Part shown: positions 1-64,000 of the stretch, piece by piece
Layout of the letters: every line of letters begins with the position of its first letter
Position numbering within the stretch: position 1 is the first letter of the stretch
Assembly (NCBI RefSeq): GCF_022370755.2
Contig: NZ_CP092364.2
Span: 868,001 to 932,000 of the forward strand
DNA: 64,000 nt
Direction of reading: 5' to 3'
DNA from: Mycolicibacterium goodii
GTDB lineage: Bacteria; Actinomycetota; Actinomycetes; Mycobacteriales; Mycobacteriaceae
Notes under the pieces: generated by a model
The model's input: the letters and a program-made list of their open reading frames with translations, nothing else
What the model was told of the DNA's origin: nothing
The model's database searches: none
Made by a program: the position numbers and the translations under genes

Positions 1-399
1 ACGTTCGCGCTGCCGCTGGCGATCTACACGCTCTCGGCGTTCTTCCGGGAGATCCCGTGGGATCTGGAGAAGGCCGCGAAGATGGACGGGGCCACACCCG
101 CGCAGGCGTTCCGCAAGGTCATCGCGCCGCTGGCCGCACCCGGCATCGTCACGGCCGCCATCCTGGTGTTCATCTTCGCGTGGAACGATCTGCTGCTGGC
201 GTTGTCGCTCACCGCGACACAGCGCGCGATCACCGCTCCTGTCGCGATCGCGAACTTCACGGGCAGCTCCCAGTTCGAGGAGCCCACGGGATCCATCGCG
301 GCGGGCGCGATGGTCATCACGATCCCGATCATCATCTTCGTTCTCATCTTCCAGCGGCGCATCGTCGCTGGCCTGACATCCGGTGCGGTAAAGGGGTAA
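1..399 (+). CDS. sugB: Trehalose ABC transporter permease SugB, C-terminal part
   Basis: This is the last 132 codons of an inner-membrane permease; the frame is open from base 1, so the gene starts upstream of the window. The EAA loop that docks the ATPase is visible ([19 protein letters not shown], ending in APLAAPG), followed by hydrophobic segments and a short basic tail. This is the MalG-type permease fold. The next gene, 4 bp downstream, is the matching ATPase, and the order permease-ATPase followed further on by corA fits lpqY-sugA-sugB-sugC, the importer that recycles trehalose released from the cell envelope. The substrate assignment rests on that synteny and on the ATPase sequence, not on residues in this fragment. 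Confidence 0.88.
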
Positions 400-403
400 T
401 TGG

Positions 404-1624
404 ATGGCCGAAATTGTGTTGGATCGGGTGACCAAGAGTTACCCCGACGGCGCAGGCGGTGTCAGGGCGGCCGTCAAAGAGTTCTCGATGACGATCGCCG
501 ACGGCGAGTTCATCATCCTGGTCGGACCGTCCGGATGCGGAAAGTCGACAACGCTCAACATGATCGCCGGGCTGGAGGACATCACCTCCGGCGAGTTGCG
601 CATCGGCGGGGAGCGGGTCAACGAGAAGGCGCCCAAGGATCGCGACATCGCGATGGTGTTCCAGTCCTACGCTCTCTACCCGCACATGACCGTGCGGCAG
701 AACATCGCGTTCCCGCTCACACTCGCGAAACTCAAGAAGGAGGAGATCGCGGCGAAGGTGGCCGAGACCGCCAAGGTCCTCGATCTGAGCGAACTGCTCG
801 ACCGCAAACCGGGCCAGCTCTCCGGTGGGCAGCGGCAGCGCGTGGCGATGGGACGCGCAATCGTGCGCAGCCCCAAGGCATTCCTGATGGACGAGCCGCT
901 GAGCAACCTCGACGCGAAACTTCGCGTGCAGATGCGGTCGGAGATCGCACGCCTGCAGGACCGCCTCGGCACCACGACGATCTACGTCACGCACGATCAG
1001 ACCGAGGCGATGACGCTGGGCGACCGCGTGGTGGTGATGCTGGCCGGTGAGGTGCAGCAGATCGGCACACCCGACGAGCTCTACAGCAGCCCGGCCAACC
1101 TGTTCGTGGCCGGCTTCATCGGCTCGCCCGCGATGAACTTCTTCCCGGCGACACTCACCGACGTCGGGGTGCGGTTGCCGTTCGGTGAGGTGACGTTGAC
1201 CCCGCGGGTGCTTGAGTTGTTGGAGAAGCAGTCCCGTCCCGACAATATCATCGTCGGCATCCGGCCCGAGCACATCGAGGACGCCGCCCTGCTCGACGGT
1301 TACGCGCGCATCCGCGCGCTGACGTTCTCGGTGCGCGCCGACATCGTGGAGTCGCTCGGCGCCGACAAGTACGTGCACTTCACCACCGAAGGGGCGGGTG
1401 CGGAGTCGGCCCAGCTGGCCGAGCTCGCAGCGGATTCCGGTGGTGGTACCAACCAGTTCGTCGCACGCGTCTCTGCGGACTCGCGTGCGCGGACCGGCCA
1501 GGAGATCGAGCTGGCCATCGACACCACCAAACTGTCGATCTTCGACGCCGGGACCGGGATGAACCTGACCCGCGACGTCGCGCCGACGGATACCGCAGGG
1601 CCGGCGGGGCCGGCCGCCGAGTGA
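404..1624 (+). CDS. sugC: Trehalose importer ATPase SugC (MalK-type)
   Basis: A 406-residue ATP-binding subunit that powers import through SugA-SugB. Walker [10 protein letters not shown] is at 41-49, the Q-loop glutamine at 87, LSGGQ at 139-143, Walker B LMDEP at 161-165 and the switch histidine at 197 (THDQ). Residues from about 240 form a MalK-style TOBE/regulatory domain ([22 protein letters not shown]). Length agrees with SugC (about 393 residues in M. tuberculosis). The ATG lies 4 bp after sugB. The C-terminus is a Pro/Ala/Gly-rich tail. Its stop overlaps the next start in a GTGA junction, so the SUFU-domain gene is translationally coupled to it. MalK-type ATPases for other sugars look similar; synteny favours trehalose. 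Confidence 0.9.
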
Positions 1625-2226
1625 TCGACGTCCTGGCCGCCGTCAGGGCCCGCCTGGACGAGTACTTCGCGGCGGCGGGGATCACCGCTGAGCCGGTGAG
1701 TGCGAGCGTCACGTTTCTGGGGACCGAGCGCATCGACGTACTGCGCTACGGACCCGACCTGCGCACCGAGGGTGTGGACGTGTACCACTATGTGACGCTT
1801 GGATGTTCACGTCACCCGATGTTCGACCCGACCGAGCTGGTCTCGGATCCGATCCACGGTCCGCGCGCCGAGGTGACACTGTCGCTGCGCGGTCCGACTC
1901 CGACGGGGTTGGCGCGCTCGCTCGCGGTGGTGGCGGCCGCACCCGCGGTCGAGGGGCTGATCCTCGACGCCGACGCGCTCGTCGATCTGGAAACCCCGGT
2001 GTTCGAATCCGCGCCCTTCACGGCATATCTGTTGGGCCTCAGCGACATCGGCGAGGTGACCCTGCCGGATCCGCTCTCACCGGTGAAGCTGCTCTCGGCC
2101 ACCCCCATCACCGCGACCGAGGCGGCCTGGGTGCGGCTCAAGGGCGCCGATGCGATGCGCGAGGCGTGGCAGACCGACGGCGTCGACGTCCTCGACCCCA
2201 CGCGGCGCGCGGCCAGTCCGAGCTGA
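1621..2226 (+). CDS. Suppressor-of-fused (SUFU) domain protein
   Basis: A 201-residue soluble protein with the bacterial SUFU-like fold. Recognisable pieces are [16 protein letters not shown], the acidic-hydrophobic stretch after [11 protein letters not shown], and [17 protein letters not shown]. No signal peptide or membrane segment is present. The GTG start overlaps the sugC stop (GTGA), making it a coupled fourth or fifth gene of the trehalose importer operon. Bacterial SUFU proteins have mostly been noted as immunity-like proteins beside polymorphic toxins; here no toxin is adjacent, so a role tied to SugC or trehalose recycling is possible but unproven. M. tuberculosis has no gene here as far as I recall. 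Confidence 0.75.
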
Positions 2227-2230
2227 GCCG

Positions 2231-3004
2231 CTAGAGGCGCTGAGCGCTGATCGTCGATCCCGAGCGCACCTGTAGCCGGGTCCGGTCCGCCCGGAAGAGA
2301 TCCACCGAGTATTCGAGCGCGCGGCCGTTCTGGTCCGAGCCGATCCGCACCACCTTGAGCACCGGGGTGTCCGGCTGCAGGCCGAGTGCCCCGCCCTCTG
2401 CCGCGGAAACGGTCGCCATCTCGATCGACTCGTCTGCAGCGCAGATCGCGATGCCCATCTCCGAACGAAGAGTGCGGTAAATCGACTTCATCTCGGTTCT
2501 CAGGACCCCTTGGAGTTCGGCGCGCAGGTACATCTGCTCCAGCGACAGAGTCTCGCCGTCGGCATGCCTGAGCCTCAGCAGCGACACCACCTGGTGGGTG
2601 TCCGGGACGCCCAGAGCGGCGCGCACCGCCGGCGGTGCGGGCACCAGGCCGGCCCGGATCACCGTGGTGCCGTCGCGGAACCCCTGCTCGTGCAGGATCT
2701 GGGGAATTCCCTTGACGGTGTTGAGGCTGCGCAGCACACCGTGGGTACCGCAGTACGGGCGGGCCCCCAAAGGTGACAGGTCGCCCGTCGGGACGTTGGT
2801 GAGGTAGGCGCCGCCCGCGCGGCCCTTGACGCGACGGATCGTGCCCTCGCGCTCCAGCAGCTCCAGCGCTTTGCGGACCGTGGTGCGCGAGGTCTCCAGT
2901 CGTTCGGCCAGTGCCCGCTCGGTCGGAAGCCGTGTCACCCCGCGGTCCTCGAATTCTCGTGCGAGACGCTTCAGGGCCTTGCTCGCATCGTCGAGTGCGG
3001 TCAT
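2231..3004 (-). CDS. GntR/HutC-family transcriptional regulator
   Basis: A 257-residue repressor-type protein. Residues about 10-70 form the GntR winged helix (TRLPTERALAERLETS, then TTVRKALELLEREGTIRRV), and residues about 90-245 form a UTRA ligand-binding domain (VVSLLRLRHADGETLSLEQ), which places it in the HutC subfamily. It is transcribed away from the IMPase-symporter-amidase cluster that starts 115 bp to the right, the usual layout for a local regulator. A 15-bp palindrome (TGGTTC-AAG-GAACCA) in the shared gap is the likely operator. The effector is probably a pathway substrate or phosphorylated intermediate. It ends 4 bp from the convergent SUFU gene. Confidence 0.9.
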   Translation of the reverse strand: MTALDDASKALKRLAREFEDRGVTRLPTERALAERLETSRTTVRKALELLEREGTIRRVKGRAGGAYLTNVPTGDLSPLGARPYCGTHGVLRSLNTVKGIPQILHEQGFRDGTTVIRAGLVPAPPAVRAALGVPDTHQVVSLLRLRHADGETLSLEQMYLRAELQGVLRTEMKSIYRTLRSEMGIAICAADESIEMATVSAAEGGALGLQPDTPVLKVVRIGSDQNGRALEYSVDLFRADRTRLQVRSGSTISAQRL

Positions 3005-3100
3005 TCCGTGCTCCTAGTCGGCGCATCGGTGGGTGTGACCGAACAGGCTAGTCGCGACCGGCGGATGGCGCACCTCGGTTCGTAACACGCTCTTAACAGT

Positions 3101-3115
3101 TGGTTCAAGGAACCA
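3101..3115. promoter_or_regulatory. Candidate GntR/HutC operator palindrome
   Basis: TGGTTC-AAG-GAACCA is a perfect 6-bp inverted repeat with a 3-bp spacer, ending 3 bp before the ATG of the phosphatase gene and lying in the divergent gap with the GntR gene. HutC-subfamily regulators such as DasR bind TGGT...ACCA palindromes (known from Streptomyces), and this site shares those outer half-sites with different central spacing. Position over the start codon suggests repression. Confidence 0.5.
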
Positions 3116-3118
3116 GAA

Positions 3119-3925
3119 ATGGTCTACGCCGACTCTGGCGCTGTGCAGAAAAGTCGAAGCCAACGCATCGACCTCGCGATGCGACTGGTCGAAGAGGCCG
3201 GCCGGATCTCGCGTGACTACTTCGAGGACCGCGGTCTGAGCGTGCAGACCAAGGACGACGGGACACCGGTGACCGACGCGGATCGCCTGATCGAAACGGT
3301 GTTCCGCGACGCGGTGGCCACCGAGTTCGCCGGTGACTGCTTCACCGGCGAGGAGTTCCCGGATATCCAAGGCGACAGCGGATATCGCTGGATCGTCGAT
3401 CCGATCGACGGCACCAAGTCGTTCGTCCACGGCGTCCCGCTGTATGCGAACCTCATCGCCCTGCAGGAGGGGGATGAGATCGTCTTCGGGGTCATCAACC
3501 TTCCCAGCGCCGGCACCGTGGTCCACGCGGAACGCGGTGGTGGCTGCTGGCACAACGGAGTTCGCGCGCGCGTATCCGATCGCCCCGGTCTCGACGGCGC
3601 CTACGTGATGGCCACGTGGCTGGAGGACTGGCGTCCCGAGGTGATCGACGACCTGCACGGTCGTGGCGTGGTACTGCGCACGTGGGGAGATGCGTTCGGC
3701 TACGCGATGGTGGCGTGTGGTCGCGCCGACGCGGTCGTGGACTACACGGCACAGCCGTTCGATCTCGCGCCGATGCCGGTGATCATCGAAGAAGCCGGCG
3801 GGGTCTTCACCAGCCTGGACGGGCGGACGGTGATCGATGCACGAAATGGGATGGCCAGCAACGGACTCCTGCACGATCAGCTGCTGGCCACGGTGGCACC
3901 GCAAGAACAGAGGATTCGACAGTGA
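3119..3925 (+). CDS. Inositol-monophosphatase-family phosphatase
   Basis: A 268-residue Mg-dependent, Li-sensitive-type phosphomonoesterase. Metal-binding motifs are intact: KDDGTPVTDAD at 45-55, GEEFPD from 77 and DPIDGT at 94-99. The C-terminal WDxA motif appears as FDLAP, with Phe in place of Trp, closer to histidinol-phosphatase-like and other non-inositol members. It is the first gene of the run controlled by the GntR protein and is coupled to the small membrane protein by a GTGA overlap. A GTG at 3143 is an alternative start. A phosphatase beside two kinases suggests that a phosphate ester is made and removed within the same pathway. The substrate is unknown. Confidence 0.85.
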   Translation: MVYADSGAVQKSRSQRIDLAMRLVEEAGRISRDYFEDRGLSVQTKDDGTPVTDADRLIETVFRDAVATEFAGDCFTGEEFPDIQGDSGYRWIVDPIDGTKSFVHGVPLYANLIALQEGDEIVFGVINLPSAGTVVHAERGGGCWHNGVRARVSDRPGLDGAYVMATWLEDWRPEVIDDLHGRGVVLRTWGDAFGYAMVACGRADAVVDYTAQPFDLAPMPVIIEEAGGVFTSLDGRTVIDARNGMASNGLLHDQLLATVAPQEQRIRQ

Positions 3926-4176
3926 AAGATCTCATCAGGGGACTGCCCCGACAGTACATCGTCACGTTCTTCGGCGGGATATACGGGCTGGCGCTGCTGT
4001 TCGCCCTGTTCCCGCCACTTTATCTGTGGGGCAGCGGAATACGGTTCGAAATTCTCGGCGTCCCGTTCTCGATCATGTACTGGCTGATCAACGCCGTCGT
4101 CCTCGGGCTCACGTTGACGGCCTTCTACGTGGTCGAAGACATCCGGGGCGAACTCGACGACGATCTGGGAGCCTGA
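3922..4176 (+). CDS. Small two-helix membrane protein partnered with the symporter
   Basis: An 84-residue protein starting at a GTG that overlaps the phosphatase stop. It has a basic N-terminus (MKDLIRGLPRQ), two predicted membrane helices (about 12-30 and 45-68) and an acidic tail (VEDIRGELDDDLGA). It sits 1 bp before an SSS-family symporter gene. Small proteins of this shape (DUF3311 or the YhdT-type partner of PanF) commonly accompany SSS symporters, and the acidic tail after the second helix resembles them. Likely an accessory subunit or stabiliser of the transporter. Family assignment is by shape and context. Confidence 0.7.
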   Translation: MKDLIRGLPRQYIVTFFGGIYGLALLFALFPPLYLWGSGIRFEILGVPFSIMYWLINAVVLGLTLTAFYVVEDIRGELDDDLGA

Positions 4177-4177
4177 C

Positions 4178-5749
4178 ATGTTGGTGATGCTGGGGATGCT
4201 GACCCTGTTCTACGCGGTCGTCGTCGGAATTCTCTATGTGACACAACAGAAAACCGCGCCGACGTTCGACGAGTACGCGGTCGGTGGCCGCCGGTACGGG
4301 CCCTGGTACGTGGCGATGAGTTACGTGAACTCGTGGTGGCCCGGTTCCACCTTCATCGCGTTCTTCGGGCTGGCCGCCGGCGCCGGCGTTTTCGGCATGT
4401 ACGGGCTCGCCTACTCGAGTCTGGGTGTGGCGATGATGTACTTCATGGCCACCCGCGCCTGGCGTTGGGGCAAGAAGTACGATTTGCGCTCACAGCCGGA
4501 CCTGCTCGGCAAGCGCTTCGATTCGCCCGCGGTCAGGGTGGTCGCGAGCCTGATCGGCATCATCTCGCTGTTCCCGTGGGTCGTGCTCGGAATGCAGGCC
4601 CTGGGAACGGTGTTCGAGCTGGCCAGTGACGGGGCGTGGTCGGTGACCACATGTCTGATCGTCGGACTCGCGGTGATCGTCATCCGTCAGTACTGGACCG
4701 TGCGGATGGGCATGCGCGGTCTGATCATGACCGACGCGTTTCAGGGCACCGTGGCCTACGTGTTCTCGGCGGTGCTGTGTGTGGTGTTGCTCAGCGGCGT
4801 CGCGGGCAGCCCGATCAGCTTTGCCGATCTGGGCGACGTCGCCGAGAAGTACCTGGTTCTCCCGGGGGACGGCGATACGTACGGACCGCTATACATCTTC
4901 GCCCTGATCTTCACGGGTGTTGTCGGATCACTGTGCTGGCCCACGAGTTTCCAGCGCATCTACACCGCGTCGAGCGTGCGCTCGGTGAAGTCGGGCACCT
5001 TGTGCACCGTGCTGATATCGGGCACGTTCTACTCACTGCTGATGCTCGTCGGGATCGCGGCGACCGTGATGCCCGACGTGGTGGCGGCCCCGCAGGCCGG
5101 CTGGTTCACCATCATGAGCGACTACGGCGGCACCTGGCTGCTCGGTCTCGGCATCACCATCGTCTTCGCCGCATCCATGGGACACATCGACGGCAGCGTG
5201 CAGGTCTGCGGCCTGCAGATCGCCAACGACCTGGTCAACACGGCGAAGCGTCCGCTGTCGGACAAGCAGCTGACCTACGTCGCGAAGGCCTCGATGGTGG
5301 TGTTCATGGCGCTCGCGGGTGTCGTGGCATACCTGACCTTCAACATGGAGCGGTTGCAGTTGCTCGCACAGATCTCCTATCAGGGGGTCGTGCAATTGGC
5401 GGTGCCGTTGTTCCTCGGCATCTTCTGGCGTGGCGGCAACAAACACGGCGCATTGGCGGGCATGGTCGCGGGCTTCGTGGTGGCGATGGCGCTCACATGG
5501 GTCTACCCGGACGACATCCGGTGGCTGGGCAGCCTCACCGGCGGTATCGTCGGGTTGTTGGTCAACCTGGTGATCTACCTTGGCGCCGCCGCGCTCATCA
5601 CCACCGACAGTGCCGAGAAGGCAAGAGTGGACGCGATGTTCGCCGCGGCCAAGACCGGCGTGGCAGCGTCACCGCAACCCGAGAAGTTGCTGGATGAGCA
5701 GTTGGCCCCCCTGACCCACGCATCGCGGGAGGAAGCACTGGATGGGTGA
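4178..5749 (+). CDS. Sodium:solute symporter (SSS family)
   Basis: A 523-residue integral membrane protein with about 13 hydrophobic helices, beginning at an ATG 1 bp after the small partner gene. Family hallmarks include [14 protein letters not shown] near the N-terminus, the glycine-rich [18 protein letters not shown] stretch and a C-terminal [17 protein letters not shown] loop. SSS carriers couple uptake of small polar solutes (pantothenate, proline, urea, sugars) to sodium entry. It lies in the middle of an operon encoding an amidohydrolase, an amidase and two kinases, so it presumably imports their starting compound. The next gene starts 8 bp before its stop. Substrate cannot be read from the sequence. 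Confidence 0.88.
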
Positions 5750-7007
5750 GAGCACAGCCGACTTTGCAGAGTCCGCATTCCTCGCGGATTTCGCAGAGCT
5801 GTCGCAGATCGGCGCGACCGCCGCGGGAGGTGTCGACCGCGAAGCGGCCACGGCCGCAGACGGCGAAGCCCGCGAGTGGCTACGCGGTTGGTTCGACAGG
5901 CACGGGCTGGACTGCCGGGTCGATGCGGTCGGCAACATGTTCGGCTGCGTGCGGACCTCTGCTGCGGAGGATGCGCCGTACGTGCTCGTCGGCTCACATC
6001 TCGACAGTCAGCCGACCTCCGGACGGTTCGACGGGGCCTACGGTGTGCTGGCCGCCGCCTACGCTGTCGCGGCGGTTGCGGCCGAGGGTCCCGTTGGCGC
6101 GCAACATAATCTCGCGGTGGTCAACTGGTTCAACGAGGAGGGCTCACGTTTCTCACCGAGCTTGATGGGCAGCGGCGTCTACATCGGCAAGTTCCGCGCC
6201 GACGACGTGCTGGACACCGTCGGCAAGGACGGTGTCACCGTTCGTGATGCGCTCAGCGATATCGGATTCCACGGGAGCGATGCGGCCCCTGAGGTCGCGA
6301 GCTACGCGGAAATCCACATCGAGCAGGGCAGGACCCTGGTCGACGGCGGATTCGACATCGGTGTGGTCACCAGGAACTGGGCTGCGTACAAGTACTCCAT
6401 CACGGTGCACGGCGAGCAGTCCCACACCGGCGCAACACATATGCGCTACCGTCACGACGCACTTCTCGGTGCGAGCCAGGTGGTCACCGCGGTCCGTGCG
6501 GTCGCCGACGAGTTCGGGCCCGATACCGTGCTGGGCTCGGTGGGGCGGATGGTCATCGAGCCCAATTCCCCGGTTGTGGTGCCTGCGCGGGTTCACCTGT
6601 CGGCCGACGTCCGGGCCCTGGATGCCGACGATGTGCTCGCCGCACACGAATCCCTCATGCGGCGCATCGCCGAGATCGCGCAACAGGGTGAGGTGTCCGT
6701 CGAGGTGGAGTCGGCGGCGTTCCGGCCGTCGACCCGGTACCAGGACAGCGGTATCGCCCTGGCGGGTGCGGCTGCCACCGACCTCGGTTTGAGGTGGTGT
6801 GAGCTGCCGACCATGGCAGGCCACGACTCGGTCAACCTCAAGGACATCGTGCCGACGGTGATGCTGTTCGTGCCCAGCGTCGAGGGGATTTCACACAACG
6901 AGCGCGAATTCACCACAGACACACAGATGCTGGCAGGCGTTCGCATGATGCGCGAGACGGTCCACCGGATGGTGACCGGCGCCCTCGCCGAGGCGGCACT
7001 TCGATGA
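5742..7007 (+). CDS. M20-family amidohydrolase (N-carbamoyl-amino-acid/allantoate type)
   Basis: A 421-residue dinuclear-metal hydrolase of the hydantoinase/carbamoylase branch. Metal ligands and catalytic residues are visible: GSHLDSQ (His86), FDGAYGV (Asp97), FNEEGSRF (Glu132-133), EIHIEQG (His192) and the late AGHDSVNL. The dimerisation insert contains [11 protein letters not shown], typical of allantoate amidohydrolases and L-carbamoylases rather than of peptidases. It cleaves a carbamoyl or ureido C-N bond, releasing ammonia and carbon dioxide or a free amine. The ATG overlaps the symporter by 8 bp and its stop overlaps the amidase start (ATGA), so all three are coupled. No allantoinase or hydantoinase is in the window, arguing against a complete purine pathway here. 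Confidence 0.88.
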
Positions 7008-8404
7008 CCGACGAGATCCCCGACGGTGCTGCGGTACGCGCGGCATACCGCAGCGGGGCGCTGACCCCGCTGGACGTTCTGGAGCGCACCCTCGTGCGCA
7101 TCGAATCGCGCAACCCCGAACTCAACGCGATCGCGTACCTGGATGTCGACGGTGCTCGCGCCGCGGCGACAGCGTCGACGCGGCGGTGGCAGGACGGGCT
7201 TGCGCTGGGCCCTCTCGACGGTCTCCCGGTCACCATCAAGGACAGCATCAACGCCGCCGGGATGCCGTGGCGCCACGGCTGCGCGGCGTTCGCGGATCTT
7301 CCTGATGCGACCGTGGACTCGCCGCCTGCGGCGCGCCTGCGGGAGGCCGGTGCGGTGATCGTCGGGAAGACCACGATGCCCGACTTCGGCATGATGGCCG
7401 CCGGCGTCAGCTCTCTCTACGGGGTCACCCGCAACCCGTGGGATCCGTCGGCCAACACCGGCGGGTCGAGTTCGGGTGCGGGGGCCTGCCTGGCCGCGGG
7501 GATCGGATATTCGTCGGTCGGGTCGGACATCGCCGGATCGGTGCGGCTGCCCGCGGGTCACTGCGGCCTCGTCGCCCTCAAACCGACCCAGGGCCGGATT
7601 CCACACCTGGCGTCGTCGACGATGCGTTCGGCGGGCCCGATGGGCCGCACGGTCGACGACGTCATCGATCTCTACGACGTGCTGTCCCTTCCCGATCCGC
7701 GCGACTCACTGAGCTTGGCGCCCGAAGCGGGCGCGACACCGCGGGAACCGCTCGACCCCAGCGGTATTCGCGTCGGTGTGCTCACCGATCTCGGATACGG
7801 GGCCAAAACCGACGACACGGTGCTCGGCGTGCTGTCGGACGCCGCGTCCGCGTTGCGTGACGGTGGTGCCACGGTGGTCACAATGCCACCGGTGTTCGAC
7901 GACGACCCGTATGCCGCGTTGGACCGCGTTTTCCAGGTGCGTGCCCGCGCTGAGCTCGAGTCGATTCCGACGCAGTCACGCGACCTGGTCTTTCCGGCGG
8001 TGCGTGACTGGTGCGCGCAGGCCGCCGACTACACAGCGATCGACTTCACGCGGTTTTCCGAGGCGGTCGCACGGTCCGCGAGCCGCATGCAGAGTGCGTG
8101 TGCCGAATACGATTTCGTGATCGCGCCGGTACTGCCCGTCGTGGGGTTCGGCGCCGAGGATGCCGGCGTTGACCCGGCACAACCACTGGGCCACTGCGGT
8201 TTCACGGCGTGGTTCAACCAGACCGGCCAGCCGGCCTCCGCGGTGTGCTTCGGGATGAGCGGCGGTATGCCCGTGGGAATTCAGGTGGTCGGTCCGAGAT
8301 TCGCCGACCGCCGGGTCCTGGCTCTGACGAAATGGCTCGAGGCCGTGCGGCCGCTCGACATGACCTGGCCGTTGACGACATACGCAGAGGGGAGCGCAAT
8401 GTGA
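7004..8404 (+). CDS. Amidase-signature-family amidase
   Basis: A 466-residue cytoplasmic amidase. The Ser-cisSer-Lys triad is readable: Lys79 in [12 protein letters not shown], cis-serine in the GGSSSGAG block (154-160) and nucleophile Ser179 in [12 protein letters not shown]. The usual GSDxGGS has Ala for the first Gly, a mild deviation. It hydrolyses a carboxamide to acid and ammonia or amine. Start ATG overlaps the upstream stop by 4 bp and its own stop overlaps the next GTG, so translation is coupled through the run. Beside an M20 carbamoylase-type enzyme it probably opens or trims the same nitrogen compound. Confidence 0.9.
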
Positions 8405-9348
8405 CCACGACAGAACCCGAAGTGGCTGCGCCGCTGCGCGCGATGGGCCTGTTCACCGACGTGACGATCACCGCCGATCCGACTCCCACGATGCCCAGCC
8501 CAAGTTGGTGGAGTGCGGATTCGCAGTGCTTCGACGTGCGGCCCGCCGACGACTCGGACCAGTCCTCGCCCGTGTTCGTCAAGACGATGATCGCGCACGC
8601 GGGTGCCTACGTGGATATCAGGCAGGCGTTCGCCGCGGCTGTCGAGGCCGGCGAAACCGGTGTCGGCCCACGGGTCTACGCGGCCGACGCCGACGCGGGG
8701 ATGCTGGTACAGGAGAATCTGCTGGAGTCGGCCTCGACGGCCACACTGGACGTCTTCGACGACGACGCCCGGCTCGAACGGCTCTTCGACTTGCGCAAGC
8801 GGGTACGGGATTTCGGCTCGATCACCCGGGTGGCCGGGGTGTTCGACGAGATCCGGGTGCTGACCGACCTCGCCGAGGCCCAGAATGTCCGACTGCCTGC
8901 CGATTTCGAATGGATGCTCCGTCAGCTCGATCTGGCCGAGCAGCGCATCTCGGCGGCGGGTTTAGATCTGGTTCCCGCGCACGGCGACGGCAATGTGTCC
9001 AATGTGCTGGTCCGCGCGGACGGCGAGCTGCTGCTGGTCGATTGGGATTCCGCAGGGTTGATGGATCCGCTGCAGGACATCGGGGCGGTGCTGGCCGAGG
9101 TCCGCCCCTTCGATGTGGATGCGCGGTCGGCGTTCGAGATGGCTTGGGGAACGTTCGACCAGTCGCTTTTCGACCGCGCCCGCCTGTACGGCGTTGCCGA
9201 CTGCGTGAAATGGGGACTGATCGGTGCGTACGCCGACGCGGCCCGCCCGGGCACGCTGGAGTACTCGAAATTCTCCGACTGGCAGTTCGTGAGGTCCCGC
9301 ATCGGGCTGGGCGATGTACATCATTTCGACCGACTGAGGAACATATGA
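8401..9348 (+). CDS. Small-molecule kinase, APH/choline-kinase fold (first paralogue)
   Basis: A 315-residue protein-kinase-like phosphotransferase. The GTG overlapping the amidase stop (GTGA) is chosen over upstream in-frame starts that would lie inside the amidase gene. Lys61 (VFVKTM) fits the ATP-anchoring lysine; HGDGNVSN at 194-201 is the catalytic loop and DWD at 214-216 the metal motif. The C-terminal VKWGL...YSKFSDWQFVRSR pattern is shared with the next gene, showing the two are paralogues. Such enzymes phosphorylate amino alcohols, sugars or aminoglycosides. Its place in a catabolic operon favours a metabolic role over antibiotic resistance. Confidence 0.85.
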   Translation: MTTTEPEVAAPLRAMGLFTDVTITADPTPTMPSPSWWSADSQCFDVRPADDSDQSSPVFVKTMIAHAGAYVDIRQAFAAAVEAGETGVGPRVYAADADAGMLVQENLLESASTATLDVFDDDARLERLFDLRKRVRDFGSITRVAGVFDEIRVLTDLAEAQNVRLPADFEWMLRQLDLAEQRISAAGLDLVPAHGDGNVSNVLVRADGELLLVDWDSAGLMDPLQDIGAVLAEVRPFDVDARSAFEMAWGTFDQSLFDRARLYGVADCVKWGLIGAYADAARPGTLEYSKFSDWQFVRSRIGLGDVHHFDRLRNI

Positions 9349-10319
9349 CAGCACCAGAGACGATGCCGGACGGCAGCGGCAACCGCGTGCTCGGGACGGC
9401 GAGGACCGAAGCTGAGCGCCGGGTCGAGCGCGTGCTCGCATCGATCGTCCCCTGGCAGAGGTGCAGCATGGGATATGCTCCGGTGGCCGGAGGCCTGTCG
9501 AACAGCAACTGGCGGATCTCCGTGGACGGATCCGACCGGCGGTATTTCCTGAAGATCCCCGGAGAAGGCACCGACGAGTTCGTCGATCGTGCCGTGGCCA
9601 ACGAGGCCGCCCGACGCGCCGGAGAACTGGGCATCGGCCCGGAGGTCGTGTACTTCGATCAGGACACCGGCGTCGAGGTGATCGAGTTCCTCGAGGGCTA
9701 CCGAGCGTGCACCAACGGCGATTTCAAGGATCCCGACGTGCCCCGTCAGATCGTGGACATCTACCGGATCCTGCACGGCGGGAACCTGTTGAGCACCACC
9801 AAGACCGTCTTCGACATGATCGACGAGCATCTGGAAGGCGTTGCCGAACACGGGGTGCGGCTGCCCGCCGACTTCGAGTTGATGCTCGCCGAGTACCAGG
9901 TGGCGAAGTCAGCGCTGCTGGCCTCCGGGTTGGAACTGGTGGCCTGCCACAACGATCCGATGCCGGGCAATTTCCTGGTGGCACACGGCAAACCCATGAA
10001 GATGGTCGACTTCGAGTTCGCGTCGAACAACGAGCGCGCCTACGAACTCGCCGTGCTGACCACCGAGATGTTCTACGGCGAGCAGCTGACCATGGAGCTG
10101 ATCGAGGAGTTCTACGGCAGTTTCGATTTCGCAAAGGCCGCCCGGGTGCAGGTGTGTGGCGCGCTGGCCGACGTCAAATGGGGTCTGTGGGCATGTCTCA
10201 AGCAGAAGCTCAACACCGAGTGGAGTTTCGACTATCACAAGTACGGGTGCTGGAAGCTCGCGCGGGCACGCCTGAAGATGTCAGATCCGCGTTGGCCGTT
10301 CTGGTTGAAGGCCCTCTAG
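9345..10319 (+). CDS. Small-molecule kinase, choline/ethanolamine-kinase-like (second paralogue)
   Basis: A 324-residue kinase and the last gene of the run. Features: GGLSNSNWR at 49-57 (glycine-rich loop of choline-kinase-like enzymes), Lys70 in YFLKIPG, catalytic loop HNDPMPGN at 202-209 and DFE at 222-224. It aligns end to end with the preceding kinase (RLPADFE, ADVKWGL, WKLARARL versus WQFVRSRI). The ATG overlaps the upstream stop by 4 bp. The two may form a heterodimer or act on successive intermediates. It ends within the last codons of the convergent corA gene (4-bp overlap), which closes the operon. Substrate unknown. Confidence 0.87.
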   Translation: MTAPETMPDGSGNRVLGTARTEAERRVERVLASIVPWQRCSMGYAPVAGGLSNSNWRISVDGSDRRYFLKIPGEGTDEFVDRAVANEAARRAGELGIGPEVVYFDQDTGVEVIEFLEGYRACTNGDFKDPDVPRQIVDIYRILHGGNLLSTTKTVFDMIDEHLEGVAEHGVRLPADFELMLAEYQVAKSALLASGLELVACHNDPMPGNFLVAHGKPMKMVDFEFASNNERAYELAVLTTEMFYGEQLTMELIEEFYGSFDFAKAARVQVCGALADVKWGLWACLKQKLNTEWSFDYHKYGCWKLARARLKMSDPRWPFWLKAL

Positions 10320-11386
10320 AGCCAGTTGTTGCGCCGGAACGTGCGGTACAGCACGAAACACACCAGTGCCATCACGCACAGCACCGCGGGATAGCCCCAC
10401 GTCCAATGCAATTCGGGCATGTTGTCGAAGTTCATGCCGTAGATGCCCGCGAGCGCGGTAGGCACGGCTGCGATCGCCACCCACGCCGAGATCTTGCGCA
10501 TGTCCACGTTCTGCTGCACCGCGATCTTGCCCAGTGCGGCCTGCACGAGCGAGCTGAGCATCTCGTCGTAACTCGCGACGCGTTCTGACGCGATCACGTT
10601 GTGGTCCAGGACGTCGCGCATATAGCGACGGACCTCGACCGAGATCAGGTCGTTGTGGTCGGTGAGCAGACGCGACAGGGCCTGCGTGAGCGGGCTGACC
10701 GCGCGGCGCATCTCCACGACCTCCCGCTTGAGCAGGTAGATGCTCTCGATACCGGTTCGGCTGCGTGGTGAGAAGACGTCTTCTTCCATGGCGTCGATGT
10801 CGGTCTCGATGAGATCGGTGACGTCGAGGTAGCTGTCGACCACGTGGTCGGCGATGGCGTGCATGACGGCGAACGGACCGAGTTTGAGGATCGCGGGCGA
10901 GGAGTCGAGGCGCTTGCGCACACCGGCGAGACCGCTGTGGTCGCCGTGGCGCACGGTGACGACGAATTCCGGCCCGACGAACACCATGATCTCGCCGGTT
11001 TCGACGATCTCGCGTGCGTTCTCGACGGATTCGTGCTCGACGTAGTTGATGGTCTTGAGCACCAGGAACAGTGTGGTGTCGTAACGCTCGAGTTTGGGCC
11101 GTTGATGCGCGTGCACCGCGTCCTCGACCGCCAGTTCGTGCAGGCCGAAAACGTCGGCAACGGATTGCATCTGGAACTCGTCGGGCTCGTGCAGGCCGAT
11201 CCACACGAACGCCTTCTTTCCCGCGGCGCTCAGCTCACGGACCTTGTTCACCGCGGCGGCGTGAGTGTATTTGCCGGGCAGGCGGGTTCCCTCGCAGTAC
11301 ACGCCACAGTCGACCATCGCCTGCGCCACCGGGACGCGGATGCCCGCAGCGTTCGGTTCGACCCGGATGGCGCGGAATCGTGGCAT
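10316..11386 (-). CDS. corA: CorA magnesium/cobalt channel
   Basis: A 356-residue CorA channel: a long soluble N-terminal domain, a coiled stalk helix, then two C-terminal membrane helices with the signature GMN in AGIYGMNFDNMPE and a basic tail (RTFRRNNWL). It forms a pentameric cytoplasmic-membrane channel for Mg2+ or Co2+. The start at 11386 (MPRFRAIRVE) is chosen because AGGGAGG sits 7 bp upstream; an ATG 30 bp earlier lacks such a site. Divergent from malic enzyme, as in the Rv1239c region of M. tuberculosis. Probable orthologue of Rv1239c. Confidence 0.92.
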   Translation of the reverse strand: MPRFRAIRVEPNAAGIRVPVAQAMVDCGVYCEGTRLPGKYTHAAAVNKVRELSAAGKKAFVWIGLHEPDEFQMQSVADVFGLHELAVEDAVHAHQRPKLERYDTTLFLVLKTINYVEHESVENAREIVETGEIMVFVGPEFVVTVRHGDHSGLAGVRKRLDSSPAILKLGPFAVMHAIADHVVDSYLDVTDLIETDIDAMEEDVFSPRSRTGIESIYLLKREVVEMRRAVSPLTQALSRLLTDHNDLISVEVRRYMRDVLDHNVIASERVASYDEMLSSLVQAALGKIAVQQNVDMRKISAWVAIAAVPTALAGIYGMNFDNMPELHWTWGYPAVLCVMALVCFVLYRTFRRNNWL

Positions 11387-11485
11387 ACCCGGCCTCCCTT
11401 CGCTGCTTCGATGCAAAATGCTACGCGGTCGGCGTTTGTAAAGGACCGCTCACCGACGGGGAAGGCACGCTGGTGAGATTCCCCT

Positions 11486-12673
11486 GTGAAGTACCCTTGC
11501 GCCGTGTCGGAATTGGTGCGTACCCCCCAAGTGGTCATCGAGGACTCCGAGATTTTTGCCGCGCATGAAGGCGGAAAGCTCTCTGTCGAGTTGAAATCCC
11601 CGCTGGACACCCAGCGCGCGTTGTCCATCGCCTACACGCCCGGCGTTGCCCAGGTCAGCCGGGCGATCGCCGCGGATGCGACGTTGGCCCAGAAGTACAC
11701 GTGGGCCAACCGCCTGGTGGCGGTCGTCAGTGACGGCAGTGCGGTGCTCGGTCTCGGCGACATCGGGGCGGCGGCATCGCTTCCGGTCATGGAGGGCAAG
11801 GCCGCGTTGTTCAAGGCGTTCGGCGGCCTGGACTCGATCCCGATCGTGCTGGACACCAAGGATCCCGACGAGATCGTCGAGACGCTGATCCGCCTGCGCC
11901 CCACATTCGGCGCGGTGAACCTCGAGGACATCTCCGCGCCCCGCTGCTTCGAGATCGAGCGCCGCGTCATCGAGGCGCTGGACTGCCCCGTCATGCACGA
12001 CGACCAGCACGGCACCGCGATCGTGGTGCTCGCCGCGCTGCTCGGGGCGGTCAAGGTGCTCGACCGCGACCTGTCGAGCCTCAAGGTCGTGGTATCGGGA
12101 GCCGGCGCCGCGGGTGTCGCGTGCACCAACATCCTGCTGAACAGCGGCATCAGCGACATCGTGGTCCTCGACAGTTCGGGCATCGTTTCCGGCGGCCGCA
12201 GCGATCTCAACCCGATCAAGGCCGAGCTCGCGCAGCGCACCAATCCGCGCGGCCTCACGGGTGGGCTGGTCGAGGCGCTCGCCGGCGCCGACGTCTTCCT
12301 CGGGGTGTCGGCCGGGGTGGTGCCGGAGGAACTCATCGCGACGATGGCGCCGAAGGGCATCGTGTTCGCGCTGTCCAACCCGGATCCGGAGATCCATCCG
12401 GACGCCGCGCGCGAGCATGCCGCGGTGGTCGCGACGGGCCGCAGCGACTTCCCGAACCAGATCAACAACGTGCTGGCGTTTCCCGGTGTGTTCCGTGGTG
12501 CTCTCGACGCGGGTGCGCGGCGGATCACCGAGGAGATGAAAGTGGCTGCCGCGCATGCCATCTTCTCGGTCGTCGGCGACGACCTCGCGGTCGACCACAT
12601 CGTGCCGAGCGCGCTGGATCCGCGAGTCGGCCCGGCCGTGGCGGCTGCGGTGGCGGAAGCCTCCGGGGTCTGA
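11486..12673 (+). CDS. mez: Malic enzyme, NAD(P)-dependent
   Basis: A 395-residue oxidative decarboxylase converting malate to pyruvate and CO2, in the short form without a phosphotransacetylase domain. Seen: the SIAYTPGVAQV tyrosine region, WANRLVAVVSDGSAVLGLG, catalytic lysine in MEGKAALFKAFGG, CPVMHDDQHGTAIVV metal site and the nucleotide-binding VVSGAGAAGVACTN. It links the C4 acids of the TCA cycle to pyruvate, sensible in a chromosome segment that also carries kgd. The first in-frame GTG is at 11486; a GTG at 11504 (MSELVRT) is also possible. M. tuberculosis has malate dehydrogenase at this position, so the content differs although the neighbours match. Confidence 0.9.
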   Translation: MKYPCAVSELVRTPQVVIEDSEIFAAHEGGKLSVELKSPLDTQRALSIAYTPGVAQVSRAIAADATLAQKYTWANRLVAVVSDGSAVLGLGDIGAAASLPVMEGKAALFKAFGGLDSIPIVLDTKDPDEIVETLIRLRPTFGAVNLEDISAPRCFEIERRVIEALDCPVMHDDQHGTAIVVLAALLGAVKVLDRDLSSLKVVVSGAGAAGVACTNILLNSGISDIVVLDSSGIVSGGRSDLNPIKAELAQRTNPRGLTGGLVEALAGADVFLGVSAGVVPEELIATMAPKGIVFALSNPDPEIHPDAAREHAAVVATGRSDFPNQINNVLAFPGVFRGALDAGARRITEEMKVAAAHAIFSVVGDDLAVDHIVPSALDPRVGPAVAAAVAEASGV

Positions 12674-12681
12674 GCAGGTTC

Positions 12682-13524
12682 ATGCGCCGGATCCTGGCCT
12701 CGGCCGTCCTGGTTGCGATGGCGCTGATCACGTCGGGGTGCGGTGGGCAGTCCGGCCCGCCGCCCGTCCCGGTCGGTGCGGCCCCCGGTGCGGAGTCCGC
12801 GCTGATCGGTCACCTCTACGCGGCGGCGCTGCGCTACTACGGCACGCCGGCGCAGGTCGTGGAAACCGATGAGGGTCTCGGCGCGCTGGATTCGTCGGCG
12901 GTGACGGTGCTGCCCGGTTTCACCGGCCAGTTGCTGGTCACGTTGAACCCGGGCGCCACCGCGCGTGCCGACGAACAGGTGTACCGCGACCTGCTGTCGG
13001 CGCTGCCGGAAGGCGTTGCCGCCGGCGACTACACCACATCGGCACAGGACAAACCGGCGCTGGTGGTCACCGAGGCCACCACACAGGCGTGGGAGGGCAG
13101 CGATCTGGCCGCGTTGCGTCGTCACTGCGCCGACGTACGGCCCGGGGTGGTGGCCGGCGCCCGCGTGCCGACCACGATCGGCCAGTGCACGTTGCGCAAG
13201 CCGGTGCAGTTCGACGACGAGGCGGAACTGTTCGCGGCGCTGGACGCAGGCAAAATCGACGCGGCGTGGTCGCGCACCGCAGACCCGGACATCCCGTCAC
13301 ACCTGGTGGTGCTCGCCGACCGCACGTCGCTGATCCGTGCCGAGAATCTGGTGCCGCTGTACCGCCGCAACGAACTCGACGAGCGCCAGATCAGGGCGCT
13401 CAACGAGATCGCGGGCGTGCTCGACACCGGCTCGCTGGCCGATATGCGTCGCAAGGTATCCGAAGGCGCCGATCCCGGTGCGGTGGCCGACGAGTTCCTG
13501 CAGGCCAACCCCTTGGGGCATTAG
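12682..13524 (+). CDS. lpqZ: Lipoprotein LpqZ, substrate-binding-protein-like
   Basis: A 280-residue exported lipoprotein. The signal peptide MRRILASAVLVAMALITSGC ends in the lipobox with Cys20. The mature part resembles osmoprotectant/glycine-betaine-binding proteins of OpuAC type (SALIGHLYAAALRYYG near the start, LVPLYRRNELDERQIRALNE and ADEFLQANPLG near the end). No permease or ATPase partner gene is close, so its transport function is uncertain. It follows the malic enzyme by 8 bp and may share its transcript. Synteny with Rv1244 supports the name. Confidence 0.85.
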   Translation: MRRILASAVLVAMALITSGCGGQSGPPPVPVGAAPGAESALIGHLYAAALRYYGTPAQVVETDEGLGALDSSAVTVLPGFTGQLLVTLNPGATARADEQVYRDLLSALPEGVAAGDYTTSAQDKPALVVTEATTQAWEGSDLAALRRHCADVRPGVVAGARVPTTIGQCTLRKPVQFDDEAELFAALDAGKIDAAWSRTADPDIPSHLVVLADRTSLIRAENLVPLYRRNELDERQIRALNEIAGVLDTGSLADMRRKVSEGADPGAVADEFLQANPLGH

Positions 13525-13531
13525 CGCGGCC

Positions 13532-14356
13532 CTAACGAGGCATCGCCCTGCTCGCGACGGTGGAGAACAGCCGCTGGTATCCGGAACCCGTGATCCGGAC
13601 GATGATGTCGAGAACCTTGGCGTCGGGGCCGACGAGCACCCTGGCCTTGTTCTTGCGCACGCCGTCGAGGATGATCGCGGCGGCCCGCTGCGGCGTGGTG
13701 TTGGCGAGCTTCTTGTCGAACGCCTCGGCGAGTTCCTTGGCATCGAGCCCCTCGGCAGCGGTGGCATTGCGGGCGATCGCGGTCTTGATGCCACCGGGGT
13801 GCACGGTCGTGACCTTCACCGGATGCTTGGCCACGGCCATCTCCTGGCGCAGCGCCTCGGTGAACCCGCGCACCGCGAACTTCGCGGAGTTGTAGGCGGC
13901 CTGGCCGGGCACCGAGAAGAGTCCGAAGACGCTCGACACGTTGATCACATGACCGTCGCCCGAGGCGATGAGGTGCGGCAGGAATGCCTTGGTGCCGTTG
14001 ACCACGCCCCAGAAGTCCACGTCCATCACGCGTTCGATGTCCTTGAACTCGGTGATCTCGACGTCACCGGTGAACGCGATGCCCGCGTTGTTGTAGATCT
14101 GGTTGACCTTGCCGTAGTGCTCCTTGACCGCGTCGGCGTAGAGCTGGAACGCCTCGCGCTCGGTCACATCGAGCCGGTCGGCCTTCACGGGCGCGCCGAT
14201 GGCCTTGAGTCGCTCCTCGGTGGCGGCGAGGCCTTCGGTGTCGACGTCGCTGATGGCCAGCTTGGCGCCCGACCGGCCCAGTTCGATGGCCAGTGCCTGC
14301 CCGATCCCGCTTCCCGCGCCCGTGACGACGGCGACTTTCCCGGCGAAGCCCTCCAT
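13532..14356 (-). CDS. Short-chain dehydrogenase/reductase (Rv1245c-type)
   Basis: A 274-residue classical SDR. NAD(P)-binding TGAGSGIG lies near residues 13-20, NNAG in the middle and the catalytic pattern S...YNSAK (GQAAYNSAKFAVRG) follows. A C-terminal extension of about 30 residues (TGSGYQRLFSTVASRAMPR) is typical of the mycobacterial Rv1245c group. Start 14356 (MEGFAGKVAVVTG) is preferred because GGGAG lies 8 bp upstream; an ATG 36 bp earlier has no clear site. Convergent with lpqZ, 7 bp apart. Substrate unknown, probably a lipid or ketone. Confidence 0.88.
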   Translation of the reverse strand: MEGFAGKVAVVTGAGSGIGQALAIELGRSGAKLAISDVDTEGLAATEERLKAIGAPVKADRLDVTEREAFQLYADAVKEHYGKVNQIYNNAGIAFTGDVEITEFKDIERVMDVDFWGVVNGTKAFLPHLIASGDGHVINVSSVFGLFSVPGQAAYNSAKFAVRGFTEALRQEMAVAKHPVKVTTVHPGGIKTAIARNATAAEGLDAKELAEAFDKKLANTTPQRAAAIILDGVRKNKARVLVGPDAKVLDIIVRITGSGYQRLFSTVASRAMPR

Positions 14357-14436
14357 ACCCACACTCCCTCGTGCTTGTTCGACGTGTGTCAATGGAGCCA
14401 GCGTAACCGGTACCGCCGGTTCCGCCTACGTGGCGG

Positions 14437-14694
14437 TCAGGAGGCCGCCCTCGCGGGCCGCCAGACCTCGGCGAGGTGGGCGAGTGGCACGCCGAGTGCG
14501 TCGCTGAGGCCGACGATGGTGCCGAACGCGGGGGAGGGGAGTCGCCCCGTCTCGATCTTGCGCAGGGTCTCCGGCGAGATGCCCGCCGACACCGCGACCT
14601 CTTCGAGGGTGCGTGATGCGCGCGCGGCGCGCAGTGTGGCGCCGAGCCTGCGTCCGGCGGCGACCTGTTCGGGGGTGAGCGGGGTGCGAACCAC
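14437..14694 (-). CDS. Small XRE-family repressor
   Basis: An 85-residue protein that is essentially one helix-turn-helix domain: LGATLRAARASRTLEEVAV then AGISPETLRKIETGRLPSP, followed by a helix and a short tail (LAEVWRPARAAS). The GTG at 14694 is used; longer upstream frames run through the operator and into the divergent gene. It faces a methionine aminopeptidase gene 67 bp away, with two identical-type palindromes in between, so it very probably represses itself and its neighbour. M. tuberculosis carries relBE around this position instead (from memory). Confidence 0.85.
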   Translation of the reverse strand: MVRTPLTPEQVAAGRRLGATLRAARASRTLEEVAVSAGISPETLRKIETGRLPSPAFGTIVGLSDALGVPLAHLAEVWRPARAAS

Positions 14695-14711
14695 GGGTCC
14701 ACGGTAACGCC

Positions 14712-14747
14712 GGTATTTGAATACCGCTAGAGTGGTATTTAAATACC
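14712..14747. promoter_or_regulatory. Tandem operator: two GGTATTTRAATACC palindromes
   Basis: Two 14-bp palindromes, GGTATTTGAATACC (14712-14725) and GGTATTTAAATACC (14734-14747), lie in the 67-bp gap between the XRE gene and the aminopeptidase. Their centres are 22 bp apart, two helical turns, so two repressor dimers would sit on the same face of the DNA. They differ at one base. The AT-rich sequence is conspicuous in this GC-rich genome and overlaps where both promoters must be. The second site ends 14 bp before the aminopeptidase ATG. Confidence 0.8.
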
Positions 14748-14761
14748 GATCGGAGAGGCAC

Positions 14762-15523
14762 ATGATCGAACTGAAAACCCCTGCCGAGATCGACAAGATG
14801 CGGACCACCGGCCGCTTCGTGGCCGAAGTGCTCGGCGAACTCACCGGCATGGCGGGGGTCGGCATCAACCTGCTCGACCTCGAACACCGTGCCCGCGACA
14901 TGATCGCCGGCCGCGGTGCCGAATCCTGCTATTGGGACTACCACCCGTCGTTCGGCTCGGGACCGTTCCGCAACGTGATCTGCCTGTCGGTGAACGACGC
15001 GGTGCTGCACGGTCTTCCGCACGACTATGTGCTGCGCGACGGTGACGTGCTGAGCCTGGATTTCGCGGTGTCGATCGACGGCTGGGTCGCCGATGCGGCG
15101 CGCACGGTGATCGTCGGCAACCCTGATCCCGAGGACGAACGTCTCGTGCGGGCCACGCGTGAGGCGCTCGCCGCGGGCACCGAGGCCGCGGTGCCGGGAA
15201 ACCGGCTCGGTGACATCTCGGCGGCGATCGGCGCCGTCGCCGCCGACTACGGCTATCCCGTCAACCTCGAGTTCGGCGGCCACGGTCTTGGGCGCACGAT
15301 GCACGAGGATCCGCACGTCCCCAACCGTGGCAGGCCCGGGCGCGGTATGCGGTTGCGGGAGGGGATGACCCTGGCTCTCGAACCGTGGTTCGCACGCACC
15401 ACCGACCGCATCAGGTTCGACCGCGACGGCTGGACCATCCGCTCGGCCGACGGCTCACGTACCGCACACACCGAGAACACCGTGGCGATCACCGCGGACG
15501 GCCCGCTGGTGCTCACGGCCTGA
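14762..15523 (+). CDS. map: Methionine aminopeptidase, type I (secondary copy)
   Basis: A 253-residue type I aminopeptidase that removes N-terminal Met. All expected ligands are seen: substrate His in SVNDAVLHGLP, Asp in LSLDFAV and WVADAART, His in GGHGLGRTMHEDPH, Glu in LALEPWF and TENTVAI. There is no N-terminal zinc-finger or SH3-binding extension. GGAGAGG lies 4 bp before the chosen ATG; an ATG 45 bp earlier would put the coding region through the operator. Housekeeping map genes normally sit elsewhere, near secY/adk or ispG, so this is an extra copy under local XRE control. It may process special N-termini or act under particular conditions. Confidence 0.9.
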   Translation: MIELKTPAEIDKMRTTGRFVAEVLGELTGMAGVGINLLDLEHRARDMIAGRGAESCYWDYHPSFGSGPFRNVICLSVNDAVLHGLPHDYVLRDGDVLSLDFAVSIDGWVADAARTVIVGNPDPEDERLVRATREALAAGTEAAVPGNRLGDISAAIGAVAADYGYPVNLEFGGHGLGRTMHEDPHVPNRGRPGRGMRLREGMTLALEPWFARTTDRIRFDRDGWTIRSADGSRTAHTENTVAITADGPLVLTA

Positions 15524-15526
15524 GGT

Positions 15527-16837
15527 TCAGTGCTCGGGCCGCAGCAGCAGCGTGGCGACGACACTGATGACCGCGGTGGCCACCAGGTAGCCGCACGCGT
15601 ACCAGGGCTTGCCGTCGCCCACCGCGATCAGCGACGTCAGAATCAGCGGTGTCAGGCCCGACGCGTACACGCCGGACAATTGGTAGACCGTGGACAGGCC
15701 CGTGTAGCGGCTGCGGGTCGGGAACAGGGACGCGTAGAGCGTGCCCTGGGCGCCGTAGAACAGGGCGTGGATGACGCCGAACGCCAGGATCATGCCGATC
15801 GCGTACGCGGCGATGCTGCCCGTGTTGAACAACGCGAACGCCGGGAACACGATCAGGCCATACGCCGCGATGCCCGCCGTGTACACCGTGCGCGGGCTGA
15901 ACCGGTCGGCCAGCAGACCCGACACCGGCAGCAGGACCGCCATCAGCAGCGCCGCCACGGTCACGACGATCAGCACCGCAACCTTGTCGAGCCCCAGCGT
16001 CGCGGTCGCGTAGGCGATCGTGAACACGCCCCACGTGTTGAACGCGGCACCTTCACCCCAACGTGACAGCAGGCCCAGGATCGTCGAACGCAGCACGGGC
16101 GGCCTGAACACGTCGCGCACCGGCACCGCCGAGCGGTCGTCCTCCCGGCGCACCCGCTCGAACGCCGGGGTCTCGGCGACCCGGAACCGCACCACCACAC
16201 CGAAGATCACCAGCGCGATGCTGATCAGGAACGCGATGCGCCAGCCGTAGGACTGGAACGCCTCGGGCGACAACACGATCTGCAGCACCACGAACACCGC
16301 GGTGCCCAGCGCGAGCCCCAGCGCGAGCCCGATCTGGGGGATGCTGCCGAACAGGCCGCGGCGGTGGCGCGGGCTGTGCTCGACGGCCAGCAGCACCGCA
16401 CCGGCCCATTCGCCACCGAGCGCGAAACCCTGAACGATGCGCAGGAGCAGCAGCAGGACCGGCGCGAGCACACCGATCTGCGCGGCGGTCGGCAGTACGC
16501 CCATCAACGCCGTGGCCACGCCCATCAGCAGCATGGTCAGCGCGAGGGTCTTCTTACGGCCGATGCGGTCACCGACATGCCCGAACACGAAACCGCCGAT
16601 GGGACGCACCACGAAGCCGACCGCGAACGTCGCGAATGCCAGCATCGTGCCGACGAACGAGCTCTGGTCGGGGAAGAACGCGTGGTTGAACACGAGGCTC
16701 GCGGCCGTCGCGTACAGGAAGAAGTCGTACCACTCGATGGTCGTGCCGACCACGCTCGCCAGTACGGCGGTGCGGACGGTCTTCTTCTCGTCGGGTGTCT
16801 GCGGCTGTTCGTCGACCCGGTGTGCGGTGACGGTCAT
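15527..16837 (-). CDS. MFS transporter, metabolite:H+ symporter (MHS) family
   Basis: A 436-residue, 12-helix carrier. MHS signatures: ASVVGTTIEWYDFFLYATA after the N-terminal tail, VVRPIGGFVFGHVGDRIGRKK in loop 2-3 and RIVQGFALGGEWAGAVL. The group imports dicarboxylates, shikimate, proline/betaine or aromatic acids with protons. Start ATG 16837 is taken; a TTG at 16852 would add five residues. It lies head to tail behind kgd but is separated from it by a strong hairpin, so it probably has its own promoter. It ends 3 bp after the convergent aminopeptidase. Substrate unknown. Confidence 0.88.
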   Translation of the reverse strand: MTVTAHRVDEQPQTPDEKKTVRTAVLASVVGTTIEWYDFFLYATAASLVFNHAFFPDQSSFVGTMLAFATFAVGFVVRPIGGFVFGHVGDRIGRKKTLALTMLLMGVATALMGVLPTAAQIGVLAPVLLLLLRIVQGFALGGEWAGAVLLAVEHSPRHRRGLFGSIPQIGLALGLALGTAVFVVLQIVLSPEAFQSYGWRIAFLISIALVIFGVVVRFRVAETPAFERVRREDDRSAVPVRDVFRPPVLRSTILGLLSRWGEGAAFNTWGVFTIAYATATLGLDKVAVLIVVTVAALLMAVLLPVSGLLADRFSPRTVYTAGIAAYGLIVFPAFALFNTGSIAAYAIGMILAFGVIHALFYGAQGTLYASLFPTRSRYTGLSTVYQLSGVYASGLTPLILTSLIAVGDGKPWYACGYLVATAVISVVATLLLRPEH

Positions 16838-16860
16838 GCGCGGGCGGTCCAAGAAATAGG

Positions 16861-16894
16861 CACCCTAGTTGGTTAATGGAAACCAACCAGGGTG
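16861..16894 (-). terminator. Hairpin downstream of kgd, candidate terminator
   Basis: A 14-bp stem (CACCCTAGTTGGTT paired with AACCAACCAGGGTG, one G-T type mismatch) with a 6-nt loop lies 39 bp beyond the kgd stop and 23 bp before the MHS transporter start. On the minus strand it is followed by a short TATTTCTT run instead of a full U-tract, as is common for mycobacterial terminators. It could alternatively act as an operator for the transporter gene. Confidence 0.55.
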
Positions 16895-16933
16895 CCCAGG
16901 GTTACGCGCGGGGTGATTACAAGTCGCCCCAGA

Positions 16934-19900
16934 TCAGGCGAACGCTGTGTCGAGGATCTCCTGCTGCTCGACGGCGTGCACCTTCGACGAACCCGACGAC
17001 GGCGCCGACATGGCGCGCCGCGAGATGCGCTTCAGCCCGGTGAAGTAGTCCGGCAGCATCTCGGGGAGCGTCAAGCCGAAGGACGGCCACGCACCCTGGT
17101 TGGCCGGCTCCTCCTGCACCCAGAACTTCTCCTTGACGTTGGGGTACCGGTCGAGTGTCTCGGCGAGCCTGCGCCGCGGCAGCGGTGCGAGCTGCTCGAT
17201 GCGAACGATCGCGATGTCCTCGCGGCTCTCCTTGGCCTTGCGCGCGGCGAGCTCGTAGTACAGCTTGCCGCTCGTCAGCAGCAGGCGCGTGACCTTGCTG
17301 CGGTCGCCGTCGCCGTCGGTGTACATCGGCTCCTCGAGCACCGAGCGGAACTTGCTCTCGGTGAAGTCGCGGATGTCGCTCACGGCGGCCTTGTTGCGCA
17401 GCATCGACTTCGGGGTGAACACGATCAGCGGACGCTGGATGCCGTCCTTGCCGTGCCTGCGCAGCAGGTGGAAGTAGTTCGCGGGCGTCGACGGCATCGC
17501 GATCGTCATCGAACCCTCGGCCCACAGTTGCAGGAAGCGCTCGATGCGTCCCGACGTGTGGTCGGGGCCCTGGCCTTCGTGGCCGTGCGGCAGCAGCAGC
17601 ACGACATCGGAGAGCTGACCCCACTTGGCCTCACCGGAGCTGATGAACTCGTCGATGATCGACTGCGCGCCGTTGACGAAGTCGCCGAACTGCGCCTCCC
17701 ACAGCACCATCGCGTCGGGGTTGCCCACCGAGTAGCCGTACTCGAAGCCCACGGCCGCGAACTCGCTCAGCGCGGAGTTGTACACCAGGAACTTGCCGCC
17801 GGTCGGCGTGCCGTCGGTGTTGGTGGCCAAGAGCTGCAGCGGCGTGAACTCCTCGCCGGTCTTGCGGTCGACGATCACCGCGTGCCGCTGGGTGAACGTG
17901 CCGCGCTGCGTGTCCTGGCCCGACAGCCGCACGAGCTTGCCCTCGGCGATCAGCGACCCGAGTGCGAGCAGTTCGGCGAACGCCCAGTCGATGCGGCCCT
18001 CGTAGGCCATCTCGCGGCGCTTCTCCAGCACGGGCCGCACGCGCGGGTGCACCGTGAAGCCCTCGGGCAGCGCCAGGTGCGCATCGCCGATGCGCTGCAG
18101 CATCGCCTTGTCGACGGCGGTCGACAGCTTGGCGGGGATCTGCTGGTCGGCCTCGACGGACTCGCTGGGCTCGATCTCGTGCTTCTCGAGCTCGCGGACC
18201 TCGTTGAACACCCGTTCCAGCTGGCCCTGGTAGTCGCGCAGGGCGTCCTCGGCCTCTTTCATCGAGATGTCGCCGCGGCCGATCAGGGCCTCGGTGTAGG
18301 CCTTGCGGGAGCCGCGCTTGGTGTCGATGACGTCGTACATGTACGGCTGGGTCATCGACGGGTCGTCGCCCTCGTTGTGGCCACGGCGGCGGTAGCACAG
18401 CATGTCGATGACGACGTCCTTCTTGAACGCCTGCCGGAAGTCGACGGCGAGCCGCGCCACCCAGGCGCAGGCCTCCGGATCGTCGCCGTTGACGTGGAAG
18501 ATCGGCGCACCGATCATCTTGGCCACGTCGGTGCAGTACTCGCTGGAGCGCGAATCCGTGGGCGCCGTGGTGAAGCCGATCTGGTTGTTCACCACGATGT
18601 GGATGGTGCCGCCGGTGCGGTAGCCCCGCAGCAACGCCAGGTTCAGCGTCTCGGCGACCACGCCCTGGCCCGCGAAGGCCGCATCGCCGTGCAGCATGAG
18701 CGGCACGACGGAGAACCGGTTGTCGGAGCCCTCCTCGCCGGTGTCGAGCAGGTCCTGCTTGGCCCGCACCAGGCCTTCGAGCACCGGGTCGACGGCCTCG
18801 AGGTGGCTCGGGTTTGCCGTCAGCGACACCTCGATGTCGTTGTCGCCGAACATCTGGATGTAGGTGCCGGTGGCGCCGAGGTGGTATTTCACGTCGCCCG
18901 AGCCGTGTGCCTGCGACGGGTTCAGGTTGCCCTCGAACTCGCTGAAGATCTGGCTGTAGGGCTTGCCGACGATGTTGGCGAGCACGTTGAGCCGGCCGCG
19001 GTGCGGCATCGCGATGACGACCTCGTCGAGAGCGTGCTCGGCGCACTGGTCGATCACGGCGTCCATCATCGGGATGACGGTCTCCGCGCCTTCGAGCGAG
19101 AATCGCTTCTGCCCAACGTATTTCGTTTGCAGGAAGGTCTCGAATGCCTCGGCCGCGTTGAGCTTGCTCAGAATGTACTTCTGCTGTGCGACGGTGGGCT
19201 TGTCGTGCTTGACCTCGACGCGCTCCTGGATCCAGCGCTGCTGTTCGGGTTCGAGGATGTGCGTGTACTCGACGCCGACGTGGCGGCAGTACGCGTCGCG
19301 CAGCACCGAAAGGATGTCGCGCAGCTTCTTGCGCTGCATACCGGCGAAGCCGTCGACCTTGAACTCGCGGTCGAGGTCCCACAGCGTCAGGCCGTGGCTG
19401 TTGACATCGAGGTCCGGGTGGCTGCGGAACCGGGTGTTGTCCAGCCGGAGCGGGTCGATGTCGGCCATCAGGTGACCGCGGTTGCGGTAGGCCGCGATCA
19501 GCTCGATCACCCGCGCGTTCTTGTCCTCGATCGAGTCGGGGTTGTCGACGCGCCAGCGGACGGGCTCGTACGGGATGCCCAGCTCGCGGAAGATCTCGTC
19601 GAAGAAGTCGTCGTCGAGCAGCAGCTGGTGGATGGTGCGCAGGAAGTCGCCGGACTCCGCACCCTGGATGATGCGGTGGTCGTAGGTCGACGTCAGCGTG
19701 ATGAGCTTGCCGATGCCGAGCTCGGCGATGCGTTCCTCGCTCGCGCCCTGGAACTCGGCGGGGTACTCCATGGCGCCCGCGCCGATGATCGCGCCCTGGC
19801 CCTGCATGAGTCTGGGCACCGAGTGCACGGTGCCCAGAGTGCCGGGATTGGTGAGCGAGATGGTGACGCCCGAGAAGTCCTCTGCGGTGAGCTTGCCGTC

Positions 19901-20674
19901 GCGTGCGCGACGTACGATGTCTTCGTATGCGGCGATGAACTGGCCGAAACGCATTGTCTCGCAACGCTTGATCGCCGCAACGACCAGTGAGCGGTTGCCG
20001 TCCCTGCCCTGCAGGTCGATCGCGAGGCCGAGATTGGTGTGGGCCGGGGTGATCGCGGTGGGCTTGCCGTCGACCACCGCGAAGTGGCGGTTCATGTTGG
20101 GGAACTTCTTGACCGCCTGCACGATCGCGTAGCCCAACAGGTGGGTGAAGCTGATCTTGCCGCCGCGCGTGCGCTTGAGATGGTTGTTGATGACGATGCG
20201 GTTGTCGATCATCAGCTTCGCCGGGATGGCGCGCACGCTCGTCGCGGTCGGCACCTCCAGCGAGGCGTTCATGTTTTTGACGACCGCGGCGGCGGCGCCG
20301 CGCAGGATCTGCGACTCGTCGCCATCGGCCGGGGCGGCCGAGGCTGCCGGCTTGGCGGCGGGCTTGGCGGCTGGCTTGGTCTCGGCCTTCGCATCCTTGG
20401 CGGCCGGCTTCGCTTCCGTCTTCGAGGGCTTGGCCTCGGTCTTGGGGGCGGTCTCGGTCTTGGGGGCGGGGGCCGGCGCGGGCGTCGGCGGCGTCACGGG
20501 AGCCGCGGTCGCGGTACGCCCGTTGGCGGCGTGCTCGGTGGTGGGCTCGGGGGAGTAATCGACCAGAAATTCGTGCCAACTGGGATCCACCGAAGAGGGG
20601 TCATCGCGGAATTTGCGATACATCTCCTCGACCAGCCACTCGTTCTGTCCGAATGGTGAAGGTGAACTGCTCAC
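16934..20674 (-). CDS. kgd: 2-oxoglutarate decarboxylase/dehydrogenase multifunctional enzyme Kgd
   Basis: A 1246-residue thiamine-dependent enzyme joining the TCA cycle at 2-oxoglutarate. N-terminus ([17 protein letters not shown]) matches E1-type subunits; a long Ala/Pro/Lys-rich linker (roughly residues 45-115) follows; then an E2-like acyltransferase domain with [15 protein letters not shown] but no lipoyl domain; then the E1 domain ([40 protein letters not shown]; and the C-terminal [19 protein letters not shown]). This E2-E1 fusion is specific to actinobacteria. Start: GTG at 20674 ([10 protein letters not shown]) preceded by GAGGCGAG, matching the known mycobacterial N-terminus; the frame stays open 90 bp further. 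The linker is richer in [10 protein letters not shown] repeats and longer than I recall for M. smegmatis. Regulated in relatives by the FHA protein GarA, not encoded here. Confidence 0.96.
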
Positions 20675-20832
20675 GGCAGACACTCGCCTCGATTCTTGTG
20701 TCCGGCAAGCCGTGACAAGAAAGCTTGCCGCTTGTTTTCCGTTTTGTTGGTGGTTGGCCCGCAAGACCGCCGCTTAAAGGCTATCGCGCTCACGCGCGCG
20801 CCGACCACGGCACCGTGGTTCTCGGTGTCGCC

Positions 20833-21597
20833 TCAGGGCTGGGCGGACGGCAGCACATGCAACGTTGCGGGCCACCGCGGCGGAGGTGCGCCGAACGCCT
20901 TGGCGGCGTTGGCGACGATCTTCTTCCCCATCACGCGGTTGCCGACACCGCCGACGAGCGCGCCGATGCCCACCGGCAGCAGCTTGCCGAAGGCCATGGC
21001 ACCGCGCTTGAGCGTATACCTCTTGACGAAGTACCTGACCAGCCGGGAGTTCAATTGCGACACCGCGGGCAGCGGCAGCGTCGCCGCGCCGTCGGACAGC
21101 CACGCGCCACTTGTGCGGCCGGTCCCGAGGAGATCCGAGATGGCCCGCTTGCTGTCCTCGCCGACCAGCACCGACAGCACCAGCGCGCGGCGCCGTTCGC
21201 GGTGCTCGGCGGGGATTCCGTGCACCTCGGCGACCGCGAGCACGAACACCGAGGTCGCCTCGAGGAACACCACGGTCTCGCCGGCGACGGCCGACAGGGC
21301 CATCAGCGTGCCGATGCCCGGGAACGCCGCCGCCGATCCGACCGCGGCTCCGCTGGCCATCACCGCGGCCAGATAGTGCTTCTCCAGCCGGCTGACGATC
21401 TGGGCGGGCGTGGCATCGGGCTGCTGACTGCGCAGCCGGTCCACATAGGCCTTGACCGCCGGGGCCTGCACGCGGGTGCTGCTCTCGATGATGTGTGAGA
21501 GCACCTTGGCGGCGGTGCCGGCATCGTCGGCGGCGCCGTCGGCCCCCTCCAGCGTCGCCGGTAGCTGGTTCTTGCTCTTCGACCGACCGAACACCAT
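20833..21597 (-). CDS. Conserved mycobacterial membrane-associated protein (Rv1249c-type)
   Basis: A 254-residue protein with a central hydrophobic region of about 60 residues (AAVMASGAAVGSAAAFPG onward to VFVLAVAEVHG), likely two or three membrane helices, and another weakly hydrophobic stretch near the C-terminus (LLPVGIGALVGGVGN). Start 21597 (MVFGRSKSKNQ) is chosen for the GGGAGG 7 bp upstream over an ATG 60 bp earlier. It lies immediately upstream of kgd on the same strand, as Rv1249c does in M. tuberculosis. Function unknown; no catalytic motif is recognisable. The hydrophobic core resembles EcsC-type membrane proteins only in general shape. Confidence 0.78.
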   Translation of the reverse strand: MVFGRSKSKNQLPATLEGADGAADDAGTAAKVLSHIIESSTRVQAPAVKAYVDRLRSQQPDATPAQIVSRLEKHYLAAVMASGAAVGSAAAFPGIGTLMALSAVAGETVVFLEATSVFVLAVAEVHGIPAEHRERRRALVLSVLVGEDSKRAISDLLGTGRTSGAWLSDGAATLPLPAVSQLNSRLVRYFVKRYTLKRGAMAFGKLLPVGIGALVGGVGNRVMGKKIVANAAKAFGAPPPRWPATLHVLPSAQP

Positions 21598-21753
21598 GCG
21601 GGCCTCCCACGTCGCAACCCTGACTCGACTGTCCAGGCTATCCCCGGCGCAGCACACAGTTAACGAACCGAGGGTTCCCGCGCGTGCCCCGGGTGACCCC
21701 GATCACGACGGATTCCGGGAAGAAAATATTGATATGACCGGCTAATAACTTTC

Positions 21754-23037
21754 ATGGCATCATCGCCCGACGTGGACCAGACGAAAACTGTGGGCGTGCC
21801 GAGTCGTTTCCGGATGATCTTGGTGCTGGGTGCGCTGATCACCCTGGGCCCGCTCACCATCGACATGTATCTGCCGGCGTTGCCGAAGATCGGTGAGGAG
21901 CTGTCCGTCTCGTCCTCCGTGGCGCAGCTGACCCTCACCGGGACACTCGCCGGCCTGGCCCTCGGCCAGCTGGTGGTGGGCTCGCTGTCGGATTCGCTCG
22001 GCCGGCGTCGTCCGTTGCTTGCGGGCATCGTGCTGCACATGGCGGCGTCGGTGCTGTGCTTCCTGGCGCCCAACATCGCGGTGCTGGGCATCGCGCGCGG
22101 TCTGCAGGGCATGGGCGCATCAGCGGCCGCGGTGGTGGCGATCGCCGTCGTCGGCGACCTGTACTCCGGCAACACCGCCGCGACCGTGATGTCGCGGCTC
22201 ATGCTCGTGCTGGGCGTGGCGCCCGTGCTCGCGCCCTCGCTGGGCGCCGCGGTGTTGCTGAAGGGTTCGTGGCACTGGGTGTTCGTGGCCCTGGTGATCC
22301 TCGCCGGGCTGCTGTTCGTGATGGCCGCGCTGGCGCTGCCCGAGACGCTGCCGCCGTCGCACCGCCGTCCGCTCAAGGTGGGCGGCATCATGCGGACCTA
22401 CGGCCAGCTGCTGCGTGACGCGCGTTTCGTGATCCTCGTGCTGGTGGCGGCGCTGGGCATGTCCGGGCTGTTCGCCTACATCTCGGCGGCCCCGTTCGTG
22501 TTGCAGGGACGCTACGGACTCGACCAGCAGATGTTCGCGGCGGTGTTCGCCGCGGGCGCGATCGCGCTGATCGGTTCGACGCAGTTCAACGTCGTGCTGC
22601 TGCGCCGGTTCAGCCCGCAGGCGATCACCGTGACCGCGCTGGCGTCGGCCGCGGTGGCCGGTGTCGTGTTCGTCGGGCTGACGGTCGCCGACATCGGGGG
22701 ACTGGCCGGGTTCCTGGTGCCGGTGATGGCGATCCTCACGGCCATGGGCTTCGTGATCCCCAACGCGCCCGCGCTCGCGTTGTCGCGGCATTCCGAGGCC
22801 GCGGGCACGGCGGCCGCGCTGCTCGGCGCCGCCCAGTTCGGCCTCGGTGCGTTGGTGGCGCCGCTGGTCGGGGCGTTGGGCAATGGGGCGCTGGCGTTGT
22901 CGGCGGTGATGACGGCAGGCATGGCCATCGCGTTGGTGGCGTTGCTCCTCGTGGGAGGCAGCAACGACGAGGGCGGTAACGATGACGACGCGGAAGCCGA
23001 TGACGTGGTTGCCGAGGCGGTGGCCGAACCGGCCTGA
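21754..23037 (+). CDS. MFS drug-resistance transporter, Bcr/CflA family
   Basis: A 427-residue, 12-helix proton-driven exporter. The Bcr/CflA signature opens the protein: LGPLTIDMYLPALPKIG after helix 1, then GQLVVGSLSDSLGRRRPLL (motif A) and RGLQGMGASAAAVVAIAVVGD. A C-terminal acidic tail (NDEGGNDDDAEADDVVAEA) is unusual in length. ATG at 21754 follows an AT-rich leader (GAAAATATTGATATG, GGCTAATAAC) that stands out from the surrounding GC-rich sequence and probably holds the promoter. Divergent from the Rv1249c-type gene, and followed 81 bp later by a second exporter. Substrate unknown. Confidence 0.87.
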   Translation: MASSPDVDQTKTVGVPSRFRMILVLGALITLGPLTIDMYLPALPKIGEELSVSSSVAQLTLTGTLAGLALGQLVVGSLSDSLGRRRPLLAGIVLHMAASVLCFLAPNIAVLGIARGLQGMGASAAAVVAIAVVGDLYSGNTAATVMSRLMLVLGVAPVLAPSLGAAVLLKGSWHWVFVALVILAGLLFVMAALALPETLPPSHRRPLKVGGIMRTYGQLLRDARFVILVLVAALGMSGLFAYISAAPFVLQGRYGLDQQMFAAVFAAGAIALIGSTQFNVVLLRRFSPQAITVTALASAAVAGVVFVGLTVADIGGLAGFLVPVMAILTAMGFVIPNAPALALSRHSEAAGTAAALLGAAQFGLGALVAPLVGALGNGALALSAVMTAGMAIALVALLLVGGSNDEGGNDDDAEADDVVAEAVAEPA

Positions 23038-23118
23038 CCGGTCCGTCCACAGGCGGACTTGTCCGGAATTGGGCGGGTACGTAGCGTCGGCTGCGCGCCG
23101 ACCTCTCACTGACCTGTC

Positions 23119-24864
23119 ATGCCCAAATCGCTGAATGCCCGGATAGCGGGCCTGCTCCCCAGCCGCATGGGTGAAGTGCGCCCGCAGGACGGCGCCCACA
23201 ATCCGTGGCACGCGTTGTGGGCCATGATGTTCGGCTTCTTCATGATCCTGGTCGACGCGACGATCGTCTCGGTCGCGAACCCGACGATCATGGTCGAACT
23301 CGGTGCCGACTACGACGGCGTGATCTGGGTGACCAGCGCCTACCTGCTCGCGTATGCGGTGCCGCTGCTGGTCACCGGCCGGCTCGGGGACATGTACGGG
23401 CCCAAGAACCTGTACCTGGCCGGCCTCGGGGTCTTCACGGCCGCATCGTTGTGGTGCGGCCTGGCGGGCAGTATCGAGATGCTCATCGCCGCGCGCGTCG
23501 TGCAGGGGGTGGGCGCGGCGTTGCTGACACCGCAGACGCTGTCGGCGATCACCCGCATCTTCCCGGCGGACCGGCGCGGCGTCGCGATGAGCGTGTGGGG
23601 AGCCACCGCAGGTGTCGCGACACTGGTCGGCCCGCTGGCCGGTGGCGTCCTGGTCGGCGGACTGGGGTGGCAGTGGATCTTCTTCGTCAACGTGCCGGTC
23701 GGCATCGTCGGCCTCGCACTCGCGGTGTGGCTGGTGCCGATTCTGCCCACCGCGCGGCACCACTTCGACATCCCCGGCATCGTGCTCTCGGCGGTCGGCA
23801 TGTTCCTGATCGTGTTCGCGCTGCAGGAGGGGCAGTCCAGGGACTGGGCGCCGTGGGTGTGGGGTACCGCCACGCTCGGTGTCGGGGTCATGGCCGCGTT
23901 CTTCTTCTGGCAGTCGATGAACACGCGCGAACCGCTCATCCCGCTGCGCATCTTCGCCGATCGCGACTTCACCCTCGCCAACATCGGTGTCGCGGTCATC
24001 GGTTTCGCGGTCACCGCGATGATCCTGCCGCTGATGTTCTACCTGCAGACCGTGTGCGGTCTGTCGCCCATCCGATCGGCGTTGGTCACGGCGCCGACCG
24101 CGATCGCCAGCGGTGTGCTGGCCCCGTTCGTCGGGCGCATGGTCGACCGCGTGCATCCCATGCCGGTGATCGGCTTCGGGTTCTCGGCCATGGCGATCGG
24201 ACTGACCTGGCTGTCGATCGAGATGGCGCCCACCACGCCGATCTGGCGGCTGCTGCTGCCGCAACTGCTCATGGGCATCGGCATGGCGTTCATCTGGTCA
24301 CCGCTGGCGGCCACGGCCACACGCCATCTGCCGCCGGATCTGGCCGGCGCGGGATCGGGCGTCTACAACACCACGCGGCAGGTGGGATCGGTGCTGGGCA
24401 GCGCTGGCATCGCGGCGTTCATGACGTGGCGCATCACCGACGAGGTGCCGGGCGGCCAGGACGCGGGGCCTCCCGGCGAAGCGGCGGGCACGGTCGCGCA
24501 GCTGCCGGAGTTCCTGCGCGAGCCGTTCTCCGCGGCGATGTCGCAGTCGATGCTGCTGCCGGGATTCGTGGCGTTGTTCGGCGTGGTCGCCGCGTTGTTC
24601 CTGCTGGGCTTCGGCAGCAACCGGAGCGCGGGGCACCCCGAACCGGACTACTCCGGGGACTATCCCGATGACGACGAGTACGTCGAGATCGTCCTGGCCG
24701 ACGATGTGCCCGTCGATACGGCGACCGAGCCGACGACGGAGCGGATGCGCACGGTGTCTGCGGCGCCGCCGCAGGACGATCGTTGGGAGGACATCCTCGA
24801 CCGGTTGATGCAGGACGCGCCGCCCGAGGATCCGCTGCCCGGCCGCGGACCGCACCGCGGCTAG
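23119..24864 (+). CDS. MFS exporter, 14-helix DHA2 (EmrB/QacA-like; Rv1250-type)
   Basis: A 581-residue exporter with 14 predicted helices. Diagnostic stretches: [56 protein letters not shown] and [20 protein letters not shown]. The last about 80 residues form a hydrophilic, acidic, probably cytoplasmic tail ([16 protein letters not shown]). Length and position match Rv1250, annotated as a drug transporter. It ends 4 bp before the convergent nuclease-helicase gene. Substrate is not evident; the group exports cationic dyes, biocides, fluoroquinolones or envelope precursors. Confidence 0.87.
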
Positions 24865-24868
24865 CCGG

Positions 24869-27800
24869 TCAGCCGGTGGGTGAGGGCGTCGGTCGCCCCG
24901 AGGGTTCGTCACCGAGGTGCGGCGCGGACGGAAGAGCGAGGAACGCACCGAGTTCCACCACGCCTGCCGGTGTCGACGGCAGGTACTCGGTGAGCGCCGC
25001 CGAGCGCACGATCACCGCCGCGTACTTCGCTCGGCTCACCGCGACGTTGAGGCGATTCCGGTTGAGCAGGAACGAGATTCCGCGGGGCACGTCGTCGACC
25101 GAGGACGCCACCATGGAGATGAACACCACGGGCGCCTGCTGCCCCTGGAACTTGTCGACGGTACCGACGCGCACGTCGGTGAGCCCGGCGGTGTCGAGGT
25201 GGCGCCGCATCGTGACCACCTGCGCGTTGTACGGCGTCACGATGAGGACGTGCTCCTGACCCAATGGGACGGTGCCTCGTTCGTCGGTCCAGGCCGCGCC
25301 GAGCAGACGCCCGATCTCGGCGACGATCACCTTGGCCTCCTCGGGACTGTCGGTGGCGTTGCCGTCGTGATCGACCAGCAGCACGTGCACACCGGGTTCC
25401 TGGCCGTCGAGGCGCCGGGCCGCGGTGACGCCGTCCACCGAACGCAGGCGGTTGTCGTAGGACAGGCGCGACACCGCCGAGCAGACCGCCGGATGCATGC
25501 GGTACGAGCAGTCGAGGAAGTAGCCGAGTTCGGCGGGCAGCGTGTGACGGCCGTCCACGAGCCACCCCAGCGCCGAGGTGTCGACGGGTTCGGGATGCGT
25601 GCCCGCGCTCACCTGGGGGAGCTGTTGCGGGTCACCGAGCAGCAGCAGGTTGCGGGCCGCCGGCGCGACGGCGATGGTGTTGGCCAGGCTGTACTGGCCT
25701 GCCTCCTCGACCACCAGCAGGTCCAGGCTGCCGGGCGGGATCCGTGTCGGATTCGCGAAATCCCATGCGGTGCCGCCGATGACGCATCCGGTGCCGGCGT
25801 GTTGCTCCAGGAAGTCCGGATAGTCCTTCTCGTTGAGTTCGGTCCAATCGGCGTTGTCACCGTGCGGTTTCTTGGCGACGGCGTCGGCGGCCACGCCCGC
25901 GGCGATGACGTCGCGGAACAGGTTCTCCACCACCGCGTGTGCCTGCGCGACCACACCGATACGCCACTGGTGCTCGTTGACCAACCGCGCGATCACGGCG
26001 GCCGACGTGAACGTCTTGCCGGTGCCGGGCGGGCCGTGCACTGCCAGATACGACGAATCGAGGTCGAGCAGTGCCGCGGTGATCAGATCCTGCACGGGCG
26101 CCCGGCCCTGGGGGAGCGGCCCGCCGCTGCGCGTGCGCGGAGGCCTGCGCAACAGGATGTCGATGACCGCGTTGTCGGGCAACCGCGGCAAGGCGCCGGC
26201 GATCTGCGCGGCCGTGGTCTCGATCGAGTTCTGCAGAGCCGTGGTGCGGATGGGCGGCCCCGGTGTCAGCGCGAACGGCAGCTGATGAAAAGTCCCGCCC
26301 TCCTTTGGTTCTCGCTCACACACCAACACCTCGGTCGGTGCGGACGGGTCGTCGGCCTCGAGCACCTGTACCGATCCGAACGCGCGCCGCTCCGGATCGT
26401 CGGTCAGGCCCGGCGGGGCGGGCGGTTCGTAGAGCGCATACATCTCGCGGCTGAGCTCGCCGGCCGCCATCGCGCCGGTGAGCCGCACCCGACGCTGCGG
26501 TTTGCGCGCACGTGGCGGCGTATGCCAATCGACCTGTACCAGCGCGGTGTCGACGACGAAAACGCCTGGGCCGTCGGACCATTCCTCGACCGGATGGTTG
26601 AGCCGGTCGAAGTGGCTCCACCAGAACGGTTTGTCCTCGCGTCGGTGATAGCCCCTCGCGGCCGCGATCATCGCGACGGCCTGCTGCTGCGGACTGCGCT
26701 CGTCGTCGCCGGCGAACCGGCGCAGCGTGCGCGCCAGCTGATCCTCCGGTTCGGGCGTGGAGTCGCGGCCGACCGGTTGCGCGCCCAGTGGCGGCACGCT
26801 GCATTCGATGGCACGGTTGATCAGCCAGTCCCGCAGCTTGCGCGTCGAGACGCAGTCGTAGAGGTTGTAGTCCTCGATCTGTTTGAGCACGAGCGCGGCC
26901 TCGTCGTCTCGGCCCTCGGCCCGCAGCGTGCAGTAGAGCCCGTACTGCGTGATGGAGTCGGTCGCGGTCGTGACGTCACCGTCGCGCAGCTGCGATCCCA
27001 TGTACAGCGGCTCGAGCGATTTCAGGCTGTAGTTCTCGGTGCCGACACGAATGCTCTTGCGTACCAGGGGATAAAGATCGACGAGCACGCCCTCGCGCAG
27101 CAGTTCGTCGACCTCGTCCTCACCCTCGCCGTAGCGTCCGGCCAGCCGCAGCAGAGCGGTCTTCTCGTACGCCGCGTAGTGGTAGACGTGCATATTCGGA
27201 TACCGCTTGCGGCGTTTGCGCACCATCGCCAGGAAGTCGCGCAGCGCCCGGCGTTCCTCGTGGCGGTTGTGCGCCCACAACGGGCGGAAGTCCTCGTCGG
27301 GTCGCGGCGCGGTACCCAGCACGCCGAACATGTACTCCAGGCCCCACTGCACACCGTCGTCGGTCCACAGCGGGTCGCCCTCGAAGTCGAAGAACAGGTC
27401 GCCCCGGTCGGGGTTGGGCAGCGACATGAGCGGTTGCGGGTCGACCACCTCATAGGGCGGTTTCTTGCCCACGCGCGGTGCGCGCTGCAACCGGGCCTGT
27501 GCGGTGAGGCCCTGTGCGATGCGGGGGTGCAGTCCGGGTATCGGCTCGTCGACGGGACGTGCGGCGAGTTCGGACACCGTGGTGATGCCCGCGTCGATCA
27601 ACCGGGCGCGCTGGCTGGTGCGCATACCGGCCACCAGCAAGAGGTCGTCGTGGGCGCGCACCTGGACTGCGCATTCGGGGCAGCGGAAGCACGCACGCAC
27701 ATCGGTGTCCTCCCAGCTGACCGGTTTCCCGCCGGCCAGGTGCGTGTCGAGCAGGTGTTCCAGCGCCGCGCGGCGCGGGCGGTACACGGGCAGCAGTTCG

Positions 27801-28342
27801 TCGACGGGGTAGGTGGCAACGGCGCCGTCGCCCAGCACGAGCTCGACCTCGGCGGCGACGGGTACGCCCGCGGCGGCCAGTGTCTCGCTGTAGGCCGCGA
27901 GCTGCAGGAGGGCCTCGACCTTCACCGACCGGGCCAGCTTGGTGTCGCGCAGCCGGTACTGCCCGTCGGCGAGGATCAGGAAATCGGCGAACCCGGCGAA
28001 CCGGCCGTCGAACATCGCGGCCTGGTATATCACCGGCGCTCGCTGCTCGACCGCGGCGAGCGTCGCGTGGGCCGCCGCGGTGAGGCCGGCCACGGTGTAG
28101 CGCGGGCGGCCGATGATCGTGATGTCGGTATCGCCGCCCCGTAACTCGTCGAGGTGACGCTGTTCGTGCTCGCCACCGAGTTGTGCGGTGCGCGCGAGAA
28201 GTTCGTCTTCCGATGCCACGGCGGGTCCGCGTCCCAGCTGGGCGTCGAACGCGCGCAGCAGCGCGTACTCACAGCGCGCGGCCGCCGCGAGGTCCGACGC
28301 GCTGTAGATCACCCGCGGTCCGTTGTCCTCGGTGACGAACAC
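24869..28342 (-). CDS. RecB-like nuclease/superfamily 1 helicase fusion (TM0106 type; Rv1251c-type)
   Basis: A 1157-residue protein combining nuclease and helicase parts. The N-terminus begins like TM0106-family RecB nucleases (IYSASDLAAAARCEYALL, with DFLILADGQYRLRDTKLA as the D...DxK site) and includes a Cys cluster (CFRCPECAVQ) suited to Fe-S or Zn binding. A RNase H-like DEDD segment follows (DLFFDFEGDPLW). The C-terminal half is a DNA2/NAM7-type SF1 helicase: Walker A GPPGTGKTFT, motif II LLVVEEAGQYSLAN, motif III LLLGDPQQLPQVS, motif V TVDKFQGQQAPVVF and motif VI NRLNVAVSRAKY. All helicase motifs are intact. It probably processes DNA or RNA ends in repair. GTG start at 28342. Confidence 0.88.
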   Translation of the reverse strand: MFVTEDNGPRVIYSASDLAAAARCEYALLRAFDAQLGRGPAVASEDELLARTAQLGGEHEQRHLDELRGGDTDITIIGRPRYTVAGLTAAAHATLAAVEQRAPVIYQAAMFDGRFAGFADFLILADGQYRLRDTKLARSVKVEALLQLAAYSETLAAAGVPVAAEVELVLGDGAVATYPVDELLPVYRPRRAALEHLLDTHLAGGKPVSWEDTDVRACFRCPECAVQVRAHDDLLLVAGMRTSQRARLIDAGITTVSELAARPVDEPIPGLHPRIAQGLTAQARLQRAPRVGKKPPYEVVDPQPLMSLPNPDRGDLFFDFEGDPLWTDDGVQWGLEYMFGVLGTAPRPDEDFRPLWAHNRHEERRALRDFLAMVRKRRKRYPNMHVYHYAAYEKTALLRLAGRYGEGEDEVDELLREGVLVDLYPLVRKSIRVGTENYSLKSLEPLYMGSQLRDGDVTTATDSITQYGLYCTLRAEGRDDEAALVLKQIEDYNLYDCVSTRKLRDWLINRAIECSVPPLGAQPVGRDSTPEPEDQLARTLRRFAGDDERSPQQQAVAMIAAARGYHRREDKPFWWSHFDRLNHPVEEWSDGPGVFVVDTALVQVDWHTPPRARKPQRRVRLTGAMAAGELSREMYALYEPPAPPGLTDDPERRAFGSVQVLEADDPSAPTEVLVCEREPKEGGTFHQLPFALTPGPPIRTTALQNSIETTAAQIAGALPRLPDNAVIDILLRRPPRTRSGGPLPQGRAPVQDLITAALLDLDSSYLAVHGPPGTGKTFTSAAVIARLVNEHQWRIGVVAQAHAVVENLFRDVIAAGVAADAVAKKPHGDNADWTELNEKDYPDFLEQHAGTGCVIGGTAWDFANPTRIPPGSLDLLVVEEAGQYSLANTIAVAPAARNLLLLGDPQQLPQVSAGTHPEPVDTSALGWLVDGRHTLPAELGYFLDCSYRMHPAVCSAVSRLSYDNRLRSVDGVTAARRLDGQEPGVHVLLVDHDGNATDSPEEAKVIVAEIGRLLGAAWTDERGTVPLGQEHVLIVTPYNAQVVTMRRHLDTAGLTDVRVGTVDKFQGQQAPVVFISMVASSVDDVPRGISFLLNRNRLNVAVSRAKYAAVIVRSAALTEYLPSTPAGVVELGAFLALPSAPHLGDEPSGRPTPSPTG

Positions 28343-28391
28343 GCTGCCAGCGTAGGGCAGCGGGCCGACACCCCCGCGGGTTCAGCTCACC

Positions 28392-28940
28392 TCAACCAAC
28401 GTTGCCCATCAACTCGACACCGGTGCCGTTCCACCGGAACCGGACGGTGCTGGGCAGGCCGTGGAATCCGCCCGAGTACTGCAGGGCCACGGTGTCACCG
28501 GTGCTCTGCGTCTTGTCGATGCCGTTGAAGCCGTAGGTGTCGGGCACCCCGGTCGGGATGAACTTGCCGAGGTGGAACAGCACGGCTCTGGTGTTGGGGT
28601 TCTCTGCGTTGGTGTTGGCTCGCACGATCACCGCCGACAGTTGCGCGCACTCGTTGTAGTTCCCGGCGATCGGCTCGGGGCTCCACGCCTGGTTGCTGCG
28701 CGGGTCGCGGGGCAGTTCCGACACCGCACGCGCGATCTCCGGCGCGGCGAGGTTCACCGCGCACGGGTCGGGTTCGGCGGGTTCGGCCGATGTGGGACCG
28801 GGGAGGGCGACTGTCGTTTCCGGTGCCGATGTCGCAGGCGGGTTCGCGGTGGGGCCCGGCGTCTTCGAAACCGTCGAATCGCCGCCACCGCAGCCGGCCA
28901 GCGCGAGTGTGGCGAGCACGACTCCGGCGACCTTTTTCAC
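28392..28940 (-). CDS. lprE: Lipoprotein LprE
   Basis: A 182-residue lipoprotein. With the GTG at 28940 the signal peptide is MKKVAGVVLATLALAGC, a textbook lipobox; longer in-frame starts (28964, 29024) would put about 8-28 residues before the basic region. A Pro/Thr/Ala-rich spacer leads into a conserved domain with DPCAVNLAAPEIARAVSELP, GNYNECAQLSAVIVRANTN and VRFRWNGTGVELMGN, as in M. tuberculosis LprE (Rv1252c). Two conserved cysteines could pair. Function unknown; LprE has been linked to host interaction in the tubercle bacillus. Divergent from the DEAD-box gene. Confidence 0.88.
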   Translation of the reverse strand: MKKVAGVVLATLALAGCGGGDSTVSKTPGPTANPPATSAPETTVALPGPTSAEPAEPDPCAVNLAAPEIARAVSELPRDPRSNQAWSPEPIAGNYNECAQLSAVIVRANTNAENPNTRAVLFHLGKFIPTGVPDTYGFNGIDKTQSTGDTVALQYSGGFHGLPSTVRFRWNGTGVELMGNVG

Positions 28941-29029
28941 AGTTGCGCAACCTACCTCGCGCATCGCCGGGGCCCGGTCAGGCGCGCGGCGGCGGGGAAA
29001 CACTCTATTGGCACTAGACTGCATAGTCG

Positions 29030-30763
29030 ATGACCTCGCAAGAACCGGATCCGAGTCCGGTGACCAACTCGGATCCGGCCCCTACTGAACCGACTTTCGC
29101 CGACCTGCAGATTCACCCCGCCGTACTGCAGGCGGTCACCGACGTCGGCTACGAATCGCCCTCGGCGATCCAGGCCGCAACCATCCCGGCGATGCTGGCC
29201 GGGTCCGACGTCGTGGGCCTGGCCCAGACCGGCACCGGCAAGACCGCGGCATTCGCGATCCCGATCCTGTCGAAGATCGACACCTCCCGCAGGGACACCC
29301 AGGCTCTCGTGCTGGCACCCACCCGCGAGCTCGCGCTGCAGGTCGCCGAGGCGTTCGGCCGCTACGGCGCGCATCTGCCCCAGGTCAACGTGCTGCCGAT
29401 CTACGGCGGATCGTCCTACACCGTGCAGTTGTCCGGGCTGCGCCGCGGCGCGCAGGTGGTCGTGGGCACCCCCGGCCGCGTGATCGACCACCTCGAGCGC
29501 GGCACGCTGGACCTGTCGAAGCTGGACTACCTGGTGCTCGACGAGGCCGACGAGATGCTCACCATGGGCTTCGCCGAGGAGGTCGAGCGGATCCTCGCCG
29601 ACACCCCCGAGTACAAACAGGTCGCACTGTTCTCGGCGACCATGCCCGCGGCGATCCGCAAGATCACCACGAAGTACCTGCACGATCCGGTCGAGGTCAC
29701 GGTCAAAGCCAAAACCGCTACGGCCGAGAACATCTCGCAGCGGTTCATCCAGGTGGCAGGCCCGCGCAAGATGGATGCGCTGACCCGCATCCTCGAGGTC
29801 GAGGAGGGCGACGCGATGATCGTGTTCGTCCGCACCAAGCAGGCCACCGAAGAGGTCGCCGACCGTCTCAAGGCCCGCGGGTTCGCCGCGGCGGCCATCA
29901 ACGGCGACATCAACCAGGCGCAGCGCGAACGCACCATCAGCGCGCTCAAGGACGGCACGATCGACATCCTGATCGCCACCGATGTGGCTGCTCGCGGTCT
30001 CGACGTGGAGCGGATCTCGCACGTCATCAACTACGACATCCCCCATGACACCGAGTCCTACGTGCACCGCATCGGCCGCACCGGTCGCGCGGGCCGGTCG
30101 GGGCACGCGGTGCTGTTCGTCACGCCGCGCGAGCGTCACCTGCTCAAGTCGATCGAGAAGGCCACGCGCTCCAAGCTCATCGAGGCCGAACTGCCCAGCG
30201 TCGAGGACGTGAACGCGCAGCGCGTCGCGAAGTTCCGCGACTCGATCAGCGATTCGCTCAACGCGCCGGGTATCGACCTGTTCCGCCGTCTCATCGAGGA
30301 CTACGAACGCGAGAGCAACGTGCCGTTGGCCGACATCGCGGCCGCGCTCGCGGTGCAGACGCGCAACGGCGAAGAGTTCCTCATGACCGAGCCGCCCCCG
30401 GACAAGCGCCGGGAGCGGGATCGTGACCGCGACGATCGGGGAGACCGGGGCCCGCGCAAGGAGCGCCCGCCGCGCGAGGGTTTGGCGACGTACCGCATCG
30501 ACGTGGGTAAGCGCCACAAGGTGGGGCCCGGCCACATCGTCGGCGCGATCGCCAACGAGGGCGGTCTGCACCGCAACGAGTTCGGTCACATCACCATCCG
30601 GCTCGACTACTCGTTGGTGGAATTGCCGGAGAAACTGCCGAAGAAGACGCTGAAGGCGCTTGAGAACACCCGCATCTCGGGGGTGTTGATCAACCTGCAG
30701 CCCGACCGGGGACCGCGACGGGAAGGGTCGGGCAAGTACAAGTCTCACCGGAAGGTGAAGTGA
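29030..30763 (+). CDS. deaD: DEAD-box RNA helicase (DeaD/CsdA type)
   Basis: A 577-residue ATP-dependent RNA helicase. Q motif (FADLQIHPAVLQAVTDVGY), Walker A AQTGTGKTAAF, PTRELALQ, GTPGRVIDHL, VLDEADEML, SAT (FSATMP), and in domain 2 VAARGLDVERISHVINYD and HRIGRTGRAGRSG are all present. A charged Arg/Asp-rich linker (RDRDDRGDRGPRKERPP) separates a C-terminal DbpA-type RNA-binding domain (YRIDVGKRHKVGPGHIVGAI). Such helicases unwind structured RNA during ribosome assembly and cold stress and join the degradosome. Its stop overlaps the next start (GTGA), coupling an acyltransferase. Confidence 0.94.
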   Translation: MTSQEPDPSPVTNSDPAPTEPTFADLQIHPAVLQAVTDVGYESPSAIQAATIPAMLAGSDVVGLAQTGTGKTAAFAIPILSKIDTSRRDTQALVLAPTRELALQVAEAFGRYGAHLPQVNVLPIYGGSSYTVQLSGLRRGAQVVVGTPGRVIDHLERGTLDLSKLDYLVLDEADEMLTMGFAEEVERILADTPEYKQVALFSATMPAAIRKITTKYLHDPVEVTVKAKTATAENISQRFIQVAGPRKMDALTRILEVEEGDAMIVFVRTKQATEEVADRLKARGFAAAAINGDINQAQRERTISALKDGTIDILIATDVAARGLDVERISHVINYDIPHDTESYVHRIGRTGRAGRSGHAVLFVTPRERHLLKSIEKATRSKLIEAELPSVEDVNAQRVAKFRDSISDSLNAPGIDLFRRLIEDYERESNVPLADIAAALAVQTRNGEEFLMTEPPPDKRRERDRDRDDRGDRGPRKERPPREGLATYRIDVGKRHKVGPGHIVGAIANEGGLHRNEFGHITIRLDYSLVELPEKLPKKTLKALENTRISGVLINLQPDRGPRREGSGKYKSHRKVK

Positions 30764-31908
30764 CGCTCTCGGGACGTGTTCACGATCCCGCGCAGGGCGG
30801 GCTTGAATCGGTCGCCGCTCCGGAGCGGGTGAGTTCCCTCACGGGGATCCGGGCGCTCGCGGCGCTGCTCGTGGTGCTGACCCATGCTGCCTACACGACG
30901 GGCAAGTACCCGCAGGGCTACATCGGCCTGGTGTGGTCGCGCGCCGAGATCGGCGTCCCGATCTTCTTCGTCCTCAGCGGATTCCTGTTGTTCCGGCCGT
31001 GGGTGAAGGCAGCGGCGACCGGTGCCCCGGCACCGTCGGTGCGTCGCTATGCGTGGCACCGGGTGCGACGCATCATGCCCGCCTACGTGGTCACGGTGCT
31101 GATCGCGTACCTGGTCTATCACTTCCGCACAGCGGGTCCGAACCCCGGGCACACGTGGGAGGGGCTGTTCCGCAACCTCACGCTGACGCAGATCTACGCC
31201 GACAACTACCTGTACTCGTTTCTGCACCAGGGGCTCACGCAGATGTGGAGCCTGGCCGTCGAGGCCGCGTTCTACGTGGTGCTGCCGCTGCTGGCGTACG
31301 TGCTGCTGGTGCTGTTGTGCCGGCGCCGCTGGCGCCCCGGCCTGCTGCTGACGGGTCTGGTGATCGCGGCCGCGGTGTCCCCGATCTGGTTGGTGATCGT
31401 GCACCATCACGGCACCGATCTGCCCGACGGCGCGCGGCTGTGGCTGCCGACGTACCTGGCGTGGTTCGTGGCGGGCATGATGCTCGCGGTGCTGGGCCAG
31501 CTGAAGGTACGTGGCTACGCGATGGTGTGCGTGCCGTTGGCGCTGGTGTGTTACTTCATCGCCTCGACGCCGATCGCCGGTGAGCCGACGACGTCGCCGG
31601 CCAAGCTCAGCGAGGCGCTGGTGAAGACCGCGTTCTATGCGGTGATCGCGGCGCTGCTGGTGGCCCCGCCCGCGCTGGGGGACCGGGGCCTGTACACGCG
31701 GTTCCTGTCGAGCCGGCCCATGGTGTTCCTCGGCGAGATCTCGTATGAGATCTTCCTGATCCACCTGATCATCATGGAACTCGTGATGGTCGAGATCCTG
31801 CAGTCGCCGGTCTACACGGGCTCGATGCTCAACCTGTTCGTCCTCACCATGGTGTTCACCATCCCGGCCTCGTGGCTGCTGCACCGCTTCACCCGCGTCC
31901 GCTCCTGA
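30760..31908 (+). CDS. Membrane acyltransferase family 3 (Rv1254-type)
   Basis: A 382-residue protein with about ten membrane helices. The family signature is at the start: LTGIRALAALLVVLTHAAY, with the catalytic His, and then IGVPIFFVLSGFLLFRPWV with RRIMPAYVVTVLIAY following. These enzymes O-acylate sugars of cell-envelope glycans or lipids, for example with acetyl or succinyl groups. GTG start at 30760 overlaps the deaD stop, as in M. tuberculosis Rv1253-Rv1254, an odd pairing of an RNA helicase and an envelope enzyme that has been conserved. Acceptor unknown. Confidence 0.87.
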   Translation: MTLSGRVHDPAQGGLESVAAPERVSSLTGIRALAALLVVLTHAAYTTGKYPQGYIGLVWSRAEIGVPIFFVLSGFLLFRPWVKAAATGAPAPSVRRYAWHRVRRIMPAYVVTVLIAYLVYHFRTAGPNPGHTWEGLFRNLTLTQIYADNYLYSFLHQGLTQMWSLAVEAAFYVVLPLLAYVLLVLLCRRRWRPGLLLTGLVIAAAVSPIWLVIVHHHGTDLPDGARLWLPTYLAWFVAGMMLAVLGQLKVRGYAMVCVPLALVCYFIASTPIAGEPTTSPAKLSEALVKTAFYAVIAALLVAPPALGDRGLYTRFLSSRPMVFLGEISYEIFLIHLIIMELVMVEILQSPVYTGSMLNLFVLTMVFTIPASWLLHRFTRVRS

Positions 31909-31917
31909 TCGAGAAAA

Positions 31918-31936
31918 TAAGGGTATGCTTACCTAA
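31918..31936. promoter_or_regulatory. IdeR (DtxR-type) iron box
   Basis: TAAGGGTATGCTTACCTAA matches the mycobacterial IdeR consensus TTAGGTTAGGCTAACCTAA at 15 of 19 positions and lies 26 bp before the ATG of a siderophore-interacting reductase. IdeR with Fe2+ represses iron-uptake genes through such boxes, so the downstream gene should be switched on by iron starvation. Its function and the box support each other. Confidence 0.75.
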
Positions 31937-31962
31937 GTAGGCGTTCGAAGGGGTGACAGGAG

Positions 31963-32649
31963 ATGGGCCGGCGGTATTGGTGCGGCGACGATTACGAGTT
32001 GACGGTCATCGGACGGACCGAACTGACACCGCACTACCTGCGTGTGCACTTCACCGCACAGAAGCTGCTCGCCGAGCAGCGGATGCATCCGACGATATGT
32101 GTGCGGGGCTGGTTCCCCGACGGCGAACGGTTCCATCAGCGCGGCTACGTGCTGGTCAACCCCGACGTCGCGGCGGGCACGGTCGACATCGACTTCGCGA
32201 TGCACGATGGCCACGATGGTGTGGCCACCCGCTGGGCCGCGACCGCCGTGCCCGGTGACGTGCTCGACGTGACGGTGCTCGGCGGCAACTTCCGGTTGCC
32301 GCAGCCGCGCCCTGCCGGCTACGTGATCGTCGGCGACGCCGCGTCACTGCCGGCCATCAACACGCTGCTCGACGCGATCGACCACGACACGCCCGCACGG
32401 GTGTTCCTCGAGGCCCGCCACGACGACGACCGCGATCTGCCGGTCGCGGGCGACGCCGACATCACGTGGGTGGACGGCGACGACGAGGACCTGGTGCGGA
32501 CCGTGGCATCGAAGGCGTTCGACGCCGCCGACCACCACGGCTGGGTCGCGTGCAACAACCGGACAACCCGTGCGGTGGCCCAGGTGTTCCGCGAGCGATA
32601 CGGCATCCCCCGCAGGTCGATCACGGCGCAGGCCTACTGGGCGGCCTGA
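31963..32649 (+). CDS. Siderophore-interacting protein (ferric-siderophore reductase)
   Basis: A 228-residue FAD-dependent reductase of the SIP/ViuB family. FAD-binding pattern RVHFTAQKLL...QRGYVLVNPD fits the R-x-Y-(S/T/V) motif, the VVIGDAASLPAINTLL stretch is the family's dinucleotide-binding signature (VIVGDAASLPAI), and the C-terminal RSITAQAYW resembles the usual YWRxG-type end, here truncated to AYWAA. It would release iron from an internalised Fe(III) siderophore by reduction. An IdeR-like box upstream supports iron control. Its last 16 bp overlap the convergent TetR gene. M. tuberculosis lacks a gene here, relying on the SIP domain of IrtA. Confidence 0.87.
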   Translation: MGRRYWCGDDYELTVIGRTELTPHYLRVHFTAQKLLAEQRMHPTICVRGWFPDGERFHQRGYVLVNPDVAAGTVDIDFAMHDGHDGVATRWAATAVPGDVLDVTVLGGNFRLPQPRPAGYVIVGDAASLPAINTLLDAIDHDTPARVFLEARHDDDRDLPVAGDADITWVDGDDEDLVRTVASKAFDAADHHGWVACNNRTTRAVAQVFRERYGIPRRSITAQAYWAA

Positions 32650-33218
32650 GACCTCACCACGAGCGGTGCGACGAAATCGGCGAGCATCGTGCGCTCATCG
32701 TCCTCGTCGGCACCCGGGAACATCAGCAGCGACACCATCACCCGCACCAGCCATCGGGCCCGTCGTCCGACGTCGGCATCATCATCATCGGTGGCGGCAT
32801 CGAGTGAGCGCAGAAACCCTTCTACGAGCGCCCGGATGACCTCGGAGTGCTCGGCCATCTCGCCGCCGATCGGGGGTTGGGCCGCGGCGAACCACGACGA
32901 GAGCGCCGGGCTCGCACGCACGGCCCGCAGTGCGGTGCTCACGCCTTCGATGAGCCGTTGCGCGGGATCGCTGACCCCGGCGACCTGACCGCTGACCTCC
33001 TGGTAGAGCCGTCGCGCCTCGCGGTGCACGTACGCGGTGTGGAGCGCCTCGCGGTTCTCGAAGTACCGGTACAGCGTGGCGCGTGAACATCCTGCTGCTG
33101 CGGCGATCTCGTGCATGCCGACCGTCGCGGCGTCCTTGCGGGCGAACAGCGCGTCGGCGGCGTCGAGGATCAGGTCGGCCGCGACCTCGCCGCGGCGTGG
33201 GCCCAGCCAGTCGGCCAT
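32634..33218 (-). CDS. TetR-family regulator (Rv1255c-type)
   Basis: A 194-residue repressor. The N-terminal HTH reads LILDAADALFARKDAATVG then HEIAAAAGCSRATLYRYF; the remainder is an all-helical ligand-binding domain. The ATG at 33218 overlaps the stop of the upstream cyp130 gene (ATGA), so P450 and regulator are co-translated; a longer start at 33278 would lie inside cyp130. The same pair occurs as Rv1255c-Rv1256c. It probably controls the P450 promoter in the divergent gap near 34435 in response to the P450 substrate. Confidence 0.88.
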   Translation of the reverse strand: MADWLGPRRGEVAADLILDAADALFARKDAATVGMHEIAAAAGCSRATLYRYFENREALHTAYVHREARRLYQEVSGQVAGVSDPAQRLIEGVSTALRAVRASPALSSWFAAAQPPIGGEMAEHSEVIRALVEGFLRSLDAATDDDDADVGRRARWLVRVMVSLLMFPGADEDDERTMLADFVAPLVVRSQAAQ

Positions 33219-34435
33219 CACGCGCCTGCCCGGAACGGCACCGACAGCGGCCGACGGACGTAGCTGCCGCCTGCCCACACCACGGCGTCGAGGTCGACGG
33301 TGAAATCCGGGCAGCGCGACAGCAATTCGGTCAATGCCACGCGTGACTGCATGCGCGCCGCGGCCGCCCCCAGGCAGAAGTGCGCACCGTGGCTGAACGT
33401 CAGGATGTTGCGTGGTTTCCGGCGGACGTCGAGTTCTGCCGCGTCAGCACCGAATTCGCGTTCGTCGCGGTTGCCCGAACCGTACAACAGCAGTGTCTTG
33501 CGCCCGGCCGGGATCGTGGTGTCGCCGATCGTGACGTCACGGGTGGCGGTGCGTGCCAGGCCCTGCACGGGCGAGGTGAGCCGCAGGAACTCGTCGACGG
33601 CGTCGGGGATCAGCCCCGGATCATCCGCGAGCACACGTCGCTGATCGGGATACTGCTGCAGCAGTTGCACTGCACCACCGAGCATTCCGGTGGTGGTGTC
33701 GTTGCCGCCGGTGACCATCGTGAACGTGAACGCGAGGATCGACAGCACATCCACACCCGCGCCGGCGGCCACGAGGTGCGAGATGGTGTCGTCGCCCGGT
33801 TCTCGGCGACGGCGCTCGATGAGCTCGGAGAAGTAGCCCGTCATCGACATCACCGCGTCGCCCGCACCCAGGGCCGAGCCCGCCTCGCTGTTGGCCGCGA
33901 CGATCGCCTCGGTCCACCCGTCGAACTGCGCACGGTCGGCCTCGGGCACGCCGAGGTAGTGCGCGACCACCATCGACGGCAACGGCTTGAACAACTCGGT
34001 GACGATGTCGCCCCCGCCGTCGGCGCGCAGCCGCTCCAGGCGCTCGACCACGAACTCGCGGACCTTGGGTTCGACGGCCTCGACCTGCCGCGGCGTGAAT
34101 CCGCGGGAGACGAGCTTGCGGAACTCGGTGTGCGTGGGCGGATCCTGCATGACGAACGGCGGGTTGTCGGCCAGGCCGATGACCTCCAGTTCGCCGTAGG
34201 TGACCGTGAGCCCCTGCGCGGAGGAGAACGTCTCGTGGTCGCGTGCGGCGGCCCAGATGTCGGCGTGGCGGCTCAGCACATAGAAGTCATCGTCGGGCCG
34301 CTCGGGTGGGACGACGTGGTGCACCGGATCGTGATCACGCAGGGCGGTGTACATGTCCCACGGGTTCGCCCACGTGTCGGCGTTCGCTAGCTCGAACGCC
34401 ACGGGCACCCCGATCTGAGACATTTTTGCCGTCAT
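33218..34435 (-). CDS. cyp130: Cytochrome P450, CYP130
   Basis: A 405-residue soluble P450. Seen: the I-helix oxygen-activation motif VTGGNDTTTG, the ExxR helix region, and the haem-binding loop FSHGAHFCLGAAAARMQ with the ligand Cys. Long identical stretches to M. tuberculosis CYP130 are recognisable (SPVQGLARTATRDVTIGDTT, DIVTELFKPLPSMVVAHYLG). CYP130 binds azoles and N-demethylates dextromethorphan in vitro; its natural substrate is unknown. The ATG at 34435 abuts the rhomboid region. Co-transcribed with tetR. Confidence 0.92.
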   Translation of the reverse strand: MTAKMSQIGVPVAFELANADTWANPWDMYTALRDHDPVHHVVPPERPDDDFYVLSRHADIWAAARDHETFSSAQGLTVTYGELEVIGLADNPPFVMQDPPTHTEFRKLVSRGFTPRQVEAVEPKVREFVVERLERLRADGGGDIVTELFKPLPSMVVAHYLGVPEADRAQFDGWTEAIVAANSEAGSALGAGDAVMSMTGYFSELIERRRREPGDDTISHLVAAGAGVDVLSILAFTFTMVTGGNDTTTGMLGGAVQLLQQYPDQRRVLADDPGLIPDAVDEFLRLTSPVQGLARTATRDVTIGDTTIPAGRKTLLLYGSGNRDEREFGADAAELDVRRKPRNILTFSHGAHFCLGAAAARMQSRVALTELLSRCPDFTVDLDAVVWAGGSYVRRPLSVPFRAGA

Positions 34436-34499
34436 GTCTTATTCGTACGACAGCGCCCGGCGCGGTGTCAATGGCAGGTTGCGCATTAGGCTCGGCGCG

Positions 34500-35372
34500 G
34501 TGAGCACCCCGTATCCGCCGCCACCGCCTGCGCAGGTCCCGACGTGCTACCGGCATCCGGACCGGCCGACCTATGTCAGCTGCACGCGTTGCCACCGCTT
34601 CATCTGCCCGGAGTGCATGCGTGCGGCCGCCGTCGGACACCAGTGCGTGGACTGCGTCAACGAGGGCGCCCGCTCGGTGCGGGCGCCGCGCACACAGTTC
34701 GGCGGCAAGGTCCGCGAAGGCGCCCCGGTGCTCACCTACACGCTCATCGCGGTGAACGTGCTGATGTTCGTGCTCGAACTCGGTGCGGGCGCGCTCAAGC
34801 GCGAACTCGCGCTGCAACCGGCGAGCGTCGCGGCCTACGACGAGTACTACCGCCTCGTCACGTCGATGTTCCTGCACTACGGCGCGATGCACCTGCTGTT
34901 CAACATGTGGGCGCTCTACGTCGTGGGCCCACCCCTGGAGAAGTGGTTGGGGCGCTTGCGTTTCGGCGCGTTGTACGCGCTGAGCGGGCTCGGCGGCTCG
35001 GTGCTGGTGTACCTGCTCTCGCATCCGCTCTCGGCCACGGCCGGGGCGTCGGGTGCGATCTTCGGGCTGTTCGGCGCGATCTTCGTGGTGGCCCGTCACC
35101 TCAACCTCGACGTGCGTGCGATCGGCGTGATCGTCGTGATCAACCTGGTGTTCACCTTCGTCGGCCCCGCGCTGGGGGCAGGCGCGATCAGCTGGCAGGG
35201 GCACATCGGCGGCCTCGTCACGGGTGCGGTGGTGGCCGCGGCGTTCGTCTACGCCCCGCGTGCGCGGCGCAACCTCGTGCAGGGCGCGGTGACGCTGGCG
35301 TTCATGGTGCTGTTCGCCGCGCTGATCGTCTGGCGCACCGACCAGTTGCTGTACCTGCTCGGCGTCGGCTGA
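34500..35372 (+). CDS. Rhomboid intramembrane serine protease with N-terminal zinc-binding domain
   Basis: A 290-residue membrane protease. Residues about 14-55 carry a B-box-like Cys/His cluster (CYRHPDRPTYVSCTRCHRFI, then CPECMRAAAVGHQCVDC). The rhomboid core has HYGAMHLLFNMWALY (L1 loop), catalytic Ser in GASGAIFGLFG and catalytic His in QGHIGGLVTG. It cleaves transmembrane substrates; physiological targets in mycobacteria are unknown. This is the Rv0110-like type rather than Rv1337. GTG 34500 is chosen since the frame's ATG at 34434 overlaps the divergent cyp130 start; TAGGCT 13 bp before the GTG suggests a nearly leaderless message. Confidence 0.88.
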   Translation: MSTPYPPPPPAQVPTCYRHPDRPTYVSCTRCHRFICPECMRAAAVGHQCVDCVNEGARSVRAPRTQFGGKVREGAPVLTYTLIAVNVLMFVLELGAGALKRELALQPASVAAYDEYYRLVTSMFLHYGAMHLLFNMWALYVVGPPLEKWLGRLRFGALYALSGLGGSVLVYLLSHPLSATAGASGAIFGLFGAIFVVARHLNLDVRAIGVIVVINLVFTFVGPALGAGAISWQGHIGGLVTGAVVAAAFVYAPRARRNLVQGAVTLAFMVLFAALIVWRTDQLLYLLGVG

Positions 35373-36740
35373 TCAGATCCCGGCGCCCGGGTTCAGGATG
35401 TTGTCCGGATCGAGCGCTCGCTTGATCCGGTGGTTGAGCTCCATGGCGTCGGGGCCGATCTGACCGGCCAGCCACGGCCGCTTGAGCCTGCCCACCCCGT
35501 GCTCCCCGGTGATGGTGCCGCCCAGGCCCACGGCGAGCTCCATGATCTCGCCGAAGGCGAGCTGCGCGCGGGCCGCCATCGCCTCGTCGGCGGGATCGAA
35601 CACGATCAGCGGATGCGTGTTGCCGTCACCGGCGTGGGCGATCACCGAGATCATCAATTCGCGCTGCGCGGCGATCTTCTCGACGCCGCTCACCAGATCG
35701 GCCAGCGCGGGCAGCGGCACCCCGACGTCTTCGAGCAGCAGTGAGCCCTTGGCCTCGACGGCGGGAATCGCGAACCGGCGTGCCGCGACGAACGCCTCTC
35801 CCTCGTCGGGATCCGACGTCGAGAACACCTCGGTGGCACCGGCTTCGGTGAACACGCGGGCCATGAACTCGCTGTCGTCGGCGCCTGCCGCGCCACGGTC
35901 GTCGGAGGCCGCGACCATCATGGCCGCGGCCTTGCGGTCCAGTCCCATCTTGAGCTTGTCCTCGACGGCGTTGATCGCGACGGAGTCCATGAACTCCAGC
36001 ATCGAGGGACGGATCTTGCCGGTGATGGTGACGACGGCGTTCGCGGCCGCCTCGACCGAATCGAACGTCGCGACCACGGTGCACGGCGAGTTCTGCGGCG
36101 GCAGCAGGCGCAGCGTCACCTCGGTGACCACACCGAGGGTGCCCTCGCTGCCGACGAACAGCTTGGTCAGGCTCAGCCCGGCGACGTCTTTGAGGCGCGG
36201 CCCGCCGAGACGCACCGCGGTGCCGTCGGCCAGCACGACCTGCAGGCCCAGCACGTAGTCGGTGGTGACGCCGTACTTGACGCAGCACAGGCCGCCTGCG
36301 TTGGTGGCGATGTTGCCGCCGATGCTGCAGATCTCGTACGACGACGGATCCGGCGGATACCACAGGCCGTGCTCCGCGACGGCCTTCTTGACCTCGGCGT
36401 TGAGCAGCCCGGGTTGCACGACGGCGGTGCGCGTGACGGTGTCGACGGTGATGTCGCGCATCTTCTCGGTGCTCAGCACGATGCCGCCGTCGATCGCGGT
36501 GGCGCCACCCGAGAGCCCGGTGCCCGCACCGCGCGGCACGACGGGGATCTTGTGGGCGGCGGCCCAGCGCAGCACGGTCTGCACCTCTTCGGTGCGGTGG
36601 GGCCGGACCACCGCGAGCGGCATGCCCGCGTCCGGGTCGGCCGCCCGGTCCTGCCGGTAGGAGGCCAGGATGTCGGGGTCGGTCACCACCGCCCCATCGG
36701 GAAGTTCGGTGATGAGTTCCGCGAGCACGTCGTTGGTCAC
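35373..36740 (-). CDS. FAD-linked oxidase, glycolate/D-lactate dehydrogenase type (Rv1257c-type)
   Basis: A 455-residue flavoprotein of the GlcD/D-lactate dehydrogenase group. The PCMH-type FAD domain shows VVPRGAGTGLSGGATAIDGG and GGNIATNAGGLCCVKYG; the C-terminal domain has VIAHAGDGNTHPLIVFD and GGTITGEHGVGRLKRPWLA, the conserved active-site histidines. It oxidises a 2-hydroxy acid such as D-lactate or glycolate and passes electrons on. GTG start at 36740. It begins one base after the convergent rhomboid stop. Orthologue of Rv1257c by position. Exact substrate unknown. Confidence 0.9.
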   Translation of the reverse strand: MTNDVLAELITELPDGAVVTDPDILASYRQDRAADPDAGMPLAVVRPHRTEEVQTVLRWAAAHKIPVVPRGAGTGLSGGATAIDGGIVLSTEKMRDITVDTVTRTAVVQPGLLNAEVKKAVAEHGLWYPPDPSSYEICSIGGNIATNAGGLCCVKYGVTTDYVLGLQVVLADGTAVRLGGPRLKDVAGLSLTKLFVGSEGTLGVVTEVTLRLLPPQNSPCTVVATFDSVEAAANAVVTITGKIRPSMLEFMDSVAINAVEDKLKMGLDRKAAAMMVAASDDRGAAGADDSEFMARVFTEAGATEVFSTSDPDEGEAFVAARRFAIPAVEAKGSLLLEDVGVPLPALADLVSGVEKIAAQRELMISVIAHAGDGNTHPLIVFDPADEAMAARAQLAFGEIMELAVGLGGTITGEHGVGRLKRPWLAGQIGPDAMELNHRIKRALDPDNILNPGAGI

Positions 36741-36768
36741 GGTTCGATGCTACGAGTACCGGGTGCGC

Positions 36769-37989
36769 CTAGGCACGGTCGAGTTCGCGCAGCGCGGGCA
36801 GCCGGATCGCGACGAGGCCCAGCACCAGCATCGGCAGCGACAACGCCAGGAATGTGGCGTGCAGACCGGCCGCGTCGGCCAACGGCCCGGCCAGGATCAG
36901 CCCGAGCGGCCCAGCCGCGTAGGCAAGCGACCCCATCACACCCACAACCCGGCCGCGCAGGTGCTGCGGCGCCCCGGTCTGCATCACGTAGTTGTATATC
37001 GGAGCGATCGGGCCGTACACCAGGCCGACCAGCGCGCACAGCACCAGGATCAGCGGCAGCGGCGGCAGGAAGGCGATCACGGTCATCGCGACGCCGAGCG
37101 TCAGCACCGCGGTGAGCATCGTGGCGCGCCGGCTCATGAACTTCGACAGCACCGCGTACCCCAGCGCACCCAGCAGACCGCCGATGCTCAGCGCCATCAG
37201 CACCCAGCCGAGTTCGACCGGTTCGTCACGGTCGGTGAAGTACTTGGGGAACAGCACGCTCTCCATCGGCATGTACAGGCCCGTGGCCACCAGATCGACG
37301 ATCGCCAACGTGCGCAGAACGGGTGTGCGCCAGACGAATTGCAGACCCTCGACCACCCCGGCCCACACCCCCTCGGGCAGTTGGGTCAGATCCGGCTTGC
37401 CCGCGCCCTCCAACTGCAGCAGTGCGATCGCCACGATCGAGCACACGAACGCAACCGCGGTCACCCACATGGTGTTGATGCCGCCGACCGTGGCGATCAA
37501 CAGTCCGCCGACGCCCGGCCCGACGATGTAGGCGAGGTTGAACACCGCCTCATAGACCGAGTTGGCATGGTCGAGCGTCCAACCGGCCCGCCCCGCGGCC
37601 TCGGGCAGCATGGTCTCGCGAGCCGTCATCCCCGCCGGATCGAAGAACGCGCCGAGGGCGGCGAGCACCGCGAGCACGGCCACGTTGATCGCCTCGACCC
37701 CGAACGCCAAGGCCAACACCGGAACCGTGGCAACCGACAAGGCCGAGAGCAGATCGGAGATCATCGACACCCGCCGACGCCCGAGGTAGTCGACGGCCGC
37801 TCCCGCGATCAGCGTCGCGACCAGCAGCGGCAGCGTGCCGGCCATCGCGACGATCGACGCGTCGACCGCGGATCCGTTGCGCTGCAACACCAGCCAGGGG
37901 AACGCGACGATAGAGATGCCGTTGCCCGCTCCGGCCATCAGCGCGGCGAACAAGATGAGCAGCAGTGGGCCGCGCTTGGTGGTGATCAT
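36769..37989 (-). CDS. tap: Tap-family MFS multidrug exporter (Rv1258c-type)
   Basis: A 406-residue, 12-helix exporter. [12 protein letters not shown] after helix 1, [20 protein letters not shown] (motif A), [20 protein letters not shown] and [18 protein letters not shown] match the Tap proteins that confer low-level tetracycline and aminoglycoside resistance. Start 37989 ([11 protein letters not shown]) is used; the longer frame to 38088 would run into the udgB coding region. The gap to udgB holds a candidate WhiB7-type promoter, fitting known WhiB7 control of tap in M. tuberculosis. Synteny with Rv1257c-Rv1258c-Rv1259 is exact. Confidence 0.87.
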
Positions 37990-38002
37990 GAGTATCCCGG
38001 CG

Positions 38003-38040
38003 AATCTAACAGCGCAGCTATCTGCCCCGCGAGGGATTTT
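38003..38040 (-). promoter_or_regulatory. Candidate WhiB7-type promoter of tap
   Basis: Read on the minus strand: AAAAT (38040-38036), 3 bp, a possible -35 TCGCGG, an 18-bp spacer and -10 TAGATT (38008-38003), with the tap ATG 13 bp further. An AT-rich block 3 bp before the -35 is the known layout of WhiB7-dependent promoters. The AT block is short and the -35 poor, so this is tentative. Confidence 0.35.
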
Positions 38041-38056
38041 CGGGCACAGTGGACGG

Positions 38057-38899
38057 GTGCCACCGCAACTCCTGCCGCACCCGCGCACCGGTCAGTTGTT
38101 CGCGTCGCCGGTGCCGCCGGGCTCGGGCTGGCCCGGTGATCCGGCGACCCCGTCGACCCCGGTGGCCAAGACCCCGGCCCAGGTGCGTCGACTCGCGGCG
38201 TCGGCGAAATCCATCGACGAACTCGATTCCCTGATCTCGGTGTGCCGGGCCTGTCCGCGGCTGGTGGCGTGGCGGGAGGAGGTCGCGGTCACCAAACGCA
38301 AGTCCTTCGCCGATCAGCCGTACTGGGGCAGGCCCGCAACCGGATTCGGCCCGGAGAAACCGCGGATCCTGATCGCCGGGTTGGCACCCGCCGCACAGGG
38401 CGCCAACCGCACCGGCCGGGTGTTCACCGGCGACCGGTCGGGGGACTTCCTGTTCGCGGCGTTGCACCGCTCCGGGCTGGCGAACCAAGCCGTGTGCGTC
38501 GACGCCGCCGACGGTATGAGGCTGATCGACACCCGGATGGCGGCTGCCGTGCGGTGCGCCCCGCCCGGTAACGCCCCGGAACCGGCCGAGCGTGCGACGT
38601 GCGCGCCGTGGTTGGCGGCCGAGTGGCGTCTGGTGGGCCCGAGCGTCGCGGTGATTGTGGCGCTGGGTGGGTTCGCGTGGCGCGCGGCGCTGGAACTCAT
38701 CGCCGACCGCCCCAGACCGGCGCCGAAGTTCGGTCACGGCGCCACCGCCACGCTGACGACCGCATATGGCGACGTCACGCTGCTGGGCTGTTACCACCCC
38801 AGCCAGCAGAACACGTTCACCGGCCGGCTGACACCGGAGATGCTCGACGACATCTTCGCGAAGGCCAAGCAGATCGGGAACGAACGCGACCGGCAATGA
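38057..38899 (+). CDS. udgB: Family 5 uracil-DNA glycosylase UdgB
   Basis: A 280-residue DNA repair enzyme that removes uracil, hypoxanthine and ethenocytosine. Family 5 motif A is [19 protein letters not shown], lacking the polar catalytic residue of family 1, and motif B is near [10 protein letters not shown]. Cysteines of the 4Fe-4S cluster include [14 protein letters not shown], with later Cys in RCAPPGN and ATCAPW. Start GTG 38057 ([15 protein letters not shown]) fits the family; the frame runs upstream into the divergent tap gene. Orthologue of Rv1259. Confidence 0.9.
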
Positions 38900-38912
38900 C
38901 GTTGACCGTGTC

Positions 38913-39962
38913 ATGCGGCTTTCTGTCCTCGACCTCGTTCCGGTGCGTACCGACCAGACCACGGCCGACGCCCTTGCGGCCACCACGCATCTCGCGCAGA
39001 CCGCCGACCGGCTCGGATACACCCGCTACTGGATCGCCGAGCACCACAACATGCCCGCGGTTGCGGCCACCAGCCCACCGGTGGTGATCGCCCATCTGGC
39101 CGCGCACACGTCGCAGCTGCGCCTGGGATCCGGCGGGGTGATGCTGCCGAACCATGCGCCGCTGGCCGTCGCCGAACAGTTCGCGCTGCTGGAAGCCGCG
39201 CACCCCGGTCGTATCGACCTCGGCATCGGCCGCGCGCCGGGTTCGGATCCGGTGACGTCGCTGGCCCTGCGCGGTGCCGCCGGACGCGACGACCGCGACA
39301 TCGAGGCCTTCCCGCAGTACCTCGACGATGTCGTGGCCCTGATGGGCACGCGCGGTGTGCGGGTTCCGCTGCCGCGCGACCTGATGCGCGACAACTACAT
39401 CCTCAAGGCGACCCCCAATGCGACGTCGGTGCCGCGGCTGTGGCTGCTGGGCTCGTCAATGTACTCGGCGCATCTCGCGGCCGCCAAGGGTCTGCCCTAC
39501 GTGTTCGCCCACCACTTCTCGGGCCACGGCACGGCCGAGGCGCTCGCGATCTACCGCGAGGAGTTCCAGCCGAGCGATGCCGCGTCCGAGCCGGTGACAT
39601 TCCTGACCGTCAACGCGGTGGTCGCCGAGACCACCGAGCAGGCCGAGGCCCTGCTGCTGCCGCAACTGCAGATGATGGGCCGGCTGCGCACGGGTCAGCC
39701 GCTGGGTGCGCTCGATCTGGTGGAGGACGCGCAGGCGAAGGTGATGACGCCGCAGGCCGAGGCCGTGGTCGCCGACGGCAGGCGGCGCGCGGTGGTCGGG
39801 TCGCCCACCGAGGCCGCTGCCCAGGTCCGGGCGCTGGCCGAAGAGTTCGACGTCGACGAGGTCATGATCAACCCCGTCGCATCGGCATACCGCGGCGCCG
39901 ACCCGGCGACCGCGAACGCGCGGGACACCACGCTCGAACTGCTCGCCAAGGAACTCTTCTAG
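38913..39962 (+). CDS. Luciferase-like flavin oxidoreductase (LLM class)
   Basis: A 349-residue TIM-barrel flavoprotein of the bacterial-luciferase-like group. Signature stretches: RYWIAEHHNMPAVAATSPPV, LRLGSGGVMLPNHAPLAVAE and RIDLGIGRAPGSDPVT. These use FMN or F420 and oxidise varied small molecules; the AEHHN signature is that of the MsnO8/YhbW-type FMN subgroup. It starts 13 bp after udgB and may share its transcript. Its 3' end abuts the convergent Ddn-like gene, with a short inverted repeat GAACTC-TTCTAG-GAGTTC at the junction. Substrate unknown. M. tuberculosis has Rv1260, a different oxidoreductase, here. Confidence 0.88.
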   Translation: MRLSVLDLVPVRTDQTTADALAATTHLAQTADRLGYTRYWIAEHHNMPAVAATSPPVVIAHLAAHTSQLRLGSGGVMLPNHAPLAVAEQFALLEAAHPGRIDLGIGRAPGSDPVTSLALRGAAGRDDRDIEAFPQYLDDVVALMGTRGVRVPLPRDLMRDNYILKATPNATSVPRLWLLGSSMYSAHLAAAKGLPYVFAHHFSGHGTAEALAIYREEFQPSDAASEPVTFLTVNAVVAETTEQAEALLLPQLQMMGRLRTGQPLGALDLVEDAQAKVMTPQAEAVVADGRRRAVVGSPTEAAAQVRALAEEFDVDEVMINPVASAYRGADPATANARDTTLELLAKELF

Positions 39963-40414
39963 GAGTTCGGGGACAGCACGACCACCGGGATCCGGCGCGT
40001 CGTGCGTTTCTGGTAACCGATGTAGCGGTTCTTGTTGCCCGGCATGTTGTTGACGATCTCCCACAGCCTCGGGAAGTCCGGATCATCCGGGAACACCGCT
40101 GTGGCCGTGGCACGCAGACGCTTGGGCCCGACATTGATCTCGACCTGCGGGTCGGCCTTGAGGTTGTGGTACCAACCCGGCGCCTTCGGCTCGCCACCCT
40201 TCGACGCCACCACCAGGTAGTCGTCGCCGTCGCGGGCGTAGGCGAGCGAACTCGCGCGGTGCCTGCCGGTCTTGGCCCCGACCGTGTGCAGGATCAGCGT
40301 CGCGGGTCCGCCGGGGATGCGGTGGCCGATGCGTCCGCCGGTCGCCTTGTAGACCTTGTCGTGCAGCAACAGCAACGGCAGACCGATGTACCGCTCCCAC
40401 CAGGGCATGCTCAT
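39959..40414 (-). CDS. Deazaflavin (F420)-dependent nitroreductase-family protein (Rv1261c-type)
   Basis: A 151-residue split-beta-barrel protein of the Ddn/FDOR-A family. Recognisable: GGPATLILHTVGAKTGRHRA with the F420-contacting basic residues, SLAYARDGDDYLVVASKGG and APGWYHNLKADPQVEINVG. Members use reduced F420 to reduce quinones, nitroaromatics or enones, and the homologue Ddn activates pretomanid. No signal peptide. It lies 3 bp after the HIT gene in the same direction, so the two are likely an operon, as Rv1261c-Rv1262c. Confidence 0.9.
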   Translation of the reverse strand: MSMPWWERYIGLPLLLLHDKVYKATGGRIGHRIPGGPATLILHTVGAKTGRHRASSLAYARDGDDYLVVASKGGEPKAPGWYHNLKADPQVEINVGPKRLRATATAVFPDDPDFPRLWEIVNNMPGNKNRYIGYQKRTTRRIPVVVLSPNS

Positions 40415-40417
40415 GCG

Positions 40418-40855
40418 TCAATCCTGCTCGGCGGCGTCGAGTTGCGCCAGGGCCGCCCGCAGCAGCCTGCCGGATTCCTCGCGGTCGGGGTCCCGGCGCA
40501 CCACCATGCCCTTGGCGAACGACAATTTGTCGCCGTTGCGGCGCGGCACCACATGCAGGTGGATGTGGAACACCGTCTGGAACGCGGCCTTGCCGTCGTT
40601 GATCGCGATGTTGTTGCCGTCCGCGTGCAGCCCCGACTCGCGCGCGGCTCGCGCGATGCGTTGCCCGACCGCGGCCATGCCGGCCACGGTCTCCGGCGGC
40701 GTGTCGGTCAGGTCGACGGTGTGCGTCTTCGGGATCACCAGCGTGTGGCCGCGCGTGAACGGGCGGATATCGAGAATCCCCAGGTAGTTCTCGTCTTCGT
40801 AGATGCGGATGGCCGGGGCGTCACCGGCGACGATGGCGCAGAACACGCATGACAT
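40418..40855 (-). CDS. HIT-family nucleotide hydrolase (Rv1262c-type)
   Basis: A 145-residue histidine-triad protein. CVFCAIVAGDAPA at the N-terminus with two Cys, RPFTRGHTLVIPKTH in the middle and the triad FHIHLHVVPRRNGD are plain. HIT hydrolases cleave AMP from adenylated amines or acids and other nucleotide conjugates. The ATG at 40855 is 9 bp after the VOC gene; the Ddn-like gene follows 3 bp later. Precise substrate unknown. Confidence 0.92.
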   Translation of the reverse strand: MSCVFCAIVAGDAPAIRIYEDENYLGILDIRPFTRGHTLVIPKTHTVDLTDTPPETVAGMAAVGQRIARAARESGLHADGNNIAINDGKAAFQTVFHIHLHVVPRRNGDKLSFAKGMVVRRDPDREESGRLLRAALAQLDAAEQD

Positions 40856-40864
40856 CCCGCCACG

Positions 40865-41335
40865 TTAACCGGTGTTGCTTGCCGCCCACTGCGCCACGCG
40901 CTGCTCGCGTTCCTCGGCGGTGAGGTTCTCCACACGGGTCATTACGGTCCAGCGGTGACCGAACGGGTCGACGATCGACGCGAACCGGTCACCCGTGACG
41001 AACGTCTGGGCCGGTTCCCGGATCGTCGCGCCGGCCTTTTCGGCGCGGGTCACCACGTCGTCGACGTCGGGGCAGTACAACCCGAGCGAGTGCGTGGCCG
41101 GGGTTTGGGTGTCGGGCGCGGCGATGCCGAACGCCTCCCGTGGGTCGCCCACCTGCAGCCTGCCGTTGCCGAAGTCGAGTTCGGCGTGCGCGACCGTGCC
41201 GTCCGGGCCGTCCATGCGCTCCACCGTCTTCGCGCCGAACACGTTCTCGTAGAACGCAATAGCGTCAGCGGCCGGGTGGACACACAGGAACGGGGTCAGG
41301 CTCGTATAGCCCTCGGGGATCGGTTGAACAGTCAT
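40865..41335 (-). CDS. VOC/glyoxalase-superfamily protein (PhnB-like)
   Basis: A 156-residue single-chain protein with two beta-alpha-beta-beta-beta repeats. YTSLTPFLCVHPAADAIAFY and FGAKTVERMDGPDGTVAHAEL begin it, and FASIVDPFGHRWTVMTRVEN closes it, as in PhnB/YcgJ-type proteins. Members include metal-dependent enzymes and antibiotic-binding proteins; the conserved metal residues cannot be assigned with certainty. It heads a minus-strand run VOC-HIT-Ddn and is divergent from the AraC gene with 20 bp between starts. Confidence 0.83.
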   Translation of the reverse strand: MTVQPIPEGYTSLTPFLCVHPAADAIAFYENVFGAKTVERMDGPDGTVAHAELDFGNGRLQVGDPREAFGIAAPDTQTPATHSLGLYCPDVDDVVTRAEKAGATIREPAQTFVTGDRFASIVDPFGHRWTVMTRVENLTAEEREQRVAQWAASNTG

Positions 41336-41355
41336 GACGCCAGTTTCGTAGCCTG

Positions 41356-42204
41356 GTGTTCGTGGCCGCTTGGAAAAACGCGCCGAAACAGGGGCCTGAG
41401 CGCGGTGTCGTGGGCCGCCCGGCCAGTACGTCGGCGTTCGACCTCACCCGCTGGGCGCCCTCGCCCGAGGCGGGCCGTTTCGTCGAGCACTACTGGTCGG
41501 TGAGCTGGGACCGTCGCGCCGACGGCCCCTTCGAGAGCACCGTGATCACCTTCCCGGCCGTGCATCTCACCCGCGAGTGGGGCGATGACGTTGCGCGCCA
41601 CGGCTGCCCGCTGCCCAACACGCTGCTGCACGGTGTGGTGACCCAGGTCTTCCGCACCACCATCAGCGCTCGCGGCACGGTGGTCGGGGCACGGTTCCGT
41701 CCGGGCGGGTTCACCGCGCGGTTCGGTCGTGACGCCGGGGATCTGACCGGTCGTGTGGTGCCGGTGGATGACGACTTGTTCGGTGGGCCAATCGATCTCG
41801 GACAGGACGTCGACGGGGTCCGGGCACGGCTCGACGCGGCCATCGGGGCCTACCGCGGACCTGTCGATGCTGTCTATGCCCGCTTGGTGCCCCTGCTTGA
41901 GCGCATGCGCGACGACCCCACACTGCATCGCGTCGAGCAGGTGATGGAGCATTCGCCGTGGAGTGTGCGCACGACGCAGCGGGTGTTCCGGCGGTATGTG
42001 GGAGTGCCGGTGAAGTGGGTGCTGTGCCGGTATCGCCTGCAGCAGGCGGCATTGGAGATCGAGAGCGCCGGCAGTGTGGATTTCGCCGATCTCGCGGTGC
42101 GTCTGGGGTGGTATGACCAGGCGCACTTCATCAATGACTTCCGCGGCATGTTGGGCTGCACACCGGGGGAGTACGCAATGCGGTTCGGTCAGAAGGGTGG
42201 TTAG
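41356..42204 (+). CDS. AraC-family transcriptional regulator
   Basis: A 282-residue regulator. The N-terminal half (STSAFDLTRWAPSPEAGRFV, EHYWSVSWDRR, GARFRPGGFTARFG) is the AraC-associated domain common in actinobacteria. The C-terminal double HTH spans VEQVMEHSPWSVRTTQRVFR to LAVRLGWYDQAHFINDFRG, ending CTPGEYAMRFGQKGG. Its final 83 bp is repeated exactly 888 bp downstream, where the same frame continues to GGGS and a stop at 43098. This implies that the original gene ended there and that an insertion has rebuilt a slightly shorter end. GTG 41356 or 41362 may start it. Target unknown. Confidence 0.88.
   Translation: MFVAAWKNAPKQGPERGVVGRPASTSAFDLTRWAPSPEAGRFVEHYWSVSWDRRADGPFESTVITFPAVHLTREWGDDVARHGCPLPNTLLHGVVTQVFRTTISARGTVVGARFRPGGFTARFGRDAGDLTGRVVPVDDDLFGGPIDLGQDVDGVRARLDAAIGAYRGPVDAVYARLVPLLERMRDDPTLHRVEQVMEHSPWSVRTTQRVFRRYVGVPVKWVLCRYRLQQAALEIESAGSVDFADLAVRLGWYDQAHFINDFRGMLGCTPGEYAMRFGQKGG
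42118..42200 (+). repeat. 83-bp direct repeat, left copy (inside the AraC gene end)
   Basis: This 83-bp segment, from CAGGCGCACTTC to CAGAAGGGTGG, is identical to 43006-43088. It encodes the last 27 codons of the AraC protein. The two copies flank a lower-GC inserted gene, so they mark the edges of an insertion that duplicated the end of its target gene. Confidence 0.95.
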
Positions 42205-42206
42205 CC

Positions 42207-42965
42207 CTATGACTCACTGTCGTCGTCTGTCGATCGACCTGACTCGAAGCGCCAGATAGCATGATCAAGAGCAATCACGTCGTATCCCTCGGCATTTGCC
42301 GCCTCTTTTACAAGGGTTGCCGCTTTTTGCTCGGTGAGATGCGATTCGGCCGTGCCGATTGCCGACGCAACGTACCGTTTGATCATCCGGTCGGGCTTCA
42401 CACCCGAACTGTTGCCGTCGTCTGACACAGCGCGCGCGAGCATGAGGAAGTAGCTCCATGAGATTCCCGAGCGTTGACCGGGCACGCGGGTCCAATCGGA
42501 CTTGATCGCAGGGAGACGGCCTTCATCACCAGCTTTGCGGAGGTCGCGGACGGACCAAACCCCATGGTCGGCGAGTGCATGAGTTTCGCGCAGAACTGCC
42601 TCGGCTTTGAGGATGCCGTTCTGGGTTGACGTGCGTTGCCGGTTGCCGAATTTCGCTGCCCAACCGTCGGGACCACCGAGATGTTGGAAAGTGCCCATCA
42701 GTTCCAGACCGCCATCTGCATCGGCGTTCCCAGACTGGCCCAATCGGTACCGCCTATATCGGTTCACCAGGCTGACGACACCTTGGTACCTCACCCCGAT
42801 CGAAAAGACCGAGTCGACTATGCACAGAGCAAGGCTCGCTGGGTAGCCGTCTGGAGTGGACCACAGGCCAGGATCACCGAGATCCCGATCGATGGCATCC
42901 ACCAATGCCGTCAGCTCGTTACCGGTAAAACCAGCGGCCATGAATATCCCCGATCCGCTCGCCAT
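42207..42965 (-). CDS. HhH-GPD-like protein of unknown function, carried on the insertion
   Basis: A 252-residue protein, the only gene between the two 83-bp repeats. Family-like stretches: ALCIVDSVFSIGVRYQGVVS (about 46-65), the Lys-rich helix NRQRTSTQNGILKAEAVL, VPGQRSGISWSYFLMLARAV (161-180), VKPDRMIKRYVASAIG and ALDHAIWRFESG (232-243). The PGQ-SGISW-YFLML / VKPD-RYV arrangement resembles the helix-hairpin-helix core of base-excision glycosylases, but a catalytic Lys/Asp pair cannot be assigned. GC is clearly lower than around it (one hand-counted line, 42241-42300, is 32 of 60). Starts at 42965 or 42941 both have purine-rich leaders. It probably acts on DNA; a repair or defence role is speculation. 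Confidence 0.7.
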   Translation of the reverse strand: MASGSGIFMAAGFTGNELTALVDAIDRDLGDPGLWSTPDGYPASLALCIVDSVFSIGVRYQGVVSLVNRYRRYRLGQSGNADADGGLELMGTFQHLGGPDGWAAKFGNRQRTSTQNGILKAEAVLRETHALADHGVWSVRDLRKAGDEGRLPAIKSDWTRVPGQRSGISWSYFLMLARAVSDDGNSSGVKPDRMIKRYVASAIGTAESHLTEQKAATLVKEAANAEGYDVIALDHAIWRFESGRSTDDDSES

Positions 42966-43005
42966 GAGTGTCCTGCAGCGAGTACACCATTTGCGGCTGA
43001 CAATT

Positions 43006-43088
43006 CAGGCGCACTTCATCAATGACTTCCGCGGCATGTTGGGCTGCACACCGGGGGAGTACGCAATGCGGTTCGGTCAGAAGGGTGG
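43006..43088 (+). repeat. 83-bp direct repeat, right copy (original AraC gene end)
   Basis: Identical to 42118-42200. Read on the plus strand it continues in frame to GGGS and a stop at 43098, most likely the ancestral end of the AraC gene now cut off from its body. The last 12 bp overlap the 3' end of the convergent HNH gene. Confidence 0.95.
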
Positions 43089-44504
43089 GGGTTCGTAGTT
43101 GTCGGCGAGCCAGGCTTGGTGTTGGCGTTGTTGTTCGGCGTTGAGTTCGGCGCGTTCGCGGCGTTCGGCGTTGATGCGGTCGGCGCGGTCTTGTTCGCGG
43201 GTTTGACGGCGTTTGGGCATCATCACCCCGCGGTTGGGGTGGGGCTCGTCTTGCTGGGGTGGCAGGTTCAGGTCGCCGGTGGGGGTGCCCAGGATCGGAA
43301 ACAGGGCCGCGCCTTGGGGTTCGGTGGTGTAGACGTGCCCGGTGGGGGCGGTGAACTCGATGGTGCCGTCGGGCAGTTGCCGATCGGTCCAGCCGCGCGG
43401 GCCGGTGTAGAAGGTTTTGATCAGGTGGTGCGTACGGCAGTACAGCTTGGTGTTCGACGGATGCGTGGGGCCTTGCGGGTAGGGGCGGGTGTGGTCGATG
43501 TCGGCGGCCATCGCGGGCGCGTCGCACCCAGGGAAGCGGCAGGTCAGATCGCGCCACCGGATGAATTCGGCGAGTTCGACATTGGGCCGGTAACCCGATT
43601 GGGCTTTGTCTTCGGGGAGGGTGACGGGTTTGGTGGTGGCAGTCTTGGCGACCTCGCGCACCATGTGCGCCGGCAGCATTCCGAACCCGGGCAGGTACCC
43701 CGGCTCGCACCCGCCCTCGAGCGTGGATTTCTCGGCGAGCACGTGGATCATCGCGTTGTTCACTGCTGCACGCTCGGCGACCGCGGTGCAGTCCTCGCGT
43801 CCGCACTGGCAGCCCAGGGTGTCGCGGTAGCGGCCCAGCGCGCCGAGGGCATCGGCGCGGCGCTGATCGGGGGTGCGGGGATCGTTGGCGCATACGGTGT
43901 CGGCGATGGCGTCGAGGCGTTTGTCGAACCCGGCGGCGTCGTGGGCCGGCAGGTAGCCCTGGGCGTTGGCCATGCCGGGAGTGCTGGCGGGTTGGACCTC
44001 GAAGTATCGGCTCTCTTCGGATCTCTTGGTGACGCGTTGGCCGTCGGGATCCAAGCGCAGGATGCACTGGTCGATGCGTTCTTGGAGTTTGGGGTTCGAC
44101 AGGCGCATCCAGCCGGGTGAGCGGCGGGCCAGCACATCGTCGAGTGCGGGCATGGCGGCGGAGTCGACGAGTTCGGTGCGGGTGGCGATCTTGGTGACGA
44201 TGCGAAAGTCGATGTCGCCTGTGGCGAACACTGCGGCGACCTTGGGGATCCGGTCCCGCAGCACCCGCGCCAGGTGGACCTGCCAGCCGGCGCGGGAGCG
44301 GGAGATCCGCAGCGCCGCGGACACCTCGGCGCAGACCTCCTCGAACGGGTCGGTGCGCCAGAAGATGGAATCGGCCAGTTCGATGGTGCGGCGCGTGTCC
44401 AACTCGGCGATCGCGCGCAGGCGGACGGCGATCGCGGTGTTCTCCTGCCGCTTGGCCTCGGTGATGGCGTCGATCAGACCCGCATCACTCGCTCCATCGA
44501 ACAT
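43077..44504 (-). CDS. DUF222/HNH endonuclease-domain protein (13E12 repeat family)
   Basis: A 475-residue protein of the family found in several copies in mycobacterial genomes (REP13E12 in M. tuberculosis). The DUF222 part covers about 20-300 (AELDTRRTIELADSIFWRTD, RISRSRAGWQVHLARVLRDR); the C-terminal HNH nuclease motif is CRFPGCDAPAMAADIDHTRP then THPSNTKLYCRTHHLIKTF. A charged Arg/Glu/Gln-rich tail ends it. MFDGASDAGLIDAI at 44504 is the typical family start; the frame opens 30 bp earlier. Function unknown; linked to mobile or repetitive DNA. Its stop overlaps the right 83-bp repeat. Confidence 0.85.
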   Translation of the reverse strand: MFDGASDAGLIDAITEAKRQENTAIAVRLRAIAELDTRRTIELADSIFWRTDPFEEVCAEVSAALRISRSRAGWQVHLARVLRDRIPKVAAVFATGDIDFRIVTKIATRTELVDSAAMPALDDVLARRSPGWMRLSNPKLQERIDQCILRLDPDGQRVTKRSEESRYFEVQPASTPGMANAQGYLPAHDAAGFDKRLDAIADTVCANDPRTPDQRRADALGALGRYRDTLGCQCGREDCTAVAERAAVNNAMIHVLAEKSTLEGGCEPGYLPGFGMLPAHMVREVAKTATTKPVTLPEDKAQSGYRPNVELAEFIRWRDLTCRFPGCDAPAMAADIDHTRPYPQGPTHPSNTKLYCRTHHLIKTFYTGPRGWTDRQLPDGTIEFTAPTGHVYTTEPQGAALFPILGTPTGDLNLPPQQDEPHPNRGVMMPKRRQTREQDRADRINAERRERAELNAEQQRQHQAWLADNYEPPPF

Positions 44505-44578
44505 GTGTTCGAGTATGCCACGACCCACCGACAAGTCAGAATGTCCTGATAGGACTGTTCGGGAACTCGGGCGAGGAT

Positions 44579-44743
44579 TTGCGGCACCGCATCGAGGCGC
44601 TGGAACGCAGGGTCGCCGCGCTGGAGCGGACCCTCAACGCATCGGGCAATCACGTCCAGGTCCCGATCGAGGGGCAACCTGGTGAGATGCTGGCCAGCGA
44701 GATGGTGCGGCGCCTCGTCGTCGTCTTCGACCGGCTGGCCTGA
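44579..44743 (+). CDS. Possible small coiled-coil protein
   Basis: A 54-codon reading frame in the gap between the HNH gene and the convergent glycosylase, using a TTG start; the frame is open back to at least 44543 (LIGLFGNSGEDLRHRIEAL). RIEALERRVAALERTL is a clear heptad coiled coil and the end reads MLASEMVRRLVVVFDRLA. No strong ribosome-binding site is seen. Either a small conserved protein or the remnant of a longer gene cut by the HNH element. Nothing else is visible in 44505-44746. Confidence 0.35.
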   Translation: MRHRIEALERRVAALERTLNASGNHVQVPIEGQPGEMLASEMVRRLVVVFDRLA

Positions 44744-44746
44744 GAC

Positions 44747-45235
44747 TCACCCCTCCAGAACGGCGCGCCAGGCGAGAAGCTTGTCCTCGAATCGCATGGT
44801 CTGCGCCGGACTGGTTGACGGGAGACGTATGAAAGGCAGGGGCGGCTCCCCGACGAGGCGGCGGTAATTGGCCTCGGCCGCCGCGCCGTTGAACACCGCA
44901 TGCTCGAGCGACGGATGCGTGGCGAAGAACGCATCGAAATCATTGGGCACCATGCTGTCCCGCTCCACCGCGGAGTCCAGGCTGCCGACACGTCGGCAGG
45001 AGCGCAGCACGTCCCACACCGCGATGCCGTGGGAGGTCAACGCCGACACCCGGTCCGGATAAGCGGCCGACGCACAGAATCCGTAGAGCTCACCCATGAT
45101 GCGCCAGAAGGCGTTTCGTGGATTGCCGTAGTACTCGCTCGCAGCGAGCGACATCACGCTGGGCATGTTGCCGAGAATCAGCAGCCGTGGCGCGTCGCCG
45201 ATGATGGGCGTCAGGCCGTGCAGCACTGTGCTCAT
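44747..45235 (-). CDS. DNA-deoxyinosine (hypoxanthine) glycosylase, UDG family 6
   Basis: A 162-residue member of the uracil-DNA-glycosylase superfamily, family 6 (HDG). Motif 1 is LILGNMPSVMSLAASEYYG followed by NPRNAFWRIMGELYG; motif 2 is IRLPSTSPAQTMRF. Asn replaces polar residues used by family 1, as expected for HDG. It removes hypoxanthine, the product of adenine deamination, from DNA. It is translationally coupled (4-bp overlap) downstream of a polysaccharide deacetylase gene, an odd partner. Mycobacteria do not universally carry it. Confidence 0.88.
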   Translation of the reverse strand: MSTVLHGLTPIIGDAPRLLILGNMPSVMSLAASEYYGNPRNAFWRIMGELYGFCASAAYPDRVSALTSHGIAVWDVLRSCRRVGSLDSAVERDSMVPNDFDAFFATHPSLEHAVFNGAAAEANYRRLVGEPPLPFIRLPSTSPAQTMRFEDKLLAWRAVLEG

Positions 45236-45939
45236 GACATCGCGATCAGTTCTGACACCGTGACGAAACGGTATCCGGCGGACTGTAGTTCGGCGATGAT
45301 CTGCGGGATCGCGGCGCGCGTCGGTCCGCGACTGCCGTACATGGCGTGCAGCAGGATGATCGAGCCCGGCCGCACCTCGCGGACGGTCTGGGCGACGATC
45401 TCGTCCGCGGTGGGTTGCGACCCGGAATCGGGCTCGACGTCCCAGGTCACCGTGACCCGGCCATGGTCGGACAGGTAGTGGGGCAGTGCCCAGAGCTTCT
45501 TGCCGTATGGCGGGCGGAAGGTGATCGGCCCCGTGTAACCCGTCGCGCGGATCGCGGCATCAGTGCGTTCCACCTCCGCAGCAACGGTTTTCGGTGACAT
45601 CAGCACCATGCGTCGATGTGAGAAGCTGTGGTTTCCGATCTCGTGGCCGGCTGCCGCGATGGCCGCGCCCAGTGCGGGAGCGGCTTCGAGTTCGCGACCC
45701 GTGAGATAGAACGTCGCGGGCACCCGGGCTGTGGCCAGCGTCCGCAGCACTTCGGGCGTCGCGTCGGTCGGGCCGTCGTCGAGCGTCAACGCGACCACCT
45801 TCTCGGTGGTGTCCACGCGATCCACCAGAACGCCCGCCAGCTGAAAGCTCCGCGCATTGGACACCCAGTACCCGCTCGCGAGAACAACCACCACCGACGA
45901 GACGAGCGCCAGGCATACCGTCAGCACGCGTCGTCGCAT
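45232..45939 (-). CDS. Exported polysaccharide deacetylase (NodB/CE4)
   Basis: A 235-residue membrane-anchored or secreted protein. Residues 1-28 form a signal/anchor (RRRVLTVCLALVSSVVVVLA). CE4 motifs: TLDDGPTDAT with the catalytic Asp pair, HEIGNHSFSHRRM with the metal His pair, FRPPYGKK, TWDVEPDSG and the closing LLHAMYG. It removes N-acetyl groups from peptidoglycan or another amino-sugar polymer outside the cytoplasm. First gene of a two-gene unit with the DNA glycosylase. Substrate not determined. Confidence 0.9.
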   Translation of the reverse strand: MRRRVLTVCLALVSSVVVVLASGYWVSNARSFQLAGVLVDRVDTTEKVVALTLDDGPTDATPEVLRTLATARVPATFYLTGRELEAAPALGAAIAAAGHEIGNHSFSHRRMVLMSPKTVAAEVERTDAAIRATGYTGPITFRPPYGKKLWALPHYLSDHGRVTVTWDVEPDSGSQPTADEIVAQTVREVRPGSIILLHAMYGSRGPTRAAIPQIIAELQSAGYRFVTVSELIAMS

Positions 45940-45978
45940 GCGTCCTGTATACCTGGCGCCCGTGTGCCGGAGGAAAAG

Positions 45979-47820
45979 TCAGCTCAGGTGGTGCACCTCC
46001 TGCAGGCCGTACACGGGTGTGTCCATGCCCTCGTAGCGGGCCTTGAGCTGCAACGCCAAATACAGGGAGTAGTGGCGTGATTGGTGCAGGTTACCGCCGT
46101 GGAACCACAGGTTCTCCTGCTGCGTGGGCTTCCACATGTTGCGCTGCTCGCCCTCCCACGGGCCGGGGTCCTTGGTGGTCCCGGACCCGAGGCCCCACAC
46201 CTTGCCGACCTTGTCGGCGACGTCCTGACCGATCAGATCGGCGGCCCAGCCGTTCATGGAACCGAACCCGGTGGCGTAGACGACGACGTCGGCGGGCAGT
46301 TCGGTGCCGTCGGCCAAGATCACCGAATCCTCGGTGAGCCGCTCGACCTGGCCGTGCGCCAACTTGATCGACCCGTCGGCGATCAGGTCCGACGCACCGA
46401 CGTCGATGTAGTAGCCCGATCCACGACGCAGGTACTTCATGAACAGGCCAGAATCGTCGTCGCCGAAGTCCAATTCGAAACCGGCGGCCTCAAGGCGCTC
46501 GTAGAACTCCTTGTCGCGCTCGCGGATCGCGTCGTAGATCGGTCGCTGGAAGTCGGCCATGATGCGGTACGGCAGCGACGCGAACGTGAGATCGGCTTTC
46601 TCCGTGGTCATCCCGGCCGCGACCGCACGCTCGGAGTACAGATCGCCGAGGCCGAGATCCATCAGCGACTCAGACTTGACGATGTGCGTCGAGGACCGCT
46701 GCACCATGGTGACGTCGACGTCGTTCTCGTACAACGCCTTGCAGATGTCGTGCGCGGAGTTGTTGGAACCGATCACCACGGCACGCTTGCCGACGTAGCG
46801 GTCGGGTCCTGGGTGCTGGCTCGAATGATGCTGATCGCCACGGAAGATGTCCTGGCCGGGCAGTGTCGGGATGTTCGGCTTGCCCGACATGCCGGTCGCG
46901 AGCACCAACTGTGTCGGGCGCAGCGTCACCTTCTCGCCGTTGCGATCCACTTCGACGGTCCAACGCTTTTCGTTCTCGTCGAACGATGCCGACAGGCACG
47001 TCGTGGAACTCCAGTACGGCACCTCCATGACCTTGGTGTAGAACTCCAGCCAGTCACCGATCTTGTCCTTCGGCGCAAACACCGGCCAGTTCGGCGGGAA
47101 CGGCAGGTACGGCAGGTGGTCGTACCACACCGGGTCGTGCAGGCACAGTGACTTGTAGCGCTTGCGCCACTGGTCGCCGGGGCGTTCGTGCCTGTCGATG
47201 ACGATCGCGGGCACCCCGAGCTGGCGCAGCCGCGCGCCGAGCGCGATACCGCCCTGGCCGCCGCCGATGACGACGATGTACGGCTGCTCGCTGTAGCCCA
47301 GCGTCAGCTGCTCGTCGAGGCGCTTCTCGGCCCAGGACCGGCGGTCGGGGTCGGAGCCGTGCACGGCGCCCAGCACCCGCTTGGGGCCTTTCGGCTCCTC
47401 GTGGCCCTTGAGCTCCTGCAGCGTGGTCAGCAACGTCCAGGCGCGGTCGCCGGTGTCGTCGCTGCGCAGCCGCAAGTGTCCGTTGCCGCGGCCGGTCGCG
47501 GTCTCGAACTCGATGAACGCCGACGTGATGACGGTGTTGCCGTCGACGTCCTCGGTGGGCGGTTCTGTGGTCTTGAAACCCGATGGGTCGGTGTCGGCGA
47601 GTCGCGCGGAGAGCATGTCCGCGATGCCCTCGTGCCCCTCGACGGTCTTGATGTTCCAGGTGAAGGCAACCAGATCGCGCCAGAAGCTGTCGACGGCGAA
47701 CTTCGAGACGACGCGTTCGATGTCCCGCGCGGCCAGTGCGGACTCGAAGTCGGCCAGCCAGGCGTCGACGCGCTCCTGCGGTGACAGGGTTGCCAGTGGT
47801 GCGGCGGTGGTCTGTGTCAT
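45979..47820 (-). CDS. Flavin-containing monooxygenase with N-terminal NTF2-like domain
   Basis: A 613-residue two-part protein. Residues about 15-130 look like an NTF2/SnoaL-type domain (LAARDIERVVSKFAVDSFWR, VEGHEGIADMLSARLADTD). From about 170 an FMO-type oxygenase follows: FAD motif VVIGGGQGGIALGARLRQLG, the FxGxxxH-like IFRGDQHHSSQHPGPD and NADP motif AVVIGSNNSAHDICKAL, ending in VVYATGFGSMNGWA. It inserts oxygen into a carbonyl, amine or sulphur compound. It is divergent from a butanediol dehydrogenase and acetoin reductase pair and shares their operator-rich gap, so the likely substrates are short ketones or diols. ATG start at 47820. Confidence 0.87.
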   Translation of the reverse strand: MTQTTAAPLATLSPQERVDAWLADFESALAARDIERVVSKFAVDSFWRDLVAFTWNIKTVEGHEGIADMLSARLADTDPSGFKTTEPPTEDVDGNTVITSAFIEFETATGRGNGHLRLRSDDTGDRAWTLLTTLQELKGHEEPKGPKRVLGAVHGSDPDRRSWAEKRLDEQLTLGYSEQPYIVVIGGGQGGIALGARLRQLGVPAIVIDRHERPGDQWRKRYKSLCLHDPVWYDHLPYLPFPPNWPVFAPKDKIGDWLEFYTKVMEVPYWSSTTCLSASFDENEKRWTVEVDRNGEKVTLRPTQLVLATGMSGKPNIPTLPGQDIFRGDQHHSSQHPGPDRYVGKRAVVIGSNNSAHDICKALYENDVDVTMVQRSSTHIVKSESLMDLGLGDLYSERAVAAGMTTEKADLTFASLPYRIMADFQRPIYDAIRERDKEFYERLEAAGFELDFGDDDSGLFMKYLRRGSGYYIDVGASDLIADGSIKLAHGQVERLTEDSVILADGTELPADVVVYATGFGSMNGWAADLIGQDVADKVGKVWGLGSGTTKDPGPWEGEQRNMWKPTQQENLWFHGGNLHQSRHYSLYLALQLKARYEGMDTPVYGLQEVHHLS

Positions 47821-47830
47821 GTGTCACAGA

Positions 47831-47900
47831 CCACACCTGGTGTGGTGTTGCGACAAGAGTTGCACAGGGTTGCACCGCAACCGTCTGCAACTCTGTTGCG
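47831..47900. promoter_or_regulatory. Operator-rich divergent promoter region with GTTGC half-sites
   Basis: Three inverted repeats lie between the monooxygenase and dehydrogenase genes: CCACACC-T-GGTGTGG (47831-47845), AGAGTTGCA...TGCAACTCT (47856-47864 and 47886-47894), and nested inside it GGTTGC-ACC-GCAACC (47868-47882). GTTGC or its complement occurs six times within about 55 bp. This is likely the binding region for the GAF regulator encoded three genes downstream. Confidence 0.6.
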
Positions 47901-47929
47901 TGTGGCCTGCGTCACTTACTACTTGGCGT

Positions 47930-48976
47930 ATGAAAGCTGCCGTCTATCACGGACCCAACAAGTTGGAGATCGCCGACGTAGCCGAACCGCAACCGCGGCC
48001 AGGCACGGTCAAGGTGAAGGTGGGATACAACGGAATATGTGGCACTGACCTGCATGAATACTATGCAGGCCCGATTTTCGTGCCCACCGAACCGCACCCG
48101 CTGACCGGGCAGGAGATGCCACTGACGATGGGGCACGAGTTCGCCGGGACCATCACCGACGTCGGCGCGGGCGTCACCGGCTACGCGCCGGGTGACCGCG
48201 TCGCGATCGAGCCCATCTACCGGTGCGGTCATTGCGCGCCGTGTCGCGCGGGTACCTACAACGTGTGCCGGCAGATCGGCTTCCACGGCCTGATGTGCGA
48301 CGGCGGCATGGCCGAATACACGGTCGTCCCCGTCGACATGCTGCACAAGCTGCCCGACAACGTGTCGCTGGAACTCGGCGCGCTGGTCGAGCCCATGTCG
48401 GTGGCGTACCACGCCGCGACCCTCGGCGACGTGGGGGCCGGCGACACCGCGGTGATCTTCGGTGCGGGGCCCATCGGCATCGGTTTGTGGTTCGCCCTGC
48501 GGGGCAAGGGCCTCGAATCGGTGTACGTCGCCGAACCGTCGCCCACGCGGCGCGCCGCGATCGAGGCGCTCGGCGCGCAGACGCTGGATCCGACCCAGCT
48601 CGACGTGCCGGCGTTCATCGCCGACGTGACCGACGGGCGCGGTGCCGACGCGGCATTCGATGCGGCAGGCGTGACGCCCGCGATCGAGGCCGCGACCGCG
48701 AGCGTCGGTTCCCGACGCCCGACCGTCAGCGTCGCGATATACGAGAAACCGTTGAGCACACCGCTGCTGAACCTCGTGATGAACGAATCCCGCATCCAGG
48801 GCTCGCTGTGCTACACGTCCGCCGATTTCGAGGCCGTGATCGCGCTGATGGCCGACGGCGTCTACGACACCACGGGGTGGGTCACCGCGATCGGCATCGA
48901 CGACGTGATCGACGAGGGATTCGAAGCGCTGCACGCGGGCCGCAAGATGAAGGTACTGGTCGACCCCGCCCGCTGA
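47930..48976 (+). CDS. 2,3-butanediol dehydrogenase-like zinc alcohol dehydrogenase
   Basis: A 348-residue medium-chain dehydrogenase. Catalytic zinc ligands are in GICGTDLHEY and MGHEFAGTI; the structural zinc site is YRCGHCAPCRAGTYNVC; the nucleotide fold has VIFGAGPIGIGLWFALRGKG. The extended loop (AGPIFVPTEPHPLTGQEMPL) is typical of (R,R)-butanediol dehydrogenases. It interconverts 2,3-butanediol and acetoin with NAD. ATG 47930 lies 30 bp past the operator cluster; an acetoin-reductase-like SDR follows 30 bp later. Other secondary alcohols remain possible substrates. Confidence 0.87.
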   Translation: MKAAVYHGPNKLEIADVAEPQPRPGTVKVKVGYNGICGTDLHEYYAGPIFVPTEPHPLTGQEMPLTMGHEFAGTITDVGAGVTGYAPGDRVAIEPIYRCGHCAPCRAGTYNVCRQIGFHGLMCDGGMAEYTVVPVDMLHKLPDNVSLELGALVEPMSVAYHAATLGDVGAGDTAVIFGAGPIGIGLWFALRGKGLESVYVAEPSPTRRAAIEALGAQTLDPTQLDVPAFIADVTDGRGADAAFDAAGVTPAIEAATASVGSRRPTVSVAIYEKPLSTPLLNLVMNESRIQGSLCYTSADFEAVIALMADGVYDTTGWVTAIGIDDVIDEGFEALHAGRKMKVLVDPAR

Positions 48977-49006
48977 ACGGAAACCGAAAGGCAAAGGAGA
49001 CAACGT

Positions 49007-49786
49007 ATGTCATTGCAGGGCAAGGTGGCACTGGTCACCGGCGGGGGGCGCGGCATCGGCCGCGGTATCGCGTTGCGCTTGGCGCAGGACGGCGCTGACA
49101 TCGCGCTCGTCGACGTCACGTCCGACGGGATCGACACGGTCGCCGACGAGGTCGCCGCTCTCGGCTCGAAGGCCACGACATTCGTCGCCGATGTGAGTGA
49201 CCGCGACGCGGTGTACGCGGCCGTCGAACATGCGCACACCGCGCTCGGCGGGTTCGACGTGATGGTCAACAACGCGGGCATCGCACTGGTGGGCCCGATT
49301 TCCGAGGTCACCCCTGCCGACGCGGCGCGCGTGTGGTCGATCAACGTCAACGGCGTGCTGTGGGGCATCCAGGCGGCCGCGGCCAAGTTCATCGAACTGG
49401 GGGTACCCGGGCGGATCATCAACGCGTCGTCGATCGCGGGTCACGACGGGTTCGGCATGCTCGGTGTGTACAGCGCGAGCAAGTTCGCGGTGCGGGGACT
49501 CACGCAGGCGGCGGCAAAGGAGTACGCCTCGGCAGGGATCACCGTCAACGCGTACTGCCCTGGCGTGGTCGGCACCGACATGTGGGTCGAGATCGATCAG
49601 CGGTTCGCCGAACTGACCGGCGCCGAGGTCGGTGCGACGTTCCAGCAGTACGTCGGCGGTATCGCCCTCGGGCGCGCCGAGACGCCAGAGGACGTCGCCG
49701 GGTTCGTGTCCTACCTGGCCGGGCCCGACGCGGCCTACATGACTGGTCAGGCCCCATTGATCGACGGTGGACTGGTCTATCGGTAG
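49007..49786 (+). CDS. Acetoin/diacetyl reductase-like short-chain dehydrogenase
   Basis: A 259-residue SDR. ALVTGGGRGIGRGIALRLAQ starts it; NNAG is at about 88; catalytic S...YxxxK is in NASSIAGHDGFGMLGVYSA followed by SKFA. The YCPGVVGTDMWVEIDQRF stretch and closing GQAPLIDGGLVYR match (S)-acetoin-forming diacetyl reductases (BudC type). With the Zn dehydrogenase it could cover both stereochemistries of acetoin/butanediol. A purine-rich leader (AAAGGAGACAACGT) precedes the ATG. The regulator gene follows 42 bp later. Confidence 0.87.
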   Translation: MSLQGKVALVTGGGRGIGRGIALRLAQDGADIALVDVTSDGIDTVADEVAALGSKATTFVADVSDRDAVYAAVEHAHTALGGFDVMVNNAGIALVGPISEVTPADAARVWSINVNGVLWGIQAAAAKFIELGVPGRIINASSIAGHDGFGMLGVYSASKFAVRGLTQAAAKEYASAGITVNAYCPGVVGTDMWVEIDQRFAELTGAEVGATFQQYVGGIALGRAETPEDVAGFVSYLAGPDAAYMTGQAPLIDGGLVYR

Positions 49787-49828
49787 GGGCGACTCGCGTG
49801 CGGCCTGTGACATGGCGCACAATCGTGT

Positions 49829-51115
49829 GTGATGCCCGGATTCTCGACGCCTGAGCCCGCGGTCGCCCCCGGCGACGACCCGCGGCGCTACGCGATGCTC
49901 CTGGCGGAGGTGTACGACGCCACCATGTCCGGCGTCCGCGGTCCGGCACGGCCGCGGCAACTCATCGAGGATTCGTGGAAGCGGTTGCTGGGTAAAGGGA
50001 TTCACCCCGAACATCACAGCCCGCCCGAGGTCGACACCAGCGGGCTGGACATGCTGCGGCAGTCGTCGGGACTGCTGGCGGTTCTCGACGACGTGTCGCG
50101 CGGTCTGGAAACGGTGATCGACGACGGCGAGAACATCCTGGTTCTCGCCGACGCGCGGGGCCGGGTGCTGTGGCGGTCCGGTTCCCCGCGCGTGCTCAGA
50201 CTCGCCGACCGGCTCGGGTTCGTCGAGGGTGCGTCGTGGAGTGAGAGTGCGGTCGGCACCAACGGCATCGGGACGGCGCTCGTGTCACACCGCGCGGTAC
50301 AGGTGTTCTCGGCCGAACATTTCCTGCGCAGTCACCATTCCTGGACGTGCGCGGGCGCACCCATCCGCGACCCGCGCACCGGCCACGTGATCGGCATCGT
50401 GGACGTGTCCGGACCGGCTGACACGGTGCACCCCACCACGGTCGCACTCGTCGACCTGGTGGCCCGGTTGGCGGAGTCCAAACTGCGTGAGGCGCACGAT
50501 CACACCCTCAACCGGCTGCGCGCGGTTTCGGCACCGATCCTGTCGCGCATGGGCCGCCCGGCGCTGGCGGTGGACGCCGAAGGCTGGGTCGCCGCGGTTG
50601 ACTCGCTGCCGCTGCACAACCGGATCCTGTTGCCGGAACGCGGTTTACCGGGCCGCGCGTGGATCCCGTCGCTGGGTATGTGCGATGTCGAGTCGCTGCC
50701 GGACGGCTGGCTCGTGCGGGTTGCCGACGACACCGAGGCGAGCCCGGCGCCGACGCGCGTCACGCTCGACCTCCGCGACGGTAACGAACCGAGGCTGGAG
50801 ATGGCCGGTCAGTTCGGCAACTGGCGCCGCAGCATCTCGATCCGCCATGCCGAGATCCTGCTGGTGCTGGCGACCGCGCCGCAGGGACGTTCGGCGCCGG
50901 AACTCGCCGGTGACCTCTACGGCGACCGGACGCGCGTGGTCACGGTGCGCGCCGAGATGTCGCGGCTGCGAAAGCAGTTCGTCGGCATGATCGAGGGCAG
51001 GCCTTACCGGTTCGGCGATGCGGTGTCCGTCGACGTGCGGTATCCACGCGATATGGCGACTCTGCTCGGTTCGTCGACCGCCCCTGCCGTGCGGGCGATC
51101 CGTGACGCGCGCTGA
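49829..51115 (+). CDS. GAF-domain transcriptional regulator (AcoR-like, without sigma-54 domain)
   Basis: A 428-residue regulator. The N-terminal part (RPRQLIEDSWKRLLGKGI; GLAVLDD-like LLAVLDDVSRGLET) and the GAF region (GTNGIGTALVSHRAVQVFSA; HFLRSHHSWTCAGAPIRDP) match AcoR-type activators. The AAA+ sigma-54 contact domain and Fis helix of AcoR are missing; instead the last about 110 residues look like a winged helix (SISIRHAEILLVLATAPQGR, TVRAEMSRLRKQFVG). Mycobacteria lack sigma-54, which explains the change. GTG 49829 or the adjacent ATG starts it. Likely activates the divergent oxygenase/dehydrogenase genes through the GTTGC sites. Confidence 0.83.
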   Translation: MMPGFSTPEPAVAPGDDPRRYAMLLAEVYDATMSGVRGPARPRQLIEDSWKRLLGKGIHPEHHSPPEVDTSGLDMLRQSSGLLAVLDDVSRGLETVIDDGENILVLADARGRVLWRSGSPRVLRLADRLGFVEGASWSESAVGTNGIGTALVSHRAVQVFSAEHFLRSHHSWTCAGAPIRDPRTGHVIGIVDVSGPADTVHPTTVALVDLVARLAESKLREAHDHTLNRLRAVSAPILSRMGRPALAVDAEGWVAAVDSLPLHNRILLPERGLPGRAWIPSLGMCDVESLPDGWLVRVADDTEASPAPTRVTLDLRDGNEPRLEMAGQFGNWRRSISIRHAEILLVLATAPQGRSAPELAGDLYGDRTRVVTVRAEMSRLRKQFVGMIEGRPYRFGDAVSVDVRYPRDMATLLGSSTAPAVRAIRDAR

Positions 51116-51133
51116 CCGGTATACGTTGATGAG

Positions 51134-52252
51134 GTGTCGCAACAGGTGCAGCCGGACATCGAGTCCCTCCTCGAAGGGCTCGACGGCGCGGCGCGGTCGC
51201 AACGCGCGGAACTGATCGACTGGCTGCTCAGCCGCGGGATCTCCACCGACCAGATCGGTCAGGCGATCACACCGATGCTGCTGGCCTCGCGCCGCGTGGC
51301 CGGTGACGACGGTACGTACGTGTCGGCACGGGAGGTCAGCGAGCAGACGGGCCTGGACATCGACCTGCTGCAGCGGCTGCAGCGCGCGATGGGCCTGCCC
51401 GCGGTCGAGGATCCCGACGCCACGGTGCTGTTGCGCGCCGACGCCGAGGCCGTGAAGTTCGCGCAGCATTTCATCGACCTCGGAATCGACCCCGATCAGG
51501 TGGTGCTGATCACGCGTGTGCTCGCCGAAGGGCTCAGCCGCGCCGCCGAGGTGATGCGGGCGGCGGCGCTCGCCGCGGTGCTGGAACCCGGCGCCACCGA
51601 ACTGCAGACCGCGAAGGCGGCCGAGGTGCTGGTGGCCGAGGCGGCCCCGCTGCTGGGCCCGATGATCGGCGACATGCTGTTCGTGCAGCTGCGGCACGCC
51701 ATGGAGACCGAGGCCGTCGACGCCTCCGAACGCGCCGAGGGCGTCCCGCTGCCCGGCGCGCGGCTGGTCACGGTGGCCTTCGCCGACATCGTCGGGTTCA
51801 CCCGGCTCGGTGAGATCGTGCCGCCGGAACAGCTTGAGGAGCTGGCGAATTCACTCGCCGAGACGACGCGTGACATCGTGACGCCCCCGGTGCGGCTGAT
51901 CAAGACGATCGGCGACGCGGTCATGCTGGTCAGTCCCGAACCGGCCGCACTGCTCGACGCGGTGCTGACGTTGGTCGCCGCCACCGGAGCCGATTCCGGC
52001 TTTCCCGGGCTGCGTGTCGGGCTGGCCACCGGCATGGCCGTGAGCCGCGCGGGCGACTGGTTCGGCAGCCCGGTGAACCTGGCCAGCCGGGTCACGGGTG
52101 TGGCGCGGCCCGGCTCCGTGCTGGTCGCGGAGCCGACACGGCAGGCGATCGCCGACGACGAGCGATTCAGGTGGTCGTTCGCGGGCGCGCGGCACCTCAA
52201 AGGCATCAAAGGTGACGTGAAACTGTTTCGGGCCCGGATGCGGGATGAGTGA
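51134..52252 (+). CDS. Class III adenylyl cyclase with autoinhibitory N-domain (Rv1264-type)
   Basis: A 372-residue cyclase making cAMP. The N-terminal about 190 residues are the helical domain which in Rv1264 senses pH and inhibits the catalytic domain ([20 protein letters not shown]). The catalytic part has the metal Asp in [14 protein letters not shown], substrate-contact Lys and second Asp in [14 protein letters not shown], and Asn/Arg in [12 protein letters not shown], so all catalytic residues are kept. GTG start at 51134. The last bases overlap the DUF305 lipoprotein start, linking cAMP production with a periplasmic protein. Rv1264 orthology is supported by both sequence and neighbourhood. 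Confidence 0.92.
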
Positions 52253-52941
52253 AAGGGATGGCAGAGGACATGCGTGTGAAGGTGTGGTTGGCGGGTGGGA
52301 TCTCGGCGTTCGCCGTGATCGCCCTGAGCGTCGTGGTGGCGGGTTGTGGCAGCGACACGAGCGAGCAGGCCGAGACCGAGACACAGACCCAGACGACGTC
52401 GGCGGCCCCGGCCACTTCGGACACCCGGCAGGCGCGTCCGCACAATGACGACGATGTGATGTTCGCCCACCACATGATCCCGCATCATCAGCAGGCGATC
52501 GAGATGAGCGACATCCTGCTGGCGAAGACCGGTATCGATCCCCGCGTGACCGAGTTGGCCGACCAGATCAAGGCCGCGCAGGGCCCCGAGATCGACCAGA
52601 TGCAGGCCTGGCTCAAGCAGTGGGGCAACCCGCCCATGCCGTCGATGCCGTCCGGCCACGGTGGCCATGGCGATGAGCCGGGCGATGACCAGGGCGGCAT
52701 GGCAGGCATGGCAGGCATGGTGTCGGATGCCGACATGGCCGCGCTGCGCGATGCGCAGGGGGTCGACGCCGCCAGGCTGTTCCTCACGCACATGATCGCC
52801 CACCACGAGGGCGCGATCGACATGGCGCAGGAAGAGGTCAACGAGGGCCGGTTCGAGGATGCGGTGCAGATGGCACGCACGATCGTGATCATGCAGGAGC
52901 AGGAGATCAAGCAGATGCGGGAGATCCTCGACACGCTCTGA
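52249..52941 (+). CDS. DUF305 lipoprotein, probable periplasmic metal-handling protein
   Basis: A 230-residue lipoprotein. A basic start and hydrophobic segment end in the lipobox VVVAGC (Cys33). Two DUF305 repeats are seen, each with a His/Met-rich helix: [20 protein letters not shown] and [17 protein letters not shown]. Between them is a Gly/Met/His-rich linker ([24 protein letters not shown]). DUF305 proteins are ferritin-like bundles often found beside copper genes, as here (CopZ starts 50 bp later). The GTG overlaps the cyclase stop (GTGA). Later ATGs at 52258 and 52270 are alternatives. Copper binding is inferred. Confidence 0.87.
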
Positions 52942-52964
52942 CCGGCACGAAGCACCACACACTC

Positions 52965-52984
52965 ATACCCTAGGGGGGTATAGT
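52965..52984 (+). promoter_or_regulatory. CsoR-like copper operator overlapping the copZ -10
   Basis: ATACCC-TAGGG-GGGTAT (52965-52981) is a perfect 6-bp inverted repeat of the kind bound by copper-responsive CsoR repressors (compare the B. subtilis copZA site with ATACCC and GGGGGTAT). It overlaps a -10 hexamer TATAGT (52979-52984), and the copZ ATG follows 7 bp later, so the message is probably leaderless and derepressed by Cu(I). Confidence 0.7.
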
Positions 52985-52991
52985 ATGTGGC

Positions 52992-53198
52992 ATGACCACA
53001 CAGACTGTCACCGTCACCGGTATGACCTGCGGACATTGCGCCGCCTCGGTGCGCGAGGAGGTCGGCAGCATCCCCGGCGTCACCACGGTCGACGTCGACC
53101 TGGCCACCGGCCTGGTCACGATCGGCAGCGACCGCCAGGTGGACGCCGAGGACATCCGCGAGGCCGTCGCGGAAGCGGGTTACGCAGTTGCGGGCTGA
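52992..53198 (+). CDS. copZ: Copper chaperone CopZ-like HMA protein
   Basis: A 68-residue single HMA domain. The Cu(I) site is TVTGMTCGHCAASV (Cys13 and Cys16), and the fold ends in [12 protein letters not shown]. It carries Cu(I) in the cytoplasm to the ATPase encoded two genes on. It directly follows a CsoR-like operator with almost no leader. Its stop overlaps the TTG start of the next gene. Confidence 0.92.
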   Translation: MTTQTVTVTGMTCGHCAASVREEVGSIPGVTTVDVDLATGLVTIGSDRQVDAEDIREAVAEAGYAVAG

Positions 53199-54006
53199 GG
53201 GCAGGATCGCCGCATTCGGCATCGGACTCGTCGCGGTGTTCGCCGCGGCATTCGGTGTCGGATCGATGTGGGCCGGCGCGGCGGCCGAACCGGGCTCCGG
53301 CTACACGCTGGAATTGGCCGACGGTTCGGTCGCGCCCGGCACCGCGGTGCCGCTGCGCTTCCGGATCGTGGACGAATCAGGTGCCGCGGTCAGCGACTAC
53401 GACGAGAACCACGAGAAGGATCTGCACCTCATCGTCGTCGGACACGATCTGACGGGGTATCAGCATCTGCACCCGACCCTCGATGGCACCGGCACCTGGA
53501 GCGTCCCGCTCGATGTGCCCCGCGGCGGTGACTACCGGGTGTTCGCCGATTTCGTTCCGGCCGGAGGCTCCGGCGTGGTGGCAGAGGCGGATCTGCGGGT
53601 GACCGGTTCCCATGAGCCCCAACCGCTGCCCGCCCCGTCCCGCACCGCAACCGTCGACGGATACACCGTCACTCTGTCGGGATCGCCTGTCGCACATGGT
53701 GGATCGCAACTGGACATATCCGTGAGCCGTGACGGTGAACGTGTCGGGGACCTACAGCCCTACCTCGGTGCCCACGGGCATCTCGTGGCGCTGCGCGCCT
53801 CGGACCTGTCCTACCTGCACGTGCACCCGACCGGAGACACCCCGGCGGACATCGCGTTCCACACCGAGTTCCCCAGCGCGGGCGACTACCGGCTCTACTT
53901 CGACTTCAAGCACAACGATGTGGTGCGCACGGCCGAGTTCACCGTGTCGGTGCCCGACGGCCCACCGGGTGATGACCCCGGACACGGTGACGGCCACAGC
54001 CACTGA
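53188..54006 (+). CDS. Secreted His-rich protein of the copper unit
   Basis: A 272-residue exported protein starting at a TTG inside the copZ end (11-bp overlap). A membrane/signal segment ([19 protein letters not shown]) is followed by two related beta-rich repeats: residues about 40-135 ([31 protein letters not shown]) and about 150-255 ([31 protein letters not shown]), ending HGDGHSH. The paired H-x-H-P motifs (HLHP and HVHP) and His tail fit copper binding outside the cytoplasm. No family name is recalled with certainty. Context makes it a periplasmic copper sink or a donor/acceptor for CopA. Confidence 0.78.
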
Positions 54007-54025
54007 TCGTCGAGAGGAAGAAATC

Positions 54026-56257
54026 GTGACCACTGCCACCGGGCACGTCGAATTGCAGATCGCCGGGATGACGTGTGCGTCGTGCGCGGCGCGCATCGAG
54101 CGCAAGCTCAACAAGCTCGACGGCGTCACGGCATCCGTGAACTACGCGACCGAGAAGGCCAGCGTCGAGGTCGCGGGTGAGATCTCCCCGCAGCAGCTCA
54201 TCGAGGTGGTCGAGACCGCGGGCTACACCGCACACCTGCCCCAGCCTCCACAACCCGGAACCGTTGAGGGCCACCAGGATCCCGAGGACGCGGCCGCCGA
54301 TGCGCTGCGCACCCGACTGTTGGTGTCGGCCGTGCTCACCGTGCCGGTCATCGCGATGGCGATGGTGCCTGCCCTTCAGTTCGGCAACTGGCAGTGGCTG
54401 TCGCTGACCCTGGCCGCGCCGGTCGTGGTGTGGGGCGCCCTGCCGTTCCACCGGGCCGCATGGCTCAACCTGCGACACGGCAGTGCGACCATGGACACCC
54501 TGATCTCGATGGGCACCCTGGCCGCGTTCGGCTGGTCGCTGTACGCGCTGTTCTGGGGTACCGCGGGCGTCGCCGGGATGACGCACCCGTTCTCGCTGGC
54601 GGTGTCGCGCACCGACGGCACCGGGAACATCTACCTCGAGGTGGCCGCGGGGGTCACGACGTTCATCCTCGCGGGCCGCTATTTCGAGGCGAAGTCGAAG
54701 CGACGTGCCTCCTCGGCGCTGCGTGCACTCTTGGAACTCGGCGCCAAGGACGTCGCTGTCCTGAGAAACGGTGCCGAACAACGCGTCCCGATCGACCAGC
54801 TGGCGGTCGGTGACCAGTTCGTGGTGCGGCCGGGGGAGAAGATCGCCACCGACGGCGTGGTGGTCGACGGGTCCTCGGCGGTCGACGCGTCGATGCTCAC
54901 GGGAGAGTCGGTGCCCGTGGAGGTCGGGCCGGGAGATCAGGTCGTCGGGGCCACGGTCAACGTCGGCGGACGACTCGTGGTGCGCGCCAACCGGATCGGG
55001 TCCGACACCCAGCTCGCCCAGATGGCCCGGCTGGTCGAGGACGCGCAGAGTGGCAAGGCCCAGGCGCAGCGCCTCGCCGACCGGGTGTCGGCGGTGTTCG
55101 TGCCGATCGTCATCGCGCTCGCGGTGGCCACGCTGGGCTTCTGGCTCGGCACCGGAGGATCGGTGGCCGCGGCTTTCACCGCGGCCGTCGCGGTGCTGAT
55201 CATCGCGTGCCCGTGTGCGCTCGGTCTCGCGACGCCGACGGCACTGCTGGTCGGCACTGGCCGCGGCGCACAACTCGGCATCCTCATCAAGGGTCCGGAG
55301 GTGCTCGAATCCACCCGCCGCATCGACACGATCGTGCTCGACAAGACCGGCACCATCACCACCGGATCGATGACGTTGCTCGACGTCGTCGCCGCCGACG
55401 GCGAGGACGCCGTCGAGGTGCTGCGCCTTGCCGCGGCGGTCGAGGATGCCTCCGAGCACCCGATCGCCCATGCCATCGCCGTCGGCGCCCGTGACCGCAC
55501 GGGTGAACTGCGGCCCGTCGAGGGTTTCACCAACATCGAGGGCCTCGGCGTCAAGGGCACCGTCGACGGCCGCGCCGTGGTGGTCGGTCGTCCGCGGCTG
55601 TTCGAGAACCCGGAGAGTCCTCTGCCGCGCAAGCTGTCCGACGCGATGGATGCGGCGCAGGCGCAGGGGCGTACCGCGGTCACCGTGGGCTGGGACGGCA
55701 CGGCGCGTGGCGTACTGGTGGTCGCCGATGCCGTCAAGGCCACCTCGGCCGAGGCGATCCGACAGCTACGGGCCCTGGGCCTGCGACCCATCATGCTGAC
55801 CGGCGACAACGGGGCCGCGGCGCGGGCCATTGCCGATCAGGTGGGCATCGACGACGTCTACGCCGAGGTGCTGCCGCAGGACAAGGCCGACGTCGTCAAG
55901 CGACTGCAGGCCGAGGGCGGCGTGGTCGCGATGGTCGGCGACGGTGTCAACGACGCCGCGGCGCTCGCGCAGGCCGATCTCGGGCTGTCGATGGGCACCG
56001 GCACCGACGTCGCGATCGAGGCCAGTGACCTGACGTTGGTGCGCGGCGACCTGCGTACCGCCGCGGACGCGATCCGCTTGTCCCGCAGAACATTGGCCAC
56101 CATCAAGGGCAACCTGTTCTGGGCCTTCGCCTACAACGTGGCGGCGCTGCCACTTGCGGCTGCCGGCCTGCTCAACCCCATGCTCGCCGGCGCCGCGATG
56201 GCGTTCTCGTCGGTGTTCGTGGTCACCAACAGCCTGCGGCTCAGGCGTTTTCGCTGA
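54026..56257 (+). CDS. copA: Copper-exporting P1B-type ATPase CopA
   Basis: A 743-residue Cu(I) pump. One N-terminal HMA domain ([19 protein letters not shown]; Cys17/Cys20), eight membrane helices, TGES actuator motif ([10 protein letters not shown]), the transport motif CPC in [17 protein letters not shown], phosphorylation site DKTGT, the SEHP nucleotide motif and hinge [10 protein letters not shown] are all intact. GTG 54026 is preferred with AGAGGAAG 7 bp upstream; the frame runs on into the previous gene. It exports excess Cu(I) from the cytoplasm. Last gene of the copper unit. Confidence 0.95.
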
Positions 56258-56260
56258 CGT

Positions 56261-57076
56261 TCACTGCACCGGGTAGGTCACGCCCTCGGACGGCTGGACG
56301 ATCACGAAACCGTTGCCGTGGAACGCCACCTGCATGGCCTCACCCGAGCCGCGGCCGATCAGCGCGCCGGCCTTGAAGCTCATCTTGAGCTGGGTCTGCA
56401 GGTTGGCCGACCACGCCACCACGGCGTTGGTGTCGGCGAAAGTCGGCGCCTCGGCGGCGTCGAGCACCACCGGCGGTCCGTCGGTGGTCAGCGCGACCCA
56501 GCCCGTGCCGCGCAGCATGGTGTTGAACAGGCCACCGGCCACCATGCTGCCGCCCCGGACGCGCTCGATGTTCCAGTCCAGGCTCGACGAGAACGCCAGC
56601 ACGTTCTTGCCGCTGACCGACAGGCCGGTGTTCGTCAACTGCAGCAGGTGGACGTCGAAACCGCGGTCGGCGAGGAACACGTCACCCTGACCCTGGCACC
56701 GCATGAGCGGCAGACCCTCGCCCGTCAGAGCCTTCTTGATGAACTTCGATGCCCCGCCGCCCTCGAACGCGAACTCGACGTTGCCCTGGTAGGCCACCAT
56801 CGATCCCTGCCGCGCCATGAACGGCTCACCGAGGCGCACGCGCAGCATCTTGCGGTTCTGGTTGGCGATCGCGGTCGCCTCTTTCTCGCTGAACCGTCCG
56901 TCGACCAGTTCGCCGCTGATGCCGGCGAAGCCGTCACCTTGCGGCTGCGCGGGCGGGGGGCCGAGCGGGGCCCGGTGCATCTGACCCTGGTGGGACACCT
57001 GGTCGGTCCAGGACTGCCCGTCCCACCACCGGTATTCGTAGCGGCCTTCGGGATCGGGCAACCACTGACCGTTCAC
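56261..57076 (-). CDS. AIM24-family protein with N-terminal DUF2510 domain
   Basis: A 271-residue protein. The first about 30 residues are a DUF2510 tryptophan motif (WLPDPEGRYEYRWWDGQSW) typical of actinobacterial membrane- or envelope-associated proteins; a Pro/Gln linker precedes an AIM24 beta-sandwich (QGSMVAYQGNVEFAFEGGG, LMRCQGQGDVFLADRG, GRGSGEAMQVAFHGNGFVIV). GTG 57076 is selected for GAGGAG 8 bp upstream and the standard DUF2510 beginning; an ATG at 57094 or GTG-like starts further up are less likely. Function unknown. Convergent with copA, 3 bp apart. Confidence 0.87.
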   Translation of the reverse strand: MNGQWLPDPEGRYEYRWWDGQSWTDQVSHQGQMHRAPLGPPPAQPQGDGFAGISGELVDGRFSEKEATAIANQNRKMLRVRLGEPFMARQGSMVAYQGNVEFAFEGGGASKFIKKALTGEGLPLMRCQGQGDVFLADRGFDVHLLQLTNTGLSVSGKNVLAFSSSLDWNIERVRGGSMVAGGLFNTMLRGTGWVALTTDGPPVVLDAAEAPTFADTNAVVAWSANLQTQLKMSFKAGALIGRGSGEAMQVAFHGNGFVIVQPSEGVTYPVQ

Positions 57077-57143
57077 GGTTTTCGCTCCTCGCATGTGGGA
57101 CAGGACCGTCACGAGAGTAGGTCACCGGTGGCATTCTGGTGCC

Positions 57144-57341
57144 ATGGCAAAGGAAATCGACCGGGTTCGCGCACAGAGCGCGGTTTCGGTGATCAAGCAG
57201 CACCCGGGCATGGTGCTGTTCGCGCTCTCGCCGGTGCTGGTGGCGCTCGGTGTCGTGTGGTGGGTGTTCGGCGCAGGCTGGGCCGCTCTGCTGCTGGTGG
57301 CGCTGATCCTCGTCGGCGGTGCCGCGTTGCTCATGCGCTGA
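57144..57341 (+). CDS. Small membrane protein, two helices
   Basis: A 65-residue protein: a charged start (MAKEIDRVRAQSAVSVIKQH) then two closely spaced hydrophobic helices (PGMVLFALSPVLVALGVVWW and GWAALLLVALILVGGAALLM). Divergent from the AIM24 gene with 67 bp between. GGTGGC-type leader only, no strong Shine-Dalgarno. No family recognised. A short hairpin (GTTCGC-GCTGG-GCGAAC, 57358-57374) lies after the stop and could end the transcript. Confidence 0.65.
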   Translation: MAKEIDRVRAQSAVSVIKQHPGMVLFALSPVLVALGVVWWVFGAGWAALLLVALILVGGAALLMR

Positions 57342-57413
57342 ACTCCACAGCTGGGATGTTCGCGCTGGGCGAACGACGCACCACCAGGGATGTAACGGTG
57401 TAATCATGTAATC

Positions 57414-57935
57414 ATGAGGCACCATCACCACCGTCACGACGCCAGCGAAGCTGCTGAGTGGTTCGCCGGACGCCTACCCGATGACTGGTTCGCCGGCGAC
57501 CCCACCGTCATCGTCGACCGTGAGGAGATCACGGTCATCGGCACCCTCCCCGACGTCGAGGGGGAGAGCCAGTCCAGAGCGTCGGGCCGTGCGGCGAAGT
57601 TCCGCGAAGAGACGCGCGGCGAACGCATGCGCATCGCCGACGAGGCGCAGGACCGGTTCGGCCGCAAGGTCTCCTGGGGTGTCGAGGTCCGATCGGGTGA
57701 GCAGATCGAGCGAATCCTGTTCACCCACATCGCCGTACCGGTGATGACGCGGCTCAAGCAACCCGAACGTCAGGTACTCGACACCCTCGTCGACGCGGGT
57801 GTGGCCCGGTCACGCTCCGACGCGCTCGCATGGTCGGTGCGCCTGGTCGGCCAGCACGCCGACGAGTGGCTGGCCAAACTGCGCGACGCCATGAAGGCCG
57901 TCGATGACCTGCGGGCAGAGGGACCCGACATCTAG
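57414..57935 (+). CDS. Conserved actinobacterial protein with His-rich start
   Basis: A 173-residue soluble protein beginning MRHHHHRHD, a natural His cluster. The body reads [33 protein letters not shown], then a basic helical region ([19 protein letters not shown]) and a C-terminal helix set ([20 protein letters not shown]) with the look of a ribbon-helix-helix or short DNA-binding segment. The start codon lies within a tandem GTAATCAT repeat (57400-57415), suggesting a very short leader and an operator-like site. Function unknown; metal binding through the His run is possible. Its stop overlaps the convergent ABC gene by 4 bp. Confidence 0.72.
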
Positions 57936-59824
57936 AGCCTGGTCATCTCCCAGTACCTGCCGTGGCGGGCCAGCAGTTCCTCGTGTGTGCCGCGTTCGAT
58001 GATCCGGCCGGAATCCATCACGAGGATCAGATCCGCGTCACGGATCGTCGAGAGCCGGTGCGCGATGATGAAACTCGTGCGATCGCGGCGCAGCTCGGCC
58101 ATGGCGTGTGCGATCAGCAGTTCGGTGCGGGTGTCCACCGAGCTCGTGGCCTCGTCGAGTACCAGGAGCTTCGGGCGGGCCAGCACCGCGCGGGCGATGG
58201 TGATGAGCTGTTTCTCGCCGGCGCTGATCGCGCCGCCGTCGTCGTCGACGCGCGTGTGGTACCCGTTCGGAAGAGTGTGCACGAACCGGTCCACGTATGC
58301 CGCGGTGGCGGCCTCGATCACCTCGTCCTCTCCTGCGTCGGGCCTGCCGTAGGCGATGTTGTCGAAGATGGTGCCACCGAACAGCCAGGTGTCCTGCAGC
58401 ACCATGCCGATCGACGAGCGCAGGGATTCCCGGCTCACGGACGAGATGTCGACGCCGTCGATCGTGATCCGGCCCGAATCGACCTCGTAGAACCGCATCA
58501 GGAGGTTCACCAGCGTGGTCTTGCCCGCACCGGTCGGCCCGACGATCGCGACCGTGCTGCCCGGTTCGGCCACCAATGACAGATCCTCGATCACCGGGGT
58601 ACCCGGCACGTATCCGAAGCTCACGTGCTCGAATTCGACGCGCCCCGTGCGGACCTGGAGGCTGCGCGGGGTGTCTGCGGGCTCCGCCTCGGTGTCGAGC
58701 AGCTCGAAAACCCGCTCGGCACTGGCGATCCCGGACTGCAGTGTGTTGTACATCCCCGCGACCTGCGTGAGCGGCTGGTTGAACTGCCGCACGTACTGGA
58801 TGAACGCCTGGATGCTGCCGAGTGTGATCTGGCCGGTGGCCACCTGCAGGCCGCCCACGACCGCGACCGCCACATAGCTGAGGTTGCCGATGAACATCGT
58901 CGCGGGGGACACCAGGCCCGAGAAGAACTGCGCACCGAAACTGGACTGCTGCACGTCGGAGTTCAACTCGGTGAACCGCTTCTGGGCGGCGTCGCGGTGC
59001 CCGAACGTCTTGACGATGGTGAATCCGCTGTAGGTCTCCTCCAGGTGCGCGGCCAACCGGCCGGTGTTGCGCCACTGCGCGACGAAAAGTGGCTGCGAGC
59101 GCCGCGTGATCCACCGCGTCACCCACAACGACGCGGGCACCGTCACGACCGTGAACAGCGTGAGCAGTGGCGAGATCGACAGCATCATCGCCAGCACCGC
59201 GAACACGGTGAGCACCGACGTCAGCAGCTGGCTGATGGTCATCGACACCGAGTTCGAGATGTTGTCGACGTCGTTGGTGACCCGGCTGAGCACCTCGCCG
59301 CGCTGTCGTGAATCGAAGTACGACAACGGCAGCCGGTGGATCTTCTCCTGCACCTCGGCGCGCAACGCCACCATGGTGCGTTGAACGGTGATGTTGAGCA
59401 GCCGGGCCTGAATCCAGATCAGCAGTGCGCCAACGAGATAAAGGCCGAGCGCGAGCGCGAGGGTGCGGGCCACGGCGCCGAAGTCGACCCCCTGCCCCGG
59501 CACCAGATCCATGCCGGACAGCAGGTCTGCGAATGTGCCGTCGCCGCGGGCGCGCGCGGCCTCGACCGCCTGTTCCTTGGTCAGGCCGGCGGGCAGTTCA
59601 CGCCCGATCACACCGTTGAACAGCAGATCGGTGGCGTGGCCGAGGATCCTCGGCCCGATCACGTTGATCGCGATACCGCCGACTCCCAGCAGGATCACGG
59701 TGAGGGTAAGCACGCGTTGCGGCAGCAGACGTCTGGCGAGCCGGATCGCCGAACCCTTGAAGTCGCGGGTGCGTTCGATCGGGGCCTGCGGCAGGGCGCC
59801 GCGACGCATCATCGGGCCGCTCAC
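57932..59824 (-). CDS. ABC exporter half-transporter, canonical ATPase (Rv1272c-type)
   Basis: A 630-residue fusion of six membrane helices and one nucleotide-binding domain. Walker [12 protein letters not shown], signature [15 protein letters not shown] (ISAGE in place of LSGGQ) and Walker [13 protein letters not shown] with the catalytic Glu; H-loop [12 protein letters not shown]. It pairs with the next gene upstream as a heterodimer. GTG 59824 overlaps the partner's stop (GTGA), so the longer open frame to 61348 is an artefact. Rv1272c-Rv1273c homologues have been linked to lipid or drug export; substrate here is not known. Confidence 0.92.
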
Positions 59825-61557
59825 CGCGGCTCTCCCGAGGTGAGTGCCTGCGATTCGGCGAACTCGGCGTAGATCGGGCAGTCGGCCAGCAGTGTGTCGT
59901 GGGTGCCGATGCCGACGACGCGTCCGTCGTCGATCACGACCACCTGATCGGCCTCGATGACGGTCGAGATGCGCTGCGACACGATCACGACCGTCGCGTC
60001 CGCGGACACGTCGCGCAGGGCGGCGCGTACCCGGGCGTCGGTGTGCACGTCGAGGGCCGAGAACGCGTCGTCGAACAGGTAGATCGCCGGGCGGCGGATC
60101 ACCGCACGCGCGATCGCGAGCCGCTGCCGCTGCCCGCCTGAGAAGTTGATGCCGCCCTGCGCCACCGGCATGTTCAGGCCGTCGGGGTGCGCGCGCACGA
60201 AGGCGTCGGCCGCCGCGACCCGCAGCGCGTCCCACATCTCGTCCTCGGTCGCGTCGGCCTTGCCGTAGCGCAGGTTCTCGGCGACGGTGCCCGAGAACAG
60301 GTAACCGCGCTGCGGCACCAGCCCGATCGCCGACCACAACTGCTCGATGTCCAGATCGCGAACGTCGACACCGTCGATCCGCAGCGAACCGGCGGTGACG
60401 TCGTAGAGCCGGCAGATCAGGGAGATCAGCGTCGACTTGCCCGATCCGGTCGAGCCGACCACCGCGGTCGTGGTGCCGCGCGGCGCGGTGAACGAGACAC
60501 CCTGCAACACGGGCCGGTCGGCACCCGGATAACGGAAGGTGGCGTCGTGCACGGCGAGGTCGCCGGTGAGGGCGCTGGGGCGCACGGGCTCGGCCGGGTT
60601 GGTGATCGCGGTCCGCGTCTGCAGCACCTCGCCGATGCGGTCGGCGCACACGGCCGCGCGCGGGAAGATCACCAGCATGAACGTCGCCATCAGCACGGCC
60701 ATGAGGATCTGCATGAAGTAGGCCAGGAACGCGATGAGCGATCCGACCTGCATCTGCCCCGCGTCGATACGCAAACCACCGAACCAGATCAGCGCGACGC
60801 TGGAGACGTTGATGACCAGGGTGGTCACCGGAAGCATGAGCGCCTGCCAGCGGCCCGCCTCCAGAGCGGAGTCCGACAGCGCCTGGTTGGCCTCTGCGAA
60901 GCGCACGCGTTCGAAGGGTTCGCGCGCGAACGCCCGGATCACGCGGATGCCGGACAGCTGATCGCGCAGCACGCGGTTGATCCCGTCGATGAGTCCCTGC
61001 ATACGGGTGAACACCGGCATGAGATGGCGGATGATCCAGTAATTGGCCAGGCCCAGCACCGGCACACTGACCAGCAGCAGCCACGACAGCCCCGCGTCCT
61101 GGTGCAGCGCCATGAAGATGCCGCCGATCGACATGATGGGCGCGGTGATCAGCATGGTCACGGTCAACTGCACCAGCTGCTGGATGTGTCCGACGTCGTT
61201 GGTGGTGCGGGTCAGCAGCGACGCCGCGCCGAAGCGGCCGGCCTCCTCTGCCGAGAACGTCGTGACATGCCTGAAGACCGCCGACCGCAGATCGTGCCCG
61301 AAGCCCGTCGCCGCGCGGGCGCCGAAGAACACGGCGCCGACGGCGCACACCACCTGCAGGGCCGTGACCCCGAGCATCACCGCGCCGAGCTCGATGATCC
61401 GGGCCGTGTCGCCCTTGGCGACACCTTCGTCGATGATCGCGGCGTTCACCGTCGGCAGATACAGCGACGCCATGTTGCTGATCACCTGCAACGCGGCGAC
61501 GACGGTCAGCAGCAACCGGTACGGCCGCACGTACTGTCGCAGCAGCGCCCAGAGCAT
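59821..61557 (-). CDS. ABC exporter half-transporter, degenerate ATP site (Rv1273c-type)
   Basis: A 578-residue half-transporter. Start [14 protein letters not shown] at 61557 matches Rv1273c. NBD motifs: Walker [11 protein letters not shown], signature [15 protein letters not shown] and Walker [12 protein letters not shown], where Asp replaces the catalytic Glu, marking the degenerate site seen in heterodimeric exporters such as TM287/288. The switch residue is Gln (VSQRISTV) instead of His, also typical of the degenerate site. Thus only one of the two composite ATP sites should hydrolyse ATP. Co-translated with the canonical half. Divergent from lprB. Confidence 0.92.
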
Positions 61558-61692
61558 CCCGCTACTCTCGCACACCATCGGAAGTTCGCCATGCGCGGAC
61601 GACACGTCGGCGGTGCTTGCTGTGATGTGGAAAGTGCTGGTCAATCGGCCTGTCGGTGGTTGGTGACCACAGCTGCCGCTACAGTGCATGGC

Positions 61693-62274
61693 GTGACTGT
61701 CCGTACGGCCGCTTCGCCGAAAGCCCGCAGCGCCCGAACGCTGGCTGTCCTGGCAGCCGCAATGGTTCCGGTGTTCGCCGCGTGCTCGACCGACGAGCCG
61801 GCATCCCCCGAGGTGCCGCAGAGCGCATCGCCGACTGCCGACGCGGCCAGACATGGCCCGTTCTTCCCGCAGTGCGGCGGTATCAGCGATCAGACCGTGT
61901 CCGAGCTGACCCAGGTTCCCGGCCTCGTCAACACCGCCACGAACTCGTCGGGCTGCCAGTGGCTGCAGGGCGGCAGCATCCTCGGCCCGCACTTCTCGTT
62001 CACGTGGTTCCGGGGCAGCCCGATCGGCCGCGAACGCAAGACCGAGGAACTGTCGCGGGCCAGCGTCGAGGACATCAACATCGAGGGGCACAGTGGATTC
62101 ATCGCCGTCGGCGAGGATCCGTTGACGCCCGGCGACGTCACGCTGTGCGAGATCGGCATCCAGTTCGACGACGACTTCATCGAGTGGTCGGTCAGCTACG
62201 CCCAGAAGCCGTACCCGGATCCGTGCGACGTGGCCAAAGAGCTCACCCGTCAGTCGATTGTGAATTCCAAATGA
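61693..62274 (+). CDS. lprB: Lipoprotein LprB
   Basis: A 193-residue lipoprotein. From GTG 61693 the basic N-region is followed by RTLAVLAAAMVPVFAAC, a lipobox with Cys. The mature protein (HGPFFPQCGGISDQTVSELT, GCQWLQGGSILGPHFSFTWF, VTLCEIGIQF) has four conserved Cys and is the DUF3558 type, the same family as LprC. Coupled to lprC by an ATGA overlap, as in Rv1274-Rv1275. Divergent from the ABC exporter pair, which suggests a common envelope-related role. Function unknown. Confidence 0.9.
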   Translation: MTVRTAASPKARSARTLAVLAAAMVPVFAACSTDEPASPEVPQSASPTADAARHGPFFPQCGGISDQTVSELTQVPGLVNTATNSSGCQWLQGGSILGPHFSFTWFRGSPIGRERKTEELSRASVEDINIEGHSGFIAVGEDPLTPGDVTLCEIGIQFDDDFIEWSVSYAQKPYPDPCDVAKELTRQSIVNSK

Positions 62275-62831
62275 GGCGCCCGACGATGCTGCGCAAGGGA
62301 GTCGCCACGCTCGCGGCCGGTCTGGCGGTGTTCGCCGGCCTGACCGGCTGTAGCCGCACGATCGAGGGCACCGCCGCCAAGGAGGGCGCCGGCGGCGGGC
62401 CGAGCAACAACAGCTCCGAGCGGCAGTACCCGAACCTGCTCAAAGAGTGCGAGGTGCTCACCGAGGACATCCTGGCCGAGACGGTCGGGGCCGATCCGCT
62501 CGACATCCAGAGCACGTTCGTGGGCGCGGTGTGCCGTTGGCAGGCGGCGAATCCCGCGGGCCTGGTGGACATCACCAGGTTCTGGTACGAGCAGGGCAGC
62601 CTCGACAACGAGCGTCAGGTCGCCGAGCAGCTGCAGTACGCCATCGAGTCGCGCCGCATCGCCGGGGTGGATTCGATCGTCATGAAGCCCAACGGACTCA
62701 ACGGCGCGTGCGGTGTGGCCAGCGACGCCGCGGGCGTGGTCGGCTGGTGGGTGAACCCGCAGGCGCCGGGTCTCGATGCGTGCGGCATGGCGACCAAGCT
62801 CATGGAGCTCACGCTCGCCACCAACAGCTAG
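62271..62831 (+). CDS. lprC: Lipoprotein LprC
   Basis: A 186-residue lipoprotein. Signal peptide LRKGVATLAAGLAVFAGLTGC with a clear lipobox (shown without its first residues), then a Gly/Ser/Asn spacer and a DUF3558 domain (KECEVLTEDILAETVGADPL, AVCRWQAANPAGLVDITRFW, NGACGVASDAAGVVGWWV). The ATG overlaps the lprB stop. Its similarity to LprB shows ancient tandem duplication. Function unknown. Confidence 0.9.
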   Translation: MRRPTMLRKGVATLAAGLAVFAGLTGCSRTIEGTAAKEGAGGGPSNNSSERQYPNLLKECEVLTEDILAETVGADPLDIQSTFVGAVCRWQAANPAGLVDITRFWYEQGSLDNERQVAEQLQYAIESRRIAGVDSIVMKPNGLNGACGVASDAAGVVGWWVNPQAPGLDACGMATKLMELTLATNS

Positions 62832-62839
62832 CGGGGGAC

Positions 62840-63340
62840 TCAGCGGGGTACGTGGAAGGTCACGAGTTGCGCGGCGCCGAGCGCCAATTCGTCCCACGGC
62901 CCGGCGAATCGCAGCACGGCGATCGCCGAGGTCGGAAACTTGCGCGAGATGTTCTCGGCCACAGCCGGATTCGTACCGTCATCGAGGCCGAGTGCCACCG
63001 ACGACATGGCCGGCTCGTGTCCCACGACCAGCAGGGTTTGCGGTGGCGCGCCGAAGCGTGACACCACGTCGTTGATCTCGCCGATCACCGTTCCCGGCGT
63101 CGCGTCGTAGATCGTCCCGACGTATTCGGTGGGTGCGTCGATCCCGGTGCGCGCCAGCGTCTGGCGCGTCCTGGTCGCGGTCGAGCACAACACCGCGTCG
63201 ATGCCCGGCGCGTTGGCGCGGATCCAGTCGCCGGCCAACGCCGCCTCGCGGACGCCGCGCTGCGCGAGGGGTCGCTCATGGTCGACGACCCCGTCGGGGT
63301 AGTCCGACTTGGCGTGACGCATCAGCAGCACGGTTCCCAT
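62840..63340 (-). CDS. SixA-type histidine phosphatase (Rv1276c-type)
   Basis: A 166-residue phosphoglycerate-mutase-superfamily protein. The phospho-His site is VLLMRHAKSDYPDG (RHA form, as in SixA) and the second histidine is in LLVVGHEPAMSSVAL. SixA removes phosphate from phosphohistidine proteins; here the partner is unknown. MGTVLLMRHAKSD (63340) is the usual family start; an ATG at 63358 adds six residues. Neither has a strong Shine-Dalgarno sequence. Between lprC (convergent) and sbcD (divergent), as in M. tuberculosis. Confidence 0.87.
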   Translation of the reverse strand: MGTVLLMRHAKSDYPDGVVDHERPLAQRGVREAALAGDWIRANAPGIDAVLCSTATRTRQTLARTGIDAPTEYVGTIYDATPGTVIGEINDVVSRFGAPPQTLLVVGHEPAMSSVALGLDDGTNPAVAENISRKFPTSAIAVLRFAGPWDELALGAAQLVTFHVPR

Positions 63341-63444
63341 GGGATCACGGTATGCCATGCCGACGCAGGTCCCGGTACTTGTCGGCGCCCGGTCCTACAC
63401 TCGCCTTGCCCGACGATGAACACACACGAGAGGGGACGGGAGCG

Positions 63445-64000
63445 ATGCGTTTCCTGCACACCGCCGACTGGCAGCTCGGTATGACCCGTCACTTCCTCAA
63501 CGGTGAGGCCCAGCCACGGTATTCGGCGGCGCGGCGCGAAGCGGTCGCGAGCCTCGGAGAGGTCGCGAAGCGCACCGGTGCGGAGTTCGTGGTGGTGTCC
63601 GGCGACGTGTTCGAGCACAACCAACTCGCGCCGCGCGATGTCAGCCAGTCGCTGGAGGCCATGCGTGCGATCGGCGTGCCGGTGTATCTGCTGCCCGGCA
63701 ACCACGATCCGCTCGACGCGGCGTCGGTGTACACCAGCGCGCTGTTCCTCGCCGAGCGCCCCGACAACGTCGTCGTCCTCGATCGCGCAGGCGTGCACGA
63801 GGTCCGGCCGGGCGTGCAGATCGTCGCGGCGCCGTGGCGGTCCAAAGCGCCCACCACCGACCTCGTCGGTGATGTCCTCGGTGAGGTGCCTGCCGCCGAC
63901 GGCGTCACCCGGGTTCTGGTGGGGCACGGCGGTGTGGACATCCTCGACCCGGACAAGGACAAGCCGTCGCTGATCCGCATGGCCGCGGTCGAGGACGCGC
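63445..64000 (+). CDS. sbcD: DNA repair exonuclease SbcD-like, N-terminal part
   Basis: The first 185 residues of a metallophosphoesterase nuclease; the gene runs off the window. Motifs: FLHTADWQLG (D-x-H-type metal site with HTADWQLG), VVSGDVFEHN (GD), LLPGNHDPLD (GNHD) and VLVGHGG. GGGAG 4 bp before the ATG fixes the start. With SbcC (expected downstream, Rv1278) it would form an Mre11-Rad50-like complex trimming DNA hairpins and blocked ends. Rv1277 orthologue by order. Confidence 0.9.
   Translation, partial: MRFLHTADWQLGMTRHFLNGEAQPRYSAARREAVASLGEVAKRTGAEFVVVSGDVFEHNQLAPRDVSQSLEAMRAIGVPVYLLPGNHDPLDAASVYTSALFLAERPDNVVVLDRAGVHEVRPGVQIVAAPWRSKAPTTDLVGDVLGEVPAADGVTRVLVGHGGVDILDPDKDKPSLIRMAAVEDA

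What the first reader, a model, noticed from the sequence alone, without database searches (positions are those of the whole stretch)
42118..43098. 83-bp perfect direct repeat around a one-gene insertion that rebuilds the end of its target gene
42118-42200 equals 43006-43088 base for base. The right copy continues in the AraC frame to a stop at 43098, so it is the ancestral gene end; the left copy restores a nearly full AraC protein after insertion of 888 bp. The cargo is a single gene of lower GC with no recombinase. 83 bp is too long for an ordinary transposon target duplication; carrying a copy of the target's 3' end is how integrative islands protect host genes. This may be a minimal, non-autonomous integrating cargo.
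Basis: partly seen in the sequence, partly recalled or inferred. Interest (0 to 1): 0.75.

Follow-up and report, generated by a model that had tools for sequence, protein, structure and literature searches.

The report
Single-gene insertion flanked by 83-bp duplication
A lone foreign gene, probably for an enzyme that cuts bases out of DNA, has recently slipped between two neighbouring genes of a mycobacterium while an 83-base stretch of the target was copied, so both neighbours kept their ends; it is a clean case of a rarely described way in which single genes move.

Summary
42118-42200 and 43006-43088 are identical, the only exact direct repeat of 20 bp or more in the window. A sister genome (87-90% identical DNA here) holds the empty site with one copy: an 805-bp insertion (42201-43005) with a clean 83-bp target duplication. 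The duplicated stretch is the 3' end of an AraC-type gene plus the last 12 bp of a convergent DUF222 gene, so both stay essentially intact. Both copies share all 5 differences from the sister, so the copy was made from this lineage's own DNA.

The cargo is one low-GC gene whose predicted fold and motif spacing fit HhH-GPD DNA glycosylases; 'heme peroxidase' is probably a misnomer. Relatives are scattered on chromosomes, plasmids and jumbo phages, some beside restriction-modification genes. No other locus examined shows a comparable duplication, so a copied host gene end is no trait of the family. I found no recombinase, no terminal inverted repeat, no IS1634-family transposase.

Best fit: 'insertion with long target duplication', known for restriction-modification genes, here probably end-joining capture across offset breaks.

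The parts
42118..42200 (+). Left copy of the 83-bp duplication; forms the 3' end of the AraC-type gene
   Evidence: Exact repeat; aligns without a break to the left flank in sister G424
43006..43088 (+). Right copy of the 83-bp duplication; holds the ancestral AraC 3' end and the last 12 bp (43077-43088) of the convergent DUF222 gene
   Evidence: Exact repeat; aligns without a break to the right flank in G424
42201..43005 (.). Inserted DNA, 805 bp, GC 0.586, no terminal inverted repeats
   Evidence: Absent from G424, where the two flanking blocks overlap by exactly 83 bp; composition and end comparison
42207..42965 (-). Cargo gene, 252 codons; likely true start at the second Met (42941); HhH-GPD DNA-glycosylase-like protein, named 'heme peroxidase' in some records of relatives
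   Evidence: ORF; homologs and names; start by alignment; model and fold comparison; motif spacing
41356..42204 (+). AraC-type regulator gene (DUF6597 + HTH_18), 3' end now supplied by the left copy
   Evidence: Pfam; homologs in 33 of 198 genomes at E <= 1e-60
43089..43098 (+). Last 10 bp of the ancestral AraC reading frame, now cut off from the gene
   Evidence: Sequence; same end in G424
43077..44534 (-). Convergent DUF222 gene; its 3' end lies in the right copy
   Evidence: Pfam PF02720, E 2.3e-89

Best explanation
Recent insertion of a single foreign gene with a long target duplication. Shown: the junction of two convergent, overlapping genes (AraC-type and DUF222) received 805 bp of unrelated low-GC DNA carrying one glycosylase-like gene, and 83 bp of target now stand on both sides. 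Inferred mechanism: the chromosome was opened with ends offset by 83 bp (two opposite-strand nicks with fill-in, or breaks at different points of two sister copies), and a linear foreign fragment was joined in by Ku-type end joining. The duplication is a by-product; the insertion survived because it left both neighbours with working ends. The repeats should now allow loss or tandem amplification of the gene by recombination (inferred).
For: Exact empty site in G424 with a single 83-bp copy and flanks that abut it on both sides; the same convergent pair without insert in L027, L028, L029 and L035. The copies are identical and share all 5 differences from G424, as a locally made duplication would. 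Low GC and GC3 of the cargo. No recombinase in the insert, no terminal inverted repeats (285 of 300 shuffles reach the observed score), no IS1634-family transposase in the genome. Ku is encoded in the genome (LigD was not looked for). Long repeat of this kind found once in 850 kb, fitting an accident rather than a recurrent site-specific process. The pattern matches insertion with long target duplication as described in papers seen in passages.
Against: No direct trace of end joining; the joints show no clear microhomology. A fragment that holds almost exactly one whole gene (6 bp beyond the stop, 40 bp before the first ATG) is a lucky cut unless selection chose it. Gene conversion could have evened the copies and hidden an imported, diverged copy. 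Ku is common in mycobacteria (recalled), so its presence discriminates little.
Confidence: 0.5

Rival explanations
1. A minimal, non-autonomous integrative element: a site-specific recombinase supplied in trans integrated a small circle at the 3' end of the araC gene, and the 83 bp are attL and attR.
For: Target is the 3' end of a gene and the gene is rebuilt, as with many integrative islands (recalled). One distant family member, L173, lies between a tRNA-Pro gene and a 37-bp partial copy of its end, about 2.3 kb apart. In L099 a serine resolvase gene stands directly upstream of a homolog.
Against: Both copies share the lineage's own differences from G424, unlike an imported att copy from another species. 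No other of 396 genomes showed the cargo DNA at this site or a second adjacent copy of the 83 bp (at most 2 candidates scored per genome). No inverted-repeat core beyond 6 bp in the 83 bp. No integrase remnant in the insert. The 104-aa ORF in L173 that looks by eye like a recombinase end has no Pfam hit.
Confidence: 0.2
2. A transposase that makes long, variable target duplications (IS1549/IS1634 type, one of them from M. smegmatis) moved the gene as a passenger in trans.
For: IS1549 and IS1634 insertions carry repeats of 8-514 bp (PMC2266710, passages), so a single transposase class can produce 83 bp.
Against: The insert has no terminal inverted repeats, and the genome has no IS1634-family transposase (0 of 1; the same model rang in 5 of 14 control genomes).
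Confidence: 0.1
3. Homologous (Campbell-type) entry: the cassette formed earlier in another strain of the species, left as an 888-bp circle through its repeats, and entered this chromosome by recombination at the 83 bp.
For: Long perfect repeats permit such loss and gain; identical copies fit a conspecific source. The cargo protein's cluster counts 4 member sequences on 3 contigs, so other copies exist, though perhaps of the same strain.
Against: Does not explain how the cassette first formed; no strain-level data are held here.
Confidence: 0.12
4. Two steps: a tandem duplication of the gene end first, then a separate insertion of the cargo at the joint between the two copies.
For: Short shared words at the joints (TATGAC just before the left copy and again 7 bp inside the insert; TGAC near the right joint; read by eye, no statistics) could be traces of an older joint.
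Against: Needs two events at one spot while the copies are still identical. No bare tandem duplication was seen in the relatives inspected.
Confidence: 0.08

Closest known systems
Insertion with long target duplication (Nobusato et al. 2000; Furuta et al. 2010), described for restriction-modification genes, first in Helicobacter pylori
   Same: Genes without mobility functions inserted between long direct copies of the target, recognised by comparison with a relative holding the empty site (PMC3031569, PMC1643837, PMC4978471, PMC3154945, passages). Some relatives of the cargo lie beside restriction-modification genes.
   Different: Cargo is a single glycosylase-like gene, not a restriction-modification system; the host is an actinobacterium. 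The two founding papers were not read (Furuta not held; Nobusato not looked up).
IS1549 / IS1634-family insertion sequences
   Same: Long, variable target duplications of 8-514 bp, one element from M. smegmatis (PMC2266710, passages).
   Different: No transposase, no terminal inverted repeats in the insert; no family transposase in the genome.
Integrative islands that rebuild the 3' end of their target gene
   Same: Insertion at a gene's 3' end with a repeat that restores the gene.
   Different: No integrase; the repeat is the lineage's own sequence rather than a diverged imported copy.
HhH-GPD DNA glycosylases (MagIII, Mag1, OGG1, endonuclease III)
   Different: No detectable sequence-profile match to this genome's Nth; the catalytic Lys position of Nth is Gly or Ala in 40 of 40; activity unknown.
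Brig1 and Brig3 anti-phage DNA glycosylases
   Same: Small DNA glycosylase genes that act in defence (PMC11078745 passages, PMC13160076 abstract and passages).
   Different: Brig1 and Brig3 belong to the uracil-DNA-glycosylase superfamily; the cargo's predicted fold is HhH-GPD. Any defence role here is a guess.

Membership tests
Insertion with long target duplication | Insert absent from a close relative that keeps one copy of the repeat | tested here: met
   G424 has the single copy and no insert
Insertion with long target duplication | Long direct target duplication (tens of bp or more) on both sides | tested here: met
   83 of 83 bases identical, each copy continuous with its native flank
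Insertion with long target duplication | No mobility gene in the insert | tested here: met
   One long ORF only, with no recombinase or transposase family hit
Insertion with long target duplication | Cargo is a restriction-modification system (the described cases) | tested here: not met
   Glycosylase-like protein; no PADLOC hit. So it works like those cases but with another cargo.
IS1634/IS1549-family element or passenger | Terminal inverted repeats | tested here: not met
   Best end-to-end match score 5, reached by 285 of 300 shuffles
IS1634/IS1549-family element or passenger | Family transposase available in the genome | tested here: not met
   0 of 1 genome; control genomes rang in 5 of 14
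Site-specific integrative element | Integrase gene or remnant in the element | tested here: not met
   No such ORF in 805 bp
Site-specific integrative element | Same attachment site used elsewhere | tested here: inconclusive
   No second adjacent copy seen in 396 genomes, but at most 2 candidates per genome were scored
HhH-GPD DNA glycosylase superfamily (cargo) | HhH-GPD fold | tested here: met
HhH-GPD DNA glycosylase superfamily (cargo) | Conserved Asp at the hairpin spacing of Nth | tested here: met
   Asp in 37 of 40 members; spacing 23 as in Nth in 25 of 40, 30 to 58 in the other 15, the cargo with 30. That this Asp is catalytic is recalled.
HhH-GPD DNA glycosylase superfamily (cargo) | Base-excision activity | not testable with these tools
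   Needs an enzyme assay

The most novel reading that the evidence does not exclude
The glycosylase drives its own spread: it makes abasic sites on both strands of a target, AP endonuclease turns them into offset nicks, and the long staggered break is filled in and sealed around a fragment carrying the gene. On this reading insertion with long target duplication is a general route for solitary DNA-attacking genes (restriction enzymes, glycosylases), not a peculiarity of restriction-modification systems.
Probability: 0.05. Interest if true: 0.85.

Novelty: new member of a known kind. Interest (0 to 1): 0.42.

Why it matters
How single genes without mobility functions enter chromosomes is mostly unobserved. 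A young insertion with an exact empty site, both joints readable and no recombinase is a good test object for end-joining capture versus hidden site-specific recombination. It would widen a pattern tied to restriction-modification genes to another probable DNA-attacking enzyme, and it corrects a probably misnamed protein family with possible defence roles.

Tried and rejected
Chance repeat: rejected. Assembly fault: unlikely; single-contig genome, and the cargo's protein cluster counts 4 member sequences on 3 contigs, though their independence is unknown. Transposon ends: none. IS1634-family transposase in the genome: 0 of 1.

Long duplications around the cargo family: of 88 loci (flanks up to 4 kb, best repeat per locus, 20 best printed, some loci are different genes of one contig), repeats scoring over 30 were L158 (246-bp block on a contig with three homologs), the window, G156/L105 (52 bp, imperfect and palindrome-like) and L173 (37 bp, tRNA end); the next scored 18. 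A further 24 loci with 1.5-kb flanks gave none over 14 (L289 mis-placed by a contig end). An earlier scan of 19 loci for exact repeats of 12 bp or more gave 26 bp in L017 and 16 bp or less elsewhere, window apart.

Insertions of other homologs: G080 has one, 1,294 bp against 85 bp in G011, without direct repeats. G039, L129 and L138 gave no clean empty site. tRNA association: 5 of 69 loci in 817,504 bases, about what typical tRNA numbers (recalled) would give. Constant partner gene: 102 nearest neighbours (90-700 aa) of 69 loci, three of these without a called cargo ORF; 87 Pfam families at E <= 1e-4, the commonest in 3 of 102, the first 25 shown. Sequence match of the cargo family to solved structures: none meaningful, best E 0.058 to a designed protein. 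Profile match to Nth: none (the second protein compared there was read on the wrong strand and is void). My first motif count missed rows and was redone. Literature: searches were listings from which nothing was used.
Full report
THE OBSERVATION. The 83-bp repeat is real and exact: 42118-42200 and 43006-43088, 888 bp apart. No other exact direct repeat of 20 bp or more exists in the window, and no inverted one. In 850,000 bases of the same chromosome, window included, it is the only exact direct repeat of 40 bp or more with copies over 200 bp apart, within the limits of that scan. The left copy ends the AraC-type gene (41356-42204); the right copy continues in the same frame to 43098. The right copy also covers the last 12 bp of a convergent DUF222 gene (43077-44534, Pfam E 2.3e-89). 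In the ancestor the two genes overlapped by 22 bp, and the duplicated stretch reaches into that overlap, so both remain essentially whole; AraC is two residues shorter.

THE EMPTY SITE. Genome G424, found by a DNA search of 396 genomes of the genus, carries the 83 bp once at 94% identity and gave no match to the cargo part. Its locus L092 aligns with the window at 89.9% up to 42200 and at 86.6% from 43006 on, and the two blocks overlap by exactly 83 bp in G424. More distant relatives (L027, L028, L029, L035) have the same convergent araC-DUF222 pair with no insert; in others a different gene follows araC. The event is therefore an insertion of 805 bp (42201-43005) with an 83-bp target duplication in the window's lineage. 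Both copies differ from G424 at the same 5 sites and from each other at none. If the copies were as old as the split, at 6% difference the chance of 83 matches would be about 0.006 (my arithmetic), so the insertion is younger, unless gene conversion evened the copies. The shared differences also show that the copy was made from this lineage's own DNA (or a conspecific's), not imported from another species.

THE INSERT. It holds one long ORF of 252 codons on the minus strand, with 6 bp beyond its stop and 40 bp before its first ATG. GC is 0.586; GC3 of the gene is 0.636 against 0.81-0.91 in the eight neighbours compared. The second Met (42941) is nearly invariant among 40 aligned homologs and is the likelier start. 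The insert ends have no inverted repeat beyond chance (285 of 300 shuffles reach the score). No recombinase is encoded in it. The genome has no IS1634-family transposase and does have Ku.

DISTRIBUTION. Homologs occur in 18 of 198 genomes at E <= 0.001 and 49 of 396 genus genomes at E <= 1e-30, own genome counted in both. They occur in 31 plasmid records, 6 phage records, and in 116 confirmed stretches of named genomes of which 80 were kept. A subgroup sits at a conserved locus: 15 loci share neighbours in my clustering, some being two cuts of one genome and one (L181) probably a chance inclusion. It includes a second, 44% identical copy in the window's own genome. The rest are scattered. In G080 the homolog is a single-gene insertion too (1,294 bp against 85 bp in G011) but without direct repeats. 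Restriction-modification genes lie nearby in L101 (type IIG, plus a DrmD-like helicase) and L141 (type I) by PADLOC and in L143, L153 and L187 (type I) by Pfam. I chose these loci because they looked like defence genes, so this is no enrichment test. Among 102 nearest neighbours no Pfam family recurs in more than 3.

IS THE DUPLICATION A PROPERTY OF THE FAMILY? No. Among 88 loci and 24 more only the window shows a long exact duplication hugging the gene. L173 lies between a tRNA-Pro gene and a 37-bp partial copy of its end, so at least one distant relative may ride a small island; a 104-aa ORF there looks by eye like the end of a tyrosine recombinase, but Pfam gave no hit.

MECHANISM. Shown: insertion, target duplication, local origin of the copy, no mobility gene. 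Inferred: offset breaks, fill-in and end joining. [quoted passage not shown] 2000 and Furuta et al. 2010 for restriction-modification genes (PMC3031569; PMC1643837; PMC4978471; PMC3154945). I read neither founding paper. Long variable repeats are also known for IS1549 of M. smegmatis and IS1634 (8-514 bp; PMC2266710, passages), but the insert lacks that family's features. Of the 19 papers that hold the phrase 'long target duplication', none has a mycobacterium in its title (listing only); that is no proof of absence in print.

FUNCTION. Glycosylases of another superfamily (Brig1, Brig3) protect bacteria against phages with modified bases (PMC11078745, passages; PMC13160076, abstract and passages). 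A similar role for this family is a guess from its plasmid, phage and restriction-system company; nothing here tests it.

ORGANISM. 

VERDICT. A confirmed, young, single-gene insertion with an 83-bp target duplication; a new example of a known but rarely documented kind of event.

Noticed in passing
L173:4721-7059: A cargo homolog lies between a tRNA-Pro(ggg) gene and a 37-bp partial copy of its 3' end, about 2.3 kb apart, with a 104-aa ORF that looks by eye like a tyrosine-recombinase end (no Pfam hit): a possible mini-island.
   Followed up: partly
L101:8146-16829: A cargo homolog directly follows a type IIG restriction-modification gene and a DrmD-like helicase gene (PADLOC), as if part of one defence operon.
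   Followed up: partly
L153:3809-6675: A cargo homolog starts at the end of a type I restriction R-subunit gene (overlapping ORF calls), downstream of methylase and specificity genes.
   Followed up: partly
L170:5758-8094: The homolog is part of a 779-aa ORF with about 500 further residues and no Pfam or PADLOC hit; similar long ORFs in L151, L171, L177, L179 and L182.
   Followed up: partly
L160:4736-5917 and L172:4704-5885: Two neighbours of cargo homologs, by position probably these two, match AlkZ-like DNA glycosylases (PF06224, 2 of 102 neighbours): two different glycosylase genes side by side.
   Followed up: no
G024:C144, L011 and L022: Two parts of a cargo-like gene (residues 37-94 and 91-242) lie about 6.4 kb apart in the same orientation; a 14-bp repeat with a palindrome brackets the second part.
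   Followed up: no
L149, L158, L159 (one Brevibacterium aurantiacum contig): Three homologs on one 23-kb contig, with repeated flanking DNA.
   Followed up: no
window 43077-44534: The neighbouring DUF222 gene ends in an HNH-like stretch (by eye); DUF222-type genes also stand beside cargo homologs in L096, L121 and L128. Such genes are common (recalled), so this may be chance.
   Followed up: no
G000:C1:756295 and 756403 (outside the window): A 70-bp exact direct repeat with copies 108 bp apart in the same chromosome.
   Followed up: no
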